Origin: an uncultured Candidatus Saccharibacteria bacterium
GTDB taxonomy: Bacteria; Patescibacteriota; Saccharimonadia; Saccharimonadales; Saccharimonadaceae
Assembly (NCBI GenBank): GCA_946548715.1
Contig: CAMNPZ010000001.1
Coordinates: 1-64,000, forward strand
DNA: 64,000 nt
Direction: 5' to 3'
Positions 1 to 64,000 of this stretch are shown here, piece after piece (the stretch's first letter is position 1; every line of letters begins with the position of its first letter). Made by a program: the position numbers and the translations under genes. The notes beneath the pieces are model-generated. The model worked only from the letters and a program-made list of their open reading frames with translations, was not told where the DNA came from and did no database searches.

Positions 1-29
1 GAAACACATTAAAGAAATTTTTAAGCAAC

Positions 30-230
30 CAAAAGGATGAAATGGGTTTCTAAAAGAGCATAATGAGATTTAGACCAGATTTCTAAATTGTAAGTTTTGC
101 AACTCGACAATGAAAAAATGTCCCCTAGCGAGCTTTAGCTCGCGAATAAGGACATTTTTTCTTGCCTCGCGTTGCAAGTCTTACAATTTAGAAGTCCAGG
201 CTCTTTTAGAAACTCATTTCATCCTTTTGA
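30..230. repeat. Long imperfect palindrome downstream of rpoC
   Basis: The two arms (about 30-120 and 150-230) are near-complementary along roughly 80-90 nt. The outer part pairs AAAAGGATGAAAT with ATTTCATCCTTTT, the middle pairs TTCTAAATTGTAAG with CTTACAATTTAGAA, and the inner part pairs AAAAAATGTCC with GGACATTTTTT. At the apex is a small perfect hairpin, GCGAGC-TTTA-GCTCGC (128-143). It lies about 90 nt past the rpoC stop, so it probably ends the rpoBC transcript. It is far longer than a normal intrinsic terminator and may be a mobile or processed element. No coding potential is convincing here. Confidence 0.75.
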
Positions 231-317
231 AGTTCTCAAAATCCGCCTACCATTGTAATTTTTATCTTGGCGAAATCTTATCGCTGAGGAAAATAGCGTT
301 TTAAGACACTGGCATTT

Positions 318-3300
318 CTAGAGATTCTCAAGATCCGCTTCAGTCGGTTCTTTAGAACCTGGAGTTTCAAAATCCTCTAAAGGCGCTACGCCAGTACCCA
401 CTGGAATCTTGCGACCAATAATCACATTTTCCTTAAGGCCTCGCAAATGATCAACTCGACCATTAATCGCCGCATTAATCAAGACACGAGTCGTATCCTG
501 GAATGAAGCGGCCGATAAGAACGAATCGGAGAAGATAGAAACTTTAGTAATTCCTAGCAGCAGGCTCGTATAGGTAGCCGGCTCTTTTCCAGCTTTCTCG
601 AGCTCACGATTCTCCAAAGTAACTGCCGCACGTGAGGTGATATCTCCAGACACAAATTCCGAGTCACCAGGTTCGTTAATCTGTACTCTAGAGAACATCT
701 GACGCACCAATATCTCCAAATGCTTTGGCGAAATCTCATGGCCTTGCGCCGCGTAAACATTTAATACATCATTCATGATATAACGCTGAGTTGCCTCGAC
801 ACCTTTATACTTCAGTAAATCTTGCAAGTTAAGAGAACCAGTCGTCAATCTATCGCCAGCTTTTACAGAATCATTAGACTTCACTACTAACTCAGCGTCG
901 CCTGGTATTTCTACTCGAACTGGCGCACTAGCGGTTGATACCAATATAATCGCACCGTTCACCAGTTCAGCCACACCATCACGCGGAGCTTTAATTGCAG
1001 GTTTATCACCAGATTTCTTAACTAAAGTTGCGCCCGCCTTGACACTTTCGCCGTCCTTAACCAAAGGTTTACGTTCACCGATTTCAAATCTCTCAACCTC
1101 GCCAGATTGCGGAGTTATCTGTACTATATAATGATTACCGTCTTCCCATGCCTCCACAACACCATCAATCGATGCAACATAGGCTTGACCCTTTGGCGTA
1201 CGTGCCTCGAGAAGCTCTTCTACACGAGGAAGACCTCTTGCGATTGCACCAGAACCCGCCACACCAGAACCGTGTTTGGTATCAAGGGTTAGCTGAGTAC
1301 CAGGTTCACCAAGCGACTGCGCCGCAATCACACCAACTGGCTCATTGGCCGCCACGAGTGCACGAGTCGACATATCGACCCCATAAGCCTTGCGCGGTAC
1401 ACCATTAACCGCCGTAGTCGAAAGAATTGATTGAATCTTTACTGCATCAATCTTCTCGTCTGCTTCGATTTGTTCCGCAATCTCTTTCGTAATCAGCTGA
1501 TCCGCCTCGAGATAACCCGGAACCGCCTCGGCCGTATAACGACCCGAGAGTCTTGCGGCAAAACCAATACCAGATAGTTCAGTTTCATTTCGATAAACTG
1601 CAAAGCCAGGATCATCCGCCTCTTCATCCGTAGTAAAGACATCTTGCGACACATCAACCAGACGACGCGTCAAATAACCGGAATCTGCAGTACGAAGTGC
1701 CGTAGACACCTGACCCTGACGAGCACCTCGAGTCGCAATAAATGACTCAAGCGTATTTAGACCCTTCTTGTATGAAGACTTAACCGGAAGCTCAATCTCG
1801 TTGTTGTTAATATCCACCATGATACCAATCTCGGCCGAAGCAAGCTTAATATTAGAAATATTACCACGGGCACCTGAGTTCACCATCACCGCAATATCGG
1901 TGTCCATCTCAGACAATTTACCCTGCAAGAATTCCGAAATCTTCTTATCGATATCACGCCAGTTAGCAACTGTCAGCTTATGACGCTCTTCCTCCGTAGT
2001 TAAACCATCGTTGAAATCTTGTTGAATCAAAGCTGTTTTTGCATCACCTTCTGCGATAAAGTCATCAATTTCATCGTAAGTCGGATAATCGTCTTTGGCA
2101 GTCGAAATCGACGCAATCGTCTCATACTCGAAAGCTAAATCTTTCAAATCATCAGCCGTCTTAACCATCACGTCTGCACCATACAAATCAAAGATATCAG
2201 CCATCACTTTCGATAAGTGCTTCTTGTTTTGCACGGAGTTATCGTAAGGATAATCCGCTGGAAGAATTTCATTGAAAATCACCCGGCCCAAAGTAGTATC
2301 GCGAATCTCTTTCTTTGTAAATACGCGAATCGGAGTTTGAAGTGCAATTATACCTTGGTCATAAGCCATTTCCGCCTCGTAAACAGATGAAAATGCCTTT
2401 GGCTTACCCGTATCGGTTCCTGGCTTATCGTAAGTTAAGTAATAAGCACCGAGAACCACATCCTGATAAATCGCAAGAACAGGAGAACCATCCGCAGGCT
2501 TCAACAAATTCTTCGAAGCAGACATTAATTCCCTTGCTTCCGCCTGCGCCGCATCGGACAAGGGTAGATGCACAGCCATCTGGTCACCATCGTAATCGGC
2601 GTTAAATCCAGAAGCGACTAGAGGATGAAGCTTAATAGCCTTACCATCAATCAACCTCGGCTGGAACGCCTGTACCGACAAACGGTGTAGAGATGGAGCA
2701 CGGTTTAGAAGAACATACTTACCTTTAATTACTTCGTCAAGTGCATCCCATACAACAGTTTCCTTCGCTTCAATCAATCTAGAAGCAGAACGAATGTTAT
2801 TGGCATACTCGTTACTGATTAGCCAAGAAATCACAAAAGGCTTGAACAGTTCAAGTGCCATTTGCTTAGGCAAACCACACTCATTCAACTTCAGTTCTGG
2901 GCCCACCACAATCACCGAACGACCAGAATAATCTACGCGTTTACCAAGTAGGTTCTGGCGGAAGCGTCCTTGTTTACCTTTCAATAGATCAGATAGTGAT
3001 TTCAATTTACGTCGTCCATTTGAAGAGTTGACGCCTCGAGAACCATGTGCCGCAGAATTATCAATCAGAGCATCTACCGCTTCCTGCAGCATCCTCATTT
3101 CATTACGACAAATCACCTCAGGCGCATTGAGATCAATTAATTTCTTCAACCGATTATTGCGGTTAATCACACGGCGATACAAATCGTTCAAATCGGAAGT
3201 TGCAAACCGGCCACCAGGCAAAGCAATCATTGGACGTAAATCTGGTGGGATTACAGGAATCACCGTCAAAATCAAATCTTCTGGTTTTATTCCAGCAGCC

Positions 3301-4151
3301 TGCATGCCCTCGAGAGTTTTTAGCCTCTTCTGTAGTTTTTTCTCTTTCTGGCCTTTCGCTTCCGACTCTTCCTCACGCAACTGTTCGATCAGCTTGTCGA
3401 GGTTAATCTCATCAAGCATTTTCTTGATTGCAGAAGCACCCATCTCAACGGTAATGAAGTCTTCATATTCTTCAGGAAGATTACGATATTCGACCTCAGT
3501 GATCGTATTTCCCTTCTTAAATGATTCAAGACTCGACTTCCGGGCAACATAATCTGCCTCAAGTGTCTGTAACTCATCGGCTTGCGCCTCGGCCAAAGCT
3601 TTCACATTTGCCCCGTCCGCTTTAGCCTCTTTTTCATAACGCAAGCGAATCGCATCACGTGCCGCCGCGGTTTGGCTTTCCAAGCTCTCCAAGGCTTTTT
3701 CAATCTCTTCGGTTTTAGCATCAGTAATCAGATAAGTTGCAAAATAGACTACTTTCTCGATATTCTTAACCGTTATATCCAAAAGTAAAGATAAAGCCGA
3801 AGGCACACCGCGCATAAACCAAATGTGCGCAACTGGCGCTGCCAAGGCAATATGCCCCATACGCTCACGTCGCGTAATCGACTTAGTGACGAGGTTACCT
3901 TCCTTATCTACTGCCGCTTCGCGGCTTCTTACGCCCTTTAACTTAGAATCATGCGGATTAATATCCTTGGTTGGTCCAAAAATCCTTTCGCAGAACAAAC
4001 CGTCACGTTCTGGCTTCTGAGTCCGATAGTTAATCGTTTCTGGCTTTGTAACTTCGCCATAACTCCAGTTCAGGATATCGTCACGACTAGCTACAGTCAA
4101 TCTAATCGAATCGAAATCCGAAGCGCTGATAAAATTATCCATCCACGCCAT
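318..4151 (-). CDS. rpoC: DNA-directed RNA polymerase subunit beta'
   Basis: Catalytic beta' subunit of RNA polymerase. I start at the ATG at 4151 (MAWMDNF), one base after the rpoB stop; the longer frame to 4190 would overlap rpoB. The N-terminus has the family signatures KPERDGLFC and RRERMGHI; the active-site Mg-binding loop reads NADYDGDQM (usually NADFDGDQM), and the later GVIAAQSLGEPGTQLT block is intact. Oddity: the N-terminal zinc ribbon that normally lies between IFGP and RRERMGH is replaced by a cysteine-free stretch, and the second zinc site (normally near RTADSGYLTRRLVDV and before GVIAAQS) also has no cysteine. Only three Cys occur in the whole protein, none at the zinc positions. 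Co-transcribed with rpoB. Confidence 0.98.
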   Translation of the reverse strand: MAWMDNFISASDFDSIRLTVASRDDILNWSYGEVTKPETINYRTQKPERDGLFCERIFGPTKDINPHDSKLKGVRSREAAVDKEGNLVTKSITRRERMGHIALAAPVAHIWFMRGVPSALSLLLDITVKNIEKVVYFATYLITDAKTEEIEKALESLESQTAAARDAIRLRYEKEAKADGANVKALAEAQADELQTLEADYVARKSSLESFKKGNTITEVEYRNLPEEYEDFITVEMGASAIKKMLDEINLDKLIEQLREEESEAKGQKEKKLQKRLKTLEGMQAAGIKPEDLILTVIPVIPPDLRPMIALPGGRFATSDLNDLYRRVINRNNRLKKLIDLNAPEVICRNEMRMLQEAVDALIDNSAAHGSRGVNSSNGRRKLKSLSDLLKGKQGRFRQNLLGKRVDYSGRSVIVVGPELKLNECGLPKQMALELFKPFVISWLISNEYANNIRSASRLIEAKETVVWDALDEVIKGKYVLLNRAPSLHRLSVQAFQPRLIDGKAIKLHPLVASGFNADYDGDQMAVHLPLSDAAQAEARELMSASKNLLKPADGSPVLAIYQDVVLGAYYLTYDKPGTDTGKPKAFSSVYEAEMAYDQGIIALQTPIRVFTKKEIRDTTLGRVIFNEILPADYPYDNSVQNKKHLSKVMADIFDLYGADVMVKTADDLKDLAFEYETIASISTAKDDYPTYDEIDDFIAEGDAKTALIQQDFNDGLTTEEERHKLTVANWRDIDKKISEFLQGKLSEMDTDIAVMVNSGARGNISNIKLASAEIGIMVDINNNEIELPVKSSYKKGLNTLESFIATRGARQGQVSTALRTADSGYLTRRLVDVSQDVFTTDEEADDPGFAVYRNETELSGIGFAARLSGRYTAEAVPGYLEADQLITKEIAEQIEADEKIDAVKIQSILSTTAVNGVPRKAYGVDMSTRALVAANEPVGVIAAQSLGEPGTQLTLDTKHGSGVAGSGAIARGLPRVEELLEARTPKGQAYVASIDGVVEAWEDGNHYIVQITPQSGEVERFEIGERKPLVKDGESVKAGATLVKKSGDKPAIKAPRDGVAELVNGAIILVSTASAPVRVEIPGDAELVVKSNDSVKAGDRLTTGSLNLQDLLKYKGVEATQRYIMNDVLNVYAAQGHEISPKHLEILVRQMFSRVQINEPGDSEFVSGDITSRAAVTLENRELEKAGKEPATYTSLLLGITKVSIFSDSFLSAASFQDTTRVLINAAINGRVDHLRGLKENVIIGRKIPVGTGVAPLEDFETPGSKEPTEADLENL

Positions 4152-4152
4152 G

Positions 4153-7100
4153 TTAGAACTCCTCTCCGAGGTCGACAGTGCCATCCTCATCGTCTACCTC
4201 TGTTATTTCTACACCTTCTTCCTCCATCATCGCCTCAGCCTCTGACTCATCGAGGTCTAAGATTTGTGGTTCGGTGTCTTTCTTGTGTTGATCATAGATG
4301 GATTGATCATCTTTGTTCTTCTCAATTTCTCTCGAGGTCTTTTCGATTACATCGCCAGCATCAGCCGATTCACCATGATCAAGCAAATCAACTTTCAGCC
4401 CCAGGCCCTGCAATTCTTTCACTAACACGTTAAAGCCTTCAGGAAGTTTCGGACCTTCAATTGGTTCATGCTTAATAATTGCCTCGTAAGCTTTAGCACG
4501 TCCGTAAACATCATCCGATTTGATAGTGAGCATTTCTTGCAAAGTAGTCGCAGCACCATAAGCTTCCAGTGCCCAAACCTCCATTTCCCCGAAACGCTGA
4601 CCACCATTTTGCGCTTTACCGCCGAGAGGCTGTTGCGTCACCATTGTGTATGGGCCAGTTGAACGAGCATGTATCTTATCTTCCACCATGTGGTGAAGCT
4701 TCAACATATGCATTACGCCAACCGAAGTTCTCTCCTCAAACGGCTCACCAGTTAAACCATCATATAGCTGCACCCTACCATCGCGTTGGAATCCAGCTCT
4801 TTCAAGCTCAGACGAAATCTTTTCATCTGGTACACCGTTAAACGAAGGAGTAGCCACTGTATATCCAAGTGCTCTTGCAGCCATACCTAAATGTGTCTCA
4901 AATAGCTGACCGAGGTTCATACGCGAAGGCACACCCATTGGTGAAAGCACAATGTCAATCGGAGTGCCATCTTCCATGAACGGCATGTCTTCGACTGGAA
5001 GTACTCTGGATACCACACCCTTGTTACCATGACGACCAGCCAACTTATCACCAACACCAATCTTACGCATCTCGGCTACAAAAATCTTAATCTGCATTAT
5101 CACGCCAGCCTTCAGCTCGTGACCTTGCTCACGGGTGTATACGCGCACATCCACAACCTTACCCGTCGACGAACCATTCATTCTCACTGATGTGTCACGA
5201 ACATCCTTAGCCTTTTCGCCAAAGATTGCACGAAGTAGTCGCTCCTCTGAGCTTAACTCTTGTTCACCCTTAGGAGTAATTTTACCTACCAAGATGTCTC
5301 CATTCGATACCTCGGAGCCAACCGTCACAATACCGTCTTCACCCAAATGCCGCAAAGCATGCTCGGAAACATTCGGAATATCACGCGTTACTTGCTCTGG
5401 GCCTAACTTCGTCTCACGCACTTCCACGTCAAAATCTTTAATGTTAATCGACGTCAACGTGTCATCTTCGACCAAACGATTCGAAATTACAATCGCGTCA
5501 TCCATGTTATAACCACGCCATGGCATGAAAGCCACTAGCAAATCACGACCAAGTGCCAATTCGCCATTATGAATAGATGCACCTTCTATGAGAGTATCAC
5601 CCTTCTTTACCTTCTGACCACGCGCCACCACACAACGTTGGTTATAACAACGATCATCATTCGTTTTCTCAAAATGCTGCAATTTATATTCACGGTCACC
5701 ACCCTTATCGTAAGTTACGATTACCGATTCGCCGTCTGCTTTTTTCACTACGCCAGTTCCAGAAGCCATAATCAGTTGTGAAGTGTTCTTAGCGACTTCA
5801 CGCTCGATACCAGTACCCACGATAGGATTATCCTGACGTAGTAGCGGTACAGCCTGCTTCTGCATAGCGCATGCCATCAAAGAACGGTCAACACGGTTCT
5901 TCTCTACGAACGGAATCAAAGATGCCGAAACACCTAGAATCTCTTTATGCGCCGCATCGATATGTGTCACCCTGCTTGCTTCTACCTGTGCTGGCGTGCC
6001 ATGTACACGAGCAGAAACCCAGTCTTCCGTAAACTTACCGTCTTTATCTAGCTTGACTGAGGCGTCGGCGATAATTTTATCCTGCTCAGTATCAGCATCC
6101 ATATAGACCACTTCATCAGTAACCTTGCCATCTTTCACTACGCGATACGGAGCTTCGATGAAACCATATTCATTTACTCTAGCATAAGTCGCAAAGTTAA
6201 GCACGAGCCCCACGTTACCACCTTCTGGTGTTTCAACCGTACAAATACGACCGTAGTGTGTCGGATGCGCATCACGCACGTCAAATCCGGCTCGTTCCCT
6301 AGTCAAACCACCAGGACCCATCGAGCTAAGACGCCTTTTGTGGGCCAACTCTGAAAATGGGTTTACTTCATCCATCAGCTGAGAGAGCTGCGATGTGGCG
6401 AAGAACTCTTTTACAGCGGCCACCACTGGACGTGAATTTAAAAGTTGAGATGGTGTCACTTCTTCAGCATTAGCCATTGACATTCTATCGAGAATATTGC
6501 GCTGTAACCGCAACATGCCCAAACGGAACTGCCTCTGCACCAACTCCCCTACTAACTTCACACGACGATTTGACAAAGAATCAATATCATCGGCTGGCTC
6601 TTGAGTATTATTTAATCTAATAATCTCTGAAATAATCGCAATTACATCATCCATCTGCAAAGTTCGATGCTCTGGATCATTTGGCGTTTCAAATCCAAGT
6701 CGGCGATTAATCTTAAAACGACCCACATTAGAATAATCATAACGTTTAGCGTCAAAGAACATTCGTTCAATCATGGATTTAGCATTTTCAACCGTAGCTA
6801 AATCACCTGGACGAATCCTACGGTATACTTCAAGCAAAGCTTCACCTTGATTAGAAGTTGTGTCTTTTTCAAGAGTCGCATCAATATAGCTCTGCTCGCC
6901 ATTGTCAATACTTGCGAATCGATCTTTGATTTCCGACTTCGACAAGCCAAGTGCCCTGAGGAAAGTCGTTACAGGAATCTTGCGACGTCGGTCAATTTTT
7001 ACGTATATTGCACCGTTCGTCGCCGTCTCGAACTCCAGCCAAGCCCCACGACCAGGAATGACTTTTGCGCCATAATAATTGCGCATCCCAATCGTATCAG

Positions 7101-7533
7101 CACTAAAGAATACGCCAGCCGAGCGAATCAATTGAGAAACAATCACACGCTCAGTGCCATTAATAATAAAGGTCGCCCTTTCAGTCATCCAAGGATAGTC
7201 ACCAAAGTAAATATCCTGCTCTTTTTTCTCGCCAGTAGTCTTGTTTTCAAGTTCGACGAGTACATGTAACGGAGCCTCATAAGTAGCTAAGTTATATTTA
7301 GCTTCTTGCTCCGTCTCCTTCGGATCCTTAAAATAATAATCTTTAAACCTCAGTGAAAGCTTCTGGCCGGTATAATCGTCAATTGGATTAAGTTCGGCAA
7401 AAACTTCCCTAAGGCCATTTTTGACAAAATCTTCCCAAGAATCCTTTTGATGCTGTGTCAAATCAGGAATTGGAAGCGATTGGTCACCTTCGGTGAAAAA
7501 CACTCTCTCACCTTGTTTTGGTTTTGTAGCCAT
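4153..7533 (-). CDS. rpoB: DNA-directed RNA polymerase subunit beta
   Basis: Beta subunit of RNA polymerase (1126 aa), first gene of the rpoBC pair. Recognised by the rifampicin-pocket region (TSQLSQLMDEVNPFSELAHKR, positions about 6330-6400), GPGGLTRERAGF, HPTHYGRICTVETPEG, and the C-terminal GGQRFGEMEVWALEAYGA block. In the pocket the residues equivalent to E. coli D516, H526 and S531 are retained, while F514 is L. The C-terminus carries an acidic tail rich in D/E. A Shine-Dalgarno (AAAGAGG) precedes the ATG, and a leader of about 170 nt follows a TGATATACT promoter. No rplJL genes precede it in this window. Confidence 0.98.
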   Translation of the reverse strand: MATKPKQGERVFFTEGDQSLPIPDLTQHQKDSWEDFVKNGLREVFAELNPIDDYTGQKLSLRFKDYYFKDPKETEQEAKYNLATYEAPLHVLVELENKTTGEKKEQDIYFGDYPWMTERATFIINGTERVIVSQLIRSAGVFFSADTIGMRNYYGAKVIPGRGAWLEFETATNGAIYVKIDRRRKIPVTTFLRALGLSKSEIKDRFASIDNGEQSYIDATLEKDTTSNQGEALLEVYRRIRPGDLATVENAKSMIERMFFDAKRYDYSNVGRFKINRRLGFETPNDPEHRTLQMDDVIAIISEIIRLNNTQEPADDIDSLSNRRVKLVGELVQRQFRLGMLRLQRNILDRMSMANAEEVTPSQLLNSRPVVAAVKEFFATSQLSQLMDEVNPFSELAHKRRLSSMGPGGLTRERAGFDVRDAHPTHYGRICTVETPEGGNVGLVLNFATYARVNEYGFIEAPYRVVKDGKVTDEVVYMDADTEQDKIIADASVKLDKDGKFTEDWVSARVHGTPAQVEASRVTHIDAAHKEILGVSASLIPFVEKNRVDRSLMACAMQKQAVPLLRQDNPIVGTGIEREVAKNTSQLIMASGTGVVKKADGESVIVTYDKGGDREYKLQHFEKTNDDRCYNQRCVVARGQKVKKGDTLIEGASIHNGELALGRDLLVAFMPWRGYNMDDAIVISNRLVEDDTLTSINIKDFDVEVRETKLGPEQVTRDIPNVSEHALRHLGEDGIVTVGSEVSNGDILVGKITPKGEQELSSEERLLRAIFGEKAKDVRDTSVRMNGSSTGKVVDVRVYTREQGHELKAGVIMQIKIFVAEMRKIGVGDKLAGRHGNKGVVSRVLPVEDMPFMEDGTPIDIVLSPMGVPSRMNLGQLFETHLGMAARALGYTVATPSFNGVPDEKISSELERAGFQRDGRVQLYDGLTGEPFEERTSVGVMHMLKLHHMVEDKIHARSTGPYTMVTQQPLGGKAQNGGQRFGEMEVWALEAYGAATTLQEMLTIKSDDVYGRAKAYEAIIKHEPIEGPKLPEGFNVLVKELQGLGLKVDLLDHGESADAGDVIEKTSREIEKNKDDQSIYDQHKKDTEPQILDLDESEAEAMMEEEGVEITEVDDEDGTVDLGEEF

Positions 7534-7705
7534 TTTACCTCTTTAATATTAGTGTTATTAATCTTTTTTGACATCCCACAGAAATACTAACTCCATGAGC
7601 ATTTCTATTGAATGTCTCAGCGCCGAAGATTACTGCCTTGTCTCCCCCTGGGACTCGCCAAATCCCACAAGTTACAAAAACAAGGCACACTACTTCTTGT
7701 ACTCT

Positions 7706-7714
7706 AGTATATCA
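7706..7714 (-). promoter_or_regulatory. rpoB proximal promoter, extended -10
   Basis: Minus-strand TGATATACT matches the extended -10 form (TGN then a TATAAT-like hexamer) used throughout the window. It would give an rpoBC leader of about 165 nt. Confidence 0.55.
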
Positions 7715-7744
7715 CACATCGTCTTTACATTCAAGCCCAAAACC

Positions 7745-7775
7745 AAAAAATTCCCTCAACGGCAGGGAATTTTTT
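7745..7775. terminator. Intrinsic terminator after khpA
   Basis: Perfect 12-bp stem AAAAAATTCCCT / AGGGAATTTTTT with a 7-nt loop. The flanking A and T tracts make it functional on either strand; it terminates the khpA transcript. Confidence 0.85.
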
Positions 7776-7839
7776 AGACATATATAAGCTCTCAACCCAT
7801 TTGTTTTAAGCAAACTCGCAGTTAGTTAGCTTATGTTTA

Positions 7840-7845
7840 ATTATA
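7840..7845 (-). promoter_or_regulatory. Possible promoter upstream of the 7745-7775 terminator
   Basis: A minus-strand TATAAT, after the khpA stop but before the terminator. Transcripts starting here would be about 90 nt if they stop at the terminator, or would read into rpoB if they do not. Only the -10 hexamer supports it. Confidence 0.3.
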
Positions 7846-7875
7846 CACGACCAAGTCGCATTGTCAAGTACTTTT

Positions 7876-8331
7876 TTAAATGTCGAGATCATCCAAATCT
7901 GCTAACTCTGCCCGTGTTTTCTCCGCTAACTCAGAAGACTCTTCCTCGTCATCCTCATCCTCGTCTTCTTCATCTTCCGATTCCTCAGCATCTTCCTCAA
8001 CCACTTCTTCATCTTCCGGCAAATCTTCCTTCTCTTCGCTAACTGAACTTTCAGATTCATGAGAATGCACTCCTTCTCCGTCGCTATCAGTATTCACGAT
8101 TTTTAAGTTGTAACGCGCATCTTGTTTTGTACCCAAAGCCCTAAGCAGCACACGAATCGCCTGCGCAGTAACACCTCGCTTACCGATTACACGGCCTACG
8201 TCTTCTGGCGCAACTGTAAGCGAAAGCAATACGCCTTTTTCGTCAATCGTCCGTTCAATTGCTACCTTTTCAGGATTGTTGACTAAGGTTTTTACGATAT
8301 ATTCTACGAATTGTTGGTCAATAGTAGCCAT
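7876..8331 (-). CDS. khpA: KH-domain RNA-binding protein (KhpA-like) with long acidic tail
   Basis: Small single-KH protein; the family binds RNA, usually with the partner KhpB/Jag, and affects cell-wall and division genes. Residues about 1-75 form the KH domain with the GxxG loop VIGKRG followed by TAQAIRVLLRALG. The rest (about 75 aa) is an S/E/D-rich low-complexity tail absent from typical KhpA (75-85 aa in total). The start is set at 8331 because the upstream in-frame ATG (8343) overlaps the GGAG ribosome binding site. It has its own promoter directly behind the rpsP terminator and follows rpsP, the usual khpA position. Confidence 0.9.
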   Translation of the reverse strand: MATIDQQFVEYIVKTLVNNPEKVAIERTIDEKGVLLSLTVAPEDVGRVIGKRGVTAQAIRVLLRALGTKQDARYNLKIVNTDSDGEGVHSHESESSVSEEKEDLPEDEEVVEEDAEESEDEEDEDEDDEEESSELAEKTRAELADLDDLDI

Positions 8332-8365
8332 AATTTTCTCCATTTATCTTTATTATTATAATAAA

Positions 8366-8374
8366 ATTATAGCA
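8366..8374 (-). promoter_or_regulatory. khpA promoter, extended -10
   Basis: Minus-strand TGCTATAAT, immediately behind the rpsP terminator, with a leader of about 30 nt that carries GGAG before the ATG at 8331. Confidence 0.65.
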
Positions 8375-8375
8375 C

Positions 8376-8404
8376 AAAAATAGTCCCATCACAGGACTAT
8401 TTTT
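8376..8404. terminator. Intrinsic terminator after rpsP
   Basis: 11-bp stem AAAAATAGTCC / GGACTATTTTT with a 7-nt loop, flanked by A and T tracts on both sides. Confidence 0.85.
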
Positions 8405-8412
8405 GAAAGAAA

Positions 8413-8784
8413 TTATTCTTCAGTGGTTGTTGTTTCCTCAGCCGGAGCCTCGGCTGGAGCAGCTTCTTCTTTCGGCTGATTTTTACGTAGTTTATCTGCG
8501 TGCTTAGCCACGGCCTTCTTAGCCGTAGGTTCCTTGTACCACTTTGGCAACTTCACGCCATTCTTCTTCAGAATGAAAGCTACTCTTGATGATGGCTGTG
8601 CACCATTCGTTAAGTATTTTTCAACCGCTTCCTTGTCTAAAGTCAAAGCCTTAGTTGCTGGGTTGTAATTGCCGACCTCAGCTACCACACGTCCCGAAAG
8701 CGGATGACGCTGCGCTTCTTGGACGACTATCCGGTACGTTGGATAATGTGACCGGCCATTACGTTGCATGCGAATCGCTAGCAT
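8413..8784 (-). CDS. rpsP: 30S ribosomal protein S16
   Basis: bS16, a structural protein of the small subunit needed for 30S assembly. The N-terminus MLAIRMQRNGRSHYPTYRIV and the following SGRVVAEVGNYNP block are diagnostic. At 123 aa it is longer than the usual 80-90 aa; the extra part is a K/A/E-rich C-terminal tail ending in TTTTEE. AAGGAG lies 6 nt before the ATG. rpsP next to khpA is a conserved arrangement. Confidence 0.96.
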   Translation of the reverse strand: MLAIRMQRNGRSHYPTYRIVVQEAQRHPLSGRVVAEVGNYNPATKALTLDKEAVEKYLTNGAQPSSRVAFILKKNGVKLPKWYKEPTAKKAVAKHADKLRKNQPKEEAAPAEAPAEETTTTEE

Positions 8785-8842
8785 ATTTCTCCTTATATTA
8801 TTTTATTCCCTATATTTTAGCTTATTTTTACAAAAAAATCAA

Positions 8843-8865
8843 CCCCCAGAGACAATCTCCGGGGG
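8843..8865 (-). terminator. Intrinsic terminator after the 8872 gene
   Basis: Stem of CCCCC plus GAGA pairing with TCTC plus GGGGG (one mismatch), followed on the minus strand by TTGATTTTTTT. Confidence 0.8.
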
Positions 8866-8871
8866 CACAAA

Positions 8872-9381
8872 CTAGTTTCCTGCTTTCTCCGAGCGTCTTT
8901 TCAGACGCTTCTGATACTTCATCTCCAGCTCGTCTGGAGAAAGAGTCCGACCATGCTTCAGGCAGGTACTCAAATACCCTTTATAAGCAACCCTCCTTTC
9001 CTTGTAAAGCGCAAGAGCATTCAAAAAAGCCTTTTTTTTCGGCATTCCATAATTAAAGCATCCAGCGTGGAGGCTCAGAATCGCGAAAGATCGTTCAGCT
9101 TTCACTCGCCACTCTGCCAACTGATCCTCATAGTACTTCAAATCATGCTGGTAAGCCGATGCAATACTCTTGGCCTTGTTGACGCCAGCGCCGACAAATT
9201 TTTTCATATTGTAAAAATATGAAACCTGTCCGCAAGCATCAATCAGGGCCTTAAACTCTGCCAAGTATTCCAGTACTGGCAGACTTTTCGAAGCCTCGGC
9301 TTTCTTGCAATCCGGAACCAGGCCATCGCCACAGGTCCTCTCGTCATCAGCTTCTTCAAAACGGAAACCATCGTCTTTCAT
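8872..9381 (-). CDS. Hypothetical protein, 169 aa
   Basis: I do not recognise this protein. It is charged and mostly helical by composition, with a basic C-terminus (KYQKRLKRRSEKAGN), about five cysteines spread along the chain, and no signal peptide or membrane segment. It is a self-contained unit: extended -10 promoter (9431-9439), leader of about 45 nt, strong GGGGGTGA ribosome site before ATG, and its own terminator. It sits between rnc and rpsP, both housekeeping genes, which suggests an inserted single-gene cassette. Confidence 0.75.
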   Translation of the reverse strand: MKDDGFRFEEADDERTCGDGLVPDCKKAEASKSLPVLEYLAEFKALIDACGQVSYFYNMKKFVGAGVNKAKSIASAYQHDLKYYEDQLAEWRVKAERSFAILSLHAGCFNYGMPKKKAFLNALALYKERRVAYKGYLSTCLKHGRTLSPDELEMKYQKRLKRRSEKAGN

Positions 9382-9430
9382 TTATTCACCCCCGTTCTCG
9401 TGAAAGACAAAGTTAATGTACTATATTCAT

Positions 9431-9439
9431 ATTATAGCA
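9431..9439 (-). promoter_or_regulatory. Promoter of the 8872 gene, extended -10
   Basis: Minus-strand TGCTATAAT, about 50 nt upstream of the ATG at 9381. Confidence 0.65.
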
Positions 9440-9497
9440 CATTATTCCAAAACAGTCAAGTAAATCACCCTCGCCAAAGCTTATCAACTATCTCAAA

Positions 9498-10199
9498 TTA
9501 CTTTTGACTAGCACGATATTTTTTGACGCCTTCTCTCGCCGCCGCCGTCTGTGCCTCCTGTTTCGAATGGCCCGTTCCAGTCCCTTTCAGTGAGCCCCCT
9601 ACATATAACCCGACCGTAAACAGTTTATCATGGTCTGGCCCCTCTTCCTTCAGAGTCTTATAAGTCGGCGTAATACCATCCACCTTTTGCGCCAATTCCT
9701 GCACATAGGATTTCGGGTCGCGCCACAACCCTTCCTCTATCACCATATCCGTCTTCACTAAAATATGTTTAGCGATAAAATCTCGCGCTGCCTCGTAGCC
9801 TTGATCTAAGTAAATTGCACCAGTCACCGCCTCGAAACAGTCCGCCAGTATTACATCATGAGCCCGCTCCGAACCCTGCTTCTCGCCTCGCGACAATCTC
9901 ACTAAAGGCTCGTATCCAAGTTCTTTCCCGGCATCACCAATCGACTCGGTTCGCACCAGAGCAGCCCGTATCGCCGTCATTACTCCCTCAGGGTAGTCAT
10001 AATTACGATATAAGTAGTCCGAAGAGACTAGTTCCAATACCGCGTCGCCCAAAAACTCCAACCTTTCATTATGCTCGTGTGCGGCTTTATGTTCATTGAC
10101 ATAACTCCGATGCGTCAAAGCCACCACAAGCAGATTAATGTCATTGAACACAAGGCCCAATTTTTCTTTTGCAAATTCCTCATATGGCGTATAATCCAT
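9498..10199 (-). CDS. rnc: Ribonuclease III
   Basis: Double-strand-specific endoribonuclease that processes rRNA precursors and structured mRNAs. The signature NERLEFLGDAVLEL (about residues 43-56) contains the catalytic acidic cluster. The C-terminal double-stranded RNA-binding domain covers about residues 160-230 (from DPKSYVQELAQ to KKYRAS). Length 233 aa is normal. AGGAGG lies 5 nt before the ATG. It is transcribed after the NUDIX gene with a 23-nt gap. Confidence 0.96.
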   Translation of the reverse strand: MDYTPYEEFAKEKLGLVFNDINLLVVALTHRSYVNEHKAAHEHNERLEFLGDAVLELVSSDYLYRNYDYPEGVMTAIRAALVRTESIGDAGKELGYEPLVRLSRGEKQGSERAHDVILADCFEAVTGAIYLDQGYEAARDFIAKHILVKTDMVIEEGLWRDPKSYVQELAQKVDGITPTYKTLKEEGPDHDKLFTVGLYVGGSLKGTGTGHSKQEAQTAAAREGVKKYRASQK

Positions 10200-10222
10200 T
10201 TTCCTCCTTTGTTTATAAAAGC

Positions 10223-10867
10223 TTAATAATCACCAGTTCGCACTTTTTTCTTGGCTATTAGCATTAATTTGCCGATATCATCATATTCGATTGTTTCAAG
10301 TGCATCAGTAAATGAAAACCAACGAATTCCTTTCATCCACTTTTCACCTACCGGATTTTCATGAGTATCGAGTGCTTGTACTAAATAAATCTGAGTAGTC
10401 ATCAATACTAGTTTATCGCTCCGACGATACTTAAAATGAATCTTGCCAAGCCACGTCAAAATCGATACGTTCTTGAGCCCGGTCTCTTCTTCAATCTCAC
10501 GACGCGCCGTCATCTTGGCCGTCTCCCCTGGTTCGATATGTCCCTTTGGAATCGTCCATCTTCCTTTCGAATCTTGAATTAATAGTATTTCAATATCTTT
10601 TTGATCCCTAGTCAAACGAAAAACAATCCCTCCTGAAGTAGGTTCCCGAACCACTTCCTGAATTGTCACTTTCTTACGAAACATCGCAGAAGTAATCTTC
10701 TTAAAAGGAGACTTCTTCGTTTCGTCAATCGGCAAAGCATCCGGAACCTTCAACCTCCGACGCTCTAATGGCTCTCTATCAAAAGATTGTCTTTTAACCG
10801 ATCCCCTACTTAACTCCGCTGTCCGCCTTGGCCTCTGTCGGCTCAGCGGATTTATTCTTTGATTCAT
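10223..10867 (-). CDS. NUDIX hydrolase
   Basis: Nucleoside-diphosphate-linked hydrolase of unknown substrate. The Nudix box is visible as GHIEPGE followed by REIEEETGL (consensus Gx5Ex7REUxEExGU), with WTIPKGH just before it. An N-terminal extension of about 80 aa is basic and low in hydrophobicity. I prefer the ATG at 10867 (MNQRINP), which overlaps the nusB end by about 60 nt; the frame is open to 10921 and a later start is also possible. It lies between nusB and rnc and is probably co-transcribed with both. Confidence 0.85.
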
Positions 10868-11312
10868 GATTATTCTCTTCAGTAATTCCGAGCTGCTTAT
10901 ATGCCGTACCCAGTACGCCATTTATAAACTTTGAGGAATTCTCACTCCCAAAAGCCTTCGCCAGCTCCACGGCTTCGTTAATAGCAACCTTCGGCGGAAT
11001 ACTATCCCTACACTCCGAAAGTTCATATAGCCCCATCCGTAGGATATTTCTATCAATTGCCGCAATTGACGCAATCGGCCATTCTGGTGCCATTGGCTGC
11101 AAAACCTTATCAAGAGTCTCAAATTCTTTGGCAACATTGTGTGCCAGATTATAAACAAACTCTGTATCCCCCAAGGTTTTCTCGTATGGCTCAATATTTT
11201 TAGCGACAACAGTATCCAAATCGACTTCGGGGTCATGTGCAAGCGTCCTTAGTTCGTATTCATACAAACTCTGCAGAACAATTACTCTTCCTAAATGTCG
11301 ATTACTAGCCAT
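10806..11312 (-). CDS. nusB: Transcription antitermination protein NusB
   Basis: NusB/RsmB-fold all-helical protein that joins NusE (S10) on boxA RNA to support rRNA operon transcription. Diagnostic parts are the N-terminal [17 protein letters not shown] and the C-terminal [26 protein letters not shown]. The last ~25 residues are a charged tail that overlaps the next gene. 168 aa is slightly longer than usual because of that tail. No clear Shine-Dalgarno before the ATG. Confidence 0.95.
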
Positions 11313-11328
11313 TTTTTAATTTTCTTTC

Positions 11329-11487
11329 TTATTTAACAGTTTTAACTTTTAAATTCGGGGTCTTTTTCTTAGTCTCAAATGCTTTCACAGGGGAAGTTTT
11401 ATTAACCCTTCGCGCCAGCTTAAGCCTGAGATGACTCCTACGGAGCCCGGTTTTTCTTGGGCTACTTTGTTTCTTAGGTTCAGGCAT
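11329..11487 (-). CDS. rpmF: 50S ribosomal protein L32
   Basis: A 52-codon gene, found by translating the gap upstream of nusB. The protein starts MPEPKKQSSPRKTGLRRSHL, matching the bL32 pattern of MP-PK near the start and RRSH about 15 residues later; the remainder is Lys/Arg-rich and ends in KVKTVK. There is no cysteine, so it is the zinc-free form. AAGGAG precedes the ATG by 5 nt, and an extended -10 lies about 33 nt upstream. It precedes nusB with a 16-nt gap. Confidence 0.85.
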   Translation of the reverse strand: MPEPKKQSSPRKTGLRRSHLRLKLARRVNKTSPVKAFETKKKTPNLKVKTVK

Positions 11488-11519
11488 TTTACTCCTTAGT
11501 TTAATAGATAATTTTACCT

Positions 11520-11528
11520 ATTTTACCA
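11520..11528 (-). promoter_or_regulatory. rpmF promoter, extended -10
   Basis: Minus-strand TGGTAAAAT with a TTGATT hexamer 17 nt upstream as a possible -35. It would drive rpmF and probably nusB, the NUDIX gene and rnc. Confidence 0.55.
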
Positions 11529-11590
11529 CCCTTTAGGCAAACAATCAAGAGTTGACTATTGCACAAATATATGGTATAATACAAAGATAT

Positions 11591-11797
11591 TTAGATTTCT
11601 AATTTTCTTAGCGCTTTTTTTATCGCCGGGCGATCAAACCCCACAATTCGTTCTTCACCAATTATCGTCACTGGAACAGTACTGATGTCTGGCTCTTTCG
11701 TAGCATCCATTTCTTGGTATTCCAAACCCATTTTATCCAACCAATCCATCAATGCATGGCAATATGCACAGGTTGGCGTTGTATATACTTTAATCAT
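11591..11797 (-). CDS. Glutaredoxin-like thiol-disulfide protein
   Basis: Minimal thioredoxin-fold protein (68 aa) of the NrdH/glutaredoxin type. It shows the beta strand MIKVYTTPTC, the redox motif CAYC (residues 10-13), the cis-proline segment TVPVTII and a following GFDRPAIKKAL helix. The ATG overlaps the TGA of the upstream methyltransferase gene by 4 nt (ATGA), so the two are translationally coupled. The electron donor or target is not evident. Confidence 0.88.
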   Translation of the reverse strand: MIKVYTTPTCAYCHALMDWLDKMGLEYQEMDATKEPDISTVPVTIIGEERIVGFDRPAIKKALRKLEI

Positions 11798-12297
11798 AAA
11801 TTCATTATACCATACATCGCAATACCAGCCGCCACTGATACATTAAATGATTCCTTTCGCCCCTTCATTGGAATCTCTACAAATAAATCTACCTTTGAAA
11901 CGACATCTTTCGAAATACCATGCACTTCCTCACCAAGTACGAGTACGATTTTGTCACCCAGCTTATTCTTTAATAGCTCATCGTTCAATCGAAATAACGG
12001 CACATTAGAGATATTATTCTCCAGTCCTACTACTTTCCAATCCTGCTCCTTCAACTCGTCCAAACGCGCCAAGATATCATCACTCGCTTCAATCTCTATC
12101 ATCTCCTCTGCCCCAAGCGCAGTCTTATGGATTTCTCTGTCAAGTTTCTCCCTCAAATGTGGCAACAACCTAGCGTCATGCACTCTCGGTGTATACCCCG
12201 ACAGAATCACCTTCTCCACCCCAAATCCTTCTGCCGTCCGCAGAATAGCCCCCACATTATAGCATGAACGAATATTATCAAGTACCAATATCATCAT
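11794..12297 (-). CDS. SPOUT-family (TrmH/SpoU) RNA methyltransferase
   Basis: 2'-O-ribose methyltransferase of the knotted SPOUT fold, acting on tRNA or rRNA with S-adenosylmethionine. Motif 1 is DNIRSCYNVGAILRTAEGFG near the N-terminus; motif 2 is IVLVLGEEVHGIS; motif 3 is DLFVEIPMKG followed by SFNVSVAAGIAMY. At 167 aa it consists of the catalytic domain only, without the N-terminal RNA-binding domain of TrmH/RlmB. The exact RNA target cannot be read from the sequence. Confidence 0.9.
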   Translation of the reverse strand: MMILVLDNIRSCYNVGAILRTAEGFGVEKVILSGYTPRVHDARLLPHLREKLDREIHKTALGAEEMIEIEASDDILARLDELKEQDWKVVGLENNISNVPLFRLNDELLKNKLGDKIVLVLGEEVHGISKDVVSKVDLFVEIPMKGRKESFNVSVAAGIAMYGIMNL

Positions 12298-12322
12298 TTT
12301 TAATCACTATCCAAAAACATCA

Positions 12323-15300
12323 TTAATACGGACCATCGCCACTTGCTCTCGAAGCCCAACGTCCCTCCAGAATAGCACGCTGGAAATTATTCACGGGTAT
12401 ATTTGGCTTGCCATTTCCAACGATGCGTCGCCTTAACGACTCTCGCAGCACCTGCTTACCGTGTTCCGTAAACTCAAATAAAACTCTTTCTCCATTATAT
12501 CGCCTCGTAGTATCCGGCACGCGCCTCAACGTATAAACACCTTCTTTTGGCACACCAAACCACCATTCCAAAATCCGTTCCCATTGTCGCATGCTGCGAC
12601 GATTTCGACCACAACACGAAAAGTAATCTGTCATTTCTTTCGCAAAACGTTCTGCAACTACTTCCATATTTGGACCGTCAATATCTTCATAGAAGCTCGA
12701 CCAATATCTCCAGTCGCCACGACTAGCATTTTCATTATAACTACCCTCCGTGACATCTTCCGGCCTATTGCTCGCTCTTCGATATGCATCGTTCGTCACA
12801 CCAGAACCAGCTCGAGCAAAACCACCACCTGCATAGAATTTCAGATACCGTAAGTTGTCCGTATCGCAAATCGCATCCCCAACTCTCACAAGCATCCTAG
12901 TAGATGGATCCATCAAATCACGATCATTGGGGTTACCGGAATTATCACCACGGTCTTCGTATGCCGACGAAAAAGCATCATACAGGCGTCGTCCAACTCT
13001 TAAATCATCTGAACCCGCACCACCAGACATATCGTCACCATTAGCTTTAAAACCGTAACCGTTAACGGCAGCAAAGTGGGCAGCACGATAGCCGAAATTC
13101 CCACCAGCAGTATGGATACGTCCATTCACTGCACCAATTAAGTTACTCATTCGTTCAATCTGAGTTGCAGCACCTAAACCAGGTGCCAAACGCTGATGAT
13201 TAATATTGAATTGTGTTGTACCAGTAAATATCGGTGTCTTGGGGTTCCTTTTGGCGGCTTCCTGGATAGAAGCAACATATCTCTTGCTGATGTGTTTAAC
13301 ATCACAGTCATTTCGTACCATCACCACATCATTATCAGCACTCATACGACCTTCTCTAATCGCCTTATCAATGGCGAAAAGCACCACGTCATTCGTCTCT
13401 CTTGACACATCAAAGATACCATTATGCCCAGATTGAGAAACTGTAGCGATTTGTAAACCTCGAAAATCCCTTCTTGCCCTTTCGACTTCTTTTATGGTCC
13501 GGTCATAACGATATTGATATACTTCTGCTTTGGTTGGTTCAGGTCTACCATGTGAAGCAAAATATTTTCTCTCAGACTCTGTTAGTTCAGCTGCATCTAC
13601 AGTTTCTGGGCTTTCCGCCATTCTATCGTTCACATTAACACATACAATAAACGAATCCAACGATACGCCCTCTTGCTGCTCATAAAGCGATAGCGTATCA
13701 TAAATCTTATCGTAATCTTCCTTTGCCCAAACTGGTAGCATTATTACAGTTTTCGTAGTGCCGCCCATCTTACTCAAGACCGGAGAACTGTCAACAATCG
13801 AATCAATACGACTAGCACGCTCCGACTCTCCCGCCGCAACCATACGTTTTCTATATTCAGACACCTCCTCACCTAAAGTTAGCTGTTTACGTTGATCGAT
13901 ATTGCGAGACACTTCTCCTTTGACGCATCCATGGGGGTCTTTTATCGGCTTGTCGTCCGTTTCAAGCCTCAGTATCGGGATTCCAGAATCTTCGTAATAA
14001 TCTTCGCCATAACCATCATAATATCCTCCTCCAGGACGTCTCCTAACCCTCCGTTGCTTTACATAATCGGCCGGGGTTGAATCCTTCATTGCGCCATCAT
14101 ATATGAAAGGAAAAGTCATCGGTAAGACCCAATCGGTAATACCGGACGAAATCAGGTATTCCGGAACAGAAAGAGTCTTTGTTACTTCTTCGAGTGTGTC
14201 TTCAATCATCGGTAAAGTACCGCTATAGTCACGTCCAACCACCGTTGCAAAAGGTCGAATCAATCGTGACAAACCATCTTGAGACATACCGCAATCCTGC
14301 ACAATTTCTGCATATTTACCAATAAACTTGCCACTTGCGTCGAAAAACCTAGCTGCTATACTTCCTTCTTCTGGAACGAAAGCAATTTGACCATTCGGAA
14401 GCACTTTACCCAACACTTCAATCGGATGCCCTTGAGTTGCGCTCGTTGGCGAAATCATCAGCTTAACGGTTCCATCTTGAACCCACTTCGAAAACTGAGA
14501 CACATTGCCACCATGAAACGAGCCAGAATCAACCATCCTAGTTACGAGTCCATGCAAACCAGTTTGAGGATCAGTATAATAGTGCGCACCAAGTTCATTA
14601 AAATCAAAGACCCCTGGCGTATCATTGTCCCACCATCCGACACGACGCACGGGCACACCCAAATTCGCATTATTCCTCCATTGGCCAATAGGCACTTCTC
14701 TTGTCGTCGTGCCTGGAACTACTTGTTTCACGGTTTGCGATAGTTTTCCGATGCGCTCAACTTCAAATCCCTGCTTTCGCAACGCCTGAATTGAAGCACG
14801 AGTCATCCTACCATTTGAAGGATTCCAGTTAATTCCCTTTGCCACCTCTTTTCCGTCACGGAATAAAGTATATGTTCCATCAGGAGCCTTAGCAAACGAC
14901 ACCTTGGCATCCGTACTGACGGCTATCCCCTTTGAGACATCGAAACTAGCGTTCAGTCTAGAACTCAAATCTTTCTTTCCAAAAAGACCAAGCATACCCT
15001 GTTTTGCCTTCGCGAGTGCCGTAAGCTTAGCAGAAGCATCAACATTTTGTTTGCCTTCAAAAAGCCCCTGTAACTTATTGTCCCTATCGAAAAGTGCACT
15101 CGCACGAACCTCTTGCGCAGCAAGTCCAAACGCTGCACCAACCAATAAGCCGGTGCCGCTTTTTTTAAGAATCGTCTTAATTTTCAAATCACGTGCCGCT
15201 TTATCTTTATCTTGTTGTTCCGTCAGGTAACCATTTATCACATTCTTCATTAAGTCCGTTTGATTGTCTAATCTCTTATCAACATCCGCATAGTGCGAGT

Positions 15301-16681
15301 TGCTTTTTCGCAAAAAGGATTTAGCCCTAGCGTATTGTTGCAATAGTATCAACTGTTCTTCTGGCGCATTTCTCTCTGATGTGTATTTTAAAACAGTGTT
15401 CCCCTCTCTCTCGCATTCAAGAAGATATTTCGTTTCTGCAACAATTCGCAAAAAGTTCTCATACAAAGCAGAAGTATCTTTGCCCTCACTCTTCGCCTTA
15501 TCTATTGCAGTTCGTGCATCAGCCAAACGATTCACAACTTCGCGTGCGGAATGATGCTTGTATACAGTTTTTCGAACCTTTTCACCGCGCTTATTTTCAT
15601 TCTCAACTTTTCGACTATATCTTTCCTCATAAAAAGCACGCGAACGTTCCTGCTCAAAAGTCGAACTAGCTCTTACTCCTCCAAGAATCGCCCCACTAAG
15701 ACCAGGCACCACAGCACACACCGTACTAACTAATCTTTGCCCTACGAATTCCGAAACACTCATAGCCGTAGCTGTTGCTAACGCAAGAGTGGCTGGCGGC
15801 ACCATTGAACCAATCGCAGTAGATTCCAGTTTATCTATTACGCTATCAACAGTATTGCCCTTCGGTGTTCTTTTTTCGATTTGCTTACTACCATAAACAA
15901 TTTCAAAACCATGCATAACGCGCTTCATAGCTTCATCGTGATCAAAACGGCCGCATTCAGCCTCGACAATAGTCTTCATATCTTCATAACGCTTCTTTGC
16001 CGCAATTGCTACGTCTTTTATATTAGAAATAGAAAGATGCCCTTCTCCAAACTCCTGGCCCAACGAACTAATTACTTTCCGAAATTCCCGGTCAGCATCC
16101 TCTTCATTCGCAATAGAACCATCAGCATATCTCGCTATAATATCACGAATCTTGCTATATACAGGATTAGTTTCTTGGAGTTTTGCACGTTCATCTCCTC
16201 CAGCTTTCGAAGACAAATCATCCATGAACAAATTCGTAACGGCACGATTGTATCGTCTGCTCTCTCGATCATGTTGCAGCAACTGTTCACCTCGCAATTC
16301 TTCGCGCACACCAGCATCATGCGCCAGGCTTCCCTCACGAATTAACTGTTCGCGAGCCTCATTGATGTATTTTTGACGATAATAACCACGCGCAATTCCA
16401 CCCTGCCAAATACCAGTCAGTATCTTCTTTATGCCACGCTGACTATTGAGCTGTTTAGCAAGCTTATTTTCCCCCATTACGCGCGCTTTAGTGCGAAGGT
16501 CTTTGTCCTGATTGACAATTCCTAAGCGCAACGGTCCACCCGCCGCATAAACATCTAAGACCTTCCCTGCCCTTCGGGCTGCTTTTTCGGTATCATCACG
16601 TTTAGCCCCTTTTTGAGCTTCACCCGAATCTGATGTTTTGCTTGCACCAGGACCGGCAGGTTCGAAATCATTATTCGACAT
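12323..16681 (-). CDS. Giant membrane protein with C-terminal GT-A glycosyltransferase-like domain
   Basis: A 1452-aa protein I do not recognise as a named family. About residues 1-290 are charged, coiled-coil-like. About 285-345 and 515-545 are hydrophobic, Ala/Gly-rich segments that may enter the membrane. About 560-950 is a mixed, probably beta-rich region with a Tyr/Gly-rich patch (GGGYYDGYGEDYY). From about 975 to 1300 it resembles a family-2 GT-A domain: a start KTVIMLPVWAKED, a DxD-like NDCDV (about 1122), GGNFGYRAAHF (about 1192) and GGAGSDDLRVGRRL (about 1220), matching the GxNxxxR and G-D-DL acceptor motifs. A GGAAGG-type ribosome site precedes the ATG. Substrate and location are unknown. 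Confidence 0.8.
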   Translation of the reverse strand: MSNNDFEPAGPGASKTSDSGEAQKGAKRDDTEKAARRAGKVLDVYAAGGPLRLGIVNQDKDLRTKARVMGENKLAKQLNSQRGIKKILTGIWQGGIARGYYRQKYINEAREQLIREGSLAHDAGVREELRGEQLLQHDRESRRYNRAVTNLFMDDLSSKAGGDERAKLQETNPVYSKIRDIIARYADGSIANEEDADREFRKVISSLGQEFGEGHLSISNIKDVAIAAKKRYEDMKTIVEAECGRFDHDEAMKRVMHGFEIVYGSKQIEKRTPKGNTVDSVIDKLESTAIGSMVPPATLALATATAMSVSEFVGQRLVSTVCAVVPGLSGAILGGVRASSTFEQERSRAFYEERYSRKVENENKRGEKVRKTVYKHHSAREVVNRLADARTAIDKAKSEGKDTSALYENFLRIVAETKYLLECEREGNTVLKYTSERNAPEEQLILLQQYARAKSFLRKSNSHYADVDKRLDNQTDLMKNVINGYLTEQQDKDKAARDLKIKTILKKSGTGLLVGAAFGLAAQEVRASALFDRDNKLQGLFEGKQNVDASAKLTALAKAKQGMLGLFGKKDLSSRLNASFDVSKGIAVSTDAKVSFAKAPDGTYTLFRDGKEVAKGINWNPSNGRMTRASIQALRKQGFEVERIGKLSQTVKQVVPGTTTREVPIGQWRNNANLGVPVRRVGWWDNDTPGVFDFNELGAHYYTDPQTGLHGLVTRMVDSGSFHGGNVSQFSKWVQDGTVKLMISPTSATQGHPIEVLGKVLPNGQIAFVPEEGSIAARFFDASGKFIGKYAEIVQDCGMSQDGLSRLIRPFATVVGRDYSGTLPMIEDTLEEVTKTLSVPEYLISSGITDWVLPMTFPFIYDGAMKDSTPADYVKQRRVRRRPGGGYYDGYGEDYYEDSGIPILRLETDDKPIKDPHGCVKGEVSRNIDQRKQLTLGEEVSEYRKRMVAAGESERASRIDSIVDSSPVLSKMGGTTKTVIMLPVWAKEDYDKIYDTLSLYEQQEGVSLDSFIVCVNVNDRMAESPETVDAAELTESERKYFASHGRPEPTKAEVYQYRYDRTIKEVERARRDFRGLQIATVSQSGHNGIFDVSRETNDVVLFAIDKAIREGRMSADNDVVMVRNDCDVKHISKRYVASIQEAAKRNPKTPIFTGTTQFNINHQRLAPGLGAATQIERMSNLIGAVNGRIHTAGGNFGYRAAHFAAVNGYGFKANGDDMSGGAGSDDLRVGRRLYDAFSSAYEDRGDNSGNPNDRDLMDPSTRMLVRVGDAICDTDNLRYLKFYAGGGFARAGSGVTNDAYRRASNRPEDVTEGSYNENASRGDWRYWSSFYEDIDGPNMEVVAERFAKEMTDYFSCCGRNRRSMRQWERILEWWFGVPKEGVYTLRRVPDTTRRYNGERVLFEFTEHGKQVLRESLRRRIVGNGKPNIPVNNFQRAILEGRWASRASGDGPY

Positions 16682-16738
16682 TACACTTCCCTTCCTTCAT
16701 TTTGTTACATTAGTTAGCCACTCTATAGTGGTTCTTTT

Positions 16739-17044
16739 TTATTCTTGCTCTCCAAGATAAAAAGCTTTAAAATACAATAATGTCTCAGTTGTAATTTTTG
16801 GAATATCCAAACCAGAATTCATTAGAAAATCTTGCATTTTAGCTTCGTCCATTTCTCCACTATCTAACAAATCATTCAATTCATCAAGCTTTTCATCTGG
16901 TAATTGATTCAATAAGGCTCGATTGATTTGCTCTATTACAGCGGCCTTAAGTTCTGATGCAACCTGTTCATATCCTTCTGGTGTCAACCCTTGCAGATTT
17001 TTTTCTTTTATAAGGCTATCGACAAAGCTATCGATGTCATCCAT
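16739..17044 (-). CDS. Small helical protein, DUF5663-like
   Basis: 101-aa acidic, fully helical protein with no membrane segment. The pattern of leucine-rich helices with LTPEGYEQ, ALLNQLPDEKLDELNDLL and a short linker resembles the DUF5663 family of unknown function seen in candidate phyla bacteria; this is from memory of the pattern, so moderate confidence. The start at 17044 (MDDIDSF) follows GGAGG by 4 nt; the upstream ATG in the same frame lies within the promoter. It precedes the giant glycosyltransferase-like gene. Confidence 0.75.
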   Translation of the reverse strand: MDDIDSFVDSLIKEKNLQGLTPEGYEQVASELKAAVIEQINRALLNQLPDEKLDELNDLLDSGEMDEAKMQDFLMNSGLDIPKITTETLLYFKAFYLGEQE

Positions 17045-17072
17045 AATACCTCCAATTATTATTAATATAATC

Positions 17073-17081
17073 ATTATAGCA
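17073..17081 (-). promoter_or_regulatory. Promoter of the 16739 gene, extended -10
   Basis: Minus-strand TGCTATAAT about 30 nt before the ATG at 17044, with GGAGG in the leader. Confidence 0.65.
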
Positions 17082-17154
17082 TAAAATATTTGTAGCTTTT
17101 ATATAATTAATAAAACAAAAAACATTTTCATACGTATTTCCCTCACTAAAAGGT

Positions 17155-17160
17155 TATAAT
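17155..17160 (+). promoter_or_regulatory. -10 element, leaderless start of the 17167 gene
   Basis: TATAAT ends exactly 6 nt before the ATG at 17167, so the ATG should be the 5' end of the mRNA. The preceding bases are GGT rather than TGN. Confidence 0.6.
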
Positions 17161-17166
17161 AATACT

Positions 17167-17691
17167 ATGAAACAATCAAAACCAAGTAACACCAGCTTTT
17201 ATATCGAAATCAGCATCCTTATTTTAACTTTATTCATCTTATTAACTCCAGTATTTATTATTATTAAGAATCAACATTCAGGCACAGATAGCTCAAGCTC
17301 TACTGACTCCTCATCAACCCAAGAAAACGCCAGCCCCAAGAACACAGAACAAAACACTAAGCCAGCTCAACCAACCGAGCCGACAGCTCCGCAATCGACA
17401 CCATCAGAGCAAAGTCCTTCCCCCACAACTTCCACTGAACAACCCATCACGCCAGCACAACCAGCCCCAACCCCATCCGCAGCTCCGACACCAACCACTC
17501 CAACCTGCCACCACGAAGAGCAAGGCATCTGCTGGGACGAACTAGAAGACGCCAACTACTCTGCCGGCCTCTATGACCGCGAAAACGCCAACTACGGTGC
17601 CACCATCGATTACCCAGATTCCTGCAATTCCGTCTGTCGCGACATTATCGACGACGCCTACGAAGAAGGCTGGTACGACGGCAGCTATTAG
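17167..17691 (+). CDS. Small anchored extracellular protein with Pro/Ser/Thr linker
   Basis: 174-aa protein with one N-terminal membrane segment (about residues 13-36, rich in I/L/F), then a ~80-aa linker of S, T, P, Q and A, then a ~55-aa C-terminal domain with four cysteines (CHHEEQGIC and CNSVC) that is rich in Asp, Glu and Tyr. The layout suggests a single-pass protein whose small disulfide-bonded head is held away from the membrane. I do not know the family. Its TAG stop interlocks with the stop of the convergent methylase gene. Confidence 0.75.
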   Translation: MKQSKPSNTSFYIEISILILTLFILLTPVFIIIKNQHSGTDSSSSTDSSSTQENASPKNTEQNTKPAQPTEPTAPQSTPSEQSPSPTTSTEQPITPAQPAPTPSAAPTPTTPTCHHEEQGICWDELEDANYSAGLYDRENANYGATIDYPDSCNSVCRDIIDDAYEEGWYDGSY

Positions 17692-18263
17692 ACCTTGTCC
17701 GTCACAGTCTTTATCCGCTTCGCTTCAAACAACACCGTCGGCACCGCTGGTGGTGGCGTAAAATCGGTAGGCTTCAGTGGCAACCGAATCCGCGTAGTAT
17801 ACTCCCGTGTCAACGCTAGCCCCAACTGCGAAGTATAATGTCGGTCATTATTCAACAATTTTAGAGCAAACTGTTTTTGTAAAATTAAGTAAATCGCCTC
17901 CGGCGGATTCGACGCCTCAATCAACTTATGCAAAATCGCCGAACTCAAATGAAACGGCGGATTCGCAAACACCTTATACGCCCCAGCCGGCAACTCGTAA
18001 TCCATAAAATCTTTCACTACCACTTCAACATTCTCGCATCCCTGACGCTTCAAATGCCCCCGCAGTTTCGCCACTGCCTCCGCATCCGGCTCCACCGCAA
18101 TCACGTGCGCCACTCTTCGCGCCAGAGCCGAAGTGATCACTCCGCTCCCAGCCCCAATCTCCACTACCGTGTCACGCTTTTTCAGATTCGAATGCCCAAT
18201 CAAAATCAACGCCAACCGCGGATTTCTTAAAAAATGTTGCGACAGTAAATGATTCCTTGACAT
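17688..18263 (-). CDS. rRNA adenine N6-methyltransferase-like protein (KsgA/Erm family), short
   Basis: Rossmann-fold methyltransferase of the RsmA/Erm family. Motifs: SQHFL near the start (as in Erm), VVEIGAGSGVITSALA (SAM motif I), VEPD (motif II), and the catalytic loop NPPF where KsgA has NLPY and Erm usually NIPY/NLPF. FTPPPAVPT near the end matches the family's post-catalytic PxPxV segment. At 191 aa it stops where the C-terminal helical RNA-recognition subdomain would start (KsgA about 265 aa, Erm about 245 aa). The target (16S A1518/A1519, 23S A2058 or other) cannot be decided here. Divergent from leuS across 39 bp. Confidence 0.82.
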   Translation of the reverse strand: MSRNHLLSQHFLRNPRLALILIGHSNLKKRDTVVEIGAGSGVITSALARRVAHVIAVEPDAEAVAKLRGHLKRQGCENVEVVVKDFMDYELPAGAYKVFANPPFHLSSAILHKLIEASNPPEAIYLILQKQFALKLLNNDRHYTSQLGLALTREYTTRIRLPLKPTDFTPPPAVPTVLFEAKRIKTVTDKV

Positions 18264-18273
18264 ATTCCCTGTA

Positions 18274-18282
18274 ATTATAGCA
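18274..18282 (-). promoter_or_regulatory. Promoter of the Erm/KsgA-like gene, extended -10
   Basis: Minus-strand TGCTATAAT ends 10 nt before the ATG at 18263, predicting a leader of only a few nucleotides. Back to back with the leuS promoter. Confidence 0.6.
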
Positions 18283-18287
18283 TAGTG

Positions 18288-18296
18288 TGTTATAAT
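18288..18296 (+). promoter_or_regulatory. leuS promoter, leaderless
   Basis: TGTTATAAT followed by 6 nt and then the ATG at 18303. No Shine-Dalgarno fits between. This fixes the leuS start at 18303 rather than the upstream in-frame ATG at 18285, which precedes the -10. Confidence 0.7.
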
Positions 18297-18302
18297 ATTT
18301 CG

Positions 18303-20819
18303 ATGAGTAATAGATACAATCCTTTAGAAATCGAATCCAAATGGCAAGCCAAATGGGAAGCCGACCAGCCTTTCAAAGCAACCGAAAACCCCGCCAAGCC
18401 CAAAATGATGCTCGCCGAAATGTTCCCTTATCCTTCCGGCGCCGGCCTTCACGTCGGCCACGTCCGTAATTTTACCATCGTCGATGTACTCACTAGATTC
18501 TATCGTCAACAAGGCCTCAACGTCTTGCGCCCCTTCGGCTACGACACCTTCGGCCTCCCCGCTGAGAACTACGCCATCAAGACCGGCACCGCACCCCAAG
18601 ACATCACCAAATCCAACATCGCCAACTTCAAGAAACAAGCCAAACGCCTTGGCTACGCCATCGATTGGTCTCGCGAGATTAACACTTCCGACCCTGAGTA
18701 CTACAAATGGACCCAATGGTGCTTCCTCCAACTCTATAAGAAAGGTCTCGCCTACCAAAAAGAATCCTACCAATGGTGGTGCCCCGAAGACCAAACCGTC
18801 CTTGCCAACGAACAAGTCGAAAACGGCCATTGTTGGCGCTGCGGCCACGAGGTCGAAAAGAAGAAAATGAAACAATGGTTCTTCAAAATCACCGAATACG
18901 CCGACGAACTCCTCGAAGACATCGACTCTCTCGACTGGCCCGACAAAATCAAAACCATGCAGAAAAACTGGATCGGCCGCTCCGTCGGCGCAGAAATTGA
19001 TTTCGACATTGTTCGGGGAAACATGAAGGGCGAAAAGCTTATGTCGGATTCGAGGTCATCCGGAGGCTGGCAAGCCGAGGGTAAGCGCGCCGTCCCCATG
19101 GCGATGGGCGACGGCGACGCGGGCCGAGAAGACGATATAAGTTTTCGCCATATCAAGGTTTTCACGACAAGGCCCGACACAATCATGGGCGCCACATTCT
19201 TAGTAGTCGCTCCCGAATACCCCGGCCTCGATTTCCTCGTCACCGACGACACCCGCAACGCCGTCTCGAAGTACAAACAAGACGCCCTCAAGAAATCCGA
19301 AATCGAACGCCAAGAGAACAAAGAGAAAACCGGCGTTTTCACCGGCTCCTACGCCATCAATCCTGCCACCAAGGAGAAAATCCCCGTTTACGTCGCCGAC
19401 TATGTTTTGGCCGGCTACGGTACCGGCGCTATTATGGCAGTCCCTGCCTACGACGACCGCGACCGTGAATTTGCCGAAAAGTTCGATCTCCCCATCGTCG
19501 AAGCCAAACTCATCGACCGCGACCTCTACGGCACCCCGAAGACCACTTACAAAATGCGCGACTGGCTCATCTCTCGTCAGCGTTACTGGGGTTGCCCCAT
19601 TCCTATCGCATACGACAAAGATGGCAATCCTCACCCCATTCCCGAAGACCAACTCCCCGTCGTCCTCCCCGAAATCAAAGATTACAAACCCGACAGCACC
19701 GGTCGTTCCGCCCTCGCGAAAGCTAAGGATTGGTTAAAAGTCCAAATCCCAGTCAAAGACGAGAAAACCGGCGAAACCCACATGGAAGAAATGACTCGCG
19801 AAACCGACACTCTCGATGGCTACGCCTGCTCGTCTTGGTACCTCTGGCGCTATGCCTCCCCACACGACCAAGACCACGCCTGGGACCCCGAAGCTATCAA
19901 GTACTGGGAGCCATTAGATTACTATTGTGGTGGCGACCATGCTGTAGCCCACTTATTATACGTCCGTTTCTGGTGCAAATTCTTTGCCGACCTCGGCTAT
20001 CTTCCTTTCCGCGAACCAATCAAGCATCTACTATATAACGGCTACATTAATGCTCCCGACGGCAAAAAAATGAGCAAAAGCAAAGGTAACGTCATCGACC
20101 CGCTCGATGTTATCAACGACGGCTACGGCGCCGATACTTTAAGAACCTACGAACTCTTCATCGGCCCTTACAACCTCGACGCCGCTTGGGATCCACGTTC
20201 CGTGGGAGGTGTATATAGATTCCTAAATCGTTGCTGGAATTTATGTTTCGATAACGAAGATAAAAAAGCATTAGATTCCCGACTCGGGGCAATGCGGAGC
20301 GCGGCAGCGCGAGAGTTAGCGCCGTCCGCCCGTGGCGACGGGCCGGACGGACGCGGCCCCGAGTGGGAAACTAATGCTTTAAGTATTCGACATCGTACTA
20401 TCAAGAAAGTAACCGAAGATATCTACCATTATCAATTCAACACCGCCGTCGCTGCACTCATGGAATACGTCAACGAGCTATATAAGCAAGGCACCACCAA
20501 AGACGACCTCGTTATTCTTGCGAAGCTCTTAAAACCCTTCGCTCCGCACCTCGCCAGCGAAATGTTGGAGCACCTCGACGCCACCGACGAATGGCCTACT
20601 TGGGATGACAAATATCTCACTTCCGATACCGTCACTATTGTCGTCCAAGTCAACGGCAGGCTCCGCGCCACCTTTACCACCGATGCAAGCGACCTCGACG
20701 ACGAGCAAAAAATCCTCGACCTCGCCCTCGCCGACAAAAAGATTCAGAAATATACAGAGAACGGCATCAAGAAAACCATCTTCATCAAGAAGGCCAAACT
20801 CGTCAATATCGTCGTCTAA
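18303..20819 (+). CDS. leuS: Leucyl-tRNA synthetase with two palindromic-element insertions
   Basis: Class Ia synthetase that charges tRNA-Leu. The HIGH region is PYPSGAGLHVGHVRNF (about residues 39-54), a zinc knuckle CPEDQ...CWRCGH follows, the CP1 editing domain includes FTTRPDT, and KKMSKSKGNV is the KMSKS loop. The 838-aa protein carries two extra stretches not expected in LeuS: about residues 243-282 (start of the editing domain, before the FTTRPDT block) and about 654-693 (start of the anticodon-binding domain, before HRTIKKVTED). Both are encoded by a related GC-rich palindromic repeat (see separate entries). Each joins the reading frame without a stop, so the enzyme is presumably functional. 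Confidence 0.97.
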   Translation: MSNRYNPLEIESKWQAKWEADQPFKATENPAKPKMMLAEMFPYPSGAGLHVGHVRNFTIVDVLTRFYRQQGLNVLRPFGYDTFGLPAENYAIKTGTAPQDITKSNIANFKKQAKRLGYAIDWSREINTSDPEYYKWTQWCFLQLYKKGLAYQKESYQWWCPEDQTVLANEQVENGHCWRCGHEVEKKKMKQWFFKITEYADELLEDIDSLDWPDKIKTMQKNWIGRSVGAEIDFDIVRGNMKGEKLMSDSRSSGGWQAEGKRAVPMAMGDGDAGREDDISFRHIKVFTTRPDTIMGATFLVVAPEYPGLDFLVTDDTRNAVSKYKQDALKKSEIERQENKEKTGVFTGSYAINPATKEKIPVYVADYVLAGYGTGAIMAVPAYDDRDREFAEKFDLPIVEAKLIDRDLYGTPKTTYKMRDWLISRQRYWGCPIPIAYDKDGNPHPIPEDQLPVVLPEIKDYKPDSTGRSALAKAKDWLKVQIPVKDEKTGETHMEEMTRETDTLDGYACSSWYLWRYASPHDQDHAWDPEAIKYWEPLDYYCGGDHAVAHLLYVRFWCKFFADLGYLPFREPIKHLLYNGYINAPDGKKMSKSKGNVIDPLDVINDGYGADTLRTYELFIGPYNLDAAWDPRSVGGVYRFLNRCWNLCFDNEDKKALDSRLGAMRSAAARELAPSARGDGPDGRGPEWETNALSIRHRTIKKVTEDIYHYQFNTAVAALMEYVNELYKQGTTKDDLVILAKLLKPFAPHLASEMLEHLDATDEWPTWDDKYLTSDTVTIVVQVNGRLRATFTTDASDLDDEQKILDLALADKKIQKYTENGIKKTIFIKKAKLVNIVV
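19029..19149. repeat. GC-rich palindromic element, copy 1, inside leuS
   Basis: About 121 bp. Ends are inverted: GGCGAAAAGCTTATGTCG at 19029-19046 against CGATATAAGTTTTCGCC at 19133-19149 (a gap and few mismatches). The core holds an inner inverted pair around CGCCGTCCCC-ATGGCGAT-GGGCGACGGCG. It is far more GC-rich than the flanks. The core and the AAAAGCNTTA left end match copy 2, and both copies are read in the same frame (shared DSR near the start and GDG..GR in the second half). Confidence 0.8.
20264..20381. repeat. GC-rich palindromic element, copy 2, inside leuS
   Basis: About 118 bp. The left arm (20264-20290) and right arm (20356-20381) are almost perfectly complementary over 25-26 nt: AAAGCATTAG.TTCCC.ACTCGGGGC on each strand. 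The core contains a second stem CCGTCCGCCCGT / ACGGGCCGGACGG. Core GC is about three quarters, against a window that looks near 43 percent. It aligns with copy 1 over the core (GGAG..GGCA..GCGAG.GT.AGCGC.CCGTCC and TGGCGA.GGGC..GACGG.ACGCGG). Confidence 0.85.
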
Positions 20820-22075
20820 ACAGCCAATTCCACTCCCCCAGACGCATCACGCACGACTTTAGAATAAATATTAATAAACTTATCCAACGTCTTTTCAAAA
20901 TCATGTTCGTGTGCAATCTCGACCGACCGTCGGGAATACTTCTCACGCAACTTGTCATCCGACATCAATTTCACAATCGCCTGCGCCATCTCATCCACCG
21001 AGCCAGGCTGACACAAAACACCATTTTCACCATCACGACATACTTCCGCCACCGCACCCGCATTCACCGCAATCAACGGCATCCCCGACGCCGCTGCCTC
21101 AATCAGCACAATCCCCTGCGTCTCAATCGGGCTCGCCGTCACAAACACCGAGCCCAGCTTGTATAGCTCATACAAATCCGGCGGCAACACTTTACCAAGC
21201 ATCTTTACGCCATCCGCTTCACCGTATCTCCCCTCGAGTCGCGCCTTGTCCACTCCATCCCCCACAACCACCAATTGCATTTTCGGCACAACCCTACGCG
21301 CTTCCTTGAACGCTTCTATCACAAGCTCCACCTTCTTTTCTGGATCCACTCGCCCCACATACAACACCACCGGCACATCGGCATCAACTCCATACTTATC
21401 GTATATCTCGCGTGAAACCTTACCCGGCTTAAAACTCGACAAATCCACCCCATTACTTACCGCTGCCACCGGCACTGGGAACTTAGACCCCTCCCCAATC
21501 AACTTAGTAATCGCGAGCTCCGTCGGCATAGTTACAAAATCACTCTTACTTTGCCGATTCCGAAAATAATTCGACAGCAACACATTTACCGGCTTCTTCA
21601 GCGGCCCAATCCTCAAAGAATCTGTAATCACTTCTGGTTGATTATGTTCCGTCGTCACCACCGGAATCCCCCGCCGCCGTGCATACCACACCACCGACAG
21701 CCCAATCGGATCCGATACTTGCACATGCACCACATCGGGTTGAAACTCATCCAAAGCCCGCTTCACTTCCAGTTGTGGGAACACCGACACCCTCAGTCCA
21801 TGTCGATATATTAAACGCGGCATCTTCACTCCCAACATCTTACGATTCTCTGGCACATCATGAATTTGATCCGGATACACCTTGGCATCCACCGAGCGCA
21901 GATATACCGTCTTTACTCCGTCAACTACCTCAGTGTGGCTCCGCCCCGTCTGCGACGGACAAATCACCATCACCTCGTGTCCCCGGCCAGCAAGCCCAAC
22001 CGCCAAATTATGTGAGAACACTGCCACTCCATTGATTTGCGGATAATACACCGCCGTAGCAATCGCAATCTTCAT
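20816..22075 (-). CDS. GT4-family glycosyltransferase
   Basis: GT-B fold glycosyltransferase (419 aa). The N-terminal acceptor domain starts MKIAIATAVYYPQINGVAVFSHNLA; the C-terminal donor domain has VVLYVGRVDPEKKVELVIEAF and the E-x7-E signature in ETQGIVLIEAAASGMPLIAV. The overall pattern resembles diacylglycerol glucosyltransferases and PimB-type mannosyltransferases, so a role in surface glycolipid synthesis is plausible but not shown. No membrane span. The start at 22075 follows an extended -10 by 6 nt. Its stop interlocks with that of leuS. Confidence 0.92.
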   Translation of the reverse strand: MKIAIATAVYYPQINGVAVFSHNLAVGLAGRGHEVMVICPSQTGRSHTEVVDGVKTVYLRSVDAKVYPDQIHDVPENRKMLGVKMPRLIYRHGLRVSVFPQLEVKRALDEFQPDVVHVQVSDPIGLSVVWYARRRGIPVVTTEHNQPEVITDSLRIGPLKKPVNVLLSNYFRNRQSKSDFVTMPTELAITKLIGEGSKFPVPVAAVSNGVDLSSFKPGKVSREIYDKYGVDADVPVVLYVGRVDPEKKVELVIEAFKEARRVVPKMQLVVVGDGVDKARLEGRYGEADGVKMLGKVLPPDLYELYKLGSVFVTASPIETQGIVLIEAAASGMPLIAVNAGAVAEVCRDGENGVLCQPGSVDEMAQAIVKLMSDDKLREKYSRRSVEIAHEHDFEKTLDKFINIYSKVVRDASGGVELAV

Positions 22076-22081
22076 ATTAAA

Positions 22082-22090
22082 ATTATATCA
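22082..22090 (-). promoter_or_regulatory. Promoter of the GT4 gene, leaderless
   Basis: Minus-strand TGATATAAT, 6 nt, then ATG at 22075. Confidence 0.7.
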
Positions 22091-22123
22091 CACAGCATCA
22101 GCAAGAAGTTATCTCTAAGAGTT

Positions 22124-23317
22124 TTACAGCTTTTTTGCCTTACTCATCTGCGGATCGCGCATCGCATTGATATCTTCATACGACCGTTCCACTTCTACAT
22201 CCGGCTTAATACCAGTCAGATTAATCGAACGTTCCTTTGGCGTAAACCACTCCGCCGTCGTCACCTTAAGTGAAGTCCCCTTCGACAAATCGAACAGATT
22301 CTGTACCACACCCTTACCATAAGTCGTCTCACCCACAATCGTCGCCTTTCCATAATCTTGCAATGCCCCTGCCACAATCTCCGACGCCGACGCCGTCGAA
22401 CCATTCACTAGCACTATCGTCTTCATATCCTTCAGTACAGCCTTCCCTGGAGCAGTCGTACTCTTTGAATCACCATAATGTTTCGATTTCTGTACTAAAT
22501 ACGTATCGTTATCAATCCAAAGACTCAACATATCTGCCGCCGCTGACACATAACCACCACCATTATTACGCAAATCCAATATCACCTTTTTTACACCCTT
22601 ATCCGAAAACTCCTTGGCAAACCCTTGCACCTTACTGCCAGTATCATTATCAAACCTCGTCACCGTCACAATTGCTGTCGAACCATCATAATCTACATAA
22701 GCAGATACATTATTAATAGTCTCCCGTTTCATTTTAAATGTTTTTTCTTCACCATCACGCACTACAGTTACAGTCACCTCAGTCCCAGCCTCGCCTCGCA
22801 CTTTTTTCGATATTTCATCCGTCGACAAAGTGTAGACTTCTTCGCCATCCACCTTATAAAGAATATCTCCAGCCAATATTCCTGCCTTGCGTGCTGGATT
22901 ATCTGGTAAAGTCCGAAGCACCCTCACATACCCATCACGCTCCCCCATTTCTACACCAATACCCGAACCAACATTGCCATGCAAATCGTTATAAAAATCA
23001 GAGCTCTCGTCGGCCGTCATATACACTGTATATTTATCGCCAAGCGCCTCCGCCATTCCTTTTTTTGCACCTTCAGCCAGCTGTTCGAAATTTACATCGC
23101 CGTTATAACTACCAGTTAGTTTATTGTATACCTCATCAAGCACCGCCCAGTTCTTCTGTTCGGTCCCTCCACCAAGTCCCAAATACGGTCCAAATCCACT
23201 AAACCAACTATTCCAATTCAAACCTACCACCACACCTAAGACAGCCAATACCGTGCCCACGATAATCGCATTGCCTAGACTAACTCGTTTTTCTTTCCAC
23301 TCTATTTTTTTATTCAT
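22124..23317 (-). CDS. ctpA: S41-family C-terminal processing peptidase
   Basis: Membrane-anchored serine protease that cleaves exported proteins from their C-terminal ends. One N-terminal transmembrane helix (about residues 18-38) is followed by a PDZ domain (about 85-175, with DGYVRVLRTLPDNPARKAGILAGD) and the S41 catalytic core: Ser in NGSTASASEIVAGAL and Lys in ETTYGKGVVQ. 397 aa is normal. The start at 23317 (MNKKIEW) is fixed by TGCTATAAT ending 7 nt upstream; the earlier ATG at 23338 lies before that promoter. Divergent from the FISUMP surface protein, a possible substrate by proximity only. Confidence 0.95.
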   Translation of the reverse strand: MNKKIEWKEKRVSLGNAIIVGTVLAVLGVVVGLNWNSWFSGFGPYLGLGGGTEQKNWAVLDEVYNKLTGSYNGDVNFEQLAEGAKKGMAEALGDKYTVYMTADESSDFYNDLHGNVGSGIGVEMGERDGYVRVLRTLPDNPARKAGILAGDILYKVDGEEVYTLSTDEISKKVRGEAGTEVTVTVVRDGEEKTFKMKRETINNVSAYVDYDGSTAIVTVTRFDNDTGSKVQGFAKEFSDKGVKKVILDLRNNGGGYVSAAADMLSLWIDNDTYLVQKSKHYGDSKSTTAPGKAVLKDMKTIVLVNGSTASASEIVAGALQDYGKATIVGETTYGKGVVQNLFDLSKGTSLKVTTAEWFTPKERSINLTGIKPDVEVERSYEDINAMRDPQMSKAKKL

Positions 23318-23324
23318 GTTTAAT

Positions 23325-23333
23325 ATTATAGCA
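23325..23333 (-). promoter_or_regulatory. ctpA promoter, leaderless
   Basis: Minus-strand TGCTATAAT, 7 nt, then ATG at 23317. Confidence 0.7.
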
Positions 23334-23374
23334 CACAAACAAAAAACTTTTTTTCACACAAACCACAACAACTA

Positions 23375-23383
23375 TGTTACAAT
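23375..23383 (+). promoter_or_regulatory. FISUMP gene promoter, leaderless
   Basis: TGTTACAAT, 6 nt, then ATG at 23390. Confidence 0.65.
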
Positions 23384-23389
23384 TGAAAT

Positions 23390-25411
23390 ATGAAAAAGGT
23401 TAACCATTATAATAATATATTGCCAGTAGGTATCCTACTTGGTCTCACTGCCATTGCAGGTCTATTATTAACTTCTAAAGCTTCGTCAGCTGAATCTACT
23501 TCAGCCAATGCCGCCGTCATTGTTCCAGAGGCCTGCACTATGACCAGCCATAATGATACTCCACATACCGCTACATTATCCCCAAGTACTTACTCTGGTG
23601 CAAGTGGTTCTGAATACGAAAACGGTATCGGTAAAACAACTCTCACCGCTATCTGCAACGACAGTAATGGCTTCGCTATTTACGCTATAGGTTATACTGG
23701 TAATTCATACGACAGTGAAAACCATACAAAACTAGTCGGTAGTAGCACAGAACGTACTATTGACACCGCTGTCTATACTAATAATGATACCCCTTCCAAC
23801 TGGTCCATGAAGGTCACTAAAATCACCAATAGTTCAGAATCCTACAATCCTCAAAACATGTCCATCCTTAATAGTTTTGATTCCTGGCATGTTGTCCCAG
23901 CCAACTACACCAAAGTCGCCCAGTACCACGCTAACACCGGTTCTTCTGTTACCGACTCCACCCTTGGCGCTAAAATAGAAACCACCTATGCCGCCTTCAT
24001 CGCTCCTAACCAACCATCCGATACCTACATCGGACAAGTTAAATATACTATGGTACATCCATATACAGAAGCACCACTACAACCGCAAACTACCGCTTCC
24101 GGTAAAATCTGCTACTATCCCAATGGTAGTAACGTAGATGGTACAATGGGCTGCCAAACTATTCCAACTTCTGGAACCACTGATGGTGTTTCACCAACTT
24201 CAGCTACACTTCTAGCTTCTAACTTTAGTAGAACCGGTTATGGTTTCGCTGGTTGGTCTGATAAGTTTGACTATGCAACAAATAATGAAGCTAAGTTCTA
24301 TGGCCCACAAGAAACCATTACTTACGAAAATGGTCAATATGTTGGTGAAGGCAAAGGTCTATCGCTCTATGCTGTATGGGTCAAGAGTGTAGGTAACCTC
24401 CAAGACATCGCCAAAGTTGCTGAACTTTGCGGTAATGGTACTAACGCTCTTACCGCCGCTCCAACTGACGGTACTGCAAATCTTGAATCCGTCTCCGCTC
24501 TAACCGACCAGCGTGATAACAACACCTACTCCATTGCAAAACTAGCTGATGGTAACTGTTGGATGATAGAAAACCTTCGCCTGCAAAACACTGGCACCGA
24601 CAACACTAACGGCTCTCTCGCCCAAGGCTATGGCGGTCAGTTCGCTGGTCTGGCTGACGCTGAATCTACTGGCTTTACAACCACTTATACCGCCAACAGT
24701 CTGTACTATAGCGGCACCCAGGAAGGTACTGCTAGCATAGATATCGGCACTACAAATAGCCCAGCTTACCGTATGCCACGCTATAATAACTGGAACAACC
24801 AATCTACTTCCGCAAATCGTCCACAAAACCCAACCACCAACTCAGCCATTAATAGTACTACGAGTGCTGGTATGTATAGCTATGGCAATTACTACACCTG
24901 GCATGCCGCTATAGCCAATCTTACCCATAATGGCACTACTAATCAAACTACTACCGGTACCTCACTTTGTCCTACTGGCTGGCATCTACCAACAGGCGGG
25001 TTAGCCTATGCGAGTGGCAGTACCAGTGGAGTAAATGTTACTGGAGATACTAGCACTTTCCGTGAATTCTATAACTTAGGCTATAAAACTATGGATGAAG
25101 TAAAGACTGCCTATGAAGATACGCCAAATAATGGCTATGCCTATTATTCATCTAATACTACAAATACTGTCGGAAAGACCGCGACAGCTGCCTTTAGGAG
25201 CTTCCCAAATAACTTCCTCTACTCCGGTTACTTCACTACCTCGTCGGCGCTCGATAGGGGTAGCCGCGGCTACTATTGGTCATCTACTGCGTACAATAAC
25301 CTCGTTTCGTATTACCTACTCCTGAATAGTTCCAGCGTGCTCCCAGGTACCGGTAGCGGCAATAAGTACTACGGCTACAGTATTAGATGTACAATGTCGG
25401 CCGGTACTTAA
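23390..25411 (+). CDS. Secreted surface protein with FISUMP (Fib_succ_major) domain
   Basis: 673-aa exported protein. A signal peptide covers about residues 1-34 (hydrophobic ILPVGILLGLTAIAGLLL, then SKASSAES). About 40-225 is a Ser/Thr/Asn-rich beta domain. About 235-320 looks like an InlB-type repeat (GYGFAGWSDKF and LYAVWV). The C-terminal half fits the Fibrobacter succinogenes major domain: ADGNCWMIENLRL, CPTGWHLPT, GYYWSSTAYNN and YSIRC. No sorting motif or C-terminal membrane helix is seen, so how it is retained is unclear. Function is probably adhesion or surface display. A long palindrome follows the stop. Confidence 0.88.
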   Translation: MKKVNHYNNILPVGILLGLTAIAGLLLTSKASSAESTSANAAVIVPEACTMTSHNDTPHTATLSPSTYSGASGSEYENGIGKTTLTAICNDSNGFAIYAIGYTGNSYDSENHTKLVGSSTERTIDTAVYTNNDTPSNWSMKVTKITNSSESYNPQNMSILNSFDSWHVVPANYTKVAQYHANTGSSVTDSTLGAKIETTYAAFIAPNQPSDTYIGQVKYTMVHPYTEAPLQPQTTASGKICYYPNGSNVDGTMGCQTIPTSGTTDGVSPTSATLLASNFSRTGYGFAGWSDKFDYATNNEAKFYGPQETITYENGQYVGEGKGLSLYAVWVKSVGNLQDIAKVAELCGNGTNALTAAPTDGTANLESVSALTDQRDNNTYSIAKLADGNCWMIENLRLQNTGTDNTNGSLAQGYGGQFAGLADAESTGFTTTYTANSLYYSGTQEGTASIDIGTTNSPAYRMPRYNNWNNQSTSANRPQNPTTNSAINSTTSAGMYSYGNYYTWHAAIANLTHNGTTNQTTTGTSLCPTGWHLPTGGLAYASGSTSGVNVTGDTSTFREFYNLGYKTMDEVKTAYEDTPNNGYAYYSSNTTNTVGKTATAAFRSFPNNFLYSGYFTTSSALDRGSRGYYWSSTAYNNLVSYYLLLNSSSVLPGTGSGNKYYGYSIRCTMSAGT

Positions 25412-25785
25412 GTACGCCTTCTTATTCCCGAGTACACCCTGGTTAAAGTGGTTTTCTATAGCCAACCCAGCAACCCTGCTTTCTTCGCATAAGAATGATT
25501 TGTTTTGCGTAATTCTTATCATAATCCCAGTCATACGAGCGCTCATCCTGAGTAAAGTATAGAAACATCACGCATCAGGGTGGCAAGAATCGCATTGCTT
25601 CATAGGAATCATCGCAACCTGCATAAGGCGCGAGCATCTGACGGATTATGTAAGAATTACTAGCAAAACAAGTCCAGCGAAGAAAGCAGGGTTGCTGGGT
25701 TGGTTGTAATAATGCACACATTAAACCGCGAACGAAGCACTCATACAATCACAACCTAGTGTTATCGCCAATACAAAGCTCTTAG
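25412..25785. other. Convergent intergenic region holding a long palindrome
   Basis: This 374-nt gap between two convergent genes is mostly filled by the inverted repeat listed separately. Beyond that I see no promoter or convincing ORF. Confidence 0.6.
25462..25703. repeat. Long imperfect palindrome between FISUMP and CHAP genes
   Basis: Left arm 25462-25527 and right arm 25643-25703 are complementary over about 60 nt. The outer 27 nt are perfect (CCAACCCAGCAACCC then TGCTTTCTTCGC against its complement), then a bulge, then TTGTTTTGC, TAATTCTTA and ATAATCC pair with their complements. The 115-nt middle has weaker pairing. It may act as a two-way terminator for the convergent genes; its size suggests something more. 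Confidence 0.8.
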
Positions 25786-26955
25786 CTACTTCAAATGTAT
25801 AAAATTATACTGCCACAAATCATCCGCCGAAATCGTTCTTGCACCGAAATCTCCATAATGCATATCACCAGAGTATAGATAAGTCGCATACGCGTTATTG
25901 TATTCCGTCACACTAATCGAGCCATCACCATTTACGCTTTCCACCCAGAACACGTGTCCGTACGGATAACCATCAACTTGGCCAATCGTATTCGGCGCCG
26001 GCGTATGATCGACAACGTAGCCAGCCGCTCTTGCTGCATCATCCCAGGAATACGCATTACCCCAGGATAGATATAAACCATAAAACTCATATGCCTTCCA
26101 CCCAGTATAGCTAACACATTCACAGACATATCCACCCAGCGCATAACCATCTTGATAGGTCATGTAGAAATCCTGTTTATCCGGACAATCACCTTGCCAT
26201 GGATAGGTATTAGCACCCGAATATGCCGTACCACGATAACGCTCTGGATGCGCATCCTGCTCAGCCTTCTCCGCTGCACGTTGTGCCTCCTGAGCCGCCT
26301 TGGCTTCTGCCTCGTATGCCACCGCATCATTTTCGAACTTCTCCACCAACTGTTGCTGCTCAGTACGTTTTTCCGACATCGCCTGCTTGGCCGCTTCCTG
26401 TTGTGCAAGCAATTCTTCCACTTCAGCCTTATCCGATTCTAGCTTTTCCTTCGCTTTCCGCACCGCTGTAGCCGCCGCGCTAATCTGTTCCTTCACCACT
26501 TCTTCGCGCGCCGCCTTCTCCGCTAAATCCGAAATCGAAGTCGCACCCGCCAAAATCTTAATCGGCTCTGCATCAGACTCAAAATGCATATTGACTAGCA
26601 ATTCCACTAAAGCTTCTTGCTCTTCTAATAGTTTTTCCTCCGTCTTGGTAATCTCGATTTTTAATTCCTTAATCTCTGCCGTTGTTTGTGCGATTTCAAC
26701 TTCCTTGCGAGCAATCTCCGCCGACATTTCACTCACCTTTGCTTGATACAAATTTGCCGTACTTGCCGCTGCTGCAGCATTCTTATTGGCTTCTTTTTCT
26801 TTCTCAATCGCTGCAAGACAATCTGGAGAATTCTGGCAAGCTTTCGAAATCGCACTCACCGCTACCGGAGTTACAATAGCACCAGCACAAATCCCCATCA
26901 AAACTACCCCCACCAGACTACCCATCAACAATCTTTTTATTTTCATTTTAACCAT
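25786..26955 (-). CDS. PcsB-like secreted CHAP-domain peptidoglycan hydrolase
   Basis: Exported wall hydrolase (389 aa) with the architecture of FtsEX-activated enzymes such as PcsB. Signal peptide about residues 1-35, a long coiled coil about 40-235 (KEKEANKNAAAAAST to EAQRAAEKAEQD), then a CHAP domain about 260-389 with catalytic Cys in YVCECVSYTGWKAYE and His in YGHVFWVESV. It lies downstream of ftsE-ftsX in the same orientation, which supports a division-coupled role. The start at 26955 (MVKMKIK) is set by TGTTATAAT 6 nt upstream. Confidence 0.92.
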   Translation of the reverse strand: MVKMKIKRLLMGSLVGVVLMGICAGAIVTPVAVSAISKACQNSPDCLAAIEKEKEANKNAAAAASTANLYQAKVSEMSAEIARKEVEIAQTTAEIKELKIEITKTEEKLLEEQEALVELLVNMHFESDAEPIKILAGATSISDLAEKAAREEVVKEQISAAATAVRKAKEKLESDKAEVEELLAQQEAAKQAMSEKRTEQQQLVEKFENDAVAYEAEAKAAQEAQRAAEKAEQDAHPERYRGTAYSGANTYPWQGDCPDKQDFYMTYQDGYALGGYVCECVSYTGWKAYEFYGLYLSWGNAYSWDDAARAAGYVVDHTPAPNTIGQVDGYPYGHVFWVESVNGDGSISVTEYNNAYATYLYSGDMHYGDFGARTISADDLWQYNFIHLK

Positions 26956-26961
26956 AACTTT

Positions 26962-26970
26962 ATTATAACA
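26962..26970 (-). promoter_or_regulatory. CHAP hydrolase promoter, leaderless
   Basis: Minus-strand TGTTATAAT, 6 nt, then ATG at 26955. It gives the hydrolase its own transcript in addition to any read-through from ftsEX. Confidence 0.7.
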
Positions 26971-27008
26971 CATTTCCACAAAGTCAACTAGAATCTTGAG
27001 TAATCTAG

Positions 27009-28046
27009 TTAAGCCTTATTGAGATATCGAGACACAGCAAGTCTTGCCGAAATTCTACCAATTATAATACCGATAACAATAAATGCCAAAAAGACCAGTA
27101 TCAGTTTGTTTGAATCTAATATATTCTCAATCTGCGCCACGCTAATCCCATAACCCTCTAGTTTCGGCGCCATGAATTTAAAACCGAAATACGAAACCGT
27201 CCCCGCCACGACGCCAGCAATAATGCCGCAAATCTCCGCCTCTACCAAGAACGGCCCACGAATAAATCGCTTATCAGCACCGACCAATTTCATCATATAT
27301 ATCTCTTCGCGCCGCGAGAAAATTGCCATCCGAATCGTCGAAAAGATAATCAAAATCGATATCACAAGAAATACAACCGCTAACACTATACCACCAGTAC
27401 GCGCGATTCTAGCCCATGATGTAATTGTTGCGATTTCTGCTCGATTTACGTCATATGTCGGTACCTTATCTTTATCGGTATATTCAACAAACAACTCATC
27501 CTCCTCAACAATACCCTTCACGCTATCTAGGTTATCAACATCGTATACCTTTATCCGCATCGTTGCTTGCATCTTATTAATCATCATCTTTTCCATCTCT
27601 GCATCTAAAATATTCAGTATCTCGTCACTGGTCTTATTCTCTTCCAAGAACTTCTTATATTCTGTTTCGGAAGAAGATGTTTCAACGCTCTTGATATTTG
27701 AGTCTTCCTCGATACGTTTCGTCAGTTTACCTAGCACTTCTTCGGTCGTGTTTGGCTTGAAATAAATCGTAATATCGATTTTATCTTTCATCATTTCCGC
27801 TGTATTTGTCAAAATCACACTAGCCACCACAGTTACAAAAAGAATAATCAAAGTAATCGACATCACCGCTGTCGCAGCAGTCGACAACCAAATATTACGA
27901 GTGAAGCCTTTGGTGCCATATTTGACTATCCTAGCACTCGTCCGAAAAACATGACGCTTGTGATTTTTCTGCATAGAACGCAGGCTTTTCTTCGAAACCC
28001 TCTTTAACTTTTTTTGCTTTTCTTCTTTTTTCTCCGTTTCAGCCAT
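27009..28046 (-). CDS. ftsX: Cell-division protein FtsX
   Basis: Permease-like partner of FtsE; passes ATP-driven conformational change across the membrane to a wall hydrolase. A basic cytoplasmic N-terminus (about 60 aa, K/R-rich) precedes four membrane helices, one near residues 55-80 and three in the last 150 residues. The extracellular loop (about 85-215) contains DKIDITIYFKPNTTEEVLGKL, typical of FtsX. 345 aa. Its ATG overlaps the ftsE stop in TAATG. Confidence 0.95.
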   Translation of the reverse strand: MAETEKKEEKQKKLKRVSKKSLRSMQKNHKRHVFRTSARIVKYGTKGFTRNIWLSTAATAVMSITLIILFVTVVASVILTNTAEMMKDKIDITIYFKPNTTEEVLGKLTKRIEEDSNIKSVETSSSETEYKKFLEENKTSDEILNILDAEMEKMMINKMQATMRIKVYDVDNLDSVKGIVEEDELFVEYTDKDKVPTYDVNRAEIATITSWARIARTGGIVLAVVFLVISILIIFSTIRMAIFSRREEIYMMKLVGADKRFIRGPFLVEAEICGIIAGVVAGTVSYFGFKFMAPKLEGYGISVAQIENILDSNKLILVFLAFIVIGIIIGRISARLAVSRYLNKA

Positions 28047-28978
28047 TAAATCACCCTTCTTTTAACTTTAGGAGTCTTCGCAATGATGGGGCGCGAAGCC
28101 TTCACAGCATTTTGGCGCATCATCACCGGCTTCGTCGTATTCACAGTAGATTTACCCATGCTTCGAGCAGTCATTGGTTGTACCGGACCTTGAGAAGCAA
28201 CCTCAGTCGTCGTCAAGACTATCGGCTTTTGACGTAAAGCGTGCCCCGGCACCTGCATTTGCCTAAGTGGCGTCTTTACTACCGGTGTCGCATCGAGCTT
28301 ATATATACCGTTTGCTTTCTGATCATTCACTACCCTACCGTTCTTCAAAGTAATCACGCGCTTCTGCAAAGTGTTTACTACACTTTCATCATGCGTTGAT
28401 ACTAGCACGGTAGTTCCAAAATCATTAATCTTCTTAAGCAATGCGATAATCTCCGCCGTCGTTAGTTTATCCAAATTCGCCGTCGGCTCGTCTGCAATCA
28501 AAATCTTCGGCTGTCTTGCCACGCTTCGTGCAATCGACACCCGCTGCTGCTGACCACCAGACAACTGAGCTGGAAACTTTTTCGCCTGATCCAATAAATC
28601 TACCAGCTCTAGCACCTTAGGCACAGTCTTGCGAATCTCACGTCCGCTCATTCCAGCAATTTCCAAAGCAAACGCCACATTTTCATAGACCGTCCGCCGT
28701 GGTAACAGCTTAAAATCCTGAAACACCACTCCGAGCCTTCGACGATAACCCGGAATATGACGCTTTTTTACATAGTCCAAATCAATCCCACCCACAATAA
28801 TCTTGCCCGAATCAGGTATTTCTTCCTTCGTAATCATTTTTATTAACGAAGATTTCCCTGCTCCAGATTTCCCTACCAAAAACACAAATTCATTCGGCTC
28901 AATATGAAGTGATACCGAATCAAGTGCCGGTTCTGCATCGCCCGGATATTGTTTAGTTACGGAATCGAGCAATATCAT
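28046..28978 (-). CDS. ftsE: Cell-division ATP-binding protein FtsE
   Basis: ABC ATPase of the FtsEX complex. Walker A is GKSGAGKSS, the Q-loop is VFQDFKLLP, the ABC signature is LSGGQQQR and Walker B is ILIADEPT, followed by the H-loop VSTHD. The usual FtsE ends near residue 220; this one has about 90 more residues, basic and rich in T/V/P, of unknown role. The start at 28978 (MILLDSV) follows a TGCTAATAT element by 7 nt; the frame upstream lies in the promoter. Confidence 0.95.
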   Translation of the reverse strand: MILLDSVTKQYPGDAEPALDSVSLHIEPNEFVFLVGKSGAGKSSLIKMITKEEIPDSGKIIVGGIDLDYVKKRHIPGYRRRLGVVFQDFKLLPRRTVYENVAFALEIAGMSGREIRKTVPKVLELVDLLDQAKKFPAQLSGGQQQRVSIARSVARQPKILIADEPTANLDKLTTAEIIALLKKINDFGTTVLVSTHDESVVNTLQKRVITLKNGRVVNDQKANGIYKLDATPVVKTPLRQMQVPGHALRQKPIVLTTTEVASQGPVQPMTARSMGKSTVNTTKPVMMRQNAVKASRPIIAKTPKVKRRVI

Positions 28979-28985
28979 ACTAACT

Positions 28986-28994
28986 ATATTAGCA
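28986..28994 (-). promoter_or_regulatory. ftsEX promoter, leaderless
   Basis: Minus-strand TGCTAATAT, 7 nt, then ATG at 28978. The hexamer is weaker than most in the window. Confidence 0.5.
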
Positions 28995-29029
28995 TAATCA
29001 TAATAAATACGCAAATAATTGCCACAAAT

Positions 29030-31378
29030 CTATCGCCAAGTTCGAATGCGAAATGAGATATTTCGTGTCTTTTGTCCAGGCGCCTGATATACTGAAAGTG
29101 GCAAAATCTCCGCATCAGGATACTGCGCCTTCACCTCACACAACACTTCCGCGTAGGTCTTTTCCGTGGTCACCGTCAAATCTTCAGTTTTAACCTGGCC
29201 AAATTTAATTTTCCCCACTCCATTCACTTTTTCCAACAAACCTTCTAAATCCACAATCTCAAATCCCGCCAAATACGGTGCCAACTTAAACTCATTTCTA
29301 ACTGAATTCTTAAACTCGCCCACCACACCAATACACTCATCATCCACCATAATATCAGCCGTTCTCACCCCCTCAAATGGCATTGCTGCCTCCATTTTAC
29401 AGTGGTGCGGAACCATCTCCGCCGCGATATTCAATTCTCTCAATAGCTGTTCCGCATATTTTTTCGCCTGATAATAAGCCGTTCCACTATTTTTCCGTTC
29501 CGCAAGCACAAGCCCAAGCGACACTTTGCCATTCGGAACATTCTCGTCGTTCATTCCCCATTTCTTACTATAGACTTCATTCATCTCAAACATCGCAAAC
29601 TTATCAACTGGCAATTTTTGATTCATATGAGCCTTATCCAGCAAACTCGGCACGATCGATTGTCGCACATATTGCAAATCTGGTGATATAGAATTCACAA
29701 TCTTATACGCATTTTTAATATCTTGTCCAGCTTTTTCAAGCAATTTACCGTTCACAAACGAATAAGTTAGCACTTCATTAGCACCATATTTTGACAAAAT
29801 CCGACGTATATTCTTTTTTAGTTCAAACAATCTATTTGGCGCCGACGTACCATGTAAGGGCAAAATCGGCTCAATATTGTCATATCCTAGAAGTCGTCCC
29901 ACCTCCTCAATCACATCCTCTTTGATATGAATATCAGTCCGCCAATAGGGAGCCAATATCTCAAGCTCTCCGTTCTTTTCCTCTATGCCAAATCCTACAT
30001 TCTTCAACGTCTTTACAATCAACGCATCATCATAATCGGTTCCCAGTAACTCGTTTATCTCAACTGTTGTAATTTTTACAACAGTATTCTCAATGTTATT
30101 CGGATAATAATCCTTAAGTGCCACTGGCTTTGCACCAATCTCACGCACTGCCTCCGCTAACACATTGAACGTACCGCCCGTTGGCACACCTTTGGTAAAT
30201 CTCGTAATCGCCTCCGAAAAAATCCCATGCGCCATCTGTGTCTTACGCAAATTGTATAAGCTAAACGATGCTGACTCCAGTATGATGTTCTTGGTATTTT
30301 CATCAATCATCGTCGACTTTCCACCCATCGCCCCAGCAAGTGCCACTGGCACATCATTCGAGCAAATCACGATATCATTTTCATTCAGCTCAACTTCTTT
30401 ATCATCAAGCAAGATTATCTTTTCACCCTTATGCGCTAAACGCACACCAATCACAGGATGGTCGCCACCGCCCACAGTCACAAACTTATCCGCATCAAAG
30501 GCGTGCAAAGGTTGTCCCGTTAGTAGCATTAAATAATTCGTCACATCTACTATTTTCGACTTTGTCACCATGCCGGCTTTCGCCAAATCAATCTGCATCG
30601 ATGATAAGTATTCCTCTTCAGCCGTCGCATCAATCACCTTAACAGATGCTGCAGTATACCGTGGACAGATTCCATCATCGGTAACTGCGATTTCGATACT
30701 ATTATCCTTACTCTCTACACCGTCTCGCGTATTCACCAAAAATCCTTCCGGAAACACACTTTCGTGCAGTAAAAATTCTGGTTCCTTGAACTCGAGCCCC
30801 AGAATCCCAGCCACCTCTCGTGCAAATCCTATCACTCCAAAACAATCCGGCCGATGCGTCAATGACTTATTCTCAATCTCAAGCACCAAATCTCTTAACC
30901 CGAATACATCTGCCAGTGCATCACCTGGGTTCGCCATTTCTGGATCGATTTCAGCAATCTTCTCATGTTTATCATCAAAGTCTAATTCATCTGCCCCCGC
31001 CAGCATTCCACAAGATTCGTACCCGCGCATTTTGCGTTCGCCAATCACGAATGGTGCATCCTCATGCACCGATGCCGGCACCACCGCACCCGGCGCTATC
31101 CATACCGCCAACATTCCTTCACGCACATTCGGAGCTCCACATACCACCTGCTTCTTGCCCATATCACCCGCATCTATCTGACAAAGTGTTAAATGTGTCT
31201 CCGGAATTTTCTCGCAAGACTCCACTCTTACTACGTAAATGTTGTTATACTTATGAGTCTCATCAATTACGCCCTCCACTTCAACTAGACGCGCACCAAT
31301 CAGTCGAATCAACTCCTCATTTGACACCGTATCTGGTATCTCGACGCATCTTTTTAGCCAATTCAATGAAATTTTCAT
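29030..31378 (-). CDS. pheT: Phenylalanyl-tRNA synthetase beta subunit, short C-terminus
   Basis: Beta subunit of the (alpha-beta)2 PheRS. The N-terminal tRNA-binding OB domain (about 40-150), B3/B4 editing module (ILESASFSLYNLRKTQMAHGI at about 365-385), B5 and the pseudo-catalytic domain can be followed. The C-terminal anticodon-binding FDX-ACB domain starts near FGQVKTEDLTVTTEKTYAEV but ends at NISFRIRTWR, about 25-30 residues before the normal end (which includes a -TLTD- helix). GGAAGGAG precedes the ATG. Next to pheS with a 13-nt gap. Confidence 0.95.
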   Translation of the reverse strand: MKISLNWLKRCVEIPDTVSNEELIRLIGARLVEVEGVIDETHKYNNIYVVRVESCEKIPETHLTLCQIDAGDMGKKQVVCGAPNVREGMLAVWIAPGAVVPASVHEDAPFVIGERKMRGYESCGMLAGADELDFDDKHEKIAEIDPEMANPGDALADVFGLRDLVLEIENKSLTHRPDCFGVIGFAREVAGILGLEFKEPEFLLHESVFPEGFLVNTRDGVESKDNSIEIAVTDDGICPRYTAASVKVIDATAEEEYLSSMQIDLAKAGMVTKSKIVDVTNYLMLLTGQPLHAFDADKFVTVGGGDHPVIGVRLAHKGEKIILLDDKEVELNENDIVICSNDVPVALAGAMGGKSTMIDENTKNIILESASFSLYNLRKTQMAHGIFSEAITRFTKGVPTGGTFNVLAEAVREIGAKPVALKDYYPNNIENTVVKITTVEINELLGTDYDDALIVKTLKNVGFGIEEKNGELEILAPYWRTDIHIKEDVIEEVGRLLGYDNIEPILPLHGTSAPNRLFELKKNIRRILSKYGANEVLTYSFVNGKLLEKAGQDIKNAYKIVNSISPDLQYVRQSIVPSLLDKAHMNQKLPVDKFAMFEMNEVYSKKWGMNDENVPNGKVSLGLVLAERKNSGTAYYQAKKYAEQLLRELNIAAEMVPHHCKMEAAMPFEGVRTADIMVDDECIGVVGEFKNSVRNEFKLAPYLAGFEIVDLEGLLEKVNGVGKIKFGQVKTEDLTVTTEKTYAEVLCEVKAQYPDAEILPLSVYQAPGQKTRNISFRIRTWR

Positions 31379-31391
31379 CCGCCACTCCTTC

Positions 31392-32351
31392 CTATTTAAA
31401 CTCTCTTAAGAAATCAAGATTTCCACTTTCAAAATGCCTCACGTCGGATAATCCATAACGAAGCATCACTAGTCTATCAATACCTCCACCCCAAGCAAAG
31501 CCATGATATTCTTCGGGGTTAATTCCAGCCATCTTTAGCACATTCGGATGAATCATGCCACAACCTAGCATTTCGAGGAAATCACCTTTCTTACCACCCA
31601 AACCTTGTGGCTTTTCAATCATAAATTCGAGCGAAGGCTCCGTAAACGGAAAATATCCTGGCTGCGTCCGAATATTAAGTTTCTGCTCGTAGTATTTCTC
31701 GAAAAACTCTCGCAATATCCCCAGCATCTGTCCCAAATTACAATCTCGAGACACATATACTCCCTCGCACTGATAAAAAGTATGCTCATGCGTTGCATCC
31801 ACATCTTCGTTTCTATACACTCTCCCAGGCACTACTACCGCTAGACATCCCGTCCTATCTAATTGTTCCTTGTATTGTTTCAATACTCGATGCTGCATCG
31901 TCGAGGTATGTGCTGGCGGAATTAGCCCTTCTTCCGTTCGGAAGGTGTCATAACCATCTCGCGCCGGATGTTCCTTTGGAAAATTCAAAGCATCAAACAT
32001 ATGAAACTCGTCGTCCAGTTGTCTCGCTTCTACCACATCAAATCCCATCAATTGATAAATCTCACACACCCGCTCCAGTTCCGTCATCAAAGGATGGCAC
32101 GAGCCCATCTCTGCAGGATAAAATTCCGGCAACGCCTCATTCACGCCGGACCAAGCCGTCACATCAATTGGCTCCGCATCAACATCCATCAAGGCCTTCT
32201 GCACCTGCGCAATCTTGCCAAGCACCTCTTGACGCCTCGCATTGATTTGTCGCCCAAACTCCGCCCGCTTTTCGACAGCCATTTCGCGAATTTTTGACGC
32301 CTCAGAATTAATCTTTTTCAATTCTTGTTTTAACTGTTCTAACTCTACCAT
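31392..32351 (-). CDS. pheS: Phenylalanyl-tRNA synthetase alpha subunit
   Basis: Catalytic alpha subunit (319 aa). An N-terminal coiled coil (about 1-75) for tRNA-Phe binding is followed by the class II core: motif 1 around SCHPLMTELERV, the HTSTMQHRVL segment, motif 2 near RVYRNEDVDATHEHTFYQCEG, and motif 3 GFAWGGGIDRLVMLRYG. A TATAAT lies 9 nt before the ATG, so the pheST transcript has almost no leader. Confidence 0.97.
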   Translation of the reverse strand: MVELEQLKQELKKINSEASKIREMAVEKRAEFGRQINARRQEVLGKIAQVQKALMDVDAEPIDVTAWSGVNEALPEFYPAEMGSCHPLMTELERVCEIYQLMGFDVVEARQLDDEFHMFDALNFPKEHPARDGYDTFRTEEGLIPPAHTSTMQHRVLKQYKEQLDRTGCLAVVVPGRVYRNEDVDATHEHTFYQCEGVYVSRDCNLGQMLGILREFFEKYYEQKLNIRTQPGYFPFTEPSLEFMIEKPQGLGGKKGDFLEMLGCGMIHPNVLKMAGINPEEYHGFAWGGGIDRLVMLRYGLSDVRHFESGNLDFLREFK

Positions 32352-32420
32352 ATTATATATATTATACTCCTAAACCTCGAAATCGACAAACCACGTCAAT
32401 CACCCATCCCTGCAGCATCT

Positions 32421-35348
32421 TTAAGCCACACGTGTACGTGTACGCAAATCGTCGTACTCCGTGCGACCATGCCACATCACGTACAAATCCACCGCCACCT
32501 GGCTTGCGTGTTCTACTAACGGCTCGTGTGATTCCGGCGGCATCAAATCTACGCCAAACGCATACCGTTCTGCCGGATTATATCTCGCAATAAACGTCAA
32601 ATAATCCGCATAAGCCAGCGCTATCTCAGCTTCATGCTTTGTCATTCCCGATATCCGCGCAATCCTTCCCGCCCGCGAGTTGTCTTGCGGACGTTCTGCT
32701 AATATTCTGTTTTTTAACTCGGTAACTTTACTAACCGTACCATCAAGCAACGACAACACCTCGGCATAAGTTGAATATGCCGAAAAGAGCTTCACTTTTT
32801 CTAAATTGTCATTTTCGGCACTATTAGCAAAGTATGCACCTGTTGCTGCGTCCTCCAAGAGCGCTTTATCAGTATCGCTGACGGCACCGCATGCATTATA
32901 TAAATTAAGTGCACTTGCAAAGAAATCACCAATCTTCGTCGATACGCCAACTTTACCTGCATTCTTCATCTTTTCGCAAACTTCCGCACTTTTTGTACCT
33001 ACAGTCGACCATCTTCCCATACCAGCTTCTACAAAAACGTCTAAATCACTATTCAATTTAATCTTACCCGACTCATCCAAATTACCTCCCAAAGCATTCA
33101 AAGCATTCTTAAAATCATCCTCATCATAATCTATATAACCCGTACTTATCGTATTATGGGCCGTACAATAAATATCCCCCCGCACGTTCGCTGCAGATTG
33201 TACAGTATCGCAATATTCACCAAATGTTACCCCATAATCCGCATCGTTTTCGCCATCTGCTAAAACAGAGCCCCACATTTCTTGCGCCGATTCCCCTGTC
33301 AAACTCACCATTGTACCAATCGCATTCGAAACAACCCCACCATTACTGTTATTTTGAATCATTGCATTAGCGAAACCATGCGCAATACTGCCAAAGAAAG
33401 TATAAGGAGATGAGATATCAAATGGACTCTTAGTGGCTCTTTCCGCCGCAGCTAACCTTTCCATCTCCACCTTAGCTTCACGATTATAAGCCACAACCGT
33501 AGATTCATCCGAAGGCATTGCTCCAAGAACCTGAGAATTAATCATATTTGACAAAAATGACCCACCCTCCACAATTCGATTCCCGCCCGCCTGGCTCGTC
33601 AGCAAGCTGTAATTACTTTCAGTCATTGCAATTGCTACACTGTCATCCAAGGCATCAATTAATGTACCCGCATCGGCAGGGTCACCATTCGACACAGGCA
33701 TCAACAAGCTCGATTTACTTTGTCCATCAGATGCCGTCGAAGTATCTCTAATAATACTTTGGTCAGTCATGCTAGTTGCAACTAAGGCTCTATCCCTTCC
33801 AAAGTTTAATGCCTCATTTTTTGAAAACTGGCCACCAGATACCGCCGCGACAAAATTTCCTGTCGTGAGAATCGAATTCTTCGTTGTCTTAATTTCACCC
33901 GTTAAAGCATCCTTATAGGTCATCGTCGATTCGTAGTTAAGTAAATTCATCAATTCATTTACGGGACCAGTTCCTTCAATTCTTGCTTGTTGAATAGGTG
34001 ATTCTATTCCAATAAAAGTATTAGCAGCAAGGTACGGCTCTCCAGCCGAGATAGCTGCATTTAGCAATTGCGCAGCCTTTTCATCTGCATAATCTCCTGT
34101 TACATTATTTGCCACGCTTTCTATTATTCCAGCAGCATTATCATTATCGGACACAGAAATCCTACGCGAACTGCCGTCATTATCCACCGTACCACTAGAA
34201 CCAGAATCCGACCCACCATCACTTGTTGCATCGGTTGTATCGCGCGAAGGCTGAAAAATCGTTTGACCAGAAGAAGAATCGACTACTTCTCCAGTCGATG
34301 GGTTTTCATAAAGATCGTCTGGACTCGGATTCACCTGCGGCGAAGGAGCAGGGGCAATTAGGGTACTACTACGTGACACACTCGCTGAATTATCAGAGTC
34401 ATCAAGATAAGGAAACATTACAACATTTGACTCATTATCAAGCACTTCCTTCATCGTCTCTTCAAATACCTCTTTATTCTTTTCGTTATCACCAGAATCC
34501 ACCCAATCTGCAAAAATACTGCGTGATAGTCCCATCTCTTGATACACCGCATCCACGTTATCGCCATAATAAAACTTCGCGGAGATATCTAATGCTTCAG
34601 TATAGTCCGCGAACATCTTCATATTGGATTCCACAGTATTCACAAAATCATCCGCCAACACGACCTGACCGTCATATAATATAGCCAACTCACCTTCGGA
34701 TGGCTTAACTTCATAATGCCCTAATGTGGCCACATCCTTTAGGCTGTCAATATCCGCAATATACGTATTGGTTCTCACAAAATCACCGTTTGCTGTTATC
34801 TGACCTACATTAATACCATGTTCTGCAAAATCACCAGCTAATGCCGATGGCATCTCTCCCTTGGCCAGTTTTTTCTGAATAATTCTAGTAGCTATTTTTT
34901 GCAAAATACCAGAAGTCTTCGTAAAGCCGAGTGCATCTTGAAGATTAAAATCCAAATGTCCAATCGTAAATAGTGGCGTACCAAGCATTACAAATACGCC
35001 GAATGCCATTACCGCTACCATAATCACCACTGCAGCAAACGACATTTTGAACCCTTTAAATCCTCCGCCCAGCAATCCTTTCTTTTTCTTATTGCCTCCA
35101 CTACCGTTCCCAGTAAAGCGGAATCCACCAGCGTTCTCCTCCTGTTCTTTCGCTGAAGCATTATTCTTATATAACCCTTTAGTAGCATTAGACTCAGAAT
35201 CAGCTAAATCCGACCTTGCCGATTCGCCGTTCGCATCCATTTGGGCCGCTTTTTCTTTTTCTCTGTTATCGTCGCCTGGCAACGAAGGTCTCGTACTCTT
35301 CTTAGCCTCGTTTAGCATTTTTCTATAAGGATCGTGTTCTTGTACCAT
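32421..35348 (-). CDS. Large single-pass membrane protein of unknown function
   Basis: 975-aa protein I do not recognise. A ~95-aa charged cytoplasmic N-terminus ends in a Gly/Lys patch (GNKKKKGLLGGGFKGF), then one strong membrane helix (about 100-123, FAAVVIMVAVMAFGVFVML). The remaining ~850 residues would be outside the cell, acidic and rich in Ala, Ser, Asp and Asn, with a Ser/Thr/Gly/Asp linker near 345-400 and about four cysteines in the 720-830 region (EYC, IYC, EVC, NAC). No repeat, sorting motif or enzyme motif is seen. A -10 ending 7 nt before the ATG suggests a leaderless mRNA. Confidence 0.75.
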   Translation of the reverse strand: MVQEHDPYRKMLNEAKKSTRPSLPGDDNREKEKAAQMDANGESARSDLADSESNATKGLYKNNASAKEQEENAGGFRFTGNGSGGNKKKKGLLGGGFKGFKMSFAAVVIMVAVMAFGVFVMLGTPLFTIGHLDFNLQDALGFTKTSGILQKIATRIIQKKLAKGEMPSALAGDFAEHGINVGQITANGDFVRTNTYIADIDSLKDVATLGHYEVKPSEGELAILYDGQVVLADDFVNTVESNMKMFADYTEALDISAKFYYGDNVDAVYQEMGLSRSIFADWVDSGDNEKNKEVFEETMKEVLDNESNVVMFPYLDDSDNSASVSRSSTLIAPAPSPQVNPSPDDLYENPSTGEVVDSSSGQTIFQPSRDTTDATSDGGSDSGSSGTVDNDGSSRRISVSDNDNAAGIIESVANNVTGDYADEKAAQLLNAAISAGEPYLAANTFIGIESPIQQARIEGTGPVNELMNLLNYESTMTYKDALTGEIKTTKNSILTTGNFVAAVSGGQFSKNEALNFGRDRALVATSMTDQSIIRDTSTASDGQSKSSLLMPVSNGDPADAGTLIDALDDSVAIAMTESNYSLLTSQAGGNRIVEGGSFLSNMINSQVLGAMPSDESTVVAYNREAKVEMERLAAAERATKSPFDISSPYTFFGSIAHGFANAMIQNNSNGGVVSNAIGTMVSLTGESAQEMWGSVLADGENDADYGVTFGEYCDTVQSAANVRGDIYCTAHNTISTGYIDYDEDDFKNALNALGGNLDESGKIKLNSDLDVFVEAGMGRWSTVGTKSAEVCEKMKNAGKVGVSTKIGDFFASALNLYNACGAVSDTDKALLEDAATGAYFANSAENDNLEKVKLFSAYSTYAEVLSLLDGTVSKVTELKNRILAERPQDNSRAGRIARISGMTKHEAEIALAYADYLTFIARYNPAERYAFGVDLMPPESHEPLVEHASQVAVDLYVMWHGRTEYDDLRTRTRVA

Positions 35349-35355
35349 ACTATTT

Positions 35356-35361
35356 ATTATA
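35356..35361 (-). promoter_or_regulatory. -10 element, leaderless start of the 975-aa protein gene
   Basis: Minus-strand TATAAT, 7 nt, then ATG at 35348. Confidence 0.55.
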
Positions 35362-35377
35362 TACCAAACTTAACCTT

Positions 35378-35608
35378 TTACAAAAAAATCATCGAAACCA
35401 ATGACAGAATCGCTAATACTATCAAGACGAGCCACACCCATCCAAACTTACTTGTCTTCTTCAAATCCTTCAAATATCTCGCGTCTTCAACCATATCTAC
35501 ATCATCGTCTCCGCTATCCGTTTGTGCCGCCCTAGCTCTCAAATCAGCCGTAATTCTTCGTGACAATTCATCATTTTGTTGGTTTTCTTTGTTTACCATT
35601 ATGCCCAT
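35378..35608 (-). CDS. Small tail-anchored membrane protein
   Basis: 76-aa protein of unknown function: an acidic, polar N-terminal part (residues 1-50) and one C-terminal membrane helix (about 54-76, FGWVWLVLIVLAILSLVSMIFL). It probably exposes its N-terminal part to the cytoplasm. GAAGG precedes the ATG at 35608; a second in-frame ATG at 35599 is an alternative. Upstream of, and in line with, the 975-aa membrane protein gene (29-nt gap), so the two may work together. Confidence 0.7.
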   Translation of the reverse strand: MGIMVNKENQQNDELSRRITADLRARAAQTDSGDDDVDMVEDARYLKDLKKTSKFGWVWLVLIVLAILSLVSMIFL

Positions 35609-35644
35609 GTTTTTCCTTCACCTAAATAATTTAATAACTTTTTT

Positions 35645-35653
35645 ATTATAACA
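35645..35653 (-). promoter_or_regulatory. Promoter of the 35378 gene, extended -10
   Basis: Minus-strand TGTTATAAT with a leader of about 30 nt holding GAAGG. Confidence 0.65.
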
Positions 35654-35664
35654 TACAAATTTCG

Positions 35665-35673
35665 TGTTATAAT
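35665..35673 (+). promoter_or_regulatory. MIP-family gene promoter, extended -10
   Basis: TGTTATAAT, then a short leader with AAGGAGG before the ATG at 35701. It is back to back with the minus-strand promoter at 35645-35653. Confidence 0.7.
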
Positions 35674-35700
35674 TAAACAAATATTATTTAAGGAGGAATA

Positions 35701-36666
35701 ATGGCGACCAAAAAGTCGAAATCGTCGAACAAGTCAAATAAGACTAAATCGACCAAATCCACAGCAGAAAAAACCGCTGTTAAGTCCGTCACCAAGTCTG
35801 CAGAAGTAGACACTGCGAAGACCACCGTGACAGAGAAAACCACTAAATCAGAAGATACTTCCGTAAGTTCTTCCAGCAATTCAGGCAAATCCTTCCTATC
35901 AGGATTTTTCGCCAAAAAATACGAAGGCAAAGAGAGTATCCTCACAATTTTCAAAAACCATAAATTCTACGGAGCATTACTTGGCGAGTTACTTGGAACC
36001 ATGTTACTTGCTTTTCTGTTCTTCTCCGTGTTACTCATGGGTATCGCTAGCACCGCTACTTACGCAGTCGCTATCATAGCCGTATTGATTGCGGTCTACG
36101 CTTTCTCAGGAGCATGTCTTAACCCACTAATCACTGTAGGCATGATGGCGTCCCGCCGCATGTCAGTCATTCGTGGCGTCATGTATATCATCGCCGAAAT
36201 CGCAGGCGCTTGGCTAGGCTGGCTAGTTTTCAACGCCTTCCATTTGGCCGGCGGCGAAACAGCCTACGAAATTGCGACCATCACCGCCATCGGTGAAGGC
36301 AAATTCTGGATTACCGCTTTAATCGAGCTAATGGGTGGCATTATCATCGCTTTCTTCTTTGCTCGAGCCCTCAAATACAAGCGCAGTGTATTCACATTCG
36401 CAGTGACAGTTACTGGTGGTCTCGTATTAGCAATTCTAGTTGGATATGTTATTTCAGCTGCCTTCGTCGGCCTCAGCAACAATTTTATCTACAACCCAGC
36501 ACTTGCCATGATGCTCCAAATTTTCCCAACTTCCGGCGAAAACTTCGGTGAAATCCTTGGCGGCATTTGCCAAGCACTATCAGCCTACGCGTTGATTCCT
36601 GCAATCGGCGGCGTTATTGGCTTCTATTTGTCCGACTTTAGCTCTAAACTAAACGACGAAGAATAA
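35701..36666 (+). CDS. Atypical MIP-family channel (aquaporin-like)
   Basis: 321-aa membrane protein: about 90 N-terminal residues rich in Lys, Ser and Thr, then six membrane helices in two halves. The first half-helix has NPL (ACLNPLITVG) in place of NPA; the second has NPA (IYNPALAMM) but Leu follows where nearly all aquaporins have the Arg of the selectivity filter. The helix 1 signature GELLGTMLLAFLFF is clear. It may carry a solute other than water or glycerol. AAGGAGG precedes the ATG. Followed by an intrinsic terminator. Confidence 0.85.
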   Translation: MATKKSKSSNKSNKTKSTKSTAEKTAVKSVTKSAEVDTAKTTVTEKTTKSEDTSVSSSSNSGKSFLSGFFAKKYEGKESILTIFKNHKFYGALLGELLGTMLLAFLFFSVLLMGIASTATYAVAIIAVLIAVYAFSGACLNPLITVGMMASRRMSVIRGVMYIIAEIAGAWLGWLVFNAFHLAGGETAYEIATITAIGEGKFWITALIELMGGIIIAFFFARALKYKRSVFTFAVTVTGGLVLAILVGYVISAAFVGLSNNFIYNPALAMMLQIFPTSGENFGEILGGICQALSAYALIPAIGGVIGFYLSDFSSKLNDEE

Positions 36667-36676
36667 GCCTACCTTA

Positions 36677-36708
36677 AAATAGCTCCTACAATGTAGGGGC
36701 TATTTTTT
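36677..36708 (+). terminator. Intrinsic terminator after the MIP gene
   Basis: Stem AAATAGC-CCTAC / GTAGGGGCTATTT with a run of seven T. Confidence 0.85.
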
Positions 36709-36728
36709 TATTATGCAATCCATCTTCT

Positions 36729-38150
36729 CTAGTGTTTCGGGAATAACGGAGTCTTGGGTGGTTGGATTTTGTCCCCTGCGAAAACATTCTGTATCTTTTC
36801 TGCTGTCTCCGGCAAAAATGGCGCCAACTCATGATTAGCCTGTAAAAGATCTTTGATTAAACCGCACATACAAGTATATAACTTCGCAATTTCTCCTTCT
36901 TTGGCCAAATTCCAAGGCTTCTCTTCATCAATTCGCTTATTCAAACCCTGAATCTTTACCCAAACCAAATCAAACGCTTTTGAAAACTTATATTCTCGCA
37001 TCAAATCATCGTATTCTTCCGAATAAATCGCTATACTCGTCCCAGTGTTAATCCTTATATCATTTTTGCTTGCAAGAGTAGCCAGTCTCTGAACTAAATT
37101 ACCTAAGTCATTGGCTAATTCATTATTGTACGCATCATCATATTTATCCCATGTAAAATCGGCATCTGCAAATGTATCCACATGTCGTAAGAAATAATAA
37201 CGAAATGCCTCGAGTCCGTATTTGTCAATCACTTCCAATGGCTCTACTACATTGCCAATTGATTTCGACATTTTTTGTCCATCTGCCAACACCATGCCAT
37301 GCGAAACGATTGTTTTAGGCAATGGTAACCCTAAACCAAGTAACAATGCCGGCCACAAAATCGCATGGAACCTTAAGATATCTTTTCCTACAAATTGTGC
37401 CGTAGCAGGCCACCAGCCAGAAATATCCTTTTCCGGATATCCCAACACTGTAATATAATTCGCCAAAGCATCCATCCAAACATACATCACTTGAGACTCG
37501 TCACCAGGCACCGGTACCCCCCAAGTCAACTGTGACGTAGGGCGCGATATCGAAACATCTGGTGTTTCCTCTAGTAACCGCATCATCTCTTTTTTGCGGA
37601 AGTCTGGCAGAATCAATATTTCATCTTCTTCTATTGCATCCCGAATCTGTTCTTTAAAATCCGCCACTCTATAGTAGTAATTCTCTTCTTTTAACTTCTC
37701 ATAGGGTTTTTGATGATCAGGACATATACCGCCGTTCTCTTGACATTCTTTCTCCGTGATATATCTCTCGCATCCCACGCAATACCATCCCTCATATTCT
37801 GCCTTATATATATGTCCGGAAAGCTTCTGCCATATCTCCTTTACTCTCTGTTCATGTTTTTTATCAGTGGTTCGCACAAAATCAGTATACGAAACATTTA
37901 ACTTTTTTATAAAACTTCTAAAATTTGCTGCATTCTCGTCAACGTATTCCTGCACGGGGACGTTCAGCTCTTTCGCCTTTTGAGCAATCTTATTACCATG
38001 TTCATCAGTACCAACCTGTAGCTTAACACTATCGCCACACGCTCGATAGTACCTTGCGCAGACATCTGCCAAACAATAATCTATCGCATGACCAATATGC
38101 GGCTTGCCATTAACATAGGGGATTGCGGTCGTTATATATTTTTTTGTCAT
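36729..38150 (-). CDS. metG: Methionyl-tRNA synthetase
   Basis: Class Ia synthetase for tRNA-Met (473 aa). HIGH motif in AIPYVNGKPHIGHAIDY (residues about 8-24), zinc-knuckle insert CVGCERYITEKEC...CPDHQ (about 121-143), and KMSKSIGNV (about 292-300). It ends after the anticodon-binding helical bundle with no C-terminal EMAP-like dimerisation domain, the short form. It is monocistronic; its promoter region overlaps the terminator of the preceding gene. Confidence 0.97.
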   Translation of the reverse strand: MTKKYITTAIPYVNGKPHIGHAIDYCLADVCARYYRACGDSVKLQVGTDEHGNKIAQKAKELNVPVQEYVDENAANFRSFIKKLNVSYTDFVRTTDKKHEQRVKEIWQKLSGHIYKAEYEGWYCVGCERYITEKECQENGGICPDHQKPYEKLKEENYYYRVADFKEQIRDAIEEDEILILPDFRKKEMMRLLEETPDVSISRPTSQLTWGVPVPGDESQVMYVWMDALANYITVLGYPEKDISGWWPATAQFVGKDILRFHAILWPALLLGLGLPLPKTIVSHGMVLADGQKMSKSIGNVVEPLEVIDKYGLEAFRYYFLRHVDTFADADFTWDKYDDAYNNELANDLGNLVQRLATLASKNDIRINTGTSIAIYSEEYDDLMREYKFSKAFDLVWVKIQGLNKRIDEEKPWNLAKEGEIAKLYTCMCGLIKDLLQANHELAPFLPETAEKIQNVFAGDKIQPPKTPLFPKH

Positions 38151-38169
38151 AAAAATATTCTATAATAGA

Positions 38170-38201
38170 ATAAATAACCAGTCAAGAGACCGGTTATTTA
38201 T
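38170..38201 (-). terminator. Intrinsic terminator after the 38222 gene
   Basis: 10-bp stem ATAAATAACC / GGTTATTTAT around a 12-nt spacer, just downstream of the 38222 stop on the minus strand. Confidence 0.7.
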
Positions 38202-38221
38202 CTGCTCATTCGTTTGCAACA

Positions 38222-38872
38222 TTAACCATTCATTTGCATAAATAACACAACTGCAAGCGCTATTACCACTATCGCCGCTACGGCAATTAGAGCAATTAAA
38301 GTTGACTTACTAGTTTTTTTCTTCGCTGGTTGTGCCGACGTAGACTGCACAGCAGGATCATTGAATGCTACACTAGGCGTAGGATTCATCGGCTGGCCCG
38401 TAAAAGAACCTTCAGGCTGCACCTCATCAACATTTGGCATACTGGCTGGACCAGAAACGGCCGAACCAATTGAGCCGGGTACAGGACCAGCAGCCTTCAT
38501 AGGGGCCTTTAATTCTTCCTCTACCGGATCTGGCGCCGCTGGCTTTTCTGGCATCATAATCGGGTCAGTCACACCCAAACCACTCGGCTTTATAATTGGA
38601 TTAATCGGTGGCTGCACAGGTGCCACCGTCGGCTGTGCTACCGGATTTACAGGCGGCATCGCCGGGCTTGGTGCTACCGGCTCGGCCGCTACAGGTGCAG
38701 CCGGAGCCACAGGAGGGACTACCGGTGCCACAGGCGCAGGATTATCAAAGCCGCTAGCCGACACCGGATTTGGTGCTACTGGCGCCGCAACCGGAGCCGA
38801 TACATCTGGCACTGGCGCATTAGGAACCGGCGCAGGCGCTGGAGTTGTTGTAGGATTGTTTATTGGATCCAT
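38222..38872 (-). CDS. Pro/Ala-rich tail-anchored membrane protein
   Basis: 216-aa low-complexity protein of P, A, V, T and N for about 180 residues (repeats of PVAP/PVAPV type), then a basic patch KKKTSKSTL and a C-terminal membrane helix (IALIAVAAIVVIALAVVLFM). No enzymatic motif. It may be a spacer or scaffold with a cytoplasmic Pro-rich arm. GAAGGAAG precedes the ATG. Confidence 0.75.
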   Translation of the reverse strand: MDPINNPTTTPAPAPVPNAPVPDVSAPVAAPVAPNPVSASGFDNPAPVAPVVPPVAPAAPVAAEPVAPSPAMPPVNPVAQPTVAPVQPPINPIIKPSGLGVTDPIMMPEKPAAPDPVEEELKAPMKAAGPVPGSIGSAVSGPASMPNVDEVQPEGSFTGQPMNPTPSVAFNDPAVQSTSAQPAKKKTSKSTLIALIAVAAIVVIALAVVLFMQMNG

Positions 38873-39020
38873 TTTATTCTTCCTTCAAAATTATATTTAA
38901 TATACTCGCTTATGTATACATAATACCACACATTCCATTTCGTCGCAACGCAAATGCAATAACTCATGCTCGTCATATTTCTAGTTAATTATCACGGCCA
39001 CAGTAGTTGTCGTCGTATTT

Positions 39021-40910
39021 TTAGCGACCGCCTCCGCCACCTCCGCCACCCCCGCCACCGGAAAAACCGCCTCCACCACCGCCAGAAAATCCCGACGATG
39101 AACCTCCTCCACCAGATATTGAGCTACTCGAATAATGAGTTGATGAGTTCGCCACGGACGCTGCCGTCCGCATCGAACGTGACAAATCAGAAACTACTAT
39201 TCCATTTGTCAAGAAATCTGGCTCCTGTATTTCTGCCACTTTGCAGTATTCTTTCAGCTCATTCATCCAGCTTTCTTCAAGTCCAAATACCGCCGCATAG
39301 GGCAATAACTTTTCATAAAGCTTCACAATCCCTTCCGGCGAAGTGTCTGCGCCTTCCACACTTTGAAGCATTTTGAGCCGCTCGGATTCCGCCATTTCGA
39401 TATATAATTTCAAACCATCCATATAACGCGAAGCTTTCAGACCCAAACTCGTATGAAATGCGTACTTATTGGTTTTACTCCTCAGGACCAACCATAAAAC
39501 AATCCACCCCACTATTAGCACCACCATTACCGGTAAGAAAAATGCATGTCCTACCGGGTATTTTCCATTTAATGATATTCCGTCAAAACCAATTTCCTCC
39601 AAAAACGATATTATCATTCCTAACACCGGAAATCCGATAATTAGCATCGTCATCACAATCTGCCCCGCAGTCATTGACTGATAGCTGGAGGTATTTTTCA
39701 TCCTATAGCCCGATTCAACCAACCCGTGCTCTTTCAGTTTTTTCAAAACTCCAGAATCATACTGTCTAGCCAATCTCACCAACTGAGATGTTGCCGAATG
39801 CGTCTTAATTGCAACCTCGTCGCCCACTGCCGGCATCTCTCCACCGTTCAGTATGGAAAGCAAGGTAGTCTCTTCACTATCCAATCCTTCCGTTGAATTA
39901 ATAATCAACTTCCACTTCTTCGATTTAGACGTACTATTACCAACCTTAGCAATCGAGACCTTTTTGTTAACTATCATATTTAGCAACAACGCCACTTTGC
40001 TATCTTTCTTTTTACCAATATAAACCTCATCCATCTCCGCAACACCATACTTCGGATTGGGCTGATATTCCGGCTTCACAAAAATCGACTTATATTCGTT
40101 CGTCTTCACCCTAGACTTACTATATTTTCGTATTGGCGAAATCATACAGAGTGCTACCAAAAGTGCCGTACCTAGCATGAGCCATACCAATGCATAACTC
40201 TTTTCCGGTTCCGGTATCGCAAAACTTCCCGGCTTTAGCTCTAAATCAAAGGTCAAGTTCTCATAACTACCCAAATTCGACGCTATAAACTCCACTCCAT
40301 CATCTATCTTTGTAATCGTACAAGAGTCTTGCCCACTCTCGCCATACGCTCCCGTATAGCACCAGCTCTGACCAGTCCAATCGTCCATATCTTCCAAATG
40401 TACCCGTGCCGTCACCCTATCAAATCGCTGATACCATCCATTACCATTCGTATCCCAGTATAATTCCTGTTTGTCACTAAATTCCGTCACCACACGCTGA
40501 AATTCGTATACCAAAGTATACATTTGCGTCCCCAACACATAATCATCTGTCCCCGTACATACCTCATAATGCCCATTGTATTTATCAATACTCCAAATTG
40601 GCTCTACCACACCATTTCGATATACCAGAATATCCGACTCAGTCAAACCATCCAAGGTTAAATTCCAATCACGATTGTTTGTATATGGAATTTGTCGACA
40701 AATTCCCTTGTTTTGTTTATAGTTGGGAAATTCTGCCGTCAAATTCTCCACTACCTTCAAATGCGACACCCCTTCCGCATCTTTTGTTAAATAATAATCC
40801 GCTGTAAAGTCACTGAAATAGAAATCATCCGTAGACGCATACACCGGTGCTGCGATAGTAGAAATCATAGTTATTAGCAAAACAAACATAGTTACAAAAT
40901 ATTTCTTCAT
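39021..40910 (-). CDS. DUF2207-family membrane protein with poly-Gly tail
   Basis: About 629 aa. Signal peptide (residues 1-25), an extracellular beta domain with YLTKDAEGVSHLKVVENLTAEF and the Asn-Arg-rich RQIPYTNNRDWNL, typical of DUF2207 (YciQ type), a membrane helix near 240-260, a cytoplasmic winged-helix-like part, and two more helices (about 425-470). The C-terminus is a Gly/Ser stretch including a run of more than ten Gly. Function of the family is unknown. The start at 40910 (MKKYFV) follows TGGTATAAT by 6 nt. Confidence 0.88.
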   Translation of the reverse strand: MKKYFVTMFVLLITMISTIAAPVYASTDDFYFSDFTADYYLTKDAEGVSHLKVVENLTAEFPNYKQNKGICRQIPYTNNRDWNLTLDGLTESDILVYRNGVVEPIWSIDKYNGHYEVCTGTDDYVLGTQMYTLVYEFQRVVTEFSDKQELYWDTNGNGWYQRFDRVTARVHLEDMDDWTGQSWCYTGAYGESGQDSCTITKIDDGVEFIASNLGSYENLTFDLELKPGSFAIPEPEKSYALVWLMLGTALLVALCMISPIRKYSKSRVKTNEYKSIFVKPEYQPNPKYGVAEMDEVYIGKKKDSKVALLLNMIVNKKVSIAKVGNSTSKSKKWKLIINSTEGLDSEETTLLSILNGGEMPAVGDEVAIKTHSATSQLVRLARQYDSGVLKKLKEHGLVESGYRMKNTSSYQSMTAGQIVMTMLIIGFPVLGMIISFLEEIGFDGISLNGKYPVGHAFFLPVMVVLIVGWIVLWLVLRSKTNKYAFHTSLGLKASRYMDGLKLYIEMAESERLKMLQSVEGADTSPEGIVKLYEKLLPYAAVFGLEESWMNELKEYCKVAEIQEPDFLTNGIVVSDLSRSMRTAASVANSSTHYSSSSISGGGGSSSGFSGGGGGGFSGGGGGGGGGGGR

Positions 40911-40916
40911 AGTTTC

Positions 40917-40925
40917 ATTATACCA
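40917..40925 (-). promoter_or_regulatory. DUF2207 gene promoter, leaderless
   Basis: Minus-strand TGGTATAAT, 6 nt, then ATG at 40910. It shares a 44-bp divergent gap with the ldh promoter. Confidence 0.7.
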
Positions 40926-40939
40926 AATCATAGTGCATA

Positions 40940-40948
40940 TGTTATAAT
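40940..40948 (+). promoter_or_regulatory. ldh promoter, leaderless
   Basis: TGTTATAAT, 6 nt, then ATG at 40955. Confidence 0.7.
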
Positions 40949-40954
40949 AAACCC

Positions 40955-41869
40955 ATGGATAATAACAAAGTCATGATTGTCGGTACTGGGAATGTGGGCG
41001 CGAGTATCGCTTTCGGTATCATGAATCAGCGCACCGCAGTCAATGAAATCATCTTAACCGACATCATCGCCAAAGACGCCGAAGGCGAAGCTATGGACCT
41101 TCGCGATGCTCTTGCCGTCGCTCCAAGTTACGTCAAAGTTAAAAATGGCACCTATAAAGACGCCCGCGATTGTGACGTGGTAGTTATCACCGCTGGCGCC
41201 GCACAAAAACCAGGCGAAACTCGCATGGAGCTCCTCGCCAAAAATGTCAACATCCTTCAGGGCATGATCGAACAAATCATGGCCTCCGGTTTCAATGGAA
41301 TCCTCCTCATCGTCACCAACCCCATGGATGTATTAACTTACTATGCTTTCAGATTTTCTGGCCTCCCCGCCGAAAAAGTCATCGGTTCTGGCACCGTCCT
41401 TGACTCCGCCAGACTCCGCACCCGCATCGCCGGTTATCTCAATGTCAACCCAAAATCCGTCCACGCTTACCAAGTCGGCGAGCACGGCGACACTGAATTA
41501 ACCCTTTGGTCCCTCGCCGACCTTGGCGGCCAATCCATCGCTAAACTCCTCGACCGCAATATTCGTTCCGACATTTCTGACTACGTCCGCAACGAAGTCT
41601 ACGACATTATCGAGAAAAAAGGTGCCACTTATTACGGCATCGCCACCTGCGTCATCGACATTTTGAACTGCATCTTCAACGACGAATTGCGCGTCCTTCC
41701 AGTTTCATCCTACGATAATTTCTCCGACACTTCTTTCGGCTGGCCCACCGTCGTCGGCCGTACCGGCATTATCCGTCGCCTCGACCTCAAAATCTCCGAG
41801 CACGAGGGCATCGAACTCCAAAAATCCATCAATACTCTTAAAAAAGCAATTAGTTCAGTAAGGCTATAG
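40955..41869 (+). CDS. ldh: L-lactate dehydrogenase
   Basis: NAD-dependent enzyme that reduces pyruvate to lactate, the likely redox sink of a fermenting symbiont. Rossmann motif VGTGNVGASIA (residues about 9-19), Asp at the end of beta-2 (LTDI) for NAD rather than NADP, QKPGETR where Gln marks lactate rather than malate specificity, and the catalytic GEHGDTE. 304 aa is a little short of the usual 310-320. The TAG stop lies inside the left arm of the downstream palindrome. Confidence 0.94.
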   Translation: MDNNKVMIVGTGNVGASIAFGIMNQRTAVNEIILTDIIAKDAEGEAMDLRDALAVAPSYVKVKNGTYKDARDCDVVVITAGAAQKPGETRMELLAKNVNILQGMIEQIMASGFNGILLIVTNPMDVLTYYAFRFSGLPAEKVIGSGTVLDSARLRTRIAGYLNVNPKSVHAYQVGEHGDTELTLWSLADLGGQSIAKLLDRNIRSDISDYVRNEVYDIIEKKGATYYGIATCVIDILNCIFNDELRVLPVSSYDNFSDTSFGWPTVVGRTGIIRRLDLKISEHEGIELQKSINTLKKAISSVRL

Positions 41870-42020
41870 CTAGAGAGTTTCGAAACATTTTGAAATCGCC
41901 CGATAAAATTTACAACAGTCACAGACGAGTAGCTGATACTGAAATATCAGGACGAGTCTGCCTGACCTGTTGTAAATTTTATGCGGCGAGATTTCAAGTT
42001 AAGAAACTCTCTAGCTATAG
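41864..42020. repeat. Long imperfect palindrome between ldh and exonuclease I genes
   Basis: About 157 nt. The ends pair perfectly for 18-19 nt (CTATAGCTAGAGAGTTTC with its complement at 42003-42020), then TTGAAATC and TAAAATTTACAACAG pair with their complements, and a small inner stem CTGATA-CTGAAA-TATCAG forms the apex. It fills the space between the two convergent stop codons and includes the ldh stop. It probably serves as a two-way terminator. Confidence 0.8.
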
Positions 42021-42022
42021 TT

Positions 42023-43357
42023 TTACTGCAATGATTGCATATATAAGAGTAGTTCTTGTTTAATAAAGTCGTCCTTCACTTGCTCGAGCTCCGCCATAAA
42101 TCTAGGTGCTTGTCGCTTCAACCGCTCTGTACGATATTTTTCGTATGCCTCCATTTCCGAATCCGACAAAGTTTCCGGGAAATTCCGGCCTTTGTAATGT
42201 AACAACAATTCCGGCAATCTCTCATCAATAAAATCTGGATGAAAATCCGTTAGCTTCGACGGCTCTGCATTCCGCACCGCCGACACCTTAATTCTGTCCC
42301 TATCATTCAGAAACCCATCATAGAGCGCCGCCTCCGGCTCCACCGCCGGCGGAAACTCCGGCCGCTTTTCATACTGCCCACGCATCTGCTCCGCAAATTC
42401 CGGATGGCTTAGCAAAGTTTTGAGATTGTTCTCTACTATTTCCTTCGTCAATCCTATCTTTTTCCATCCATCTCCCGACTCCAACACCCCCATCGGCGCC
42501 ACCGCCGGACACTTGTTGTAACACAATTCCTTTACGATTGGGAAATAAGATTCAGGACTCTGTTTCAAAAGTAATTCCAAATCATAACGCAAGTCAAATA
42601 CCAGCACATTCCCATTTCGCCCAGGAGCTAGCGGAAACACCACCGTCGCCTTATTATACTCATTCGAATATCGTCCTGAAGCATATACAAACGGTTGCGG
42701 CTGCGCCAAGTTCACTAATCGCTGCACCGCTCGTTTATCACGCATCTTTAATAAATAGTCAAACATCTTAGGCTGTTTGTCGCGTATCAACTTCGCCACT
42801 GCTATTGTGGCATACACATCCGACAACGCATCGTGCGCATGCTCATGCGACACACCGTTTAATTTCGTAATCAATTCCAACCGGTTCGTTGGCTTGCCAT
42901 CCTCCCGAAATGGCCATTCAATCCCCTCAGGTCTGAGCGCCCGCGTCAACCTCACCACATCCAATATATCCCACCGTGACCTTCCGTCCTTCCATTCCCA
43001 TTCATAGGGGTCATAGAAATTCCGCCACAAAGTCGCCCGCATAAATTCATCATCAAATCTCACCGTATTATATCCCACCGCTACAGTATTCGGCACAAAT
43101 ACTTCCTCCGTCACATATCGACAAAACTCCGCCTCGCTTATTCCATCCATCAAAGTTTGCTGCGGCGTAATTCCTGTCACCGCTATCGCTCCTGGACTCG
43201 GTAAGGCATCGTCTGTCATTTTCACTAGTACATTTACTGGTTCACCCACTGGCGCGAGTTCCATCGTTGTCCGCTGTCCCGCAAACTGCATCAGCCTATC
43301 TTCTCGCGGATTCAATCCTGAAGTTTCAAGATCGTAAAAGAAAAATGTTTTATCCAT
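42023..43357 (-). CDS. sbcB: Exodeoxyribonuclease I
   Basis: 3'-5' single-strand DNA exonuclease of the DEDDh family (444 aa), used in repair and recombination. The DxE motif is FFYDLETSGL (residues about 6-15); VGYNTVRFDDEFMR and HEHAHDALSDVYATI supply the second D and the H-x4-D site. The ExoI-specific SH3-like and C-terminal parts follow. A TGATAAGAA-like element lies just upstream of the ATG. Convergent with ldh. Confidence 0.92.
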   Translation of the reverse strand: MDKTFFFYDLETSGLNPREDRLMQFAGQRTTMELAPVGEPVNVLVKMTDDALPSPGAIAVTGITPQQTLMDGISEAEFCRYVTEEVFVPNTVAVGYNTVRFDDEFMRATLWRNFYDPYEWEWKDGRSRWDILDVVRLTRALRPEGIEWPFREDGKPTNRLELITKLNGVSHEHAHDALSDVYATIAVAKLIRDKQPKMFDYLLKMRDKRAVQRLVNLAQPQPFVYASGRYSNEYNKATVVFPLAPGRNGNVLVFDLRYDLELLLKQSPESYFPIVKELCYNKCPAVAPMGVLESGDGWKKIGLTKEIVENNLKTLLSHPEFAEQMRGQYEKRPEFPPAVEPEAALYDGFLNDRDRIKVSAVRNAEPSKLTDFHPDFIDERLPELLLHYKGRNFPETLSDSEMEAYEKYRTERLKRQAPRFMAELEQVKDDFIKQELLLYMQSLQ

Positions 43358-43431
43358 GTTTAATTCTTATCATACACAGCATCTTTTTTCAACCCACGAT
43401 ATGCACCCCCCTATCACAAACAAAAGAAAAA

Positions 43432-43453
43432 CCCGGGTCACTCTCGACCCGGG
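43432..43453. terminator. Intrinsic terminator after the 43465 gene
   Basis: 8-bp stem CCCGGGTC / GACCCGGG with runs of A and T on the two sides. Confidence 0.85.
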
Positions 43454-43464
43454 CGAAAAAAAGA

Positions 43465-43821
43465 TTACATGAACTCGTACGCACGGCGTCTCCGAGCCCA
43501 CTTTTTGATGGAGGCAAGCCGCCTCCTATTTATTTGGAGGTTTATGCTGCTCGTCACCTTTCCGGCGATGCGCAGCAGCACAAACTGCGACGGGAAAAGT
43601 AAAATACATACAATCAACGTGAAGATGTTGTATTTCATCGTCACGTCAGAAAAGAACAGAAATACCTCAAAGATAATGCACATCATCTCAAGCGTCTTCA
43701 CTTCCTCGATAGGTATTTCTACAAGAATCCTCATCAGCCGACTGCTTACAGAATACCTCCGTATACCGATGCAAGCCATCAGCAACAGCGACACGAAAAA
43801 CCATCCCATCCAAACAATCAT
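43465..43821 (-). CDS. Small membrane protein of unknown function
   Basis: 118-aa protein with three hydrophobic segments (about 1-20, 43-60, 65-87) and a basic C-terminus (NRRRLASIKKWARRRR). I do not recognise it. I prefer this strand to the overlapping plus-strand frame because it has its own extended -10 (43886-43894), a GGGGGTG ribosome site like that of the 8872 gene, and a terminator directly behind it. It is another self-contained single-gene unit. Confidence 0.65.
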   Translation of the reverse strand: MIVWMGWFFVSLLLMACIGIRRYSVSSRLMRILVEIPIEEVKTLEMMCIIFEVFLFFSDVTMKYNIFTLIVCILLFPSQFVLLRIAGKVTSSINLQINRRRLASIKKWARRRRAYEFM

Positions 43822-43885
43822 GTTTACACCCCCATCTAAATGTACTTAAGCGACTCCCCAGTCGCCCCCTTAACTTATCTTATAC

Positions 43886-43894
43886 ATTATACCA
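43886..43894 (-). promoter_or_regulatory. Promoter of the 43465 gene, extended -10
   Basis: Minus-strand TGGTATAAT; the leader of about 60 nt contains a small GCGACT/AGTCGC stem. Confidence 0.6.
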
Positions 43895-43981
43895 CACATG
43901 GTTATTTTTGTCAATATCTGCACCAGTACCCCAGCAAATATCAACCACGATACCAAACCAGCTATCGTGTATTTACAGCTA

Positions 43982-44713
43982 TTATTTCCCCACCATCATC
44001 TTGTCATAATCCATACCATATTGCGCATATTGATATCGCATCGACGCTTCCTCGAGTTCCTCTGACATCTTGGCCAACTCATCAGTTTTTTCCACCGCCA
44101 TCACAATAAACTTCAGTGGCTTATTCTTGCCACCACATATTTCCATCGACTCACCATAGGCCAACTCACCAGGAATCGTAATCTTGCGTATGCCACCAAT
44201 CTTCATTCCTTTCATACCCTGAGTCCACCCCTCAATCAATCCCATCGAAGGGTCAAGTATCTTCGAAAAGCTAGTCGGTTCATCATTATTATCAAACGTC
44301 GAATCAAACACCGACTCATCTGCACACCATCCTACATAGTAGGCCAAATAATTTGAGCCATCTTCCTTTACTTCTTCTCCTGAACCCTCTGTCAAATCTC
44401 GCGATTTCAAGCCTCCTTCATTGGCCGAATTCTCATTATAGCCAGAAATCTCCGACTTATACTGAATGAATTTATCAAAATCACTCTTAGTCTTCTCACT
44501 AAACTCCGCCACCACTTTCTCATAAGCCGCTTCATATTCAGCCTTTTTCTCATCACTAATTTCATCCGCTTCGGCACTAGTATCACTGCTAGAGCCACCA
44601 CTGTTCAACACAATCGCCGCATAGCTAGCAATCATCGACCCTAACATAATCACTGCAATCAAAATAATAAAAAACCGTTGTTTCGGACTGGTTTTCAGCT
44701 CTTTTTCTTCCAT
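43982..44713 (-). CDS. Membrane-anchored FKBP-type peptidyl-prolyl isomerase
   Basis: 243-aa protein: a short basic N-terminus, one membrane helix (about 12-35), an acidic helical linker, then an FKBP domain (about 120-215) with YVGWCADESVFDST, EGWTQGMKGMKIGGIRKITIP, and LAYGE. It should help fold exported proteins at the outer face of the membrane. Own promoter TGATATAAT and GGAG before the ATG. It follows the spc part of the ribosomal cluster but is separated from rplO by a terminator. Confidence 0.93.
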   Translation of the reverse strand: MEEKELKTSPKQRFFIILIAVIMLGSMIASYAAIVLNSGGSSSDTSAEADEISDEKKAEYEAAYEKVVAEFSEKTKSDFDKFIQYKSEISGYNENSANEGGLKSRDLTEGSGEEVKEDGSNYLAYYVGWCADESVFDSTFDNNDEPTSFSKILDPSMGLIEGWTQGMKGMKIGGIRKITIPGELAYGESMEICGGKNKPLKFIVMAVEKTDELAKMSEELEEASMRYQYAQYGMDYDKMMVGK

Positions 44714-44745
44714 ATCTGTATCTCCACTTAATTATTATTGGAATT

Positions 44746-44754
44746 ATTATATCA
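44746..44754 (-). promoter_or_regulatory. FKBP gene promoter, extended -10
   Basis: Minus-strand TGATATAAT with a leader of about 30 nt. Confidence 0.65.
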
Positions 44755-44755
44755 C

Positions 44756-44783
44756 AAAAAATAACCCCCGAAGGGGTTATTTA
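44756..44783. terminator. Intrinsic terminator after rplO
   Basis: Stem ATAACCCC / GGGGTTAT with a CGAA loop (TTCG on the minus strand), then a T tract. Confidence 0.88.
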
Positions 44784-44787
44784 TAGA

Positions 44788-45252
44788 TTATTCAGCCTTT
44801 TTCTCAGGTTTCTTTAAGATTGCCACCTTCTTAAACGACCCACCAGCCTTTTTAATGGCTTCGATGGCCGATTTCGAAGCAAACTGTGTTTCAAGTTCAA
44901 CCTTCGACTTTAGCTCACCGCGCGAGATTACCTTCACCTTCACGTAAGGAGACGAAATCAAATCAGCCTCAGCTAGCTTCAAGTTATCAACCTTACCAGA
45001 TAGCTCATTCAAACGATCAGTGTAGACCACCTCGGCCTTAGTATGGAAAGACTTAAACCCTTTTAACTTCGGCACAGCTTGCATAATTGCACGTTGACCG
45101 CCCATGAATCCTACCGGCATCTTGCGATGACCGGTACGAGCCTTCTGGCCCTTGGTGCCACGACCAGCCGTTTTACCTTGGCCAGCCGCAATACCGCGGC
45201 CTTTACGACTCGGACGCGTATTCTTCTCTACGATTAAATCATTGTATTTCAT
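44788..45252 (-). CDS. rplO: 50S ribosomal protein L15
   Basis: uL15 of the large subunit (154 aa). The N-terminal RKGRGIAAGQGKTAGRGTKGQ and the GFMGGQ motif are diagnostic. Its ATG overlaps the rpsE stop in TAATG. No rpmD (uL30) lies between rpsE and this gene, and no secY/adk follows, unlike the standard spc operon. Confidence 0.97.
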   Translation of the reverse strand: MKYNDLIVEKNTRPSRKGRGIAAGQGKTAGRGTKGQKARTGHRKMPVGFMGGQRAIMQAVPKLKGFKSFHTKAEVVYTDRLNELSGKVDNLKLAEADLISSPYVKVKVISRGELKSKVELETQFASKSAIEAIKKAGGSFKKVAILKKPEKKAE

Positions 45253-46067
45253 TACTTGTCCTCCTTCTTAGCGGACTTCTTTGCGGTTGTCTTGGCAGTG
45301 GCCTTCTCTTTAGTGTCAGCCTTTTTAGCTGCAACCTTTTTCTTGGCTTCAGTCTTCTTAGTTGCAACCTTTTCTTTCACTTCAGCCTTTTTAGCCTCAG
45401 TCCCCTTCTTAGTCTCCTCTTTGTCAGCTGCTTTCTTTACTGGCATCGGCTTGCCTTCATAAGCCACCCACTTCTCGCGAGGCATCTGAGCTTTCAAGCC
45501 TTCAATTACAGCGTAAGCTATATTGACCTTATTGGTAGAACCAAGCGACTTCGAAATCAAGTTTTTGACTCCAGTCAAACCTACGATAGAACGTACCGTA
45601 CCACCGGCAATAATACCAGTACCAGGTGCCGCAGGTTTCATTAATACATCTGCACCAGTCACCTTGGTACGAGACTCATGGCAAATTGTCTCGCCATTCA
45701 TATTAAATGTAATCATTGACTTCTTTGCCTTACGGGTAGCCTTATTGACGGCCGTCGTCACATCGTTGCCCTTAGCAACACCAATACCAACTTTATTCTT
45801 GTGGTTACCAATTGCTACTAGTGCTTTAAAGCGCATTCTACGACCACCAGCCACTGTACGTGACACGCGGTCTACTGCAATCGTGATTTCATCAAATTCC
45901 TTTGGTCCAGCGTCTGCACGCACTCTATCGCGACGGTTGCGACGGTTCATTCTCTTTCCAGCAATATCACGCACTTGCTTGGTTGCTGCAACCTTGTCCT
46001 CCATCTTAAGAGTACCAGATTTATTGATTACTCTCGGAGCTTTATTTGTATTATTATTCTCTGGCAT
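45252..46067 (-). CDS. rpsE: 30S ribosomal protein S5
   Basis: uS5 (271 aa) with the double-stranded RNA-binding-like N-domain and S5 C-domain (RRMRFKALVAIGNHKNKVGIGVAKG). The start at 46067 (MPENNNT) comes one base after the rplR stop; the longer frame to 46112 would overlap rplR. Both ends are extended: a ~45-aa N-terminal arm and a ~75-aa Lys/Ala/Glu-rich C-terminal tail of KKAEVKEK-type repeats. Usual length is about 165. Confidence 0.96.
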   Translation of the reverse strand: MPENNNTNKAPRVINKSGTLKMEDKVAATKQVRDIAGKRMNRRNRRDRVRADAGPKEFDEITIAVDRVSRTVAGGRRMRFKALVAIGNHKNKVGIGVAKGNDVTTAVNKATRKAKKSMITFNMNGETICHESRTKVTGADVLMKPAAPGTGIIAGGTVRSIVGLTGVKNLISKSLGSTNKVNIAYAVIEGLKAQMPREKWVAYEGKPMPVKKAADKEETKKGTEAKKAEVKEKVATKKTEAKKKVAAKKADTKEKATAKTTAKKSAKKEDK

Positions 46068-46068
46068 A

Positions 46069-46398
46069 TTAGAACTCCAATCCTTCTTTGCGGGCCGCTT
46101 CAGCAAGTGCACTCATTCGGCCTGCGTATAGTTTAGCGCCACGATCAAATACTACTTTCGAGACCTTAGCTGCTTTGGCTTTCTTGGCGATTTCCGCGCC
46201 AATCTTTGCAGCTTTTTCTGTCATCGTACCAGTGGTTTTAGTACCAACTGTCGTAGCATATGCTAGTGTCGTTTTCTTGTCATCGTCAATTACCTGAGCG
46301 GTAATATGTACATTCGAAAAATGTACTGTAAGGCGTGGCCTTTCACTTGTACCGTGAATCTTTGCACGAGTACGCTTGGCTCTGTATTCAGCTTTCAT
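46069..46398 (-). CDS. rplR: 50S ribosomal protein L18
   Basis: uL18, binds 5S rRNA (109 aa). Typical RLTVHFSNVHITAQVID and FDRGAKLYAGRMSALAEAAR blocks. Its ATG overlaps the rplF stop in TAATG. Confidence 0.97.
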   Translation of the reverse strand: MKAEYRAKRTRAKIHGTSERPRLTVHFSNVHITAQVIDDDKKTTLAYATTVGTKTTGTMTEKAAKIGAEIAKKAKAAKVSKVVFDRGAKLYAGRMSALAEAARKEGLEF

Positions 46399-46934
46399 TA
46401 TTTCTTACCCGCCTTTCCTGCCTTACGAAGTATCACTTCGTCGACATATTTAATACCTTTACCCTTGTAAGGTTCAGGCTTCTTCAAAGCACGGATTTCT
46501 GCCGCTACCTGACCGACTTTTTGTTTGTCGATGCCAGATACGGTAATTTCCATCTTGTTGGTAGCAAGTTGCACACCTTCTGGAGCTGTGTATTTCACTG
46601 GGTGTGAAAAACCAAGCGCCATTTCAATCTGCTGACCGCCGCCAGACAAACGGAAACCGACTCCGTTGATTTCTAGTTTTTTCTCATAGCCCTTGGTTAC
46701 ACCAACTACTGCGTTATTAAGTAACGCACGTTGGAGACCATGCCAAGCTCGAGATTTCGGCTCGTCATCCTCACGGGTGACACGAACCTCTGTTCCTTCA
46801 ACCGTAGTTTTAGTCTTCGGTTGCACCGGCACAATGAGTTGACCCTTCGGGCCCGCAACAGTAATCTCGCTGTCGCCGACCGTAATTGTCACTCCTGCCG
46901 GAATTTCGATAGGTTGTTTTCCGATACGACTCAT
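46398..46934 (-). CDS. rplF: 50S ribosomal protein L6
   Basis: uL6 (178 aa). Starts MSRIGKQPIEIPAGV and ends with PEPYKGKGIKYVDEVILRKAGKAGKK, both classic. First gene of the distal half of the cluster, with its own extended -10 promoter (46966-46974), so this half is transcribed independently of the S10 part from which the adhesin gene separates it. Confidence 0.98.
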   Translation of the reverse strand: MSRIGKQPIEIPAGVTITVGDSEITVAGPKGQLIVPVQPKTKTTVEGTEVRVTREDDEPKSRAWHGLQRALLNNAVVGVTKGYEKKLEINGVGFRLSGGGQQIEMALGFSHPVKYTAPEGVQLATNKMEITVSGIDKQKVGQVAAEIRALKKPEPYKGKGIKYVDEVILRKAGKAGKK

Positions 46935-46965
46935 ATCTTCCCTTTGTTAAACTAATATTCCCACC

Positions 46966-46974
46966 ATTATACCA
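46966..46974 (-). promoter_or_regulatory. rplF-rplR-rpsE-rplO promoter, extended -10
   Basis: Minus-strand TGGTATAAT, about 30-nt leader with AAGGGAAG before the rplF ATG. Confidence 0.65.
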
Positions 46975-46996
46975 CAAATCCTCTTAAGATGCAACA

Positions 46997-47025
46997 AAAC
47001 ACACCTAGTTTACCTAGGTGTGTTT
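46997..47025 (-). terminator. Intrinsic terminator after the adhesin gene
   Basis: Stem ACACACCTAG / CTAGGTGTGT with flanking AAA and TTTT, 18 nt after the adhesin stop on the minus strand. Confidence 0.85.
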
Positions 47026-47042
47026 TATGCTTGAAGTACTGC

Positions 47043-50000
47043 TTATTTACGTTTCGCGAACTTTGTAGCGCCTAGCAAGGTCACTGTACTTACCACTATC
47101 GCAACAAACAGCACAAAGGTGTTATCCACCACCGCTTCGCGCCCTTCAGATTCTACCACTCGCGTAGCCCGACCAGTCTCCGGAGCTTCAAATGGTACCT
47201 CTTCACCACCACATCCACCTTCTAGGCACGGATCGATAATTTCGTACTGGTTCTCAACCTCAATCACCGCTTCATCGTACTTCAAGACTTCAATCACCTC
47301 ACCATCACCATACGACGTCAAAGTGTAATTATCTACTTCCGCGTTCTCTTCCACCACCATATATGCACCAACCGGAATTTCGGCCTCTACCGGACAAATC
47401 GCCACCCCATCCGAAATCTCACAATCATTTGCAAAACTCAACGTCAACTCGCCATCGACGCCAAAGTCTTCAGGACCTACCACGATAAGGGTCAAGTCCT
47501 GCAATTTCTCAGCATCAATGCCAGAGAACAGCTTCACTACCGTCAATGAACCAGCCATGCTCCGATTATTCGTCACCGTCATCGACAAATTCGCCTCATC
47601 CCATACAAACTCTTCATCGCCATCTTTTGCAAACTCACAGTTCTTCACGAAAGTATTAGTCATTGTTGTCTCATCCGCTTTTGAAAGTTCCGATGCGCAA
47701 CTCACGGCCACCGTCGCTGAACCTTCCACCAAGTCGTAACCATACCATGTATCTGTTTCCGCAATCTCATACTTGAAGCTTTCTTCCTTCTGATCAGCCG
47801 ACACCGGTACTTCCACCGTAATTTGTCCATTTTCATCCGTCACATACTCTTCGCCGTTTATCGTAAATACCACACCTTCCATCGCATCACCATCATCGTC
47901 AACCTTACTCAGGACAAACTCTTTCTCACCTTCATACTCAATCTTCTCTTCAGCTGGCGTCCAAGTATTCGTCACCGTCAAGGCATCCGCGTTTTCTGCC
48001 GTCCACTTACCTTCAAGCAATTCGCCATTATAGACGTATAGCGTATCATCATTAGCGCCGCCCAAGGTCCCCTCGCCAATACCAGTCTCTTTCACTGTAT
48101 AGGTAATCTCTTCGCCCTGATTTGCATACACCAGCACCGTCACCGCTTCCGACTCCCACTCACCATAGCCATTACCATCCAAACGAATCGTCTGCACCTC
48201 GTCATTCTTATCATTTGACAGTTCCACCGTGATAAATGTTGGTGCCACCGACGGCAATACTTCGCTATCCACATTCCATACTTTCTTAAACTTCAATTCT
48301 TTCGTCTCAGGCTCATGTGTATTTGTAAACGTAAACACACCATCTGTCATTTTCCCACCATCCGACTCATATCCGGCCACATTTTCTTCAACCACCGAGT
48401 ATACATATTCAGTCGCATCTTCGTCTGCTCGTGGCAGATCCGTCCATTCATACGCCCAATCCTCAGCCGCCAAAGTCGTGGTACGATACGACTCACCATT
48501 ACGTAGCAGCGTTACCCCAAGTCCTTCCGGACGTGCTCCATCGCGATCGTCATCATCTTCCCAAACCTTCGCTACCTTATAATGTACATCGCGAATCTTC
48601 TCATAAGTGTTCTTAATCGTAAACTTCGCTTCTGCGGCTTTTTCTACCGCTTTCGCCTTGTCATTTTCGCCAGTCACTGTCAAGGTCAGTAGCCCATCAA
48701 ACTCCGCACCCGACTCCACTACCTTATATTCACCAGTTGGGATTTTACCGGTCAAAGCGTACTCGTATACACCTTCTTTAACCTTCGTAAACTTATCAAA
48801 TGCAATCTCCTGCGTCTCGAAATCTTCCGGTCCAGTTACGGTAAACTTCAATCCATTATTACGTAAAGCCGTTCCCGAAATACCAGCCGTCTCTTTCCGA
48901 ATCACTAGCGACGTCGCCAAGCTTCGTTCATTCACTACTTTCACAGTTCCCGTCTCACCATTCCATTCAAACGCTTCCGCGCCGTCTTCTGATAGTTCAC
49001 AAGTCTTTGTATAAGCATTTACTAGCTTCTCCGCATCCGCACTGGCAAACTTACTCGTACAGCTCACCGTTACAGTCGCAGTGCCCTCCACTAAATCATA
49101 TCCTTCACGTGTCGACTTCTCGCTAATCTCGTACTCAAAGGTTTCTTCTTTCTTCTCATTGTCCACTGGCACCGTAACCTTAATTTCGCCATTCGCATCA
49201 GTCGTATAATCATCGCCACCTATCGTAAACACTACACCTTCCATCACCTTGCCGTCGCCGTCGTATTTCTTAATACCAAACTCAGCCTTACCCTCAAATA
49301 CAATTTCCTCAGTTGGCTTCGTCCAAGTGTTTGTTACTTCGTATCCGTCTATACTCTTCTCCCACTGCCCTTTCAAACTGTCACCATCGTACATTACGAT
49401 AATGCTCTTACCTTCATCGAACCCAGTCTCGCCTAGCTTCGACTCTTCTACTGAATAAGTAATCTCTTTGCCACCTTCATTCTTCAATAACCCAGTAAAC
49501 GTCCATTTCCATTCATTCGCTGCCGAAATCGGTACCGGTTCGCCTACCATCCATTTTTCTTTCTCACCTGCATCATTCGTCACTTCGCCATACAATTCAA
49601 CCGTAATCGTATCTGGTCTAGCCAGTTCATTACCTTCACCCGCCCAAATCTTCTGCACCGTCAAATCACCATCGTCATTATATAGTGCCGGCTCATGCTC
49701 ATTCGTAATCACACCGTCAGATACAGTTACAGTATAATCATCGTCACCAGTAAACTCCGTACATTCAATCGCATCACCAGAGCCCTTGCAGGTAGAAGCT
49801 TCCACGATTTCATAGTTAATCGTCTCACCATCAGCATTTTTCTCCGGCAAATTCGAGAATGCGTAATCATCCTTATCCTCAAGCGCCAAAGCTTCATAAG
49901 CTACAAACTTACCCTCATCATTCTTTACTGCCACGAAATAGCCCTTGTAGTTCTTGCGTAGCCCATCTCTGTCTGCATCATCATTCCACACCTTCGCCGC

Positions 50001-53000
50001 CGTCACGTCCGTAGTCTTATACTCATTCGTAAACGTATCTTCATAATCCGACACCATCAAATCAATTTTGCCAGTCTCAGTATTATATGATACTGCCACC
50101 GTTAGTGAAATACCTTCAGCCGTATCTCCGACCGCTTCCACACTTGGCACATCGAATGACTCTGTTACCGTATAAGTGTAAGTATGCCCCACATCTTTAT
50201 TGGTAAACTTAATCCGACCAAAGCCAACTGTTTGGTTTTCCTTATTAGCCGTAATCGTAGTCTCTTTCGGCATTGGCGCGCCCTCGCTACCAGAAATCGT
50301 AAAGTTGAATTCATCCGTACTTCGCCAATCACGTCCCTGCAAGTTCTTCGTAAACTCTAACTCACCTTCCTTACCGCCATAAGTATTATCGCCTTCATAT
50401 ATATTATATATGGTTCGAGAAGCCTTCGAATAAGTCTTCGAAACCAGTCCAAGCGTACCATCACCATTATCTTTAACTTCGAGCGTCACCACGATATCTT
50501 CGTCACCTTCTAATCGCGAGACGCCATCACGGAATAAACTATTGCCATCCTCATCGGTCGTCTTCTCTGTAATTGTGTAAGTATAAGTGCCAGCATCGGT
50601 GATAGTTGGGACAAATTCCGCCGTGTCTCCCGACAGTGTCAGTGGCTTACTTTCTACAGTTTCGCCATTACCAGTCATCACGAAGGTAAACTGATCCGAA
50701 GCAATCCAGAACGGTTCGTATCCGCTCGCGAACGCCTTAAGTGCCAGAATCTTCGCATCATCCGGATCAAGTGGCGTAACAGCATAATCATTAGTAAACT
50801 CTTCTTCATTGTCGCCTTTTTTGATTGTACCAGTCTTCGTAGTTTCGGCACCCTGGTTAAATCCAGGCTTAGCCGCTTCTATGATTTCGTAAGTCCAACC
50901 AGCCGGAATATTCTTGATTTCGCAAGTCTCGTTATGCTTAACGGCCTTACAAGTCTCCGCATCAGTTCGTACTGGATTAGTGTCGCCTGCCTTCTCGTAG
51001 AAGTTCACCGTAAAGCTAAACTCTTTCTCTTGCGCTTTCTGCAGATCACCACTTGTAGCTGTCACGGTTTTCTTAATAATCAAATCACCCGATTCGAGAT
51101 AATTCGTTACCGTAGCCTGTGCACTAGCATTGCCGTATACTTCATTTACACCCTGCTTATTATCACTACCGTCGTACATTACCACTTCGTAATCAATTTG
51201 GTTTCTTGTGTAACCAGCCGGCAAAGTCTCCGTCACTGTATAGGTAGTACCAGTAGGCATATCCTGAATCCTGATTTTCTGGTTCACTTTGATTTTCTCG
51301 GTAATCGTGCCACCAGTATAAGTAGTCTTATCGGTGCGCTCCTTCACTGAGCCATCGGGATTATAAGTGTAAACACGGTAAACACCAGTTTCTTCGCTAA
51401 GATTTATCGTAATTTCATATTCATCCTCAATCGTAGTATCTTCTTTATCGTTATTAATTACGGTTTTACCGACTAGAATACCACCATTTAAGGTATTTTC
51501 AGCCGATAGCTTGGTCAACATTTCTTCGTCGATTTCAGCCGACTTGCCGTCCTCACTAAACACCACATCGTGAATCTTGCCACCCTCACCGATAATCATT
51601 GGGTGATAAAGTCTTTTGGTGATATGATAATGATTTGTACCATCATCAGTTAAGGTATAGCTCTCATCAAAGAGATAGTCGTGGCCTTCTTCAAGTACAA
51701 CATATTCGTCACTGCCAACCGTCACTACTCGACCCAGGTTCCTCAGCTCTTCAGTCTCCGCAGTCAGTTTCTTCATTACACCCGGTGCCACCGCGTAAGT
51801 GTAACTATTCTTCCATTCATCCGCACTAGCGCCCTGCTTATTGAAGACAAAAGTCCTTACTTCTTCATCATCAACTTTAAGCTTTAAAGTAATCTCTTTA
51901 ATATCATCACGCTGACTTGGGTCCATCTCATCTGCCCAAAGTTTCGTCACTTCAAGCTTAGTTTCAGGCAAATCAGTCGGGCCACGTTCCTCGGTAAAAT
52001 CAATCGGCACCGATATTTCCGAATATTCAGTTTCACCAGTATCTTCGTTCTTCGTAGCGGTTCTGAATCTAAACGTCGCTACACTGTTAGTAATAAGCCT
52101 AAAGCTCCCATCCTCTTTTTCGCCCAGACCAAACTTCGCAAGGTCCGACTCGCTACAAGCTTCCCTACCGTCATTTCTAATCGCCGCGATACAATCCATC
52201 GCTTCCTGGCTCGGCCAAACCGTAAAGGTCACCGAAGCTTTCTCACCATTTTTCAAAGTCTTGTGCTCGCCCGGATTCCAATGTACGCTTCCACCTTCAA
52301 ACGTCGCTCCAGTCCAATCGTCTCCCCACGATTCTGGCACGTCATAACGGAAATTCCCAGCCGTACCATCAACTTCTGTCGAAGTCGCCGGCGTGATACC
52401 ATCTTCGATTTGAAGGTCGGCCACCGAAAGACCCATTTTAATCTTATCTACAATCTCCGCAAAGGCCGCATTTAGTGCAGTCTGATCAGTGGCGTCATAA
52501 TATGTACCACCAATATTGCGCATGTTAGTAGCATCACCAAACGCACCAACAGCGTACAGTTCCTTATTATCATCAGCAACAATCAAATCAGCAATTTCCT
52601 TCGCTGCATTGAAATTCCTATGTGGACTCGGGTCAGTTTGACCATTGCCCCAGACCGAACATTGAGTATTCCAATTCTGTCGATGATCACTTCTACAGCC
52701 ATCGCCATCGAAATAACCCGCACCATATTGGCGCTCACGATAGGTTGGATTACCATCAGAAACGAATATAATATAAGTTTTGTCGTTATCGCCAAACGAA
52801 ATATTATTAGCTGTTGTTAATGCAGCTTCCCAGTTTGTGCCACCGTTATCATCCGTAGCATCGACCCATGAACTAAAGGTATCATAATCCGTAGTTGGAG
52901 ATTCGTGTGTCGTGTTGGTTTTTATAAACGTTGAGAAATCAACAAATGACATCTCTACCACATCCTCAAGTCCAGGAGTGTTAGGGTCATTTTGCGAAAG

Positions 53001-53339
53001 AAGTTCGTTGGCTAAACCATTCACGGCAGATTTAGCTACCGCCAAACGTGTACTTTGTCCAGCTGAATCACCCATACTACCAGACGAATCGAACACCACC
53101 ACCACATTTGCCTTGGTCGCATCCGTCTTCTGGCTTGACACGCCCTCAATCTCGAGCGTGATGTCGTAGGTACCATCGTTGTTGGAATGGACCTTTTTTA
53201 GACTTTTTGGAATGTTTTCCTCCTCCGGCACAATTCCAGCCGGTTCATCCGCATAGGTGCTCGCGAAAGTTATTGGCAAGGAACCAAAAACCATCACCAC
53301 CGCCGCGAAAATATTGAAAATTTTTCGCTTTAAGCTCAT
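47043..53339 (-). CDS. Giant VWA/Cna-B pilin-like adhesin
   Basis: 2098-aa exported surface protein. Signal peptide about 1-31. VWA domain about 75-300 with the MIDAS parts DSSGSMGDS, GTNWEAAL and VSDGNPT, and an insert with two Cys. Then a long stalk of Ig-like domains: Cna-B type (KVWNDDADRDG, VWEDDDDRDGARP) and FctA/Spy0128-like pilin domains (about 865-1110), ending in repeats of VTNTW/TNEH type. One ~250-aa module is duplicated (starts near 1346 and 1798). The C-terminus has APETG (near 2050), a membrane helix and the tail KFAKRK: a sortase signal variant. Own promoter and terminator; inserted between rpsH and rplF. Likely host-binding. Confidence 0.92.
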   Translation of the reverse strand: MSLKRKIFNIFAAVVMVFGSLPITFASTYADEPAGIVPEEENIPKSLKKVHSNNDGTYDITLEIEGVSSQKTDATKANVVVVFDSSGSMGDSAGQSTRLAVAKSAVNGLANELLSQNDPNTPGLEDVVEMSFVDFSTFIKTNTTHESPTTDYDTFSSWVDATDDNGGTNWEAALTTANNISFGDNDKTYIIFVSDGNPTYRERQYGAGYFDGDGCRSDHRQNWNTQCSVWGNGQTDPSPHRNFNAAKEIADLIVADDNKELYAVGAFGDATNMRNIGGTYYDATDQTALNAAFAEIVDKIKMGLSVADLQIEDGITPATSTEVDGTAGNFRYDVPESWGDDWTGATFEGGSVHWNPGEHKTLKNGEKASVTFTVWPSQEAMDCIAAIRNDGREACSESDLAKFGLGEKEDGSFRLITNSVATFRFRTATKNEDTGETEYSEISVPIDFTEERGPTDLPETKLEVTKLWADEMDPSQRDDIKEITLKLKVDDEEVRTFVFNKQGASADEWKNSYTYAVAPGVMKKLTAETEELRNLGRVVTVGSDEYVVLEEGHDYLFDESYTLTDDGTNHYHITKRLYHPMIIGEGGKIHDVVFSEDGKSAEIDEEMLTKLSAENTLNGGILVGKTVINNDKEDTTIEDEYEITINLSEETGVYRVYTYNPDGSVKERTDKTTYTGGTITEKIKVNQKIRIQDMPTGTTYTVTETLPAGYTRNQIDYEVVMYDGSDNKQGVNEVYGNASAQATVTNYLESGDLIIKKTVTATSGDLQKAQEKEFSFTVNFYEKAGDTNPVRTDAETCKAVKHNETCEIKNIPAGWTYEIIEAAKPGFNQGAETTKTGTIKKGDNEEEFTNDYAVTPLDPDDAKILALKAFASGYEPFWIASDQFTFVMTGNGETVESKPLTLSGDTAEFVPTITDAGTYTYTITEKTTDEDGNSLFRDGVSRLEGDEDIVVTLEVKDNGDGTLGLVSKTYSKASRTIYNIYEGDNTYGGKEGELEFTKNLQGRDWRSTDEFNFTISGSEGAPMPKETTITANKENQTVGFGRIKFTNKDVGHTYTYTVTESFDVPSVEAVGDTAEGISLTVAVSYNTETGKIDLMVSDYEDTFTNEYKTTDVTAAKVWNDDADRDGLRKNYKGYFVAVKNDEGKFVAYEALALEDKDDYAFSNLPEKNADGETINYEIVEASTCKGSGDAIECTEFTGDDDYTVTVSDGVITNEHEPALYNDDGDLTVQKIWAGEGNELARPDTITVELYGEVTNDAGEKEKWMVGEPVPISAANEWKWTFTGLLKNEGGKEITYSVEESKLGETGFDEGKSIIVMYDGDSLKGQWEKSIDGYEVTNTWTKPTEEIVFEGKAEFGIKKYDGDGKVMEGVVFTIGGDDYTTDANGEIKVTVPVDNEKKEETFEYEISEKSTREGYDLVEGTATVTVSCTSKFASADAEKLVNAYTKTCELSEDGAEAFEWNGETGTVKVVNERSLATSLVIRKETAGISGTALRNNGLKFTVTGPEDFETQEIAFDKFTKVKEGVYEYALTGKIPTGEYKVVESGAEFDGLLTLTVTGENDKAKAVEKAAEAKFTIKNTYEKIRDVHYKVAKVWEDDDDRDGARPEGLGVTLLRNGESYRTTTLAAEDWAYEWTDLPRADEDATEYVYSVVEENVAGYESDGGKMTDGVFTFTNTHEPETKELKFKKVWNVDSEVLPSVAPTFITVELSNDKNDEVQTIRLDGNGYGEWESEAVTVLVYANQGEEITYTVKETGIGEGTLGGANDDTLYVYNGELLEGKWTAENADALTVTNTWTPAEEKIEYEGEKEFVLSKVDDDGDAMEGVVFTINGEEYVTDENGQITVEVPVSADQKEESFKYEIAETDTWYGYDLVEGSATVAVSCASELSKADETTMTNTFVKNCEFAKDGDEEFVWDEANLSMTVTNNRSMAGSLTVVKLFSGIDAEKLQDLTLIVVGPEDFGVDGELTLSFANDCEISDGVAICPVEAEIPVGAYMVVEENAEVDNYTLTSYGDGEVIEVLKYDEAVIEVENQYEIIDPCLEGGCGGEEVPFEAPETGRATRVVESEGREAVVDNTFVLFVAIVVSTVTLLGATKFAKRK

Positions 53340-53372
53340 TTTGTACTCCTTCTTCGCTTACTAATTGCCGCC

Positions 53373-53381
53373 ATTATATCA
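53373..53381 (-). promoter_or_regulatory. Adhesin promoter, extended -10
   Basis: Minus-strand TGATATAAT, about 33 nt before the ATG at 53339, with AAGGAGT in the leader. Confidence 0.65.
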
Positions 53382-53474
53382 CGCGTGTCAAACAGAGGCA
53401 ACGATAAGCGCCATCAGAGTAAGCACAAGGTCAAACAAAAAACTCTTGCAGAACCTGTCATTGTTTATGAAATT

Positions 53475-53483
53475 TGATATAAT
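53475..53483 (+). promoter_or_regulatory. Plus-strand promoter in the rpsH-adhesin gap
   Basis: TGATATAAT on the plus strand, facing a hairpin and a terminator with no gene between; see the candidate sRNA. Confidence 0.5.
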
Positions 53484-53486
53484 AAT

Positions 53487-53592
53487 AACGTAAGCAGTAA
53501 ATTCTGTTTACGTTACGTACTCCTTGTTTAATGGCTTCAAGCAAGGGTATCAGAAAAAGAGACCCACTAAAGGTCTCTTTTTCTTGCTTGCT
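53487..53592 (+). ncRNA. Candidate small RNA of about 100 nt
   Basis: Starts just after the plus-strand TGATATAAT. The 5' end folds as AACGTAAGCAG-TAAATT-CTGTTTACGTT (53487-53514, one mismatch), then a ~25-nt single-stranded linker, then an intrinsic terminator (53541-53592). No credible ORF. It lies between two minus-strand genes and opposite in direction to both. Promoter, structure and terminator are seen; expression is inferred. Confidence 0.4.
53541..53592. terminator. Two-way intrinsic terminator after rpsH
   Basis: Perfect 11-bp stem AAAAAGAGACC / GGTCTCTTTTT extended by outer GCAAG / CTTGC pairing. It ends the S10-spc transcript on the minus strand and the candidate sRNA on the plus strand. 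Confidence 0.88.
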
Positions 53593-53601
53593 ACAATTGT
53601 T

Positions 53602-54003
53602 TTACCAAACTTTCACAAGTATCTCACCGCCCAAGCGATTCTTCTTCGCTTCACGACCAGTCATTAAGCCTTTCGAGGTAGATACAATAATCATACCGCG
53701 ACCAGACTTAATCACGGGTAATTCATCGGCCGAAGAATACACGCGACGACCAGGCTTGGAAACCTTACTAATCTCGTTAATTCGAGCGGTAGCACCTGGC
53801 TCGTTGATAACGACGTGAAGCATTCCACGTGGCTCACCAGCTACAATATCAAATGAAGATACATAGCCGTTCTTCGCCAGCACTTCCACCACCCCAGCCT
53901 TCAACTTAGAAGTCGGGACGAGGATTTCATTCTTGGAAACCTTAATCGCATTACGAATACGCGTAATAAGGTCAGCAATTTGATCTGTAGATTGTAATGA
54001 CAT
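53602..54003 (-). CDS. rpsH: 30S ribosomal protein S8
   Basis: uS8 (133 aa). DQIADLITRIRNAIKVSK at the N-terminus and GRGMIIVSTSKGLMTGREA near the C-terminus are diagnostic. Last gene of the proximal S10-spc transcript in this genome, followed by a strong terminator. Confidence 0.97.
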   Translation of the reverse strand: MSLQSTDQIADLITRIRNAIKVSKNEILVPTSKLKAGVVEVLAKNGYVSSFDIVAGEPRGMLHVVINEPGATARINEISKVSKPGRRVYSSADELPVIKSGRGMIIVSTSKGLMTGREAKKNRLGGEILVKVW

Positions 54004-54018
54004 ATTCTCTCCTTTCTC

Positions 54019-54288
54019 CTACCAGCTACTCTTAGTTACACCAGGAATCTCGCCTTTACTTGCTTTTTCCCGGAAATTAATACGTGATAAACCAAATCGG
54101 CGCATATAACCGCGTGGACGACCATCCAACATATCGCGGTTTTTCAGCCTTGTTGGCGACGAATTACGTGGCAACTTCTGAAGACCTTCAAGGTCACCAG
54201 CTGCTTTTAGTTCAGCACGCTTCTTAGCGTATTTTTCATACATTTTCTGTCGTTTTGCGTCACGGAGGACTGCAGACTTCTTAGCCAT
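54019..54288 (-). CDS. rpsN: 30S ribosomal protein S14, zinc-free type
   Basis: uS14 (89 aa). [31 protein letters not shown] is the family core (positions about 54090-54185). It lacks the CxxC pairs of the zinc-binding form, so it is the C-minus type. Confidence 0.97.
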
Positions 54289-54289
54289 A

Positions 54290-54922
54290 CTACTTCGCCT
54301 CCTTTACAAACGGCATTCCGAAGAGTTCTAGCAATTTAAGACTTCCTTCCTTTGAGCCATTTTTAATAATAAATGTTACTTCGAGACCATGCAATACCGA
54401 TGCGTCTTCGAAAGTAATCTCTGGGAATACGGTCTGCTCCTTGAGACCAAGGTTGTAATTCCCTTGTGCATCAAATGCCGTGCGCGATACGCCATGAAAA
54501 TCACGTACATGCGGCAAGGCAATATTAATGAGCCTGTCTACAAATTCATACATTTTATCGTTACGAAGAGTCGTGAGATAGCCCACTGGCGCACCCATTC
54601 CTTTTCGAATCTTAAATGTCGCGATTGATTTCTTAGCCAGTCTAGAGGTCGCCTTCTGACCAGTAATCTTCGCAAGTGTTAGCTCAACCGTTTCGGTAAA
54701 GCGCTTATCCTCACGCTTTTTACCTACGCCAGCCGACACTACGACTTTAACGAGCTCTGGTACTTGATTGATATTATCAAGACCAAGTTCTTCTTTCAGT
54801 TTCGCCTTTAGCTCACTATTATATAGAGCTTTCAGGCGTGGTTGTGCCTTCGCGTCAGCCTTTACTGCCTTCTTTGCAGTTTTGGGGGCTTTAGCTTCAG
54901 CAGCCGTTTTCTTTTCCGCCAT
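54290..54922 (-). CDS. rplE: 50S ribosomal protein L5
   Basis: uL5, binds 5S rRNA (210 aa). Core [21 protein letters not shown] and [18 protein letters not shown]. It has a ~30-aa Lys/Ala-rich N-terminal extension before the usual start (near [10 protein letters not shown]). The ATG adjoins the rplX stop. Confidence 0.97.
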
Positions 54923-55197
54923 TATTTAGCTCCTTTCTTAAGCTTATTCTTATCGGTAGATTTCTCGAATTTTGCCGCTTCGACCAATTTCAAGTTCGAC
55001 AAATCAATTCCGAGCTGAATGGTTTTCTTGCCACCGGTTGGGTTAAGATACGACTTGCGTAGATGTCGCTCCACTACACCAATACCTTCAAGACAAGCTT
55101 TGCCATTTACGCGATCAATTTTTACGATTTTAGCTTCAGTACCTTTGTGGTTACCGCTAATTACACGTACTTTATCATTTACTTTGAGAGTAGTCAT
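54922..55197 (-). CDS. rplX: 50S ribosomal protein L24
   Basis: uL24 (91 aa), KOW motif KVNDKVRVISGNHKGTEAKI at the start. One base after the rplN stop region. Confidence 0.97.
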   Translation of the reverse strand: MTTLKVNDKVRVISGNHKGTEAKIVKIDRVNGKACLEGIGVVERHLRKSYLNPTGGKKTIQLGIDLSNLKLVEAAKFEKSTDKNKLKKGAK

Positions 55198-55198
55198 T

Positions 55199-55567
55199 TT
55201 AGAGTACCTCCGGTGCTAAGCTAATAATCTTTGTAAATCCAGCATCCCTAAGTTCCCGAGGAATCGGGCCAAACACACGCGTTCCCTTGGGAGTCTTGTC
55301 ATCGTTCACAAGTACTGCTGCGTTTTCATCGAAACGAATGGTTGAACCATCCGGACGACGAATCGGCGCAACCGTACGTACAATCACGGCACGTACTACG
55401 GCCTTCTTCTTCACATTACCAGTAGGAGAAGCTTCCTTGACCGAGCAAGTCACGATATCTCCAACCTTGGCATAGCGAGCGCGAGTACCACCGAGTACCC
55501 GGATCACTCCAAGCTCCTTGGCACCAGAGTTATCAGCAACTTTTAATCTTGTTTCCTGTTGTATCAT
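55199..55567 (-). CDS. rplN: 50S ribosomal protein L14
   Basis: uL14 (122 aa). [19 protein letters not shown] and [14 protein letters not shown] are diagnostic. ATG overlaps the rpsQ stop. Confidence 0.98.
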
Positions 55568-55920
55568 TATTCCTCCCCTTTCTCATCAGCTTCCGCTAGT
55601 TTAGCTTTCGCGATTTCATCTGCACCGACTTTTTCTGGCAATTCAATCTCATTCACATCTTCCTTAAGTTCAACTGTACCATGCGACCGCTCCAATATCT
55701 TTACTAAAGTATAAGCTTTAGTCTTGGAAATTGGCCTGGTCATTGCAATCTCAACCCGATCACCCTTATGGGCCTCGTTCTTTTCATCGTGTGCAGTATA
55801 TTTACGAGTCTTCGAATACTGTTTGCGATAAAGTGGGTGAGTTTCCCGTGAAACGATGGAGACGGTAATGGTCTTATCGCGCTTGTCAGAAGTTACGGTT
55901 CCAACTAGAGTGTGTGCCAT
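55567..55920 (-). CDS. rpsQ: 30S ribosomal protein S17
   Basis: uS17 (117 aa). [17 protein letters not shown] and [19 protein letters not shown] are typical; the last ~35 residues are an acidic extension beyond the normal 80-85 aa. It follows rplP directly, so rpmC (uL29), normally between them, is absent here. Confidence 0.96.
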
Positions 55921-55921
55921 C

Positions 55922-56341
55922 TTAAAACTCCTCTTTCTTAATTATTTTACATTTCACCGGCAACTTGTGAGAAGCAAGACGCAGAGCCTCTTTAGCTTGC
56001 TCAGGAGTTACGTCGGCGATTTCAAACATCACCGTACCGGCTTTAACTTTTGCTACATAAAATTGCGGTTCACCTTTACCGGAACCCATCTTTACATCAA
56101 GTGGCTTCTTGGTTACAGGTGTATGTGGGAAAATCCGAATCCAGATTTTACCACCACGCTTAATATAACGGGTAATTGCTTGACGAGCTGCCTCGATTTG
56201 GCGCGAGTTGATGCGCTCATTGTCGAGAGACATCAGACCATAATCGCCAAATGCCACGGTGTTACATCGCGTCGCAATACCTGCATTTTTGCCTTTACGA
56301 ACCTTGCGGTGTGCAAGTTTCTTTGGAATCATAATCGCCAT
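55922..56341 (-). CDS. rplP: 50S ribosomal protein L16
   Basis: uL16 (139 aa), near the peptidyl transferase centre. [20 protein letters not shown] at the start; later [19 protein letters not shown] and [17 protein letters not shown]. Confidence 0.98.
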
Positions 56342-56342
56342 A

Positions 56343-56969
56343 TTACTTTTCCCCCTTATAAATCCAAACTTTAACGCCTACGATGCCAGCAATTGTTGGT
56401 GCGTGATGACAGTAAAAGTCAATATCCGCACGCAAAGTGTGTAGCGGCACCGAACCTTCGATGAACTTCTCACGGCGGCTCATTTCAGCACCGTTAAGAC
56501 GTCCAGCAACCTCGATACGTACACCTTTAGCACCAGCATTCATAGTTGATTGCAAAGCCATCTTTACGGCTCGGCGGAAGTTCATCCGCTTACCAAGCTG
56601 GAATCCAATGTTCTCTGCTACCAATTTAGCGTTTAGTTCTGGTTTCTTAACTTCTTCTACATTTATCCGAATCGGACCATCGATAATCTTCTCGAGACCC
56701 TTCTTTAATTCATTGATGCCTGCACCCTGCTTACCGATTACTGTACCAGCCTTTGCTGTCAAAATCGTAATCGTAGTCAGATTAGCGGAGCGTTCAATGT
56801 TGATTCGCGCAATCGTCGGACGCGATTTATACCGATTCTCGATATATTCGCGAATCTTTACGTCTTCCACTAGCCAGTGACGAAAATCCGCCTTCCTTGT
56901 GAACCACTTCGAAGACCAATCTTTGCTGACCTGGAGACGGTAAGAGATGGGATTAACCTTCTGACCCAT
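56343..56969 (-). CDS. rpsC: 30S ribosomal protein S3
   Basis: uS3 (208 aa) at the mRNA entry site. MGQKVNPISYRLQV start, KH domain with VIGKQGAGINELKKGLEK, and C-terminal GAKGVRIEVAGRLNGAEMSR. Confidence 0.98.
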   Translation of the reverse strand: MGQKVNPISYRLQVSKDWSSKWFTRKADFRHWLVEDVKIREYIENRYKSRPTIARINIERSANLTTITILTAKAGTVIGKQGAGINELKKGLEKIIDGPIRINVEEVKKPELNAKLVAENIGFQLGKRMNFRRAVKMALQSTMNAGAKGVRIEVAGRLNGAEMSRREKFIEGSVPLHTLRADIDFYCHHAPTIAGIVGVKVWIYKGEK

Positions 56970-56970
56970 A

Positions 56971-57399
56971 TTACTTCTTCTCCTTCTTCGCTTCTGCCTT
57001 AGCTTCAGACTTCACAGTCTTCTCAGCCTTCTCGGCAGTCTTTTTAACTTTCTCTTCGCCTGCGACCTCAACAAATATGTTGGACGAAATCTTCTCATAA
57101 GGCAAAGCACGACCGCGCGATGCCGGAACATATCGACGCATTCTAGTTCCGCTCGTTACAAAAATACGTGCAATCCGAACGGTCTTAGGATCAATCGATA
57201 CCTTAGAATTATTCAATAAATTCGCATTAGCAGACTCTACTGCCTTCAAAACTGCTCTAGCAGCCCGACGTGGCGTATTTTCCAAAATCACTACAGCATC
57301 TGCTACGTAGCGATCACGCACCAAGCTTGCTACTACATTAGTCTTCCTTGGCTGAGAATCAATACCTTTCGCATAAGCGTGTGCAAAGTAAGTAGTCAT
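56971..57399 (-). CDS. rplV: 50S ribosomal protein L22
   Basis: uL22 (142 aa). Core PRKTNVVASLVRDRYVADAV, PRRAARAVLKAVESANAN and the tunnel-lining loop; a Lys/Ala/Glu-rich C-terminal tail extends it. Confidence 0.97.
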   Translation of the reverse strand: MTTYFAHAYAKGIDSQPRKTNVVASLVRDRYVADAVVILENTPRRAARAVLKAVESANANLLNNSKVSIDPKTVRIARIFVTSGTRMRRYVPASRGRALPYEKISSNIFVEVAGEEKVKKTAEKAEKTVKSEAKAEAKKEKK

Positions 57400-57401
57400 A
57401 A

Positions 57402-57695
57402 CTAGTTACCTCCCTTCGCTGCGGCAGCCTCTGCTGCCTTCTTACCACCATGACGCTTAAACTTACGAGTTGGCGCAAATTCACCAAGCTTATGACCGAC
57501 CATGTTCTCCGAGATAAACACAGGCACATGTACCTTGCCATTATGAACGGCAATCGTCCGCCCCACCATCTCTGGTGAAATCGTAGATTGGCGCGCCCAA
57601 GTCTTAATCACGGTGCGATCTTCACTGGAAAGTGCGGCCACCTTTTTCGCGAGTTTGTAGTCCACGAATGGACCTTTCTTCATACTCCTCGACAT
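57402..57695 (-). CDS. rpsS: 30S ribosomal protein S19
   Basis: uS19 (97 aa). [19 protein letters not shown] and [27 protein letters not shown] (positions about 57455-57550) are classic. Confidence 0.98.
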
Positions 57696-58531
57696 TATTT
57701 CCTCTTTCCTTCGTGGCGACTGCGCACGATCATTTTATTAGTTTTCTTATTGTGACGGGTGCGGTAGCCCAGAGTCAACTGACCCCATGGCGTACGAGGC
57801 GCCTTACCAGAACCGTGACGACCACCGTCACCACCACCGTGTGGGTGATCCGTTGCGTTCATTACGACACCACGCACCGTTGGGCGAATACCCTTACGGC
57901 GACGACGTCCAGCCGCACCGATTTTCACATTCTGATGCTGCACATTGGATACGGTACCAATCGACGCTTCACAATCTACCAATACTTTCCGCACTTCGCC
58001 GGATGGCATCTTCAAGGTGGCGTAGCCATCTTCCTTAGCCATCAACTGAGCTTGAGCACCTGCCGCACGCACCATCTGTGCGCCACGACCCGGAGTTAAC
58101 TCTACTGCATACACGAAAGTACCAACTGGGATATTCTCAAGTGGCATCCGGCTTGAATCTTCAACGTCAATCTCTTTACCAGTCTTAAAGGTTGTACCTT
58201 TTGCCATCTTGGTATCAGCGAGCACATAATAATATGTACCGTTTTCATCTTTCACGCGCGCAATCCGAGCTGAACGATTTGGATCGTATTCAATCTCTTC
58301 TACTGTAAAAGTCAAATTCTCTGGTAACTTATATGTTACGATACGATAGTGTCGCTTGACACCACCACCACGATGCCGCACCGTAATGCGACCTTGGTTA
58401 TTCTTACCAGCCTGTTGCTTCTTGGCACGAGTCAAAGACTTCAAAGGTTTCTTTGTGGTAATCTGATCGAAATCCTGTGTCGTCTTCTGCCTCTGCGCCG
58501 GTGTCATCGGCCGATATGCTTTAATTGCCAT
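57695..58531 (-). CDS. rplB: 50S ribosomal protein L2
   Basis: uL2 (278 aa). [18 protein letters not shown] and the C-terminal [18 protein letters not shown] with the conserved His. ATG overlaps the rplW stop. Confidence 0.98.
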
Positions 58532-58935
58532 TATTTATTCTCCTTCCCTGCATTCTTGTCCGCCTTTTTAGCAGCTTTCTCTGCTTTCTTGGCTTCCTTT
58601 GCGCTGGTTTCACTTTCAGGCTCATCGAAAACTCTAATCGAATTGCCTTGCTTTAATCTTACGTATGCAAATTTCTTATCTTGGCGATGCGTAATCCCAG
58701 GATAAGCGTGCTTGCCCTTGCTAAATTTAGTCTTCTTACCGTTACGGATCAAAGTCCTTACATCGGTAACAGTCACATTGAACTCTTTTTCGACCATCCG
58801 AGCGATTTCCTGCTTACCCATAGATTTCTTCACTGGGAAAACATAAATCCGGTTGGTTTGCTCAAGATAGCTCTTCTCGGTAGCCCTTGGCTCTAAGAGA
58901 TGAAGCTGGATGTTCGTATTATCTTCTTTTGTCAT
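58531..58935 (-). CDS. rplW: 50S ribosomal protein L23
   Basis: uL23 (134 aa) at the exit tunnel. EPRATEKSYLEQTNRIYVF and GKQEIARMVEKEFNVTVTDVRT; acidic/basic C-terminal tail of about 35 aa. Confidence 0.97.
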   Translation of the reverse strand: MTKEDNTNIQLHLLEPRATEKSYLEQTNRIYVFPVKKSMGKQEIARMVEKEFNVTVTDVRTLIRNGKKTKFSKGKHAYPGITHRQDKKFAYVRLKQGNSIRVFDEPESETSAKEAKKAEKAAKKADKNAGKENK

Positions 58936-58936
58936 C

Positions 58937-59536
58937 TTACTTCTCCTCTCCTATTAACCATGCCGTAGTAGATTTCAGAGCAGCCTCTGAGAATACAATC
59001 GCATCTGCGTTCATAATGTCAAAGACATTAAGATATGTAGCACGAACTAATTTGACGTTTGGTAGATTATTAGTCGAGCGTAGTACCTCTGGAGTCTTCT
59101 CGTTCGCTACGGCAAGCACATTCTTGCCTTCAAGCTTCAAATCCTTTAGTACTTTTACTGCGGATTTTGTCTTACCGTCTAGTTTTACGTCTTTGTCTAG
59201 TACGACGATAGCTTTTTCGGCATTTTTCATCGACAAAGCCTGACGCACTGCGAGCAACTTAGAACCTTTCGATAACTTCTTCGTGAAGTTCTCATTTCCG
59301 GTACGACCGAACGCTACACCACCATGTCGCCAAATCGGGTTACGCGTCGAACCAAATCGAGCCCGACCAGTGCCTTTCTGCTTCCATGGTTTCTTGCCAC
59401 CACCACGCACCTCACCACGCTTCAAAGTCTTTGCGTGCGAAGAACGCGAATTAGCAAGATACGTATCGTAAGCGAGTTTCACGAGCTCGTGATTCTCTAC
59501 AGAGAGTCCAAATACATCTTTATTCAAAGTAGCCAT
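58937..59536 (-). CDS. rplD: 50S ribosomal protein L4
   Basis: uL4 (199 aa). KTLKRGEVRGGGKKPWKQKG, TGRARFGSTRNPIWRHGGVAFG (positions about 59310-59390). One base after the rplC stop. Confidence 0.98.
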   Translation of the reverse strand: MATLNKDVFGLSVENHELVKLAYDTYLANSRSSHAKTLKRGEVRGGGKKPWKQKGTGRARFGSTRNPIWRHGGVAFGRTGNENFTKKLSKGSKLLAVRQALSMKNAEKAIVVLDKDVKLDGKTKSAVKVLKDLKLEGKNVLAVANEKTPEVLRSTNNLPNVKLVRATYLNVFDIMNADAIVFSEAALKSTTAWLIGEEK

Positions 59537-59537
59537 A

Positions 59538-60158
59538 TTACTCCTCTCCCTCCACGCTTACAATTCCTTTATTTGGACCAGGCACAGCGCCCTTTAATCC
59601 AATCAAATTATTCGCAGTATCGATATAAGCTACGGTTAAATTCTTCACCGTTACTTGCTCATGTCCCATACGGCCAGGCATCTTCTTGCCTTTCCAAACC
59701 TTCTGAGGATACATCGAACCAATCGAACCAACTTTACGAATATCACCCTTAAAACCGTGCGTATTGCGTGATTCATTAAAATTATGACGCTTTACCGTAC
59801 CAGCATAGCCTTTACCTTTGCTCGTACCGGTTACCGCCACCTTATCTCCCAATTTGAAACTTTCGACCGTTAGGCTATCGCCCAGCTTCATACCCTCTGG
59901 AATTTCCTCAACGCGAAATTCTTTCAGGACCTTAGGTTCAATATTTTCACCAGCCTTTTTGACGTGGCCGGAAACCGACTTGCTCAGATTCTTACCCTGA
60001 CCGTAGCCCACTTGCACAGCGTTATAACCGTCGGTATCGACAGTTTTTATCTGAGTCACCGTGCACGGACCGGCTTGTAGAATCGTGACCGGAGTCACGA
60101 CGCCATCTTCGCCGATAATCTGGGTCATACCAATTTTGGTGCCGAGAATGACTTGCAT
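59538..60158 (-). CDS. rplC: 50S ribosomal protein L3
   Basis: uL3 (206 aa), first gene of this cluster. GTKIGMTQIIGEDGVVTPVTI, then GKGYAGTVKRHNF, and GHEQVTVKNLTVA. Shine-Dalgarno GGAAAGG precedes the ATG. rpsJ, which usually comes first, is not here. A ~257-nt leader with two similar hairpins precedes it. Confidence 0.98.
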   Translation of the reverse strand: MQVILGTKIGMTQIIGEDGVVTPVTILQAGPCTVTQIKTVDTDGYNAVQVGYGQGKNLSKSVSGHVKKAGENIEPKVLKEFRVEEIPEGMKLGDSLTVESFKLGDKVAVTGTSKGKGYAGTVKRHNFNESRNTHGFKGDIRKVGSIGSMYPQKVWKGKKMPGRMGHEQVTVKNLTVAYIDTANNLIGLKGAVPGPNKGIVSVEGEE

Positions 60159-60214
60159 CCTATTCCTTTCCTTTATTTTACTTTATTTTGCAACCCCTAT
60201 AAGGTCGCTTTAGA

Positions 60215-60241
60215 GTTTTACCCCTGTACATCGGGTAAAAC
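60215..60241 (-). ncRNA. rplC leader hairpin 2
   Basis: Minus strand: 9-bp stem GTTTTACCC / GGGTAAAAC with loop GATGTACAG. Same fold and nearly the same loop as hairpin 1, with compensating stem changes. Confidence 0.65.
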
Positions 60242-60275
60242 TACCTTTCCTGCCTATAACAGGTATTTTTGAAGC

Positions 60276-60302
60276 GTTTTGCCTCTGTACACCAAGCAAA
60301 AC
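60276..60302 (-). ncRNA. rplC leader hairpin 1
   Basis: Minus strand: 9-bp stem GTTTTGCTT / AGGCAAAAC (one G-U pair) with loop GGTGTACAG. Confidence 0.65.
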
Positions 60303-60421
60303 TGTCTCCGTCAGCGATTCCACATCTCCACCGCAAAATCGCATCATTAAAACTAGACTTTGAGGCTGGTTTCTATTATCGAAATAACAGACCTGACCTT
60401 ATGTCTAGGTATAACTCCTTT

Positions 60422-60430
60422 ATTTTATCA
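60422..60430 (-). promoter_or_regulatory. S10-cluster promoter, extended -10
   Basis: Minus-strand TGATAAAAT, predicting a leader of about 257 nt before rplC. Confidence 0.55.
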
Positions 60431-60479
60431 CACTTTTTACTTTTTGCCAAGAGCTTTCTCTCTATTTTGAGCGTAAAAA

Positions 60480-60501
60480 ACCGGGGCCTTTCAACCCCGG
60501 T
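60480..60501 (-). terminator. Intrinsic terminator after the 60531 gene
   Basis: Stem ACCGGGG / CCCCGGT, 8-nt loop, with a T6 tract on the minus strand. Confidence 0.85.
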
Positions 60502-60530
60502 CGCAATTCAAAAAACTAGATTCCAGAGAA

Positions 60531-61211
60531 TTATGAGTAGACCATCTTTCTAGCCAAATCATAATTACCCATTAATTCTTTCCGAATCCTAGGCGACAAC
60601 GCTCCATAATCTGCCTTCGCTACGAATGTTACCAAATCTTCATCGGAGCGAAGTTCATTTCGCAGATAAAACTTGTCCTGCGTTAAGCGATAAGCCATCA
60701 TCAGCAGCTTCTCGTCCACTGCCCACCCAAAGAGATCAAGCAAGTTTCCAATATAGATTAAATACTGCCTCACAGCGTCGAAGCCAATCAGTTCCATCGG
60801 CATAAATCGACACTGCAGATATTGTTTATCAGAATCGAAAAAAAGTGCAGTATGTTGTTGCACCCATTCATCATGTGCCTCATTTAGCATCATGATTGTC
60901 AACTCAGCCCTTCTCGGCATACTACATTGTTTCACCTGACGCAAAAACCCGTTTAAGTCCTCTTCCGGCTTCTTGCTACAGATAATCGTCTCGAACAGCT
61001 TCCTGGGCGGCACAATATCGTCTCGAAGCGCCAGTATTGGGCACAGTTTGTGAATTACTGCACCCAAAACACTTACTAAACCAGTCTTTTTCTCGATCTC
61101 ACACAAATTACCACGCTCGACGAGTTCCTTTATCTCATCCTCTTCACAATAGTGTTCTAATAAATAATTTTCTACCGTTTTTTGTAAAATCAAACCAGCC
61201 TCTCTCTGCAT
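60531..61211 (-). CDS. Hypothetical protein, 226 aa
   Basis: Helical, cytoplasmic-looking protein with no recognisable motif; six Cys, five of them in the N-terminal half (YCEED, LCEIE, LCPIL, ICSKK, QCSMPR). The start at 61211 (MQREAG) is set by AAGGAGG 8 nt upstream; the frame extends to 61283 but that part precedes the ribosome site and spans the promoter. It is self-contained, with promoter 61255-61263 and terminator 60480-60501. Confidence 0.75.
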   Translation of the reverse strand: MQREAGLILQKTVENYLLEHYCEEDEIKELVERGNLCEIEKKTGLVSVLGAVIHKLCPILALRDDIVPPRKLFETIICSKKPEEDLNGFLRQVKQCSMPRRAELTIMMLNEAHDEWVQQHTALFFDSDKQYLQCRFMPMELIGFDAVRQYLIYIGNLLDLFGWAVDEKLLMMAYRLTQDKFYLRNELRSDEDLVTFVAKADYGALSPRIRKELMGNYDLARKMVYS

Positions 61212-61254
61212 GTTAGCCTCCTTTTTTGAATTGTTAATGTGCTCCAATTCCTTA

Positions 61255-61263
61255 ATTATAACA
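61255..61263 (-). promoter_or_regulatory. Promoter of the 60531 gene, extended -10
   Basis: Minus-strand TGTTATAAT, about 45-nt leader with AAGGAGG. Confidence 0.65.
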
Positions 61264-61322
61264 CAAAATACCACAATAATCAAGACATAAACGCTTTTAA
61301 TATTCAGAAGATACGCCCATAA

Positions 61323-62393
61323 TTACGACTCCAGATACGCCTCGATAAACCCTTCGATTGCCCCGTCTAACACTTTATCAGGCTCAGTCTCCTCGTATCC
61401 GGTCCGTGTGTCTTTTACCAACTTATATGGTTGCAAGACATAATTACGTATCTGTTGACCCCATCCAGCCGACTCACCCGCACGTAGTTCCGACAGACTC
61501 GCCGCATGTTGCTCCAGCTGCATTTGCACTAATTTACCACGCAATATTTCCATTGCTTTTTCTTTGTTCTGATGTTGACTTCGTTCATTTTGAATCGCCA
61601 CCACCGTATTAGTCGGTAAATGCGTAATCCGTACCGCCGAATCCGTCGTGTTTACCCCCTGTCCACCATGGCCACCACTGTGGTACACGTCGATTCGCAA
61701 ATCTTTTTCATCGAGCATGACTTCCGTATCAGCCTTAATCACCGGCAACACCTCTACCAATGCAAACGATGTCTGTCGCAGATTATTCGCATTAAATGGC
61801 GACAAACGCACTAGTCGATGCACGCCATGTTCCGACTTCAACCAACCATAAGCATTACCGCCAGTAATCTCATAAACTGCAGTTTTAATCCCAGCTTCTT
61901 CTCCAATCACACGTTCAATACAAGACACTTTCCAGCCTTTCTTCTCAAAAAACCTCAAATACATCCGCTCCAGCATCCCTGCCCAATCCATCGCTTCTGT
62001 GCCACCAGCGCCAGAAGTAATACGCATAATCGCATCCTTACTATCATACGGGCCCTGGAATCTCAAAGCCTTTTTTAGCTCAGCCAACTGCCCTTCGATC
62101 GCTTCAATCTGCTCCGCAAACTCGTCTTTCATTCCGTCATCCGAAATCTGCATCAATTCTCCCAAATCCTCAATTTGTGTCCTCATTAATTCCCAAGGTT
62201 GCGTCTCTTCGGTTAGTCGTGCCAATTCCTGATTTTTCGCCGTCGCTTCATCTACGTTCTTCCAAATATCCGGTTCCGCCACCTCCCGTTCAAGCTGACC
62301 CACTTGCTCTATCTTATCCGCAATTTGCAATTTCTCGTAGGTCTTCAAAAAATCGCTCTCTATAGTGTTTAGTTTCTTCTGTAACTCCTGCAT
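61323..62393 (-). CDS. prfB: Peptide chain release factor 2
   Basis: RF2, recognises UAA and UGA. The specificity loop reads RLSPFNANNLRQTSF (SPF marks RF2; RF1 has PxT) and the catalytic motif is GGHGGQGVNTTDSAVRI. 356 aa. There is no internal stop, so the programmed +1 frameshift common in prfB is absent. The start at 62393 (MQELQKK) comes 7 nt after TATAAT; the next ATG upstream (62402) overlaps the -10 and cannot be in the mRNA. Confidence 0.96.
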   Translation of the reverse strand: MQELQKKLNTIESDFLKTYEKLQIADKIEQVGQLEREVAEPDIWKNVDEATAKNQELARLTEETQPWELMRTQIEDLGELMQISDDGMKDEFAEQIEAIEGQLAELKKALRFQGPYDSKDAIMRITSGAGGTEAMDWAGMLERMYLRFFEKKGWKVSCIERVIGEEAGIKTAVYEITGGNAYGWLKSEHGVHRLVRLSPFNANNLRQTSFALVEVLPVIKADTEVMLDEKDLRIDVYHSGGHGGQGVNTTDSAVRITHLPTNTVVAIQNERSQHQNKEKAMEILRGKLVQMQLEQHAASLSELRAGESAGWGQQIRNYVLQPYKLVKDTRTGYEETEPDKVLDGAIEGFIEAYLES

Positions 62394-62400
62394 TACTCTC

Positions 62401-62406
62401 ATTATA
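62401..62406 (-). promoter_or_regulatory. prfB promoter, leaderless
   Basis: Minus-strand TATAAT (preceded by TTG), 7 nt, then ATG at 62393. It abuts the terminator of the upstream gene. Confidence 0.65.
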
Positions 62407-62407
62407 C

Positions 62408-62439
62408 AATAAAACCGCCCCGCTAGGGGCGATTTTATT
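62408..62439. terminator. Intrinsic terminator after the 62438 gene
   Basis: 14-bp stem AATAAAACCGCCCC / GGGGCGATTTTATT (one mismatch) around GCTA. It includes the stop region of the 62438 gene. Confidence 0.85.
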
Positions 62440-62689
62440 ACAAAAGATGCCAGGATAAATCGCGCGAGTTAAACTCGAGCGTCATCTGCTCCCGACCAAC
62501 CAGCACATCAAAGATATGAAGTGCAACTCCGCCCGCAAAACGAATTTGCGTACGCAGTAACTCTGTAATCTCGGTTTCTGACTCACCACGTCGCCTGAAA
62601 GTTAGAGGCTGACACGGCGTCATCTCGTAACCGAACAGAGCCATTACTTCGACCTGCTCGTTGTTATTTTTGTTATTAAAGTTTTTCAT
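62438..62689 (-). CDS. Hypothetical protein, 83 aa
   Basis: Unknown small protein with an Asn/Lys-rich start (MKNFNNKNNNEQVEV) and a mixed core (EITELLRTQIRFAGGVALHIFDVL). No membrane segment. The start at 62689 follows AAAGGAG by 6 nt. It has its own promoter, a long structured leader and a terminator. Confidence 0.65.
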   Translation of the reverse strand: MKNFNNKNNNEQVEVMALFGYEMTPCQPLTFRRRGESETEITELLRTQIRFAGGVALHIFDVLVGREQMTLEFNSRDLSWHLL

Positions 62690-62827
62690 AAAGACTCCTT
62701 TAAATATTAGATTTATTAGAGTCATTTATGCGAGCCCGATTTATTGGCTCCTGGCTACGGATATAAATGACAATATCGCGCAGCTTTAAACTTTTCTCAC
62801 CGTCAGTGACCGAAGTATAACGTGAGT
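62690..62827 (-). promoter_or_regulatory. Structured leader of the 62438 gene
   Basis: About 138 nt between the predicted transcription start and the ATG. On the minus strand it can fold as CTCAC...GTGAG (near 62800-62825) and as a longer stem CATTTAT...ATAAATG enclosing GAGCC-AATAAATCG-GGCTC (near 62725-62775). I do not recognise a riboswitch class. Confidence 0.4.
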
Positions 62828-62833
62828 ACTTTC

Positions 62834-62842
62834 ATTATAACA
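62834..62842 (-). promoter_or_regulatory. Promoter of the 62438 gene, extended -10
   Basis: Minus-strand TGTTATAAT directly behind the terminator of the metalloprotease-like gene. Confidence 0.65.
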
Positions 62843-62848
62843 TAAAAA

Positions 62849-62870
62849 GGGCCGGTCCAAAGACCAGCCC
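62849..62870 (-). terminator. Intrinsic terminator after the 62881 gene
   Basis: Stem GGGC-GGTC / GACC-GCCC (one internal mismatch) with a CTTTTTA tract on the minus strand. Confidence 0.82.
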
Positions 62871-62880
62871 CAATAAGAAG

Positions 62881-63504
62881 TTAATCATAAGACCTGGCAA
62901 TATCTGCCAGACACTGCGGGCAGTACATCTCCCGCCGTACCCCCCTCGCGATTCTGACGAGATCCGGCAGGTCCCTTACCCTCTGCATCACGCAACCAGG
63001 ATTCGTACAGTGCTTACCATACGAATCGTGCACAATGTGCGTGCGATGCGGATTCCCAGCACACATGAACACGTGTCCAAGTTCGTGCCAGATCACTGCC
63101 TCGATCGCCCTTCGTCTGTCATCGACACTGAGGTGTCGGTAGCGGAAGACACTCTGCACAGTGTAGCGTCCAGCGGTCATGCCGAAACAATAATTCAAAT
63201 CCTCCCTTCCTAAATCTCTCGCCGTCAGCATAATATCGATGTGCGGATTACCTTTCTGCCAAGGCTCCACAATTAGCAAGTTTATGACGCTCCAGGCGTC
63301 AACTTGTAATCCATTATGAAGCTTTTTGGCATTGTCGATATACCAATCCGCATTCGAGAACTTCCCAGTCGACCAGCTCCTAGTGCCATACATCACCACC
63401 TTTCGCTGCGGAAATTCATTGACGAATTTCCTCATTGCTTCGTGAACACAGCCTCTCTCGAATGCATCGAGAGATGAATCATACGCCACATAGATTGCCA
63501 GCAT
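62881..63504 (-). CDS. Archaemetzincin-like zinc metalloprotease, divergent
   Basis: 207 aa. Residues about 138-142 are HELGH, preceded by a long helix; later come HC-x4-CVM and CPQC near the C-terminus. The order HExxH ... HCxxxxCxM ... CxxC fits the M54 archaemetzincin family, whose signature is HExxHxxGxxHCx4CxM-x17-CxxC. Here about 20 residues lie between HELGH and the HC motif, and the Gly after HExxH is missing, so it is a divergent or new subgroup. No signal peptide, so probably cytoplasmic. GAGGAGG precedes the ATG. Substrate unknown. Confidence 0.72.
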   Translation of the reverse strand: MLAIYVAYDSSLDAFERGCVHEAMRKFVNEFPQRKVVMYGTRSWSTGKFSNADWYIDNAKKLHNGLQVDAWSVINLLIVEPWQKGNPHIDIMLTARDLGREDLNYCFGMTAGRYTVQSVFRYRHLSVDDRRRAIEAVIWHELGHVFMCAGNPHRTHIVHDSYGKHCTNPGCVMQRVRDLPDLVRIARGVRREMYCPQCLADIARSYD

Positions 63505-63567
63505 CTTATTCCTCCTCTTCTAAAGAACAACAAGTTGTCAAAGCGTATCCAACAAGTTACTAATTTA

Positions 63568-63576
63568 GGTATATCA
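63568..63576 (-). promoter_or_regulatory. Promoter of the 62881 gene, extended -10
   Basis: Minus-strand TGATATACC. The ~65-nt leader holds a 9-nt direct repeat (CAACAAGTT on the plus strand, two copies) that could be an operator. Confidence 0.45.
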
Positions 63577-63626
63577 TATTTCAGCATAAAAGTCAAATTT
63601 ATGACCTATTCAATAACCGTTAGATA

Positions 63627-63635
63627 TGTTATAAT
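63627..63635 (+). promoter_or_regulatory. dus promoter, leaderless
   Basis: TGTTATAAT, 6 nt, then ATG at 63642. Confidence 0.7.
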
Positions 63636-63641
63636 ATTAAA

Positions 63642-64000
63642 ATGAATATTTGGCAAGAACTCCCCAAACCGTTTCTAATCCTAGCTCCAATGGAGGGCGT
63701 TACTGACATTATGTTTCGCCAGGTTATTTCCCATGCCGGTCGCCCAGATTTGTTTTTCACGGAATTCACCAATGTTTCATCTTACGCTTCCGAAAAAGGC
63801 CGCCAGAACGCCCTCGAACGTCTTCAAATCGCCCCCACAGACTCCCCCATTATTGCTCAGATTTGGGGTAAAAACCCCGACCATTTTGCGGAATGCGCTT
63901 CCGCGCTCGCTTCACTCGGGTTCTCAGGCATTGACCTCAATTTTGGCTGCCCTGACAAGCACGTCAACAAGGCTGGCGGTGGTGCTGCTATGATCAAAAC
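63642..64000 (+). CDS. dus: tRNA-dihydrouridine synthase, 5' part
   Basis: FMN-dependent reductase that makes dihydrouridine in tRNA. The visible 119 codons give MNIWQELPKPFLILAPMEGV with APMEGVTD as the FMN-binding start of the TIM barrel and DLNFGCPDKHVNKAGGGAAM with the active-site Cys region. The gene runs off the end of the window, so length and C-terminal helical domain cannot be judged. Confidence 0.93.
   Translation, partial: MNIWQELPKPFLILAPMEGVTDIMFRQVISHAGRPDLFFTEFTNVSSYASEKGRQNALERLQIAPTDSPIIAQIWGKNPDHFAECASALASLGFSGIDLNFGCPDKHVNKAGGGAAMIK

Follow-up and report, generated by a model that had tools for sequence, protein, structure and literature searches.

The leuS gene, which encodes leucyl-tRNA synthetase (LeuS), was examined in the window, the whole 64,000-nucleotide stretch of DNA that was analysed (GenBank accession number CAMNPZ010000001.1; coordinates 1–64000), and was found to contain two palindromic inserts. 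The window is part of a Saccharibacteria genome of 782 kb (26 contigs; 95.6% complete), and the best matches to its LeuS are from Saccharibacteria of ruminant gut metagenomes. The features of the locus, in window coordinates, are as follows.

18303..20819, + strand: leuS, hosting both copies; uninterrupted reading frame with the HIGH-like (HVGH) and KMSKS motifs preserved
19029..19149, + strand: copy 1, whole palindromic element (arms and core), bounded by the outermost pairs of the fold scored below; sense orientation, core phase 0
19029..19051, + strand: copy 1 left arm, sequence unique
19128..19149, + strand: copy 1 right arm, complementing the left arm
19054..19129, + strand: copy 1 family-A match to covariance model R1 (76 nt; E 7e-15; sequence was in the model training)
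19062..19120, + strand: copy 1 conserved 59-nt core; hairpin 1 at 19065–19076 with loop GGCA, hairpin 2 at 19085–19120 with loop GGCG and bulged C and A
20265..20380, + strand: copy 2, whole palindromic element, bounded in the same way; sense orientation, core phase 1
20265..20290, + strand: copy 2 left arm, sequence unique
20356..20380, + strand: copy 2 right arm, complementing the left arm
20288..20363, + strand: copy 2 family-A match to model R1 (E 3e-15; sequence was in the model training)
20296..20354, + strand: copy 2 conserved 59-nt core; hairpin 1 at 20299–20310, hairpin 2 at 20319–20354

Two palindromic inserts that leave the leuS frame open had been proposed in a preliminary description made from the sequence alone. 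Both are real and their coordinates were exact (outermost predicted pairs 19029/19149 and 20265/20380), and the frame is open through each. The fold of copy 1 had a z score of -7.8 relative to dinucleotide shuffles and that of copy 2 a score of -9.2, with 0 of 200 shuffles matching either fold. The alignable core that had been reported was recovered as a segment of exactly 59 nt, without indels, in 18 copies from the same genome and 9 copies from relatives. However, the left-end motif AAAAGCNTTA that the two copies had been said to share is a coincidence, because the arms are unique to each copy.

When compared with the Thermus thermophilus LeuS (PDB 1h3n), insert 1 was located between chain residues 236 and 242, where it takes the place of ~5 linker residues at the editing-domain junction. 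In the AlphaFold prediction, pLDDT was below 50 at LeuS residues ~241–281 (copy 1), a loop between strands 227–239 and 284–289, and at ~662–687 (copy 2), a loop between helices 632–662 and 687–709. As the mean pLDDT was only 68, the placement in loops is taken as supporting evidence only. The LeuS of the window also lacks, between residues 402 and 403, ~39 residues (IEKPEG...CYHGEG...INSG type) that are present in the T. thermophilus enzyme and in seven more distant Saccharibacteria.

A search of the genome with each copy and with a covariance model, as the preliminary description had proposed, gave ~27 model matches at E≤0.001, far above chance, that form one family (the best include copies used in training). 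The core consists of two hairpins with loops GGCA and GGCG, the second with a bulged C and A. In an alignment of 22 core sequences, 99.2% of cells were paired and 67 were double-change cells, and G-U was almost absent from the hairpins (one cell); the covariation score was 0.435, compared with 0.141 for shuffled and ≤0.068 for slid controls. In a scan for palindromes, two contigs yielded 16 hits and their shuffled versions none. No family in Rfam matched the element, and its assignment to a known structured RNA family was rejected.

In the own and related genomes together, 49 of 55 distinct copies were located within ORFs of ≥150 aa and leave them open. Copies in genes occupy both orientations and five of the six frames (sense phases 1, 2 and 0 with 19, 7 and 4 copies; antisense phases 2 and 0 with 12 and 7), and the same core is present in about 20 unrelated genes. 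Hosts in the own genome include leuS, valS, uvrD, priA, rarA/mgsA, uvrB, an M1 aminopeptidase gene, topA, queA, der, ligA, gatA, trmD and tgt, nine of which were identified using Pfam and the others named from their sequence. The five real copies outside genes are located ≤~40 nt after a stop codon in four cases and ~90 nt beyond the leuS frame in the fifth (L091); a sixth non-ORF copy (L020) is a duplicate cut by the edge of the fetched locus. The net length of inserts at the LeuS sites was 57–132 nt.

A TAG codon that closes sense phase 0 was present in 36 of 51 other copies and in 0 of the 4 copies read in that phase (Fisher p = 0.011). The counting of open frames is partly circular, in that the frame used was defined as the longest spanning ORF. 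Stop avoidance and open frames are what a translated insert requires, and translation in the cell is inferred from them.

The model matched at E≤0.001 in 20 of 151 sampled genomes from the GTDB family of the host, and 8 of the 10 genomes of the same genus in that sample, the own genome included, were positive, with 3 to 26 copies each. In a sample of 380 genomes covering the phylum, five members of this GTDB family matched and no match was found outside it. The TopA site was empty in 24 of 30 same-genus loci. At LeuS, 73 loci were compared, with 20 filled and 52 empty at site 1, and 33 filled and 38 empty at site 2. Homologues had been described as free of the inserts, which is correct for many LeuS loci but not for those filled at one or other site.

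The inserts at the LeuS sites often belong to other palindrome families, and the linkers of Der also bear several families. The ranking of Der loci started from a query that itself bore an insert, which favoured alleles with inserts, and the frequency of Der inserts is therefore no measure of prevalence. Sites in LeuS, Der, TrmD, LigA and RarA have been filled recurrently across relatives, and at one TrmD site and LeuS site 1 the orientation and frame differ between genomes. The mobility that had been inferred from two related copies is supported by presence and absence among relatives and by identical cores in unrelated genes, though neither of the two kinds of mobilising enzyme sought was found in the own genome.

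Most alleles keep complementary arms by compensated change. Decay of the palindrome was seen in L146 and in L032, an ortholog of LeuS copy 1 in which the frame is kept, and L077 and L151 look like core-deleted derivatives with the arms left. Among loci counted as empty at LeuS site 1, L050 and L073 carry short inverted repeats at the insertion point, which may be scars of lost elements; L060 has none.

The arms of any one copy are complementary over roughly 15–50 nt. However, between copies with 100% identical cores the arm identity was 0.37–0.56, against a shuffled background with a mean of 0.38 and a 95th percentile of 0.53. Self-complementarity at empty sites was no higher than elsewhere in the gene (mean percentile 0.40 for TopA, 0.45 and 0.58 for LeuS), and therefore the arms were not pre-existing targets; as the empty TopA and LeuS sites are at background, insertion into palindromic sites already present was rejected.

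At LeuS site 1, the left flank in the empty locus L060 is GCAATTGTTCAAGACTC, and L075 has this flank with one change (GCGATTGTTCAAGACTC) together with a near-complete inverted copy of it on the right. This is a reverse-complement copy of adjacent sequence that is absent from the unmutated allele, as expected if arms are copied at the site, though clear cases are few and the strains are not near-identical. In the filled alleles L043, L052, L055, L062, L068 and L090, reverse-complementing the conserved ATAGAGTTT-type codons on the left gives the NSI codons on the right. L050, which is counted as empty, has this relation too and may be the remnant of a lost element. As no clean near-identical filled and empty pair was found (the closest pairs at LeuS site 1 have ≤88% of flanking bases in common), the insertion boundaries and any target duplication are undefined.

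Arms from 82 alleles contained 2413 Watson-Crick pairs, 57 G-U pairs and 75 A-C mismatches. In 16 ortholog or paralog pairs, not all of them independent, 33 compensated double changes were observed versus 44 one-sided changes, where ~3 doubles would be expected by our estimate if the arms changed independently, and mismatches between orthologs or paralogs were 11 G-T (G-U) versus 8 A-C. Selection for pairing in the mRNA would favour G-U, and was rejected as there is no excess of G-U over A-C, indicating that complementarity is kept at the DNA level. Watson-Crick double changes without an excess of G-U intermediates are the pattern looked for under template switching, and they fit that process as described elsewhere (PMC8794818, PMC6649704).

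Bulges in the arms lie at a more or less constant distance from the core (~9 nt in one of the subtypes, ~20 nt in the other), a regularity not expected from plain copying, and they may mark a recognition feature. The inner arm bases adjoining the core are alike within a subtype. In addition, the valS copies L007 and L012 have part of their arms in common, with three compensated differences, indicating that the core is on occasion accompanied by its arms when it moves or is duplicated.

The leuS inserts are probably copies of a mobile, non-autonomous palindromic element with arms that are made at each site and kept complementary by template switching, and a probability of about 0.7 was assigned to this reading. 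Such an element would stay in genes and be read through in frame, adding ~25–40 residues to the host protein, and gene residence would be tolerated because most frames contain no stop codon and because the element lands in loops. The moving part would be a structured core of ~59–76 nt with two hairpins in a three-way junction, and transposition as its mode of spread is inferred. The outer arms would not be carried along but made at each site by inverted copying of the flanking sequence. Template switching between the arms during replication, itself inferred from the pattern of arm changes, could then keep them complementary and extend them outward into native codons. Movement of the core is also presumed to depend on a factor that is supplied by the host or acts in trans. 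The narrower proposal that only the core of ~60–76 nt moves, and that the inverted repeats are built from host coding sequence and grow outward by template switching, remains tentative and is held at somewhat less than even odds; if it is true, essential proteins have their loops and adjacent codons rewritten by the element.

It is possible, though unlikely, that the whole unit including its arms transposes in the manner of a Rickettsia palindromic element (RPE), with the arms diverging later and the insertions merely tolerated. The partly common arms of the two valS copies and the likeness of inner arm bases within a subtype would be expected in that case. However, where cores are identical the arms are no more alike than background, and divergence by mutation would also have altered the core and broken the complementarity. 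Alternatively, the insertions may be old and mostly immobile, with old locus-specific arms, and gene conversion that stops where homology ends may have homogenised their cores. Identical cores with unrelated arms and the recurrent sites in five proteins across relatives are consistent with this, and inversion across the arms could produce the differences in orientation at the TrmD site and LeuS site 1. Gene conversion is thus a real rival as an account of core identity, but it leaves the filling of new sites unexplained, and presence and absence are widespread among relatives and other families often occupy orthologous sites; as an explanation of the whole it is rated improbable.

The strong covariation of core and arms and the highly stable folds could also reflect a hairpin that acts in RNA, as a regulatory or processed RNA or an excised intervening sequence, with pairing selected in the mRNA. 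This is considered very unlikely, as the arms show no G-U excess over A-C (57 versus 75) and the core hairpins only one G-U cell, the use of both orientations means that mRNAs carry different strands, and Rfam holds no matching family. Excision in particular would not need the frame to be kept, and it is made unlikely by inserts that keep the frame and avoid the stop codon in the frame used. The preliminary description had allowed that the inserts would be ordinary lineage-specific LeuS loops, with no mobile element involved, if all relatives had the same two insertions with conserved protein sequence but without an inverted repeat, or if no further copies existed. Only L032, with its decayed palindrome and intact frame, points in this direction. 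At a given site, relatives may have an insert or lack it, and its orientation, frame and family vary among them; the same core also recurs throughout the genome, in about 20 unrelated genes, as well as in related genomes. The possibility of ordinary loops is effectively refuted.

RPEs (Ogata et al. 2000, 2002; reviewed in PMC2229807 and PMC10969869), which had been named as the precedent, are the known case of in-frame palindromes. Like them, the Saccharibacteria elements are palindromic repeats of ~105–150 bp that comprise several families, lie in frame in unrelated, conserved housekeeping genes, are presumed to be read through, and also occur outside genes. However, terminal inverted repeats common to copies, as in RPEs, are missing, the arms of copies with identical cores being at background identity. 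The elements described here are in another phylum, have a conserved 59-nt core of two hairpins, use both orientations and five frames, and belong to different families that repeatedly hit the same gene loops. Each site has its own arms, which stay complementary; in RPEs, by contrast, the identity of the repeats is reported to be lost as they age (PMC6649704). The precedent is thus apt as a description of how the element works, and it is best called RPE-like in action without being filed as an RPE, to which no sequence was compared. The protein-coding palindromic repeats of Wolbachia (Ogata, Suhre & Claverie 2005, cited in PMC2229807) are likewise in bacterial protein genes, in an unrelated host lineage; no sequence comparison was made.

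Coding palindromes are also known in mitochondrial genes of Nematomorpha, where long inverted repeats have arms actively kept complementary and template switching was proposed, but no common mobile core was reported and the arms encode conserved protein regions (PMC6649704). Perfect hairpins are documented to be both generated and preserved by template switching (PMC8794818), and the quasipalindrome mutations that it causes resemble the present case in that inverted repeats are made and homogenised with Watson-Crick double changes (PMC8794818, PMC8604942). However, that is a process and not an element, and in Saccharibacteria it seems to be coupled to a repeated core. The REP/REPIN sequences with RAYT (Y1) transposases and the mitochondrial hairpin elements (PMC2800124) are similarly small GC-rich hairpin repeats spread genome-wide, but REPs are extragenic and depend on Y1, whereas 49 of 55 copies here are in genes and the own genome has no Y1 transposase. 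No paper on protein-coding palindromes in Saccharibacteria or Patescibacteria was found in the literature searched, and the best reading is a mobile, translated palindromic element with site-made arms that is new for the phylum, its translation not having been measured.

The search for a mobiliser was limited to Y1 transposase (PF01797; RAYT/TnpA) and reverse transcriptase (PF00078). Neither was found in the own genome (95.6% complete), and both were rejected as resident mobilisers; reverse transcriptase was present in 12 of 20 same-genus genomes. SbcD was over the cut-off in 0 of 20 same-genus genomes and in 8 of 14 controls. In other bacteria, SbcD is part of a nuclease that attacks hairpins, and the apparent absence of SbcCD would let long palindromes persist.

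The host is a tiny, host-dependent bacterium with dozens of hairpin copies in frame in essential genes. In this reduced genome ~20 housekeeping genes are touched by one family alone, the same loops are occupied by several families in different relatives, and hairpin-templated mutation in coding DNA is naturally recorded in the arms. The system therefore offers a direct test of how perfect stems originate and persist, how far essential enzymes tolerate repeated loop insertions, and how a genome is affected when the palindrome nuclease SbcCD is lost.

Palindromes other than those of this family were also seen. The scan, which covered ~53% of the own genome (416 kb), identified 54 palindromes with a score of at least 15, 30 of them within ORFs; compared with 0 in shuffles of two contigs (134 kb), the genome is unusually palindrome-rich. 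An intergenic palindrome of 219 nt from another family (window coordinates 41833–42051) has kin in the own genome at C2:52114, C2:76673, C6:26960 and C10:10682 (a shorter match), with an alignable core and 88–93% identity over up to 129 nt. The intergenic palindrome at 25462–25703 has copies at C17:11082 (89% identical) and C11:27942 (81%), and the central sequence of the long intergenic palindrome at 30–229 is very similar to one at C9:22398. Nested elements were also found, in which a further palindromic stretch (of the GATGGGTCGGCGACTT type or resembling it) splits the second hairpin loop of the element but leaves the frame open, namely L018/L019 (C2:62530-62775), L016 (C8:14535-14743), L025 (C11:15021-15248) and L154.
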